A DNA stretch of 22,485 nucleotides from a virus, in the IMG/VR virus record IMGVR_UViG_3300030380_002405, positions 3,288 through 25,772 of that record, one strand, 5' to 3'. The translations under genes and the position numbers were made by a program. Below, in pieces: positions 1-22,485 of the stretch (the stretch's first letter is position 1; each line of letters opens with the position of its first letter). Below the pieces are notes generated by a model, which made no database searches, had not been told where the DNA came from, and saw nothing but the letters and a program-made list of their open reading frames with translations.

Positions 1-1
1 G

Positions 2-241
2 ATGAATTCCATTACAAAAGATTACACATCACCACCACCACCTTTTAAAAGTGATGAACAGGTGCATAAATTTAGGCAAAATGCGACCCTTCACATGCTT
101 AAAAATCATGATGTAGATACTAATAAAGATGTTGTAATGCTAAAACTATGGGATTTAATTGACCCTGAAGGAGAGTTTGCAAAATTGCCAGATGATGGGG
201 ATGAGGATACTGTATATGACATGGGAGAGTTTATGCCATGA
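2..241 (+). CDS. Small acidic protein of unknown function
   Basis: I do not recognise this 79-residue protein. It has a proline run near residues 11-14, no obvious membrane segment, and an acidic C-terminal third rich in Asp and Glu. The ATG is the second base of the window, so the true start could lie further upstream and the gene may be cut by the left edge. Its stop overlaps the pebS start (ATGA), so the two genes are probably co-transcribed and translationally coupled. In known phages of this type a heme oxygenase gene can accompany pebS, but this protein is too short and shows no heme oxygenase motif. Confidence 0.6.
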   Translation: MNSITKDYTSPPPPFKSDEQVHKFRQNATLHMLKNHDVDTNKDVVMLKLWDLIDPEGEFAKLPDDGDEDTVYDMGEFMP

Positions 242-858
242 CTATTTGGCAAGACTATATTAGCACCTATCGTTCCATGTTGCCCTGTAAGATTGAAAAC
301 TTATGGGCATCATGGCAAGCAAAGGGAACTTCTTTAAATGCCATAGATCATTCACATCCTTACTTGCTTAAGTCAAGGCAAGTAGATATCTCTGATGGTA
401 AGAATGTTGACATCTTTAATTGCATAGCCTATCCAAAAACTGGAAGTAATCTTCCTTGTTTTGGTATGGACTTAATGAAGTTTTCTCCCAAGAAAATCAT
501 TATAGTATTTGACTTTCAACATCCTACAGAAAACTATTTGTTCTCTGTAGATGGACTACCCAAACATGAAGGTGACTATAGGTTCTTTGAGCCAGGAAAT
601 CACTTTTCAGAAAATATCTACATTAGATACTGTACTCCTTCAGAAGTAAATGATCATTTGGATATGTTTATCAAATACTTGACTAAGTACAAAAATATGT
701 TAGAATTAGAAAAACCGTCTGGAAATGACACCAGTGTTTACAAAGACTTTGATGCTTACATGACCAAACTTGATCCAGTGGGAGGATTTCTTGCTGGCAA
801 GTTTGGAGCAGATAAAGCAGATCGTCTTGTAAACGACTTCTTATTCTGCTATGATTAA
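238..858 (+). CDS. pebS: Phycoerythrobilin synthase PebS (ferredoxin-dependent bilin reductase)
   Basis: PebS reduces biliverdin IX-alpha to phycoerythrobilin in two successive two-electron steps using ferredoxin. It is a cyanophage enzyme of the HY2/PcyA/PebA/PebB family, first characterised from Prochlorococcus phage P-SSM2. The 206-residue protein matches PebS as I remember it almost throughout. The core block (residues 65-96) holds the LPCFGMDLMKF segment followed by IIVFDFQHP. Asp78 in FGMDLMKF and Asp179 in KLDPVGG correspond to the two key aspartates of P-SSM2 PebS, and Asn61 to its active-site asparagine. The N-terminus is about 20 residues shorter than P-SSM2 PebS. An in-frame stop just upstream (217-219) makes the ATG at 238 the only possible ATG start. 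Having both aspartates favours PebS, but related phage bilin reductases such as PcyX should be excluded by phylogeny. No heme oxygenase gene is visible in the window. Confidence 0.93.
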   Translation: MTIWQDYISTYRSMLPCKIENLWASWQAKGTSLNAIDHSHPYLLKSRQVDISDGKNVDIFNCIAYPKTGSNLPCFGMDLMKFSPKKIIIVFDFQHPTENYLFSVDGLPKHEGDYRFFEPGNHFSENIYIRYCTPSEVNDHLDMFIKYLTKYKNMLELEKPSGNDTSVYKDFDAYMTKLDPVGGFLAGKFGADKADRLVNDFLFCYD

Positions 859-1471
859 TGCATGGAGTTTACTTTACGATGAAATTTATGGAGATGATGA
901 AATGAGCCCTTGTTCTCTTAACCACCAACATGATGATACTGTTTTTACAGTAGGATCAGGTAATACTGCATCCGCCACTAATTTTAATATTGATGCACCA
1001 CCCGTAGAGAATATCACTATTGATACTTCTAATTTTGATACTGTTAATTTTGATGATGATGGTCTTGATTTTGATGTAAGTCAGTTTACAGTATCAGAAG
1101 AATCAGTAGTATCTTCAGTTAACTTTGATCATATTACATTTACTGATACACCAAAACCTGGAATAGAAACAGACAATCCTAGAAAGTATAAAGAAGATGA
1201 GTCCATCAAAGCTCTTCAGGATTATATTTCTACCACTTATGGTGGACATTATACTTCTGACAACAATAACGTCCAGACACTTGACCTTATTGAATCCGTA
1301 GGAGATGCAGAATCATTCTGCCGTTCTAATGCAATTAAGTATCTAAGTCGCTATGATAAGAAAGGACAAGCAAAACGTGATATACTAAAAGCACTACACT
1401 ATTCACTTCTACTGTATCATTTCAGTGGACAACTCAATGAAACTACGACCCGTGGCTATGAAACTTTCTGA
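851..1471 (+). CDS. DUF3310 (SaV-like) protein with low-complexity N-terminal half
   Basis: Residues about 117-192 fit DUF3310, a small helical phage domain sometimes annotated as a nucleotide-kinase-like protein. They include a region ending in FCRSNAIKYLSRYDKKG and the helix DILKALHYSLLLY, which follow the family pattern FC-x-x-N-[AV]-IKY...R...K. The function of DUF3310 is not established. Residues about 25-110 are unusual: rich in Asn, Asp, Thr, Val and Phe, with imperfect repeats around NFD/FDT and almost no Lys or Arg. The segment looks like a flexible acidic linker. The gene overlaps pebS by 8 nt and the clamp gene by 14 nt, so it is probably co-translated with both. Confidence 0.75.
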   Translation: MINAWSLLYDEIYGDDEMSPCSLNHQHDDTVFTVGSGNTASATNFNIDAPPVENITIDTSNFDTVNFDDDGLDFDVSQFTVSEESVVSSVNFDHITFTDTPKPGIETDNPRKYKEDESIKALQDYISTTYGGHYTSDNNNVQTLDLIESVGDAESFCRSNAIKYLSRYDKKGQAKRDILKALHYSLLLYHFSGQLNETTTRGYETF

Positions 1472-2123
1472 TAAAACTCTTTCTGTTCTTAAAAACTTTT
1501 CAACTATTAATCAGTCTATTCTTTTCAAGCAGGGTAGTAAACTTCGCACGATTAGTGTGATGAAGAATATTCTTGCAGAAGCAACTGTAACTGAAGAGAT
1601 ACCTAAAGATTTTGGTATCTATGATTTAAATCAGTTCCTCAATGGACTTTCTTTACATCAAAGTCCAGAACTTGACTTTGTGAATGATGGACATGTTGTG
1701 ATCAAAGAAGGTCGGATGAGATCAAAGTATTTCTTTGCTGATCCTAATGTAATCATTACTCCTCCTGACAAAGCAATTGATCTTCCTAGTGAAGATGTGT
1801 CTTTTGAATTAAGCACTGATCAATTAGATAAGTTACTTAAAGCAGCAGCAATCTATCAACTTCCTGATCTAGCTGTGGTTGGTGGAAGTGGTGTTGTTAA
1901 GATTCTTGTTCGTGATAAAAAGAATGATACATCAAATGATTTCTCAGTAACGGTAGGAGAAACTGATAAACAGTTTTCATTTAATTTTAAGGTAGAGAAT
2001 ATTAAAATTCTACCTGGCACTTATGATGTTTCTGTATCATCAAAACTTCTTTCACGTTTTACAAGTAAGAATCAAGATCTTACTTACTTCATAGCACTTG
2101 AACCAGATTCTACATTTGAATAA
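1458..2123 (+). CDS. gp45: gp45 DNA polymerase sliding clamp
   Basis: This is the trimeric ring that tethers gp43 polymerase to DNA; in T4 it also activates late transcription. The N-terminus MKLSDKTLSVLKNFSTIN parallels T4 gp45 (MKLSKDTTALLKNFATIN). Further matches are IYDLNQFL (T4 IYDLNGFL), FNFKVENIKILPGTYDV (T4 FNFIINMANMKMQPGNY) and the end YFIALEPDSTFE (T4 YVVALEADSTHDF). I chose the ATG at 1458, giving 221 residues against 228 in T4, because it aligns with the T4 start. In-frame GTG (1425) and ATG (1437) codons upstream would add 11 or 7 residues. The start lies inside the end of the DUF3310 gene and has no clear Shine-Dalgarno, which suggests coupling or RegA-type control. Confidence 0.95.
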   Translation: MKLSDKTLSVLKNFSTINQSILFKQGSKLRTISVMKNILAEATVTEEIPKDFGIYDLNQFLNGLSLHQSPELDFVNDGHVVIKEGRMRSKYFFADPNVIITPPDKAIDLPSEDVSFELSTDQLDKLLKAAAIYQLPDLAVVGGSGVVKILVRDKKNDTSNDFSVTVGETDKQFSFNFKVENIKILPGTYDVSVSSKLLSRFTSKNQDLTYFIALEPDSTFE

Positions 2124-2125
2124 TC

Positions 2126-2197
2126 ATGTGGTATGTTATAGGGTGGACTATAGTTACTTTATGGTTACTGTCAAAGTTAGGTGTGTTTAAAAAATGA
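2126..2197 (+). CDS. Single-pass membrane micro-protein (23 aa)
   Basis: This tiny open frame fills the gap between gp45 and the next gene. It starts two bases after the gp45 stop and its own stop overlaps the next start (ATGA), the same tight packing seen throughout the window. The peptide is nearly all hydrophobic (tryptophan, valine, isoleucine, leucine) and ends in a short basic tail, GVFKK. It therefore looks like one transmembrane helix with a positive-inside C-terminus. I do not recognise a family. The exact fit between neighbours is the main argument that it is real; its length alone would not be convincing. Confidence 0.45.
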   Translation: MWYVIGWTIVTLWLLSKLGVFKK

Positions 2198-2457
2198 TAG
2201 ATCATAATTACGAGAACCCTTCCGAGGTACAAGATCTTGGACACGTAGAGGCACAAGTCACTAAGGGTAAGAAGTATTATGATAAGGATGGGTGGGAAAT
2301 ATCTCCACCCATAAGTGATAGAGAATGTATCTATCGTTGCCTAGAGAACTGTCAAAACCTTGCTGGACTTGATAGAAAACAGGTTAGTAGATTGATGGAT
2401 GATTTTAAAACTAAAAAAACTGAATTTGTACGCAACGAAGAGTATCCTGTATTATGA
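2194..2457 (+). CDS. Hypothetical protein, 87 aa
   Basis: This is an unrecognised soluble protein. The N-terminal half is polar and charged (VTKGKKYYDKDGWEISPP). The C-terminal half looks helical and includes ECIYRCLENCQNL, with three cysteines in ten residues, followed by a basic stretch. Both ends overlap neighbours by ATGA, so it belongs to the same transcription unit as gp45. The cysteine spacing (C-x3-C-x3-C) could bind metal, but nothing else supports that. Confidence 0.7.
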   Translation: MIDHNYENPSEVQDLGHVEAQVTKGKKYYDKDGWEISPPISDRECIYRCLENCQNLAGLDRKQVSRLMDDFKTKKTEFVRNEEYPVL

Positions 2458-2699
2458 GTAGAGAAATTCCTACTGAAGAGTATATGCAAGACGGATGGGA
2501 TTCTGGTCCCATTGGTTGCCATCATTATAAACGTGGGAGCCGTCACAATAAGATTGGTATGTGGATTATGTGGCTTTTCTACGGAATTGTACTCATACAA
2601 GTTCTTCATGCAATGACCGTCATACCATTTTTTCCTATTACATTCACAATCCTATCAGGGTTGTTTTTTATTTGTTATGTAGCTTGGAGGGCAACATGA
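2454..2699 (+). CDS. Small two-helix membrane protein, 81 aa
   Basis: The first 33 residues are polar. They are followed by two hydrophobic segments, at about residues 34-51 (MWIMWLFYGIVLIQVL) and 56-78 (VIPFFPITFTILSGLFF), separated by a very short turn, which gives a membrane hairpin with both ends on the same side. I cannot assign a function. The gene overlaps both neighbours by ATGA. A weaker reading on the opposite strand (2352-2609) is best explained as its shadow. Confidence 0.7.
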   Translation: MSREIPTEEYMQDGWDSGPIGCHHYKRGSRHNKIGMWIMWLFYGIVLIQVLHAMTVIPFFPITFTILSGLFFICYVAWRAT

Positions 2700-2875
2700 A
2701 ACTAACACAAGAAGTAATTGATAAGATTCAGGAGGCAATGTTGCACACCAAAATGAATGGTGATGTGAATTGGCAAGATGGAGATGAGATTGATGTGTGT
2801 TTAGCAGGAACCTTTGCAGGAGATAAATTTATTAGTATAATAAATCGCACACGTAGTAAAACCACCAAAAAATGA
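2696..2875 (+). CDS. Small conserved-type phage protein, 59 aa
   Basis: I take the ATG at 2696, which overlaps the previous stop (ATGA). The longer open frame from 2561 would run 45 codons through the preceding membrane-protein gene and is unlikely. The 59-residue product begins MKLTQEVIDKIQEAM (probably a helix). It continues with an acidic middle (NWQDGDEIDVCLAG) and ends in a basic tail (RTRSKTTKK). It resembles small hypothetical proteins of marine T4-like phages, but I cannot assign a role. Confidence 0.7.
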   Translation: MKLTQEVIDKIQEAMLHTKMNGDVNWQDGDEIDVCLAGTFAGDKFISIINRTRSKTTKK

Positions 2876-3333
2876 AAGAGTTTGATTATGATCTCGATTA
2901 CAAAACACTTGACTTTTCAGACGAGGAGACTCGTAAACTTTATCGTATTGGAAGGGGAGAACAAGGAGTTCTATTGGTACGCCCTTATACTAACGATATT
3001 TGTGCTCATTGGAGATTCAAAACTCCTAACGAGGCAGTAGTATCATCCAACAAGATATATGCAATGTATCTTGACTATAAAGATGAGAAAGATTTCATAG
3101 GTATGGATATGTGCCGTAAGTTCCTTGAGATGGGGTTTACTCGTGCTAGAAGGTATGCTAATCATAATTCAGGTAAAAAGTACGACAACGAAGGTAATAT
3201 AAGGCCACAAGAACCAGATCATGCAACTAGTAAGTATGCACAATCTGCAGGAATCTTTAAGAAAGTCAGGGATGTTGTAGCAAAGAGTGAAATCTATGTT
3301 ACAATGAGAAAGCAGTGGAGATCATCTGAATGA
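2872..3333 (+). CDS. DUF4385 family protein
   Basis: This 153-residue protein fits DUF4385, a family of unknown function found in bacteria and large phages. Hallmarks visible here are FDYDLDYKTLDF at the N-terminus, LYRIGRGEQGVLLVRPY, HWRFKTPNEA, and the central FIGMDMCRKFLEMGFTRARR followed by YANH. The many conserved Arg, His, Tyr and Trp residues suggest a nucleic-acid or nucleotide role, but none is established. Starts and stops overlap both neighbours (ATGA), so it is part of the same operon. Confidence 0.85.
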   Translation: MKEFDYDLDYKTLDFSDEETRKLYRIGRGEQGVLLVRPYTNDICAHWRFKTPNEAVVSSNKIYAMYLDYKDEKDFIGMDMCRKFLEMGFTRARRYANHNSGKKYDNEGNIRPQEPDHATSKYAQSAGIFKKVRDVVAKSEIYVTMRKQWRSSE

Positions 3334-3842
3334 ATATCTTTGTTACTCATCCATCACCTTATGTGTCTGCTCAAGTTTTACCTGACAAACACGTTGTCAA
3401 AATGCCATTAGAGACATGTCAAATGCTTTCTATTGTTTGCTCTAAGAAATGGGGTCATGATTATGGTGAATTGCACAAGAAAGATGGTACAGCATATTTC
3501 ACAGAGAAAGGTGCATTTCGTGGTCACCCCTGCACCATATGGGCAAATGAATCACTTGTTAATACATGGTGGTTAGTTGCTCATGGTATGGGATTGTGTC
3601 AAGAATATACTCATCGTTATGGTAAAGTTCATAGTTGTCAAAAAACTATAGAAGAAGCAGCAAGTATTATTCCTATTCTTAAACCAACTACACCCACATC
3701 CTTTGCATTTGCAGGGCCTGATGAATTCAAGTATGATACCAGTATTGATATTTTTACTGCTTACAAGAGGTACATTGCCAGCAAACCTTGGGCGGCATCT
3801 AATTATCTACGTGACCCATCCAGAAAACCAAATTGGATTTAA
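3330..3842 (+). CDS. Conserved T4-like phage protein of unknown function
   Basis: This is a 170-residue soluble protein. Its conserved-looking blocks are the N-terminal LPDKHVVKMPLETCQMLS, then GELHKKDGTAYFTEKGAFRGHPCTIWAN, HRYGKVHSC, and the C-terminal DEFKYDTSIDIFTAYKRYIASKPWAASNYL. I recall similar hypothetical proteins in many marine T4-like phages. The DKHVVKM-x3-TCQ/TAQ-MLS pattern also occurs in small phage proteins sometimes compared with DNA repair glycosylases, but I see no catalytic evidence and do not assign that function. It lies directly upstream of gp44 with a 3-base gap. Confidence 0.75.
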   Translation: MNIFVTHPSPYVSAQVLPDKHVVKMPLETCQMLSIVCSKKWGHDYGELHKKDGTAYFTEKGAFRGHPCTIWANESLVNTWWLVAHGMGLCQEYTHRYGKVHSCQKTIEEAASIIPILKPTTPTSFAFAGPDEFKYDTSIDIFTAYKRYIASKPWAASNYLRDPSRKPNWI

Positions 3843-3845
3843 ATT

Positions 3846-4790
3846 ATGAGAGATGAATTTCTCTGGGTTGAAAAGTACCGACCCCAAACAATTGAAGATT
3901 GTATTTTACCAGAACAGACTAAGAAAACTTTCTTAGAATTTCTAAATAAAGGTGAGATACCAAATATGCTTCTTGCTGGGCCTGCAGGATGCGGAAAGAC
4001 TACAGTAGCAAAGGCCTTATGTAAACAATTAGGAGTAGATGTCTATGTCATTAATGGATCGGATGAAGGAAGGTTTCTTGATACAGTTCGGAATAGTGCC
4101 AAGAACTTTGCGTCTACAGTATCTCTTAGCAGCGAGTCAAAGCATAAAGTCATCATCATCGACGAAGCAGACAATACCACTCCCGACGTACAACTCCTTC
4201 TTAGAGCGAGTATTGAGGAGTTCTCAGGAAACTGCAGATTCATTTTTACCTGCAACTACAAAAACAAAATCATCGAGCCCCTCCACAGTCGATGTGCTGT
4301 TATCGAATTTGGAATCAAAGGAAAGCAAAAAGCAGACATCGCAACATGCTTTTTCAAGCGTCTTAACACAATATTGCAAAGAGAAGGAATAGAAGCAGAT
4401 AAGAAAGTTCTTGCTGAACTTATCAATAAGCACTTTCCTGATTGGAGAAGAGTTCTTAATGAGTGTCAAAGATACTCTGTAGGTGGAAAGATAGATAGTG
4501 GTATACTTGCTCATTTTAGTGATGTAAAGGTAAATGATCTCATTAAAAACCTCAAAGAAAAGAACTTTCCAGAAGTACGTAAATGGTGTGTCAATAACTT
4601 GGACAATGATCCTTCTGTATTATTGCGTCGCATTTACGATAGTCTTTACGAATCCCTTGTCCCTAGCACTATTCCTGCTGCCGTTCTTGTTATTGCAAAG
4701 TACCAGTACCAAATAGCCTTCGTTGCTGATCAGGAGATAAATATGCTTGCATGTCTCACTGAGATTATGGTAGAATGTAAATTCAAATGA
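3846..4790 (+). CDS. gp44: gp44 clamp loader ATPase subunit
   Basis: gp44 is the AAA+ ATPase that, with gp62, opens the gp45 ring and loads it on primer-template DNA. The 314-residue protein (T4: 319) shows the full RFC-type set: the start FLWVEKYRPQTIEDCILP, Walker A GPAGCGKTT (about residues 45-53), Walker B VIIIDEAD (about 102-109), sensor 1 in FIFTCNYKNKI, and the SRC arginine-finger motif in HSRCAVIEF. The gp62 partner is normally close by but here lies about 2.7 kb downstream. In T4 RegA represses this gene at the translation start. The ATG has no good Shine-Dalgarno, which would suit coupling or such control. Confidence 0.96.
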   Translation: MRDEFLWVEKYRPQTIEDCILPEQTKKTFLEFLNKGEIPNMLLAGPAGCGKTTVAKALCKQLGVDVYVINGSDEGRFLDTVRNSAKNFASTVSLSSESKHKVIIIDEADNTTPDVQLLLRASIEEFSGNCRFIFTCNYKNKIIEPLHSRCAVIEFGIKGKQKADIATCFFKRLNTILQREGIEADKKVLAELINKHFPDWRRVLNECQRYSVGGKIDSGILAHFSDVKVNDLIKNLKEKNFPEVRKWCVNNLDNDPSVLLRRIYDSLYESLVPSTIPAAVLVIAKYQYQIAFVADQEINMLACLTEIMVECKFK

Positions 4791-4876
4791 CACAACTAAA
4801 AGAAAAAATTAAAAATGCGGAAGACCGCATTAAAGAACTTCAAACCTTAATCAAACATTGGAAACAAAAACAATGA
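4787..4876 (+). CDS. Coiled-coil micro-protein (29 aa)
   Basis: The ATG overlaps the gp44 stop (ATGA) and the stop overlaps the next ATG at 4873 (ATGA). The 29-residue peptide is highly charged with heptad-like hydrophobic spacing (Leu4, Ile8, Ile15, Leu18, Leu21, Ile22) and should form one amphipathic or coiled-coil helix ending in a basic tail. The perfect overlap with both neighbours and the clean helical pattern support a real gene. A small gp44-associated factor is one guess, but there is no direct evidence for it. Confidence 0.55.
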   Translation: MTQLKEKIKNAEDRIKELQTLIKHWKQKQ

Positions 4877-5175
4877 TCTTCCTATCAAAACCCGCAGTTT
4901 ATCATTTACCTGGCACATGGGAGAAACAAGATGATGTCCTTATTCAGCACTTAAACCTTACACCTGATCAAGGATTAATTTTATTCTTTGGTTTAGTATT
5001 GGGTGGTCTAGTTGCCTATGGAATCTATCTTACATTTGGAGCAGGTAAGAAGAATTTGAGAGATCAGATTGACGAACATGCTAAAATGCATGAACTAGGC
5101 ATCGCACATGGGCATGGTGGAAATAAAGAAGCGTATGAAATGTCTGGTAAACTAAAACATACCCACGAAGATTAG
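4873..5175 (+). CDS. Single-pass membrane protein with His-rich tail
   Basis: I chose the ATG at 4873, which overlaps the preceding stop, instead of an in-frame TTG at 4858. The 100-residue product has one strong transmembrane segment at about residues 34-56 (GLILFFGLVLGGLVAYGIYL). A charged C-terminal domain follows with clustered histidines (HELGIAHGHGG and KHTHED). The histidines could bind metal, but no known motif is visible. I do not recognise the family. It begins the accessory block that separates gp44 from gp62. Confidence 0.72.
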   Translation: MIFLSKPAVYHLPGTWEKQDDVLIQHLNLTPDQGLILFFGLVLGGLVAYGIYLTFGAGKKNLRDQIDEHAKMHELGIAHGHGGNKEAYEMSGKLKHTHED

Positions 5176-5189
5176 ATTCTTATTTTATT

Positions 5190-6305
5190 ATGATTATTAG
5201 TGAAGCAGATGCCACATGGGCTGCTGATAAATTTATTGATTACTTTAAAAATTTTGTTTCGATTGAAGATTATCTTAGATATGTAAAAAAAGAATTAGTT
5301 TGCCAATCTAACCAATTAACTCCTTTGAAGGATTACTTCTTTAATGAAGATATTTCTCCAGAGGAGATGGAGTTTGATATCAAGTTTATAGGTCAAAGAT
5401 TTAGTAATTCTCTTCCTCAAGAACATTATAAGAATTTATTAGCAGCAGTATCCTCTCATAATAATGAGAGTAATATTCCTGGTAGAGAATTGCGATGGAT
5501 GATATTTGAAAAACGAACCCAACAAACCGTAGGATTTATACGGTTTGGTTCTCCAACTATTAATTCAAAACCTAGAAATCTATGGTTAGGTCAACCAGCA
5601 AACCTTTCTCTTTTCAATCGTCATGCGGCTATGGGATTTGTAATCGTTCCATCCCAACCTTTTGGTTATAATTATCTTGGTGGTAAGTTACTTGCTTTGA
5701 TGTGTGTCTCTCATTTTGCAAGAGAAACTCTTAATGAAGTCTTTGAAAAAGATATTGGATTATTTGAGACTACTTCATTATATGGTTCTACTACATCAGC
5801 ATCACAGTATGATGGATTGAAACCCTTCATGAGATATAAAGGGTTGACTGAAAGTAAGTTTCTTCCTTTACTTCATGACAAAGTATTTCATGAACTTCAT
5901 GATCGATTTACTTTGCTTAATAACAATACTCCTCTGACTGACAATAGAGCATCCTCTAAAAAAATGAAGAGGCAGACAAAGATGATCGCTAGTATTAAAA
6001 AATCATTACAGAATAAAGAAAAATTAAAAGAGTTTAACAGTATCATAGAGATGGCATTTGGTTTAACTCAAAAGAAAAGATTTTATATATCTGAATATGG
6101 TTATAAAAATGTTAGAGAAGTAATACGTGGGGATGAAGATAAGTTAATACGTGGCCCTAATTGGGATAAGTTCTACCTAGATAACATTATATCTTGGTGG
6201 AAGCGTAAAGCAGGTAAACGTTATGAGAAACTTAAACAAGAAGGCCGTTTCAGAGATAAGGTCGAACTCTGGACAGAAGATGACGATATTCAAATAATAC
6301 GATGA
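5190..6305 (+). CDS. DUF4338 (DruA-like) domain protein
   Basis: The central region (about residues 98-235) lines up by order and pattern with DUF4338, the domain of DruA from the bacterial Druantia anti-phage system. GRELRWMIFE...VGFIRFGSP...WLG matches the family's G-x2-LRY...L-x-FGS...IGW. NLSLFNRHAAMGFVIVP...LGGKLLALM matches NL...NN-x-RFLIL...LAS. IGLFETTSLYG matches the family LLETFVD block. The C-terminal about 100 residues are basic and helical. The biochemical activity of DUF4338 is not firmly known. It could be a DNA-interacting or host-takeover protein. The gene is AT-rich, starts 14 bp after its neighbour without a clear Shine-Dalgarno, and ends by ATGA overlap. The assignment rests on pattern recall; a profile search is needed to confirm it. 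Confidence 0.55.
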   Translation: MIISEADATWAADKFIDYFKNFVSIEDYLRYVKKELVCQSNQLTPLKDYFFNEDISPEEMEFDIKFIGQRFSNSLPQEHYKNLLAAVSSHNNESNIPGRELRWMIFEKRTQQTVGFIRFGSPTINSKPRNLWLGQPANLSLFNRHAAMGFVIVPSQPFGYNYLGGKLLALMCVSHFARETLNEVFEKDIGLFETTSLYGSTTSASQYDGLKPFMRYKGLTESKFLPLLHDKVFHELHDRFTLLNNNTPLTDNRASSKKMKRQTKMIASIKKSLQNKEKLKEFNSIIEMAFGLTQKKRFYISEYGYKNVREVIRGDEDKLIRGPNWDKFYLDNIISWWKRKAGKRYEKLKQEGRFRDKVELWTEDDDIQIIR

Positions 6306-6478
6306 ATCCAGACGACAATCCTTTTTGGGGTGAGCCTACTCCAACTGACTTATGGCAAGACATGGATAAACTCAACCGACTCTATGAAGAACTTGAGTGG
6401 GATCATACTGATTATCTAGAGTTTAAAATTGAAGGTAATCACATCACTATTCGTAATAAATCTAGAGAAGGAAGATGA
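6302..6478 (+). CDS. Small acidic protein, 58 aa
   Basis: The ATG overlaps the stop of the DUF4338 gene (ATGA) and the stop overlaps the glycosyltransferase ATG (ATGA). The peptide has a proline-rich start (NPDDNPFWGEPTPTD), a helical acidic middle (LNRLYEELEWDHTDYLEF) and a short beta-like end (IEGNHITIRNKS). I do not recognise it. It is reminiscent of small hypothetical proteins of cyanophages, and the double overlap argues that it is expressed. Confidence 0.65.
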   Translation: MNPDDNPFWGEPTPTDLWQDMDKLNRLYEELEWDHTDYLEFKIEGNHITIRNKSREGR

Positions 6479-7344
6479 ATAACATTGTTTACTATTCATA
6501 TAAAGCAAGTCCTCATGATCACGTAAATGATCACGAGTTAAAACGTTTTGACCATAGTATTAGTTCCCTTAGGAGATTTAATAATGAAATACCTGTTTAT
6601 TTGTTTTGCGATGACCCTGAGCTTATTCCCCCTTATTTCTCTTTGGAATATGATGTAAGAGTTTTACCTTTTGAGAAAGCACATACTCATGGAATGCTAT
6701 TCATTTATAGATGGTTTAATTTAAAGTTCTTTGATAAGAGAAGTGGAAAGTTTGATAATGCAAATATCCTTTATGTAGATTCAGATACTCTGTTTTATGG
6801 AGATGTTCAATATCTTTTTGATCATTACAATTATGCGGAAGTATTTGGTAGAGAAGAGTTTGGTTTCAGACATGATCCTAATACTGGTGGTGGGAAGGAT
6901 ATAAGGAAAGCACTTGATTATGTAGATCAATGCATTCTGGAGGCTGGTGGGAAGACACAGATATACAAATATTGTATGGGTGTGATGTTGTTTAATAATG
7001 GACTCCATTTAGATGTAATAGATCGTTTAGAGGAGTTGGTGGAGGTGATGTTAAAGATAAAAGAGAAAAAGATTCCTTATCCTGTGCCTAATCCTCGTAT
7101 ATACGATGAATATGCCATGTGGATCATATTAAGTAGGTTGGGAACGATAGGAGGTCTCTTTGGGGTACAGGATGTAACTCAGGGATATGTGGAGAAGAAA
7201 CATGAGGAGTTTTTTAATCCTATTGTTTTGCACTACACCACTAAAGGTGAGCAAAAACTTGCTCAAGAGGATGAAAGATTTAGAAATCTACTAAGAGATG
7301 TTGATGAATTTAGCGAACAAATTGATCCTTATCACACATTATGA
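6475..7344 (+). CDS. Glycosyltransferase, GT8-like (GT-A fold)
   Basis: This 289-residue protein looks like a GT-A glycosyltransferase of the GT8/glycogenin type. The DxD metal- and nucleotide-sugar-binding motif is Asp102-Ser-Asp104 in NILYVDSDTLFYGD. It is preceded by the characteristic YRWFNLKFFD region, and a late LHYTTKGEQKL resembles the GT8 HY...K element. There is no signal peptide or membrane segment, so it should act in the host cytoplasm. Possible substrates are virion proteins, host surface precursors or modified DNA bases; the sequence does not decide among them. It lies in the cassette between gp44 and gp62, overlapping both neighbours by ATGA. Confidence 0.72.
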   Translation: MNNIVYYSYKASPHDHVNDHELKRFDHSISSLRRFNNEIPVYLFCDDPELIPPYFSLEYDVRVLPFEKAHTHGMLFIYRWFNLKFFDKRSGKFDNANILYVDSDTLFYGDVQYLFDHYNYAEVFGREEFGFRHDPNTGGGKDIRKALDYVDQCILEAGGKTQIYKYCMGVMLFNNGLHLDVIDRLEELVEVMLKIKEKKIPYPVPNPRIYDEYAMWIILSRLGTIGGLFGVQDVTQGYVEKKHEEFFNPIVLHYTTKGEQKLAQEDERFRNLLRDVDEFSEQIDPYHTL

Positions 7345-7505
7345 AAAAAGCATGGAGGGTATGGAAGTATGCATTGGGTAGCTTCTCTGATGAAAAGACT
7401 AGACGATACGACAATTACGTTGTTCTGGTACGTTCTATTATTTTCTTTTCTTATCTCATTACTAATTGTTTTATTACTGCAGGGGTGATCCGACATTGGA
7501 ACTAA
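7341..7505 (+). CDS. Small membrane protein, 54 aa, overlapping gp62
   Basis: The ATG overlaps the stop of the glycosyltransferase gene. The 54-residue protein has a basic N-terminal part (MKKAWRVWKYALG, then DEKTRRYDNY) and one transmembrane helix at about residues 28-48 (VLVRSIIFFSYLITNCFITAG), ending in VIRHWN. It strongly recalls a small protein found widely in T4-like cyanophages with the pattern RVWxxALG...R..I...T..FI.A..IRHW; its function is unknown. Its last 10 bases overlap the proposed TTG start of gp62. The Shine-Dalgarno-like AGGGGTG that would serve gp62 lies within this gene. Confidence 0.8.
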   Translation: MKKAWRVWKYALGSFSDEKTRRYDNYVVLVRSIIFFSYLITNCFITAGVIRHWN

Positions 7506-7876
7506 AAGATTGGCTTAATTCTATCAACTTCAATAAAGAGAATCTTATTGAGGAAGATCCTTCTACAATTAAGGATTATGCTCCTTACATTGTTAATCGT
7601 TGTTTATCAGGACATCTGGATTGTATAATGTTTGCAAACGAGATGAATAAATACTCTTTCCTTGATAAGGATATGCAATATTCATTTTATCTAAATACAC
7701 TTAGGAAAAAGAAGAGATTCAGTCCCTGGCTCCGTAAGGATAAAGTCACAGACCTTGAAATCATTAAACAATACTATGGTTATAGTAACGAAAAAGCATC
7801 TAATGCTTTGAAAATATTAACCCCTGAACAAATTAATTTTATTAAACAACGACTTGAAACTGGAGGATCGAAATGA
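7496..7876 (+). CDS. gp62: gp62 clamp loader small subunit (TTG start)
   Basis: gp62 is the non-ATPase subunit of the T4-type clamp loader and bridges the gp44 ring. Cyanophage-type features are LKDWLNSIN near the start, APYIVNRCLSGHLDCIMFANEMN, LNTLRKKKRFSPWLRK and LEIIKQYYGYSNEKA (T4 has AVPRGKRYGKWAK and LIIKLLAKRYQV). At 126 residues it is much shorter than the T4 protein (187). There is no in-frame ATG before the conserved region. The best start is TTG at 7496, with AGGGGTG about 8 bp upstream; another TTG at 7466 would add 10 residues without a good site. The start overlaps the preceding membrane-protein gene and the stop overlaps regA (ATGA). Confidence 0.88.
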   Translation: MELKDWLNSINFNKENLIEEDPSTIKDYAPYIVNRCLSGHLDCIMFANEMNKYSFLDKDMQYSFYLNTLRKKKRFSPWLRKDKVTDLEIIKQYYGYSNEKASNALKILTPEQINFIKQRLETGGSK

Positions 7877-8307
7877 CTACCACTGAGCCCACTGTACAAT
7901 GGTCACAAGACCAAATGGTAGAAGTGCTTCTCAATGAACCCGATGATTTCTTAAAGGTAAGAGAAACTCTCACAAGAATTGGTGTAGCATCAAGAAAAGA
8001 AAAGAAATTATATCAGAGTTGTCATATATTACACAAACAAGGTAAGTATTACATAGTTCATTTTAAAGAACTCTTTGCCTTAGATGGTAAACATGCTAAT
8101 CTTACTCCCAATGACGTTCAACGTAGAAATAGGATTACTCGTCTTCTTTCTGATTGGGGACTTATCTCTGTAGTAAAAGATGAATCGGTAACGGACATCG
8201 CTCCACTCAATCAAATTAAAGTCTTGGCTTTTAAAGATAAAGGTGAATGGATACTAGAACAGAAGTATAATATTGGGAAGAAAACTAAACCAACAGAGGA
8301 TACGTAA
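7873..8307 (+). CDS. regA: RegA translational repressor
   Basis: RegA binds early phage mRNAs at their translation start sites and blocks ribosome binding; in T4 its targets include genes 44, 45, 62 and regA itself. The match to T4 RegA is very strong: PDDFLKVRETLTRIGVA, LYQSCHILHKQGKYYIVHFKELFALDG, RRNRITRLLSDWGLI, and EWILEQKYNIG near the end. The first 14 residues form an extension relative to T4; Met15 aligns with T4 Met1. I keep the ATG at 7873 because GGAGG lies 6 bp before it, whereas the ATG at 7915 has none. The 144-residue protein is the last gene before the large regulatory gap. Confidence 0.96.
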   Translation: MTTTEPTVQWSQDQMVEVLLNEPDDFLKVRETLTRIGVASRKEKKLYQSCHILHKQGKYYIVHFKELFALDGKHANLTPNDVQRRNRITRLLSDWGLISVVKDESVTDIAPLNQIKVLAFKDKGEWILEQKYNIGKKTKPTEDT

Positions 8308-8334
8308 CTTTACCAAATACTTAAAAAAATACCC

Positions 8335-8363
8335 TTTACATATAAATACTTTTGTGTTAATAT
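8335..8363 (+). promoter_or_regulatory. Early (sigma70-type) promoter overlapping a late-type motif
   Basis: TTTACA (8335-8340) and TAATAT (8358-8363) are separated by exactly 17 bp, with TG one base before the -10 (extended -10). Between them, at 8341-8348, is TATAAATA, identical to the T4 late promoter -10. The site lies just after regA and before the CX3C micro-protein gene, so the same short region could serve host-type early and phage-type late polymerase. This is a prediction from sequence alone. Confidence 0.6.
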
Positions 8364-8426
8364 GGAGACAAATGATCCTAAACTAAATTGGTTATGGATA
8401 ATACAAAAACTTAAACTGGGGGTAAA

Positions 8427-8573
8427 ATGCACAATTTAATTTCGTACAATAATCTCAAAGCATGGCCTTCATATGAGGAAACAGATCAAGTGGCAGAATA
8501 CTTTGAGTGTATTACTGACTGTGCAATAGACGATAAAAGTTGCGTTCGAGAATGCAGATTAGTTTTAGACTAG
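8427..8573 (+). CDS. CX3C-CX3C micro-protein, 48 aa
   Basis: This short gene has an excellent ribosome site (GGGGGT 5 bp before the ATG) and stands alone between the promoter region at 8335-8363 and the terminator at 8592-8615. The 48-residue product carries four cysteines, Cys28, Cys32, Cys39 and Cys43, as C-x3-C-x6-C-x3-C. This is the twin CX3C pattern of small helical hairpins stabilised by disulfides or binding metal. The N-terminal part, ISYNNLKAWPSYEETD, resembles small cyanophage proteins I recall. Function is unknown. Its own promoter and terminator suggest strong, separately timed expression. Confidence 0.75.
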   Translation: MHNLISYNNLKAWPSYEETDQVAEYFECITDCAIDDKSCVRECRLVLD

Positions 8574-8591
8574 AAAACCGAATAGAATTGG

Positions 8592-8615
8592 GAGGGGTTT
8601 CACACCCCTCTTTTT
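8592..8615 (+). terminator. Rho-independent terminator after the CX3C gene
   Basis: GAGGGGT (8592-8598) and ACCCCTC (8604-8610) form a perfect 7-bp stem with a 5-base loop (TTCAC), followed directly by five T (8611-8615). It ends the transcript of the 48-residue gene and insulates hsp20. Confidence 0.9.
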
Positions 8616-8627
8616 AATGCTTGCTTG

Positions 8628-8633
8628 TATAAT
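8628..8633 (+). promoter_or_regulatory. Probable hsp20 promoter -10 box
   Basis: This is a perfect TATAAT at 8628-8633 downstream of the terminator and 55 bp before the hsp20 ATG. No recognisable -35 exists 16-18 bp upstream (CCCCTC-like sequence from the terminator stem), so an activator or a middle-type factor may be needed. Initiation would fall near 8640, giving a leader of about 48 nt. Confidence 0.5.
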
Positions 8634-8638
8634 TAGTA

Positions 8639-8659
8639 GTGTACGCCGTAAGGGTACAC
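8639..8659 (+). promoter_or_regulatory. 5'-end hairpin with GNRA-type tetraloop in hsp20 leader
   Basis: GTGTAC (8639-8644) pairs with GTACAC (8654-8659). CC (8646-8647) pairs with GG (8652-8653) around the loop GTAA, leaving G8645 bulged. This is an 8-bp stem closed by a C-GUAA-G tetraloop, at or next to the predicted transcript 5' end. It could stabilise the mRNA or act as the upstream arm of the thermosensor described next. Confidence 0.5.
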
Positions 8660-8667
8660 AATTCACA

Positions 8668-8683
8668 CTCGCTTAATAAGGAG
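8668..8683 (+). promoter_or_regulatory. Candidate ROSE-like RNA thermometer over hsp20 ribosome site
   Basis: CTC-G-CTT (8668-8674) can pair with AAG-GAG (8678-8683) across the 3-base loop AAT, leaving G8671 unpaired. This sequesters the strong Shine-Dalgarno AAGGAG, 4 bp before the hsp20 ATG at 8688. The strand opposite the Shine-Dalgarno contains UCGCU. ROSE thermometers upstream of bacterial small heat-shock genes use UYGCU paired to AGGA with the same bulged G. Melting would expose the site at raised temperature. This is inferred from sequence only; the stem is short and could be partly open at normal temperatures. Confidence 0.5.
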
Positions 8684-8687
8684 AACC

Positions 8688-9122
8688 ATGAACACACTAG
8701 CAAGGTATCACGCTGCTAATCTTCCCGATCTATTTGATAGGATAACTAAGAATAGCATAGGAATGGATGATTATCTGAATAGTTTTTTTAATTCAGATAT
8801 TCCACAATCTAATTATCCACCATATAATCTAATACAGTTGAATAATCATGAGTCGAAACTCGAAATCGCACTTGCGGGCTTTAAGAAAGATGAACTCAAA
8901 GTCTATACAGAGTTTGGAAAATTACATGTCGAAGGCAAGAAAGAAGAATCAAAAGTTAATGGAGAATTTGTCCATAAAGGATTGGCCCAACGCTCCTTTG
9001 AACGGATCTGGACGGTCACCGATGATACGAAGGTTGGATCCGTCAAGTTTGAAGATGGATTATTAACAATAGAACTAAATAAGATAGTACCCGAACACCA
9101 CGCTCGTAAAGAGTATCTTTAA
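8688..9122 (+). CDS. hsp20: Hsp20 small heat-shock protein
   Basis: This is an ATP-independent holdase chaperone of the alpha-crystallin family, a core gene of T4-like cyanophages. In the 144-residue protein the alpha-crystallin domain spans about residues 46-130. It contains KLEIALAGFKKDELKVYTEFGKLHVEGKK, then FERIWTVTDDTKVGSVKFEDGLLTIELNKI, where the family pattern LPGF-K-x2-[DE]-x-V and A-x2-x-NG(DG)-L-x-[IV] is recognisable. The C-terminal tail (VPEHHARKEYL) lacks an obvious I-x-I/V oligomerisation motif. A strong AAGGAG lies 4 bp upstream of the ATG within a hairpin, suggesting translational control by temperature. The gene has its own -10 box and follows a terminator. Confidence 0.93.
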   Translation: MNTLARYHAANLPDLFDRITKNSIGMDDYLNSFFNSDIPQSNYPPYNLIQLNNHESKLEIALAGFKKDELKVYTEFGKLHVEGKKEESKVNGEFVHKGLAQRSFERIWTVTDDTKVGSVKFEDGLLTIELNKIVPEHHARKEYL

Positions 9123-9124
9123 TT

Positions 9125-9328
9125 ATGGCACTATCTGAAAAAACCCACGACTATCTGCTCGAAGCAGAAGGATGTCTTAGATCAGCAATTAAGACTGCTG
9201 CTACTTGTGAAAAACCATTAGTTGTAACTCAACTATCTCAATTACTTATGGACATTGAACGTGTCAAAGAATTTGAAAAACTGCAAGACATCGTAGATGA
9301 AGAAATGCAGAAGAAGAGAGAGTCTTGA
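9125..9328 (+). CDS. Small helical protein downstream of hsp20, 67 aa
   Basis: It starts 2 bases after the hsp20 stop, so it is co-transcribed with it. The 67-residue product looks wholly helical, with a first helix through EKTHDYLLEAEGCLRSAIKTA and a second through LSQLLMDIERVKEFEKLQDIVDEEMQKK. It is acidic overall with a basic end. Similar small proteins occur in cyanophages but I know no function. Its last codons and stop form the stem and loop of the terminator that follows. Confidence 0.78.
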   Translation: MALSEKTHDYLLEAEGCLRSAIKTAATCEKPLVVTQLSQLLMDIERVKEFEKLQDIVDEEMQKKRES

Positions 9329-9345
9329 CAGACTCTCTTTTTTTT
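9314..9345 (+). terminator. Rho-independent terminator overlapping a gene end and a promoter
   Basis: AGAGAGTCT (9317-9325) and AGACTCTCT (9330-9338) make a perfect 9-bp stem with a 4-base loop, TGAC (9326-9329). The stem is extended by A-T and G-T pairs at its base, and a run of seven T covers 9339-9345. The stop codon of the small gene lies in the loop. The same bases hold the -35 box of the next promoter. Confidence 0.9.
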
Positions 9346-9353
9346 CTTATAAT
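9325..9353 (+). promoter_or_regulatory. Consensus sigma70-type promoter of the replication operon
   Basis: TTGACA (9325-9330) and TATAAT (9348-9353) are both perfect consensus, at the ideal 17-bp spacing. The -35 lies in the loop and start of the right arm of the terminator hairpin, and the spacer contains its T run. Initiation near 9360 would leave a leader of only about 15 nt before the ATG at 9375, starting at or inside the GAGG ribosome site (9359-9362). This is a strong early promoter for the gp43-uvsX-gp41 operon. Confidence 0.85.
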
Positions 9354-9374
9354 AAAAAGAGGTAACTATAAATT

Positions 9375-9728
9375 ATGACGGTTAAACTGATACTCTTAAA
9401 ATCAGGAGAAGACATCATTGCTGATGTTACAGAAATGATTGTAGGAGAAGGTGAAGAGAAAAAAGTCATTGGATATTTCTTTGATAAGGCATGTGTAGTA
9501 AAACTAAAAGAAGGTCAAGAACCTACAGAGAAGAAGTCTGCTTTTCAGGTTTCGATGTTTCCGTGGATGCCTCTCTCAGCTGATTCACATATTCCTGTTC
9601 CATCCGATTGGGTGGTAACAATGGTGGAACCAAAAGAAAAACTTAAACAAATGTATTTGGAGGATGTAGTAGGAAATGGCCAAAATAGTAAAGGTAGTGA
9701 CTCTGATGAGTCAACAACTGCTGATTAG
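9375..9728 (+). CDS. Sm-like (LSm-type) phage protein, first of a tandem pair
   Basis: This 117-residue protein is the first gene of the replication operon. The beginning, VKLILLKSGEDIIADVTEM, reads as the first two strands of an Sm-like small beta barrel. The core ends with WVVTMVEPKEKLKQMYLEDV, followed by a disordered acidic Ser/Asp/Gly tail of about 20 residues. Related conserved proteins lie next to gp43 in many T4-like cyanophages. If truly Sm-like, it may bind RNA or form a ring, but this is inferred. It overlaps the next gene by 53 nt, and the two proteins appear to be paralogues. Confidence 0.75.
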   Translation: MTVKLILLKSGEDIIADVTEMIVGEGEEKKVIGYFFDKACVVKLKEGQEPTEKKSAFQVSMFPWMPLSADSHIPVPSDWVVTMVEPKEKLKQMYLEDVVGNGQNSKGSDSDESTTAD

Positions 9729-9936
9729 TGAAATTGAAGAGGTTGCAGCTGTAGTTCCTGGTGAACCTGATTGTAAATTAATTAATCCTTGCATCATAAA
9801 AGATGATTTAGTTTTAGAACCTTGGTTGCTTAAAGTAACAAAGGATGATATATTCATGCTGAGTTCTGATAAGATTCTTACTCTTGTAGAACCAACACCC
9901 ACCTTACTTGAAAAATACTTAACCCTTACAGAATGA
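9676..9936 (+). CDS. Second Sm-like phage protein, paralogue of the preceding gene
   Basis: This 86-residue protein starts inside the acidic tail of the previous gene. I keep the ATG at 9676 because KIVKVVTLMSQQLLISEIEEV then aligns with VKLILLKSGEDIIADVTEM of the neighbour. Starting at the ATG at 9706 would remove the first strand. The ends also align: ILTLVEPTPTLLEKYL with VVTMVEPKEKLKQMYL. There is no acidic tail. Two adjacent, different Sm-like subunits could make a mixed ring or two separate rings. The stop overlaps the gp43 start (ATGA). Confidence 0.72.
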   Translation: MAKIVKVVTLMSQQLLISEIEEVAAVVPGEPDCKLINPCIIKDDLVLEPWLLKVTKDDIFMLSSDKILTLVEPTPTLLEKYLTLTE

Positions 9937-12425
9937 AATTCTACACCAACGTTCAACTAATCGGAAACCAATTCTTGGTTCGTGGAGTTGAAAATGGTAG
10001 AAGGTATGAACACCGTGATGAGTTCTTTCCGACTCTATTTGTCAAATCTAAAAAGAAGACTAAATATAAGACGTTAAATGGAGAGTCAGTTGAAGCGATT
10101 AATCCAGGTTCGGTGCGAGATTGCCGTGAGTTCTATAAAAGATATGATGAGGTTGAGGGATTTGAAATATATGGGAATGACAGGTACATATATCAATATA
10201 TCTCAGAGAAGTATCCTGAAGATGAGATCAAGTTTGACATCAGCAAGATTAAACTTATTACTTTGGATATTGAAACTACGTCTGAGCAAGGCTTCCCTAA
10301 TGTGGAATCGTGCGTCGAAGAGATTTTGGCAATCACAATACAAGACTATACAACTAAGCAGATCGTTACTTGGGGAAGTAAACCCTTTAAGAATAATCGG
10401 AATGATGTAATCTATCATTATTGTTCAACTGAGCATGAATTATTAACATCGTTCATAAACTATTGGATGCAAGATGTTCCAGATGTGATTACTGGTTGGA
10501 ACATACAGATGTTTGATATACCTTATATTTGTAAGAGATTAGAGAGAGTTCTTGGTGAGAAGTTAATGAAGAGGTTCTCGCCTTGGGGTCTTGTGAGTGA
10601 GGGTGAGATACATGTAATGGGACGCACCCAGATTGTATTTGATGTTGGTGGTGTAACTCAACTCGATTACATGGATCTTTATAAGAAGTTTACTTATAAG
10701 GCACAAGAGTCTTATCGTTTGGATTATATTGCAAAGGTGGAGTTGGGTCAGCAGAAGTTAGATCACTCTGAGTTTGATACATTCAAGGATTTCTATACGA
10801 AAGGGTGGCAGAAGTTTATTGAATACAATATAATTGACGTGGAACTTGTTGACCGTTTGGAAGACAAGATGAAACTGATTGAACTTGCATTGACTATGGC
10901 TTATGATGCTAAAGTCAATTATAATGATGTGTTCTATCAGGTGCGGATGTGGGACACCATCATCTATAACTATTTAAAGAAGAGGAATATAGTTATCCCT
11001 CCTAAGAATAGATCTCAAAAGAACGAAAAATACGCAGGTGCTTATGTCAAGGAACCGAAACCAGGAAAGTATGATTGGGTGGTTAGTTTTGACCTCAATA
11101 GTCTGTACCCTCATCTTATTATGCAATATAACATTTCCCCAGAGACCCTCAGGGAGACTCGACATCCCAGTTCGAGCGTTGAAAGGATCTTAAATGAAGA
11201 GGTAGATGACTTTAATCCAGAGTATGCTACTTGTGCCAATGGAGCACAGTACAGAAAGGATGTGCGTGGATTTCTGCCAGAGTTGATGGATAAGATGTAT
11301 GGTGATAGAGTAGTATTTAAAAGGAGGATGTTAGATGCCAAACAAGCTTATGAGAAGACTCCATCTCTTTCTCTTAGTAAAGAAATTGCCAGATGCAACA
11401 ATATACAGATGGCGAAAAAGATATCTCTTAACAGTGCTTATGGTGCTATCGGCAATCAGTACTTCCGCTATTACAAACTCGCTAATGCAGAAGCAATTAC
11501 TTTGTCTGGCCAAGTATCCATTCGTTGGATAGAGAACAAGATGAACCAAAAGATCAATAAGATCTTAAAAACTGAGGATATTGATTATGTTATTGCTTCG
11601 GATACTGATTCTATCTACCTTAATCTTGGTCCTTTGGTTGACCGTGTATACAAAGGCAGAGAGAAAACTAATGAGGGCGTTGTCACGTTCCTTAATAAGA
11701 TCTGTGAGATGGAATTTGAGCCGTATATTGAGAGTTCTTATCAAGCGTTGGCCGACTACGTGAGTGCCTACGACCAAAAGATGCAGATGAAGCGAGAGAA
11801 CATTGCTGAACGTGGCATCTGGACTGCTAAAAAGAGATACATCCTAAATGTATGGGATAGTGAGGGTGTTCGATATGAAGAACCCAAACTAAAGATGATG
11901 GGTATTGAGGCAGTCAAATCCTCAACTCCTGCACCATGTAGAGAGATGATTAAAAATGCTCTCAAACTTATGATGAATGGCACTGAGGAGGACGTGATTG
12001 ACTTTATTGACAAGTCACGTAAGGAGTTTAAGACACTTCCACCAGAGGAAATAGCCTTTCCTAGATCAGCAACTAATGTTGTCAAGTATCAAGCACATTC
12101 TACAATCTATGCAAAAGGAACTCCCATACATATACGTGGTGCATTATTGTATAACCATTATGTCAAACAACATAAGTTAGACAATAAGTATTCTCTCATT
12201 CAGAATGGTGAAAAAATCAAATTCTGCTATCTGAAAAAACCTAATATTATTCATGAGAATATTATTTCGTTTATTCAGGACTTTCCTCACGAGATCGGTC
12301 TTGACAAGTACATAGATTATGATCTACAATTTGACAAAGCCTTCTTGGAACCACTCAAAATCATTCTTGATGCGATTGGGTGGAACGTTGAGAAAACTGT
12401 AAACCTAGAACTCTTTTTTTCCTAA
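9933..12425 (+). CDS. gp43: gp43 DNA polymerase (family B)
   Basis: This is the replicative polymerase with proofreading exonuclease. Exo I is LDIETT (Asp112, Glu114, the same numbers as in T4), Exo II is ITGWNIQMFDIPYI, and Exo III is YNIIDVELVDRL. Motif A is SFDLNSLYP (Asp387), motif B is KKISLNSAYG (about residues 495-504) and motif C is ASDTDSIYL (Asp557, Asp559). All catalytic residues are present. At 830 residues it is somewhat shorter than T4 gp43 (898). The C-terminus ends in NLELFFS, a hydrophobic tail of the kind family B phage polymerases use to bind the clamp. The start overlaps the Sm-like gene and the stop overlaps the next small gene. Confidence 0.98.
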   Translation: MKFYTNVQLIGNQFLVRGVENGRRYEHRDEFFPTLFVKSKKKTKYKTLNGESVEAINPGSVRDCREFYKRYDEVEGFEIYGNDRYIYQYISEKYPEDEIKFDISKIKLITLDIETTSEQGFPNVESCVEEILAITIQDYTTKQIVTWGSKPFKNNRNDVIYHYCSTEHELLTSFINYWMQDVPDVITGWNIQMFDIPYICKRLERVLGEKLMKRFSPWGLVSEGEIHVMGRTQIVFDVGGVTQLDYMDLYKKFTYKAQESYRLDYIAKVELGQQKLDHSEFDTFKDFYTKGWQKFIEYNIIDVELVDRLEDKMKLIELALTMAYDAKVNYNDVFYQVRMWDTIIYNYLKKRNIVIPPKNRSQKNEKYAGAYVKEPKPGKYDWVVSFDLNSLYPHLIMQYNISPETLRETRHPSSSVERILNEEVDDFNPEYATCANGAQYRKDVRGFLPELMDKMYGDRVVFKRRMLDAKQAYEKTPSLSLSKEIARCNNIQMAKKISLNSAYGAIGNQYFRYYKLANAEAITLSGQVSIRWIENKMNQKINKILKTEDIDYVIASDTDSIYLNLGPLVDRVYKGREKTNEGVVTFLNKICEMEFEPYIESSYQALADYVSAYDQKMQMKRENIAERGIWTAKKRYILNVWDSEGVRYEEPKLKMMGIEAVKSSTPAPCREMIKNALKLMMNGTEEDVIDFIDKSRKEFKTLPPEEIAFPRSATNVVKYQAHSTIYAKGTPIHIRGALLYNHYVKQHKLDNKYSLIQNGEKIKFCYLKKPNIIHENIISFIQDFPHEIGLDKYIDYDLQFDKAFLEPLKIILDAIGWNVEKTVNLELFFS

Positions 12426-12556
12426 TGGAATTACCTATTAACGATAAAGATTTGGCGATTATTGTATCAGCACTTTCACTTGGCGGTGATGCAAGATTAT
12501 ATCATCTTTTGAAAGGAGTAAAAGAGGACAGAGCACTAAAGGAGAAAACTATTTAA
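12425..12556 (+). CDS. Small protein between gp43 and uvsX, 43 aa
   Basis: The ATG overlaps the gp43 stop (TAATG) and the stop overlaps the uvsX start in the same way. The 43-residue peptide has two short helices around a glycine turn (DLAIIVSALSLGGDARLYHLLKGVKED). Similar short frames occur at this position in cyanophages as I recall. It may be a small accessory factor of replication or recombination; no function is known. A GAGG (12522-12525) and GGAG (12541-12544) within it may help initiate uvsX. Confidence 0.72.
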   Translation: MELPINDKDLAIIVSALSLGGDARLYHLLKGVKEDRALKEKTI

Positions 12557-13563
12557 TGGATTTTTTGAAAGACATTGTAAAGGAGATTGGAGATGACTTC
12601 ACTCAACTTGCATCTGACATTGAAGAAACTGAAAGATACGTGGATACAGGTTCGTACATTTTTAACGGACTCGTTTCAGGTTCTATATTTGGTGGCGTAT
12701 CTGGCAACAAGATTACCGCTATTGCTGGTGAAAGTAGTACAGGGAAAACTTTTTTCTCTCTCGCTGTTGTCAAGAATTTCCTTGATAGTAATCCCGATGG
12801 GTATTGTCTCTATTTTGATACTGAGGCTGCCGTTAATAAACCATTACTTCAGTCCCGTGGGATTGATTTAGATAGATTGGTTGTCATCAATGTGGTAACT
12901 ATTGAAGAGTTTCGTACGAAGGCACTGAAGGCAATTGATATATATTTAAAGACTGACACAGCAGATCGCAAACCTTGCATGTTTGTGTTAGACTCTTTAG
13001 GAATGCTCTCCACCGAGAAAGAGATTAGGGACGCACTTGACGACAAACAAGTACGTGATATGACCAAATCTCAATTGGTTAAGGGAGCATTTAGAATGTT
13101 AACTCTTAAACTCGGTCAGGCGAATGTCCCACTCATTGTCACAAATCATACGTACGATGTCATCGGAGCTTATGTTCCAACAAAAGAAATGGGGGGAGGT
13201 AGTGGACTCAAATATGCAGCGAGTACAATCATATATCTCACAAAGAAAAAAGAAAAAGATGGAAAAGAAATCATTGGAAACATTATCAAAGCAAAGACTC
13301 ACAAATCACGTTTAAGTAAGGAGAACAAGACTGTTGAGATACGTTTATTTTATGATGATCGTGGTCTTGACCGTTACTATGGTCTATTGGAACTGGGTGA
13401 GATTGGGGGACTCTGGAAGAATGTCGCAGGAAGATATGAGATTGGAGGCAAAAAGATATACGCAAAACAGATCCTTTCAGATCCAGACACCTACTTTACT
13501 GAAGATGTAATGCAAGCCCTTGATGAAATAGCACAAAAGGAATTTAGTTATGGAGAAGGTTGA
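12556..13563 (+). CDS. uvsX: UvsX RecA-like recombinase
   Basis: UvsX forms filaments on single-stranded DNA and drives strand exchange for recombination-dependent replication. The 335-residue protein has Walker A GESSTGKT (residues 58-65), closer to the bacterial RecA form (GPESSGKT) than to the T4 version. LYFDTEAAVN matches the RecA FIDAEHA block, Walker B is MFVLDSLGML (Asp146), and VPLIVTNHTYDVIG holds the sensor region. MGGGSGLKYAAS matches the RecA GGxALKFYAS DNA-contact segment. It lacks the longer C-terminal part of the T4 protein (391 residues). It overlaps the helicase gene by 14 nt. Confidence 0.96.
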   Translation: MDFLKDIVKEIGDDFTQLASDIEETERYVDTGSYIFNGLVSGSIFGGVSGNKITAIAGESSTGKTFFSLAVVKNFLDSNPDGYCLYFDTEAAVNKPLLQSRGIDLDRLVVINVVTIEEFRTKALKAIDIYLKTDTADRKPCMFVLDSLGMLSTEKEIRDALDDKQVRDMTKSQLVKGAFRMLTLKLGQANVPLIVTNHTYDVIGAYVPTKEMGGGSGLKYAASTIIYLTKKKEKDGKEIIGNIIKAKTHKSRLSKENKTVEIRLFYDDRGLDRYYGLLELGEIGGLWKNVAGRYEIGGKKIYAKQILSDPDTYFTEDVMQALDEIAQKEFSYGEG

Positions 13564-14923
13564 GTTTCTAATTCTTAGAAACCTTTTATATAATGAGGAG
13601 TATGTTCGCAAAGTAGTTCCTTTTCTAAAGGCAGAATACTTTGAGAATTTTAACGAGAAGGTTGTATTTGAAGAGATTCTGAATTTTGTTCAAGAATATA
13701 ATCAACCTGCAACAAGAGAAGTTCTTTGTATCGAGACTGAGAAACGTCAAGATATAAATGATTCTTCTTTTAAGGAGATCTCTGATTTGATTACTTCTCT
13801 AGAAGAATCTCCTTCAGAGTTTAATTGGTTAGTTGATACTACTGAGAAGTGGTGTCGAGATCGTGCTATATATTTGGCATTGATGGAATCAATACAGTTA
13901 GCAGATGGAAAGGATGACACTAAAGGAAGGGATGCTATTCCTACTATTCTCTCTGATGCTTTGGCTGTGTCTTTCGATTCTAATGTAGGACATGATTATC
14001 TAACCGATTATGAGGAAAGATACGAATCGTACCACAGGAAAGAAGATAAGATCCCGTTCGATCTTGAATACTTTGACAAGATTACAAAAGGAGGTATTCC
14101 GAATAAGACTCTCAACATTGCTCTTGCTGGCACAGGGGTTGGAAAGTCTTTATTTATGTGCCATGTGGCAAGCAGTGTCCTCCTCCAAGGCAAGAACGTC
14201 CTCTACATCACTCTCGAAATGGCAGAGGAAAAGATTGCGGAGAGGATCGATGCTAACTTACTTAATGTTCCTATACAAGACATAACTGATCTACCTAAAC
14301 AAATGTTTGATAGTAAGGTGACAAACCTTGCACAGAAGACTCAAGGTACTCTTATTATCAAGGAATATCCAACTGCATCAGCACACAGTGGCCACTTCAA
14401 GGGATTACTTAATGAACTGGCATTGAAAAAATCCTTTAGACCCGATATAATATTCATAGACTATCTTAATATTTGTGCATCATCAAGATACCGAGCAGGA
14501 AGCAATGTTAACTCCTATTCATACATCAAAGCAATCGCAGAAGAACTACGGGGTCTCGCAGTTGAGGCGAACCTTCCGATTGTATCTGCCACTCAAACTA
14601 CTCGTAGCGGCTTTGCTAGTAGCGATGTGGACCTTACTGACACCTCTGAGTCTTTTGGACTCCCTGCTACTGCTGACCTTATGTTTGCCCTTATTTCTAC
14701 AGAAGAGTTGGAGGGTTTGAATCAGATAATGGTGAAGCAGTTGAAGAATAGATACAATGATCCGACAGTTAATAAGAGATTTATTGTTGGTATTGATCGT
14801 GCTAAGATGAGACTGTATGACTGTGAGCAAAATGCACAACAAGATGTCATTGACAATGGGCAAGAAGAAGAGTATAATCCCGAAGAGAAACCTAAAAAAT
14901 CATTTAACGACTTTAAATTCTAA
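13550..14923 (+). CDS. gp41: gp41 replicative DNA helicase (DnaB-like)
   Basis: gp41 is a hexameric 5'-3' helicase that works with primase and polymerase at the fork. In the 457-residue protein the N-terminal helical domain covers about residues 1-145. The RecA-like domain starts with Walker A GTGVGKS (194-200). Next come LYITLEMAEE (catalytic Glu223), Walker B IIFIDYLNI (Asp304), and VSATQTTRSGF with the sensor glutamine. RFIVGIDRAKMRLY contains the arginine-finger-like region. The acidic-then-basic C-terminal tail resembles the T4 gp41 tail region. It starts inside uvsX and overlaps mazG by one base (TAATG). Confidence 0.96.
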   Translation: MEKVEFLILRNLLYNEEYVRKVVPFLKAEYFENFNEKVVFEEILNFVQEYNQPATREVLCIETEKRQDINDSSFKEISDLITSLEESPSEFNWLVDTTEKWCRDRAIYLALMESIQLADGKDDTKGRDAIPTILSDALAVSFDSNVGHDYLTDYEERYESYHRKEDKIPFDLEYFDKITKGGIPNKTLNIALAGTGVGKSLFMCHVASSVLLQGKNVLYITLEMAEEKIAERIDANLLNVPIQDITDLPKQMFDSKVTNLAQKTQGTLIIKEYPTASAHSGHFKGLLNELALKKSFRPDIIFIDYLNICASSRYRAGSNVNSYSYIKAIAEELRGLAVEANLPIVSATQTTRSGFASSDVDLTDTSESFGLPATADLMFALISTEELEGLNQIMVKQLKNRYNDPTVNKRFIVGIDRAKMRLYDCEQNAQQDVIDNGQEEEYNPEEKPKKSFNDFKF

Positions 14924-15330
14924 TGACTGTAGACACTGAAAAGTATCTTGAATTTGTACAGGAAGTTACTAGTGCTCCGAGTACAGATCTAGCTGCATTA
15001 CTTTCTCGTATCACTGAACTTGAACTTGATCATGATGCAAATGTTCCCAAACTGTTAACTGCTGCACTGGGTTTGACTGCAGAAGCAGGTGAGTTTACTG
15101 AAGTAGTAAAGAAGATTATCTTACAGGGTAAACCATATAATGAAGAGAATGTCTTTCATATGAAGAGAGAATTGGGTGATATATGTTGGTATTTGGCACA
15201 GGCTTGTATGGCACTAGATACTACATTCGATGAAATCATTGAGATGAATGTAGACAAACTCAAAGCAAGATATCCTGGTGGAGAGTTTGATGTTCATAAA
15301 TCAGAAAATCGTAAGGAAGGAGACCTATGA
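14923..15330 (+). CDS. mazG: MazG-type nucleotide pyrophosphohydrolase
   Basis: MazG-fold enzymes hydrolyse (d)NTPs to monophosphates and pyrophosphate. Cyanophage MazG was proposed to alter (p)ppGpp, but later biochemical work favoured dGTP and dCTP, which suits recycling of higher-GC host DNA. The 135-residue protein has the family signature ExxE-(22)-ExxD: Glu57-Phe-Thr-Glu60 and Glu83-Leu-Gly-Asp86. It also has the cyanophage-specific surroundings ILQGKPYNEENVFHMKRELGD and YPGGEFDVHKSENRKEGDL. The gene follows gp41 by TAATG overlap, so nucleotide supply and fork proteins share a transcript. Confidence 0.95.
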   Translation: MTVDTEKYLEFVQEVTSAPSTDLAALLSRITELELDHDANVPKLLTAALGLTAEAGEFTEVVKKIILQGKPYNEENVFHMKRELGDICWYLAQACMALDTTFDEIIEMNVDKLKARYPGGEFDVHKSENRKEGDL

Positions 15331-15545
15331 GCGAACAACAAACACTTAAGTTTACCATAAGACAAGATGGTACTGTGCTTGAAGAGGTTACTGGTGTCGT
15401 TGGTAACGAATGTGAAAATATAACTAGAACTATAGAGAATAAACTTGGCAATGTAATTGCTATAACTCATAAACCAGAATACTACAACAATGTCACACTT
15501 CAGCACAATCAAAACGAAACTCAAGAACAAACCACAACTAGTTGA
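15327..15545 (+). CDS. DUF2997 family protein
   Basis: This 72-residue protein begins with a strand-rich block, TLKFTIRQDGTVLEEVTGVVGNECENITRTIENKLG. The block fits DUF2997 (pattern IKF-x-I-x-x-DG-x-V-x-E-x-V-x-G-x-x-G-x2-C). It continues to PEYYN and a polar Gln/Thr/Asn tail. In cyanobacteria DUF2997 genes usually sit beside ycf35 (DUF1257), exactly as here. The function is unknown. It overlaps mazG by ATGA, and its last 56 nt overlap the ycf35 gene, so the polar tail lies beyond the conserved domain. Confidence 0.85.
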   Translation: MSEQQTLKFTIRQDGTVLEEVTGVVGNECENITRTIENKLGNVIAITHKPEYYNNVTLQHNQNETQEQTTTS

Positions 15546-15882
15546 AGCATTAGAGTTACTTCAGTATGATGTTAAGGAGGATCAGCAACTTAAAGTTACT
15601 GGTTCTCATGGTATTGGACATGAAACTGTAGAGGCTGAGGTTGCTATTGGAACTGATATTGGATTTCGTATGCATCCAGTAACGGGTGAGTATGAATTAG
15701 TAGCAGACCTAGAGACATGGAATCAACCCATTCCTGTAGAGAGGTTTATAGATAAGGTTAATCAACAGTATGCACGTATGACAGTTCATAATGTGGTTAA
15801 AGATATGGGATTTCAGGTTGACGAAGAGTGGGAGATGCAGGACAATAGTATTGAACTTACAGTTACAAGGTGGGTTCAATAA
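15490..15882 (+). CDS. ycf35: Ycf35 (DUF1257) family protein
   Basis: Ycf35 is a small protein conserved in cyanobacteria and red-algal plastids; its function is unknown. The 130-residue product opens with MSHFSTIKTKL, the nearly invariant Ycf35 start, which fixes the ATG at 15490 despite its 56-nt overlap with the previous gene. Further matches are a GHETVEAEVAIGTDIGFR block, EYELVADLETW, VERFIDKVNQQYA, and a C-terminal beta region ending in TVTRWVQ. The DUF2997-ycf35 pair looks acquired from a cyanobacterial host. It closes the replication operon. Confidence 0.9.
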   Translation: MSHFSTIKTKLKNKPQLVEALELLQYDVKEDQQLKVTGSHGIGHETVEAEVAIGTDIGFRMHPVTGEYELVADLETWNQPIPVERFIDKVNQQYARMTVHNVVKDMGFQVDEEWEMQDNSIELTVTRWVQ

Positions 15883-15885
15883 ATA
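15878..15885 (+). promoter_or_regulatory. Late-promoter-like element (7 of 8) before the 451-residue gene
   Basis: AATAAATA matches TATAAATA at seven of eight bases. It overlaps the ycf35 stop and ends 18 bp before the next ATG, the same layout as the exact motif at 17255. In so AT-rich a sequence one mismatch is weak evidence on its own; the position is what makes it plausible. Confidence 0.3.
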
Positions 15886-15903
15886 ACTAGAAAGTCTGGT
15901 CAG

Positions 15904-17259
15904 ATGGCAACTGTATCTCCCTCTTATCAACAAAAAGGAGTAGCAAATCCATATTATGTAATGGATCAAAGCACTATTGTTGCCACTAAAAATGCTTTAA
16001 AAACAAAAGGTGTGACTGTTGCAGCAAAAGATATTTTATTTAAGGCTGTTGATAAGGTTAAGGGACAAACAATAGTTGCTAATTCTGGTAAATTTTTATT
16101 TCAATTAGCTTTAAATAAGCAATCGCAGTTGAATTATGGTATTAAGATAACCAAGAAACAAGTCAAAGGACATCTTGGTATGAAGACTAGAAAAGACAGC
16201 ACTGCTTCATCCAATGTAAATGAATTTTTGACAGTATATTATTTGTTGCATAAACAGGGAACACCAAAAGATTTAGAAGATCTATCCTGTAAAGAGAAAA
16301 AAAAATCAACAGGTGTTCTAACTGGAGAAGGAACTCCTGTTACTTACGAGATGTTATGTGAGATGATCGATAGGGATGAAAGTGCAGAAAGGGATATTAA
16401 AATTGGTATGAATAATGCAAAGGCTGTAAAAAAAGATATTAAGGGAGAGAAAATAAAAAATTTATATTGGGTTCCGAGAGGAAAACCACAAGGTATATCT
16501 CCCAAGACTCCCTCTGATGTTATTATAGAATTTAAAGATGGTACATTTCAGGGATATTCTAATAAAATATCAGCAGGAAAGGATGATACTCCTAAATTTA
16601 ATACTAACATTTATGCTTTTTACGGTAAATTAGAGAACACTAAACAACAAACTGCACTCGGTAATATTATAAACACTGCATGGAATGATGCAGCTGCTGA
16701 TGTAAAAGGTGCTACAGCAAAAGGAGTTATCCAATCGTTTGATATCACACAAGAAGCCTTTAGTGAAAGTAAATCAAGAAATGCATTTGCTAATCTCTCA
16801 TCTTCTTTTAAAATAGATAATTTAGATTTTTATGCTGACGGTTTTTATTATCCATTTAGAAATAATTTAATTAAAGGATTCTCGAAGTATTTGGAAAAAC
16901 CTACTAATATGGTGTATTTTTTAAACACCATATACTTTTATACTTATGATGATCCTCGATCTGCCTTCACACCTTGTCCATATAAACTTTTAATAGGTAG
17001 AGAAAGTGGACAGAGCACTATTAAAGACGTATCAGATAATGAAGAATTGAAAGAATTATTAGTCAATAAAGATTCAAAAAGAATTAAAAATATAAAAACA
17101 GTTTATGATGGAAAATCTCAATCATTTAAAATAGGATTTACTTTTGCGAATGGAAATAATAAAAAAGTTGAAATACCTATTACTGTTAGAACTAGGGCAG
17201 CAGGTGGATGGTCAGGTAAATCACTATTCATTACTACATCTGGTGTGAAATTCGTATAA
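15904..17259 (+). CDS. Unrecognised 451-residue protein, possibly PD-(D/E)XK nuclease-like
   Basis: I do not recognise a named family. The protein is rich in Lys and Asn, has no membrane segment, and looks like a soluble alpha/beta fold. A possible nuclease core runs from Glu107 in SNVNEFLTVYYLL, through Asp205 in KTPSDVIIEFKDG, to the strand GYSNK (Lys221) followed by GKDDTPKFNTN. The order E...D...xxK after a strand, then a conserved Asn, resembles PD-(D/E)XK proteins in which the middle acidic residue is replaced. A second region (about 295-350) is aromatic (FYADGFYYPF, YFLNTIYFYTY). Base use is even more A-rich than in the replication genes. The gene lies at the boundary between the replication operon and the late-type block. 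The nuclease idea is speculative. Confidence 0.6.
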   Translation: MATVSPSYQQKGVANPYYVMDQSTIVATKNALKTKGVTVAAKDILFKAVDKVKGQTIVANSGKFLFQLALNKQSQLNYGIKITKKQVKGHLGMKTRKDSTASSNVNEFLTVYYLLHKQGTPKDLEDLSCKEKKKSTGVLTGEGTPVTYEMLCEMIDRDESAERDIKIGMNNAKAVKKDIKGEKIKNLYWVPRGKPQGISPKTPSDVIIEFKDGTFQGYSNKISAGKDDTPKFNTNIYAFYGKLENTKQQTALGNIINTAWNDAAADVKGATAKGVIQSFDITQEAFSESKSRNAFANLSSSFKIDNLDFYADGFYYPFRNNLIKGFSKYLEKPTNMVYFLNTIYFYTYDDPRSAFTPCPYKLLIGRESGQSTIKDVSDNEELKELLVNKDSKRIKNIKTVYDGKSQSFKIGFTFANGNNKKVEIPITVRTRAAGGWSGKSLFITTSGVKFV

Positions 17260-17262
17260 ATA
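17255..17262 (+). promoter_or_regulatory. T4-type late promoter motif
   Basis: Exact TATAAATA overlaps the stop of the previous gene and ends 19 bp before the ATG at 17282. In T4 this -10 element is read by host core polymerase with gp55, gp33 and the gp45 clamp. Initiation about 6 bp downstream would give a leader of roughly 13 nt. Confidence 0.55.
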
Positions 17263-17281
17263 TAGTATACAAGTAAGTTAT

Positions 17282-18535
17282 ATGAAGAGTTTTTTCCAAT
17301 TTCTAACTGAAGTCGAGTCAAAAGCATCTGCACAAGCACGTAAATTAGGACTCAAGAGTGACGGCCATGGTGGTTGGATAGATCGTCGTGGAGATTTTGT
17401 TGCGAAGACGGAAGGAGATAGATTAAAATTCTTTAGTAAGGGACAAAAAGCAGCAGAGGATCCTGCTCAAGCTCGTAGACGTACACCAGAACTTCCAGTC
17501 AACGCAAAGAAACAAGCACAAGGTCCAGTTCAACAAATGTTGAAACGCAGGAAGGATGATGACCTTGCAGGAGCACCTTTACAGAAAAAACCAGAGGAAG
17601 AACGTAAAGAAGGTGAAGGACAGACCCTCACAACAGCATTTGGAAGGTTCAATCCACCCACTGTAGGTCATGAAAAGTTATTAAGTGCTGCAAGAAAGGC
17701 AGCCGCAGGTGGGCCACTCAAGATTTATCCATCAAGAACACAGGATCCTAAGAAAAATCCTCTTGATCCTGACATGAAGATCTCTTATATGAAGAAGATG
17801 TTTCCTGATTATGATGAAGAGATTGTTAATGATTCAGAGATGAGATCTATCTTTGATGTTCTTAAAACAGCAGATGAAGATGGATTTGATAGTGTAAATA
17901 TCATCGTTGGAGCAGACAGACAATCAGAATTTGAGAATCTTGCTAACAAATATAACGGAGAACTCTATGATTTTGATCAAATTAGGGTTATTTCTGCTGG
18001 TGTAAGAGATTCTGATGCAGAAGGAGTGGAAGGAATGTCTGCATCGAAGCTTAGAAAGGCAGTTCAAGACGATGATTTTGATACATTTAGACGTGGAATA
18101 CCCAAATCATTGAAAGATGCGGATACTCAGGCAGTTTTTGATGCTGTTCGCACTGGAATGGGAGGTAAGAAGAAAAAAGTAACTGAGTCATATAAATTAT
18201 GGGAGATCGCACCAAAATATGATAACAAAGGACTCAGAGAGAACTATGTACAGGGATTAATTTATAAGATTGGTGATATTGTAGAGAGTTTAAACACAGG
18301 ATTGATAGGTGAAATCATTCGGAGAGGCACAAATCACCTCATATGTGTGACAAAAGAGAACTATATGTTCAAATCATGGGTAAAAGATGTGATGGAAACA
18401 GTAAAACCTGGTGAAAATAATGCAAATCAACGATTAGTAGGCACAGATGCGTATCTTAAGTACGTTCAGTCAATGACTCCTGGTTCATCTTACGGAAGAC
18501 AGTTTATAAATAAATATAAGAAAAAGAAGAGTTAG
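17282..18535 (+). CDS. Nucleotidyltransferase-domain protein with capsid-targeting-like N-terminus
   Basis: This 417-residue modular protein starts MKSFFQFLTE, close to the T4 capsid-targeting peptide MKTYQEFIAE. Next is a conserved-looking segment with SDGHGGWIDRRGDFVAKTEG, then a basic linker. Residues about 115-295 form a cytidylyltransferase-like domain. TTAFGRFNPPTVGHEKLL gives the H/T-x-G-H motif (127-130), INIIVGADR-type sequence lies at 206-213, and GMSASKLRKAV is the ISS-T-x-x-R-like motif (253-259). The C-terminal part (ESLNTGLIGEIIRRGTNHLICVT...MFKSWVKD) looks like a small SH3/KOW-type barrel found in cyanophage proteins. Cyanophage relatives are annotated cytidylyltransferase. The substrate is unknown. 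LTE after residue 7 and LWE at 306-308 fit prohead-protease sites. A late motif lies just upstream. Confidence 0.78.
   Translation: MKSFFQFLTEVESKASAQARKLGLKSDGHGGWIDRRGDFVAKTEGDRLKFFSKGQKAAEDPAQARRRTPELPVNAKKQAQGPVQQMLKRRKDDDLAGAPLQKKPEEERKEGEGQTLTTAFGRFNPPTVGHEKLLSAARKAAAGGPLKIYPSRTQDPKKNPLDPDMKISYMKKMFPDYDEEIVNDSEMRSIFDVLKTADEDGFDSVNIIVGADRQSEFENLANKYNGELYDFDQIRVISAGVRDSDAEGVEGMSASKLRKAVQDDDFDTFRRGIPKSLKDADTQAVFDAVRTGMGGKKKKVTESYKLWEIAPKYDNKGLRENYVQGLIYKIGDIVESLNTGLIGEIIRRGTNHLICVTKENYMFKSWVKDVMETVKPGENNANQRLVGTDAYLKYVQSMTPGSSYGRQFINKYKKKKS
18505..18512 (+). promoter_or_regulatory. T4-type late promoter motif inside the preceding gene's end
   Basis: Exact TATAAATA lies near the 3' end of the nucleotidyltransferase gene, 30 bp before the ATG at 18543. 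It would initiate near 18518 and express the repeat/EF-hand protein separately. It codes for Tyr-Lys-type residues in the gene, so coincidence is possible. Confidence 0.4.
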
Positions 18536-18542
18536 GCTAGTC

Positions 18543-20135
18543 ATGTCTGAATTAAATCCATTGAATGATCTTTCCAGAATATACTTGGATAAGGTTGCCT
18601 TAATTAATCGTCAAGAAGAACAGAACGATGTGGAGAGATGGCAAGGTGTTCTTGATGATCAAATGGAAAAATCATCCAAGAAACTAGCAACTTTGGGTGC
18701 TCCTATGGAAGAGCAAAAGTTGGATCCTGTTGGAAAGGAGGATTCTGATGTTAATAATGACGGAAAAGTAGATAGTTCTGACTCCTATCTTAAAAAACGT
18801 CGTGCTGCCATAGGTAAAGCAATGGGCAAAGGTGATAGCATGAAAAAAGAAGAAACAGAAGTTGAGGAGGGTCATATGATGTCAATGAAAGGATATCAAA
18901 AAGGTGGCATGGTAAAAGGATATCAAAAAGGTGGTATGGTAAAGGGATATCAGAAAGGGGGAATGGTGAAAGGATATCAGAAAGGTGGTATGGTAAAGGG
19001 ATATCAGAAAGGTGGTATGGTAAAGAAAGAAGGGTATCAAAGAAATCCAGAGGCAGATACACGAAGTGAGAGGCAAAAGAGGATGGATGATCCTGATACG
19101 GGAATAAATTCTGCTAAGTTTAGAGCTTTCATGGCAGCACAGCAAGGGGGATCAAAGAAAGTAAAAAAAGAAGGACTTTCTAACTGGAGAGAGGATCTTA
19201 GTAATCTAATTGAAGTTGCTCCAATGACTGATGTGGAGATGGAGAAGGAAGTAAAAGAGAAGAAGGTTAATAATAAGGTTACTATCAATCCTAAGATGAG
19301 TGAAGCTGTTGCTCAGATTGGTGGAGAGTTGATCGCTGAGAAAGAAGTTGATGTTCCTGATACTCGTAGAACTGTAGATGCTATCAGAGCATATGACAGA
19401 TCAAAAGATGCAAGTAGAGATGCAACTTATGATACGATGCACGGCAAGAAGAAGAAGGGAGACATTGAGAAGAAGTATGCTAAGAAAGAACGTGGTGAAA
19501 TAGATAAGGATGATCCAAATTGGATGAACAAGAAGTATCATACTGGTATGCATGGTGAGGAATATATGGCAAAACCTAAAAAGAAAAAGAAAGGTCATGA
19601 TTGTGCATCAAAGGTAAAGCATGAAGAGTATGGTATAGGAAATTGTATTCCAAAAATGCATACTCTTGATGAAAACAATATGGTCACCCATTATGATGTT
19701 GAATTTGAAGATTACATTGTTGAAAATTGTCCTGTAGAGGAGTTATTAATTCTTCAAAGTTCAAATCATCATCATTCTGAAATGAAAGAAGGTGTATTAA
19801 GTAAAGAAGTTAAGGCTCTTTCAAAGGCAAATAAAACTATGAAAGATACACCTGTTGTAAAGGCAGATAAGATTGATACACCAAACTATAAAGGTCAGAA
19901 GTTTGGGGTAAAGGAACAAGAAGATTTCATACAAAAGGCAGTTAAGAGACCAGGTGCATTTACTCGTAAGGCAAAGGCAGCAGGTATGGGTGTTCAACAA
20001 TTTGCAAAAAATGTTGACGATAATCCTGATAAGTACAGCACAAGGACTAAGAGACAAGCAAATCTTGCACAAACATTTGCTAAGATGAAGAAGGAAGATG
20101 TTGAAGAACTCTTTTATACACTAATAGCAGAATGA
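18543..20135 (+). CDS. Lysine-rich multi-module protein with EF-hand and GYQKGGMVK repeats
   Basis: This 530-residue protein is very basic in parts and mostly low-complexity, built from short modules. The N-terminus MSELNPLNDLSRIYLDKV recalls other marine T4-like phage proteins. DVNNDGKVDSSD (69-80) is a dockerin/EF-hand type calcium loop with ligands Asp69, Asn71, Asp73, Asp77 and Asp80. Residues 117-161 are five exact copies of GYQKGGMVK. Residues 353-400 (CASKVKHEEYGIGNCIPKM...) look like a small barrel module. KRPGAFTRKAKAAGMGVQQFA (468-488) is a phage motif also seen elsewhere. NLIEVAP (221-227), GELIAE (261-266) and the terminal LIAE fit L/I-x-E protease sites. It is probably a head or core protein, but no single function can be assigned. 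Confidence 0.75.
   Translation: MSELNPLNDLSRIYLDKVALINRQEEQNDVERWQGVLDDQMEKSSKKLATLGAPMEEQKLDPVGKEDSDVNNDGKVDSSDSYLKKRRAAIGKAMGKGDSMKKEETEVEEGHMMSMKGYQKGGMVKGYQKGGMVKGYQKGGMVKGYQKGGMVKGYQKGGMVKKEGYQRNPEADTRSERQKRMDDPDTGINSAKFRAFMAAQQGGSKKVKKEGLSNWREDLSNLIEVAPMTDVEMEKEVKEKKVNNKVTINPKMSEAVAQIGGELIAEKEVDVPDTRRTVDAIRAYDRSKDASRDATYDTMHGKKKKGDIEKKYAKKERGEIDKDDPNWMNKKYHTGMHGEEYMAKPKKKKKGHDCASKVKHEEYGIGNCIPKMHTLDENNMVTHYDVEFEDYIVENCPVEELLILQSSNHHHSEMKEGVLSKEVKALSKANKTMKDTPVVKADKIDTPNYKGQKFGVKEQEDFIQKAVKRPGAFTRKAKAAGMGVQQFAKNVDDNPDKYSTRTKRQANLAQTFAKMKKEDVEELFYTLIAE
18891..19025 (+). repeat. Five tandem 27-bp repeats in the coding sequence
   Basis: Units start at 18891, 18918, 18945, 18972 and 18999, each encoding GYQKGGMVK. 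Units 4 and 5 are identical in DNA. All differences among units are at third codon positions and synonymous, so the peptide repeat is conserved while the DNA has drifted. A degenerate GYQ follows at residues 164-166. Confidence 0.97.
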
Positions 20136-20356
20136 AAACTTACAAACAGTTTACAGAACAAAGTGCTTTTGATTTTGTAAAATCCCAGATTGAAAAAGAG
20201 GTAGGAAAAGGGGGTTATATAAGTAAAGATAACCCCAGAAAACCACAAAGTGCTGCTGAGAAAGCAAAGGTTCGTGCTCAACAGGCAAAAGTCGATAAAG
20301 AAAACGCAGCAGAAAGAGCAAAAGACCCATCACAAGGTCGTTACCCAAGAGGTTAG
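20132..20356 (+). CDS. Small basic protein with capsid-targeting-like N-terminus, 74 aa
   Basis: The start MKTYKQFTEQ resembles the T4 internal-protein targeting peptide MKTYQEFIAE and the neighbour's MKSFFQFLTE. One residue is missing around the expected cleavage point, leaving FTE in place of an L/I-x-E. The rest is a charged helical stretch (EKAKVRAQQAKVDKENAAERAKD) ending in GRYPRG. This is consistent with a small internal head protein or core/scaffold component. The start overlaps the previous stop (ATGA). The assignment rests on the N-terminal motif and context. Confidence 0.68.
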   Translation: MKTYKQFTEQSAFDFVKSQIEKEVGKGGYISKDNPRKPQSAAEKAKVRAQQAKVDKENAAERAKDPSQGRYPRG

Positions 20357-20361
20357 TAATC

Positions 20362-20667
20362 ATGACACTCCCTGAAATACATTATGATGAATGGTTTGAG
20401 GACAAACATAACCCATTAGATGATATGCCAATTGCTACTAACGATAGATTTGATATGTATGGATCATCTGATGCAGATGATGCTTACAATCCAAGACCTG
20501 AAGAGGAGATATCAGATGCTTATGCTTCACGTCATGAATCAACTCCTGAATTTGAAAAGAGTGCAGAGGAGATTGTTACCATGCATGAGAAAGCTTATAG
20601 ATTGGCAAGAGCAAAGTACAATCCATTTTCCGTAGGAGGCTCAGAGAGTATCCATGACTTTGAATGA
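20362..20667 (+). CDS. Acidic hypothetical protein, 101 aa
   Basis: I do not recognise this protein. It is strongly acidic (many Asp and Glu between residues 5 and 70), in contrast to its lysine-rich neighbours, with a probable helix at about residues 62-86 (STPEFEKSAEEIVTMHEKAYRLARAK). It has no membrane segment. It starts 5 bp after the preceding stop and its end overlaps the next gene by 14 nt. An acidic partner for the basic proteins around it is possible but unproven. Confidence 0.68.
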   Translation: MTLPEIHYDEWFEDKHNPLDDMPIATNDRFDMYGSSDADDAYNPRPEEEISDAYASRHESTPEFEKSAEEIVTMHEKAYRLARAKYNPFSVGGSESIHDFE

Positions 20668-22485
20668 AGTAGCACCTCCTGGTTGGGGTCATACTAAAGC
20701 AGAGAAAGAAAAGACTAAACCCAATAAACCCAAGTCAAAGATTGGGGGAACTGCTGCTGCATTTAAGAGAGCATTAGATGATGGTAGATTTAAGGGATTG
20801 CCTGGTAGTACAACAAAGAAGGAAAAGACGGCTGATATGTTTAAATTGATGTACTCTATGAAAAAGAAGGGTGCTAAACCACACTATAAACCTGGCACTG
20901 ATAAGAAGTATAAAAAGTATCAAGAGGAACAAAGCAACCCTCGTATTCCTAGAAAGAAAGGACAACCTGCTAACTCTAAGAAACACTCTGACCTCTATAC
21001 AGATGAAAATCCAAAAGGCACTATTCATGGTCTTGGATTTAAAGATGTTGCAACCGCTAAAGCATCTGTATCTAAGATTCGCAATTCGTCAAGATCTCAT
21101 GCTCACAAAATACAGGCAGCAGTTGCTATGGAACAGAGAGCAAGAGAAATGGGTAAGACTTCGGAAGCAGCAGTCTATCGAAAATTCATAAATACTATGA
21201 AGAAAAAAACAAAGCAAATGAATGAGTCTGTTCAAAATAATAAAGTAGATTTAGTATTAAAGACAGACGTGAATAATGTTCTTAAACAGGACAATAAAGA
21301 TTATGATAGAGGACTATTAGCTAAGGTAAATAAAGATGGTAGTTATGATGTAGCATATTGGTATGACAAATACAAAGCATATCCAGTTGAAGTGGAGATT
21401 GATGGTAAGTCGGTAAAGAAGGATGCTAAGATTATTCATATTAAATATCATCCAGAATTAAAAAAGAAAAACAAAGAGGAGGCAAAGGCTGCTATGAAGG
21501 AACAAACCTCAATGCAAGATAACAATCTCTATGGTGATGCCTATGCTTCTTTGAAAAAGAAAGTAGGTAGTAAAAAGAAGCATGATAAACCTGCTGTTGA
21601 GGAAGGTATCATGCAAATGGTAAAGAGAGCAACTAAAAAGAAAGAAGAAAGAAAACCTGAAAAGGCCATGGATGCTGGTGCAAGGGCAAGAAGAAAGGTA
21701 GCAAGAAGAGTACATGCTAAGTATGTTTCTGGTAGCACTGAGAATGTGCCTGATGATATCAGAGAAGGTAGTTTACGTAAGTGGTTTAAGGGATCTAAGT
21801 CTAAAGATGGTAAAGGTGGATGGGTAAATGTAGTCACAGGTGGAACCTGTGCGAGTGATGAACCTGGTGAAGGCACACCTAAATGTGTATCATCTGCAAA
21901 GAGAGCAAGTATGACGAAAGCAGAGAGACTTTCTGCAGCAAGAAGAAAAAAAGCAGCAGATCCTGGTCAACAATCTAAGTCAGGAGCCGCAAAACCTACA
22001 TATGTTAGAACCGATGCAAAGAAAAAGATGAAAGAGGAAAAAGAACTCAAAGTAATTGCAAAGGAACTTCATAAGGCAAGTAAATTGCATAAGGGTCAGT
22101 CTAAAGCACTTGCTAAAGCAAGTAAGATGCATAAGGGTCAAGCAAATAAACTAGAGAAAATGACCACTGAGGGACACATGGAACTAGAAACTAAAAAGAA
22201 TTGTGGTTGTGGACAGGATCCTTGCATAACTTTTGGTAAGAAAAAACTTACTCAAGCTCAAAGAGTAGATGAAAAATGTTGGGATGGATATACCCAAAAA
22301 GGATTGAAGAAAAAGGGAAATAGAATGGTTCCTAATTGTGTTCCTATATCAAAAGAAGAATATTATGAGCGTTATAAAGATATGCTTGATGAAGCATGTT
22401 GGAAAGGGTATGAGAAGAAGGGTATGAAGACTATGTTTGGAAAGAGATATCCAAACTGCGTGAAGAAAAAGAAGACTCGTAAAGA
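20654..22485 (+). CDS. Long lysine-rich modular protein, truncated by the window edge
   Basis: Reading from the ATG at 20654, the frame stays open for 610 codons to the last base with no stop, so the gene continues to the right. The start MTLNEVAPPGWGHTKAEKEK includes L-N-E-V-A-P, like motifs in two upstream genes. Modules follow. The N-terminal region (about residues 1-190) is basic and includes HGLGFKDVATAKASVSKI and a helical block. SLRKWFKGSKSKDGKGGWV through CVSSAKRASMTKAERLSAARRKKAADPG (about 372-440) is a module I recall from cyanophage proteins. A twice-repeated KASK-x-HKGQ segment lies at about 475-500. A Cys cluster NCGCGQDPC follows, then two copies of a C-W-x-G-Y...P-N-C-V unit starting at Cys542 and Cys582, both with C-x19-C spacing. 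No enzymatic domain is recognised. It overlaps the previous gene by 14 nt. Confidence 0.8.
   Translation, partial: MTLNEVAPPGWGHTKAEKEKTKPNKPKSKIGGTAAAFKRALDDGRFKGLPGSTTKKEKTADMFKLMYSMKKKGAKPHYKPGTDKKYKKYQEEQSNPRIPRKKGQPANSKKHSDLYTDENPKGTIHGLGFKDVATAKASVSKIRNSSRSHAHKIQAAVAMEQRAREMGKTSEAAVYRKFINTMKKKTKQMNESVQNNKVDLVLKTDVNNVLKQDNKDYDRGLLAKVNKDGSYDVAYWYDKYKAYPVEVEIDGKSVKKDAKIIHIKYHPELKKKNKEEAKAAMKEQTSMQDNNLYGDAYASLKKKVGSKKKHDKPAVEEGIMQMVKRATKKKEERKPEKAMDAGARARRKVARRVHAKYVSGSTENVPDDIREGSLRKWFKGSKSKDGKGGWVNVVTGGTCASDEPGEGTPKCVSSAKRASMTKAERLSAARRKKAADPGQQSKSGAAKPTYVRTDAKKKMKEEKELKVIAKELHKASKLHKGQSKALAKASKMHKGQANKLEKMTTEGHMELETKKNCGCGQDPCITFGKKKLTQAQRVDEKCWDGYTQKGLKKKGNRMVPNCVPISKEEYYERYKDMLDEACWKGYEKKGMKTMFGKRYPNCVKKKKTRK

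Follow-up and report, generated by a model that had tools for sequence, protein, structure and literature searches.

The leader of about 49 nucleotides at the 5′ end of the hsp20 mRNA in a T4-like virus record is very probably a short, two-hairpin RNA thermometer of the ROSE type, for which melting and heat-induced translation are inferred from the ROSE elements already studied. In ROSE-like thermometers a U(U/C)GCU motif is imperfectly paired with the Shine-Dalgarno (SD) sequence in the last of two to four hairpins, leaving a predicted bulged G (PMC11182007, PMC3669281). The ROSE-type thermometer itself is known; its setting before a phage hsp20 gene would be new, and the comparative support for it is unusually deep. 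An earlier reading of this DNA (the initial annotation) stated that no phage version had been described. This holds for the ROSE type but not for phage thermometers in general, as RNA thermometers are known in lambda cIII, in SPbeta blyA and in the sigma70 leader of a gut phage of the Caudoviricetes (PMC10586365, PMC11182007). The literature searched, mostly outside subscription papers and preprints, yielded no account of a phage thermometer that is of the ROSE type or linked to hsp20.

Genomic context of hsp20

The stretch of DNA analysed here (the window; 22,485 nucleotides) is part of a 67.9-kb virus record with T4-like genes, including those for the clamp loader, regA, hsp20 and a family B DNA polymerase (Table 1). 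The Hsp20 protein matches 506 phage records in a tblastn search, and the gene order gp62-regA-hsp20 recurs in a related T4-like contig (L180). Between regA and hsp20 lies a terminator-like stem-loop, absent from the listing of an automatic scan; similar stem-loops occupy the same place in most close relatives, and it would close the upstream transcription unit. The TATAAT that follows it has no −35 match. Of 65 diverse leaders, 45 have a −10-like or late-promoter-like element 5′ of hairpin I, as compared with 4 of 77 shuffled ones. Transcription of hsp20 would then start near 8639–8641, at the foot of hairpin I, and hsp20 appears to form its own transcription unit, in which the terminator-like stem-loop and TATAAT are followed by the leader. 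Elsewhere in the window, a perfect sigma70 consensus promoter (TTGACA-17-TATAAT, 12/12; 9325–9353), likely an early promoter, lies upstream of an ORF starting at 9375, and the ORF at 18543–20135 has a tandem KGYQKGGMV repeat within its N-terminal third.

Structure of the leader

The initial annotation had proposed that CUC-G-CUU pairs with AAGGAG and thereby masks the SD of hsp20. The coordinates of this pairing are exact, and RNAfold gives the same hairpin, with G8671 predicted to bulge as had been suggested; the bulge is kept while the flanking pairs vary among phage leaders. Two hairpins, as also claimed there, are folded by RNAfold, and both covary.

Table 1. Features in and around the hsp20 leader (positions in the window).
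Feature	Position	Strand	Description	Basis
Clamp-loader A subunit (gp62) and regA	7466–8307	+	syntenic, upstream of hsp20	Pfam PF16790, PF01818
Terminator-like stem-loop	8592–8615	+	GAGGGG-TTTCACA-CCCCTC, then TTTTT	read directly
−10-like element	8628–8633	+	TATAAT	read directly
Hairpin I	8639–8659	+	GUGUAC/GUACAC stem, bulged G8645, inner CC/GG, loop GUAA	RNAfold
Hairpin II	8668–8683	+	CUC/GAG, bulged G8671, CUU/AAG (C8668-U-C8670, G8671, C8672-U-U8674, loop AAU 8675–8677, AAGGAG 8678–8683)	RNAfold; thermosensing by homology
Anti-SD motif	8669–8673	+	UCGCU, the U(U/C)GCU of ROSE-like elements	read directly; definition from PMC11182007, PMC3669281
SD	8678–8683	+	AAGGAG, 4 nt 5′ of the hsp20 ATG	read directly
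hsp20	8688–9122	+	class A small heat shock protein, 144 aa; start codon ATG at 8688	Pfam PF00011, E 5.8e-14

These parts are those by which the ROSE class is recognized: the leader lies in the 5′ UTR of a gene for a small heat shock protein, the UCGCU motif is paired with AGGA in the 3′ proximal hairpin, a bulged G is predicted in the anti-SD strand, and the number of hairpins is two. Length is the exception. A range of 60 to over 100 nt has been given for ROSE-like elements (PMC10474464), and the window leader has only about 49 nt if transcription starts near 8639. Length is treated here as a variable, not a defining, trait of the class, the short Pseudomonas elements (61–62 nt) lying already at its lower edge.

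Conservation among phage hsp20 leaders

Phage hsp20 genes were gathered from contigs and isolates by protein similarity alone, so that the leader sequence played no part in choosing them; one bait protein was a hand-composed, consensus-like sequence used solely for fetching loci. The 267 distinct 45-nt leaders thus obtained were searched mechanically for a hairpin in which a single base bulges from the 5′ strand and the 3′ strand covers the SD. Such a hairpin with a bulged G is present in 261 of them, as compared with 21 of 562 controls, which are SD-bearing genes other than hsp20 from related phage contigs, and hairpins with a bulged A, C or T are found in 10, 2 and 3 of the 267, respectively. 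The bulged-G hairpin over the hsp20 SD is far beyond chance. Hairpin I, with a bulged G of its own, is found in 66 of 77 diverse leaders and in 7 of 77 shuffled ones. The whole element is placed near-exclusively 5′ of hsp20 genes or hsp20 operons.

In three of the six leaders without a match (L223, L224 and L228), hsp20 is the second gene of an operon, and a complete element precedes the first gene, which encodes a 74-aa protein. By eye, the S-CAM4 leader can form GUC-G-CUU/AAG-GAC, beyond the position range of the search, that of SCTP-2 can form CU-G-CCU/AGG-AG, and that of Paride is a variant having one inner pair.

Several further observations were made in the course of this collection. The operon consisting of the element, a gene for a 74/75-aa protein and hsp20 occurs in some phages, namely in L223, L224, L225, L226, L228 and L230, where the element lies near 320–358 and the first gene at 364–588, and L110. 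The first-gene protein looks phasin-like by eye, and the L110 copy has no Pfam match; in these operons a thermometer-like leader would govern a second small protein besides Hsp20. Five contigs labelled Lewinella, Nonlabens, Saprospiraceae, Actinomycetota or Euryarchaeota (L598, L611, L613, L622 and L626) have hsp20 leaders and proteins of the cyanophage type and are probably mis-binned or contaminating phage contigs. In two contigs of Pelagibacterales MAGs (L593 and L609) a very compact element, GTAAGTTGCCTTAGGGGACTTACCTAACTCGCTTAAACAAGGAG in L609, stands before hsp20, and could be either SAR11's own or phage-derived. Finally, on the minus strand of a phage contig that also has a tRNA array and a GOLLD RNA (L083), ACTCGCTTAACAAGGAG precedes a gene for an AhpC-type peroxiredoxin (start codon at reverse-strand position 4898), possibly a ROSE-like hairpin ahead of an oxidative-stress gene.

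Covariation of the pairing

The bulged G is constant while the outer stem of hairpin II covaries. Its outer pairs are CUC/GAG in 182 leaders, CUU/GAG in 31, AUC/GAU in 25 (mostly Pelagibacter-phage-like), GUC/GAC in 8 and UUC/GAA in 5, with single cases of CAC/GUG (S-TIM5), UAC/GUA (S-B68) and UUU/AAA. For a test that aligns the leaders without recourse to pairing, 77 representatives sharing less than 80% identity were taken, with GCY and AGG as the sole anchors of the two strands. The outer cells pair in 221 of 231 cases, a level reached by none of 5000 shuffles, and 34 cells are changed on both sides against a shuffle mean of 14.9. An alignment guided by a model and comprising 73 matches, two of which come from the E. 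coli region, has 98.1% of its cells paired and 177 both-side changes, as compared with 49 in the shuffled set and 13–42 when partners are slid by 1–3 columns. In the same alignment hairpin I has both-side changes at seven of eight pairs and 96.7% of cells paired. Shuffles take no account of relatedness, and a model-guided alignment is biased towards the structure, so that more reliance should be placed on the anchor test and on how many different lineages are represented. A MAFFT alignment of the 77 leaders was left out of the pair counts, since the variable loop length misaligns the SD strand. Compensatory changes, which the initial annotation had suggested looking for in related phages, are thus borne out, the pairing being conserved and covarying in many lineages.

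Relationship to the ROSE families

Is the phage element related to the ROSE families by more than its shape? Scanning the window against Rfam, with the gathering thresholds and with relaxed ones (E ≤ 10), gave no ROSE match, ROSE_3 (RF02523) had no match over the 67.9-kb record, and RF00435 had none in that record and ten phage records. In the related contig L180, ROSE_3 scores 54.3 bits (E 3.4e-13), above its curated cut-off of 43 bits, and the match falls exactly on the hsp20 leader. Matches below the cut-off, from 34.1 to 16.7 bits, fall at the hsp20 leaders of Melnitz, L260, L202, L293, L388, Syn9 and Syn30, the score being 34.1 bits in a Methylophilales phage and lower in Syn9 and Syn30. 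The best two of 4227 Rfam families for the P-SSM2 leader are ROSE_3, whose alignment is full-length and takes in both hairpins (E 0.11, not reaching the cut-off), and ROSE_2, with which it shares an identical core, CUCGCU..AGGAG.

The link also holds in the reverse direction. A model built from 11 phage leaders only (R1) picks out the leader of E. coli ibpB, a studied thermometer, at 22.4 bits and with E 5e-5 for a searched length of 150 kb (ACUCGCUU..AAGGAGAA); this ibpA-ibpB intergenic leader carries ACUCGCUUcUUAgAAGGAGAA. On the record of the window and 15 isolate records, every strong R1 match is at an hsp20 leader, and under the strict filters of that search the hsp20 leader is lost in five divergent isolates. 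A second match in P-TIM40 (E 0.016) is inside uvsX and was taken as chance. In bacteria, a first protein search of genome contigs found no relative and a DNA pattern was used instead: the strict two-hairpin pattern, applied to 84,980 bacterial and archaeal genomes, occurs at 63 places; about 40 of these lie 5′ of Hsp20 genes, which are mainly enterobacterial and ibpB-like. The assignment to a ROSE-like family, linked both ways to the Rfam families by ROSE_3 in relatives and by R1 on ibpB, is well supported by sequence evidence. Cyanophage small heat shock proteins group with those of bacterial class A, probably through lateral transfer, and apart from those of their hosts (PMC3827213), and the phages most likely acquired the element along with a class A gene of proteobacterial origin.

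The position of regA directly upstream of hsp20, in the window and in several relatives, might suggest that RegA, or some other regulator of the phage or host, uses the leader as its operator. This is very improbable: the same element precedes bacterial ibpB, where no RegA exists; Syn9 and P-SSM2 have it before hsp20 although the annotated upstream neighbour is not regA; and what is conserved is a pairing, not one fixed sequence.

A described RNA motif, manA (RF01745), was also considered, as ibpA is among the manA-associated genes and manA has been listed before ibpA chaperones in cyanophages (Weinberg et al., 2010; PMC2864571). In P-SSM2 (AY939844.2), however, manA (142837–143034; E 5.6e-52) is a separate structure of 192 positions that ends about 450 nt before hsp20, and the manA matches of other phages are far from hsp20. 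The window leader has no manA match and is a different and separate element, so that this identity is refuted. The P-SSM2 copy is probably why ibpA was listed as manA-associated in 2010. Another candidate identity, wcaG, gave no match.

Proposed temperature response and mechanism

As a ROSE-type thermometer, the leader would work as follows. At normal growth temperature, hairpin II would hold the AAGGAG ribosome site against CUC-G-CUU. Since the conserved bulged G is proposed to keep this short stem weak, warming or a transient heat shock during infection would open hairpin II, and the ribosome could load on the opened leader so that Hsp20 is made as proteins begin to unfold. Hairpin I would remain folded at the 5′ end and probably aids folding or mRNA stability. 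The two-hairpin ROSE element of Pseudomonas confers heat induction on a reporter, for which hairpin II alone is enough; deletion of the bulged G represses, and hairpin I does not melt (PMC3669281). As the phage element has the same parts, the same mechanism is most likely.

Folding between 15 and 45°C, proposed in the initial annotation as a check for melting of the stem at 8668–8683, recovers the hairpin but does not predict sharp melting. According to the nearest-neighbour model, the SD of the window is unpaired with a probability of only 0.15 at 15°C, rising to 0.26 at 45°C. In the same energy model the E. coli ibpA control likewise keeps its SD mostly paired and shows no melting, so that the model is uninformative rather than contrary. 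For hairpin II alone the model gives −4.4 kcal/mol at 20°C and −1.5 kcal/mol at 42°C; when the bulged G is removed, the corresponding values are −8.6 and −5.2 kcal/mol.

The flat model energies, together with the little change in ocean temperature, would also suit a static attenuator, a hairpin that merely lowers hsp20 translation and is blind to temperature. Such an attenuator requires no invariant bulged G, whereas here the bulge stays and the outer pairs change freely, and homologous short ROSE elements are heat-responsive in experiments (PMC3669281); we consider this reading improbable. The small temperature swings met by ocean phages imply that heat may not be the relevant natural signal.

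Another signal could be the chaperone itself. E. coli IbpA represses its own translation through the 5′ UTR, an activity that depends on R93, on aromaticity at position 34 and on positively charged residues at 97/98 (PMC10474464), and by this precedent the phage leader might be mainly autoregulatory, Hsp20 binding its own leader and repressing translation until relieved by unfolded proteins, with melting secondary or absent. The position of R93 is R in 76 of 77 diverse phage Hsp20s and K in the remaining one, position 97 is R or K in 62 of 77, and the window Hsp20 has R at both positions and Y at that of Y34; IbpB, which does not repress itself, has Q at 93. On the other hand, the class A proteins of alpha- and gamma-proteobacteria share R93, whose presence is therefore not specific, and autoregulation would add to the masking of the SD by the hairpin rather than replace it. 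A mainly autoregulatory leader is thus possible but doubtful, and the near-constant arginine makes feedback control a live additional mechanism beside the thermometer. It is conceivable, slightly less so, that the leader is a dual sensor, a ROSE hairpin opened by heat and also closed by its own Hsp20 product. If so, Hsp20 would be produced whenever unfolded protein sequesters the chaperone in the infected cell, and the phage would gauge, beyond temperature, the folding stress of a cell filling with virion proteins.

Biological significance

With a thermometer in this position, abundant marine phages would possess a heat-shock switch familiar from bacterial textbooks, which compensating mutation has kept over large sequence distances in phages infecting cyanobacteria, Pelagibacter, Methylophilales and other hosts. 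The element suggests that these phages may control the supply of a chaperone at the level of translation, in cells that have small heat shock genes of a different class. The leader offers a direct test of the effect of warming on the protein-folding capacity of phages, and the deep phage alignment is a rich natural covariation data set for the ROSE hairpin.

Comparison with known systems

The thermometers of lambda cIII, SPbeta blyA (fourU) and the Caudoviricetes sigma70 leader (fourU) are, like the hsp20 leader, in phage mRNA leaders, and their translation is reported to be temperature-dependent; they differ in not being of the ROSE type, in serving no chaperone gene and in acting by a fourU or alternative-structure mechanism. 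The manA motif is likewise present in cyanophages, near hsp20 in P-SSM2, but is larger, differently structured and separately located. Rhizobial ROSE1 (RF00435) shares the principle of U(U/C)GCU paired with the SD and the bulged G (PMC3669281), and is longer, with four hairpins. E. coli ibpA (ROSE_2, RF01832) has the same core as the phages, CUCGCU..AGGAG, within an element of more and longer hairpins, and the E. coli ibpB leader has the same ACUCGCUU..AAGGAGAA as the phages but lies inside an operon.

The closest described kind is the short two-hairpin ROSE thermometer of Pseudomonas ibpA, whose layout is that of Rfam ROSE_3 (RF02523), a model for which the phage leaders score below the cut-off in all but one phage record tested. 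The Pseudomonas leader is 61–62 nt long as compared with about 49 nt in the phage; hairpin II of the window has a 3-nt loop, and the phage promoter is −10-like or late-phage-like rather than of the sigma32 type. Both are composed of two hairpins only, the first of them stable and the second holding the SD in U(U/C)GCU pairing with a bulged G, and both precede a gene for a class A small heat shock protein (PMC3669281).
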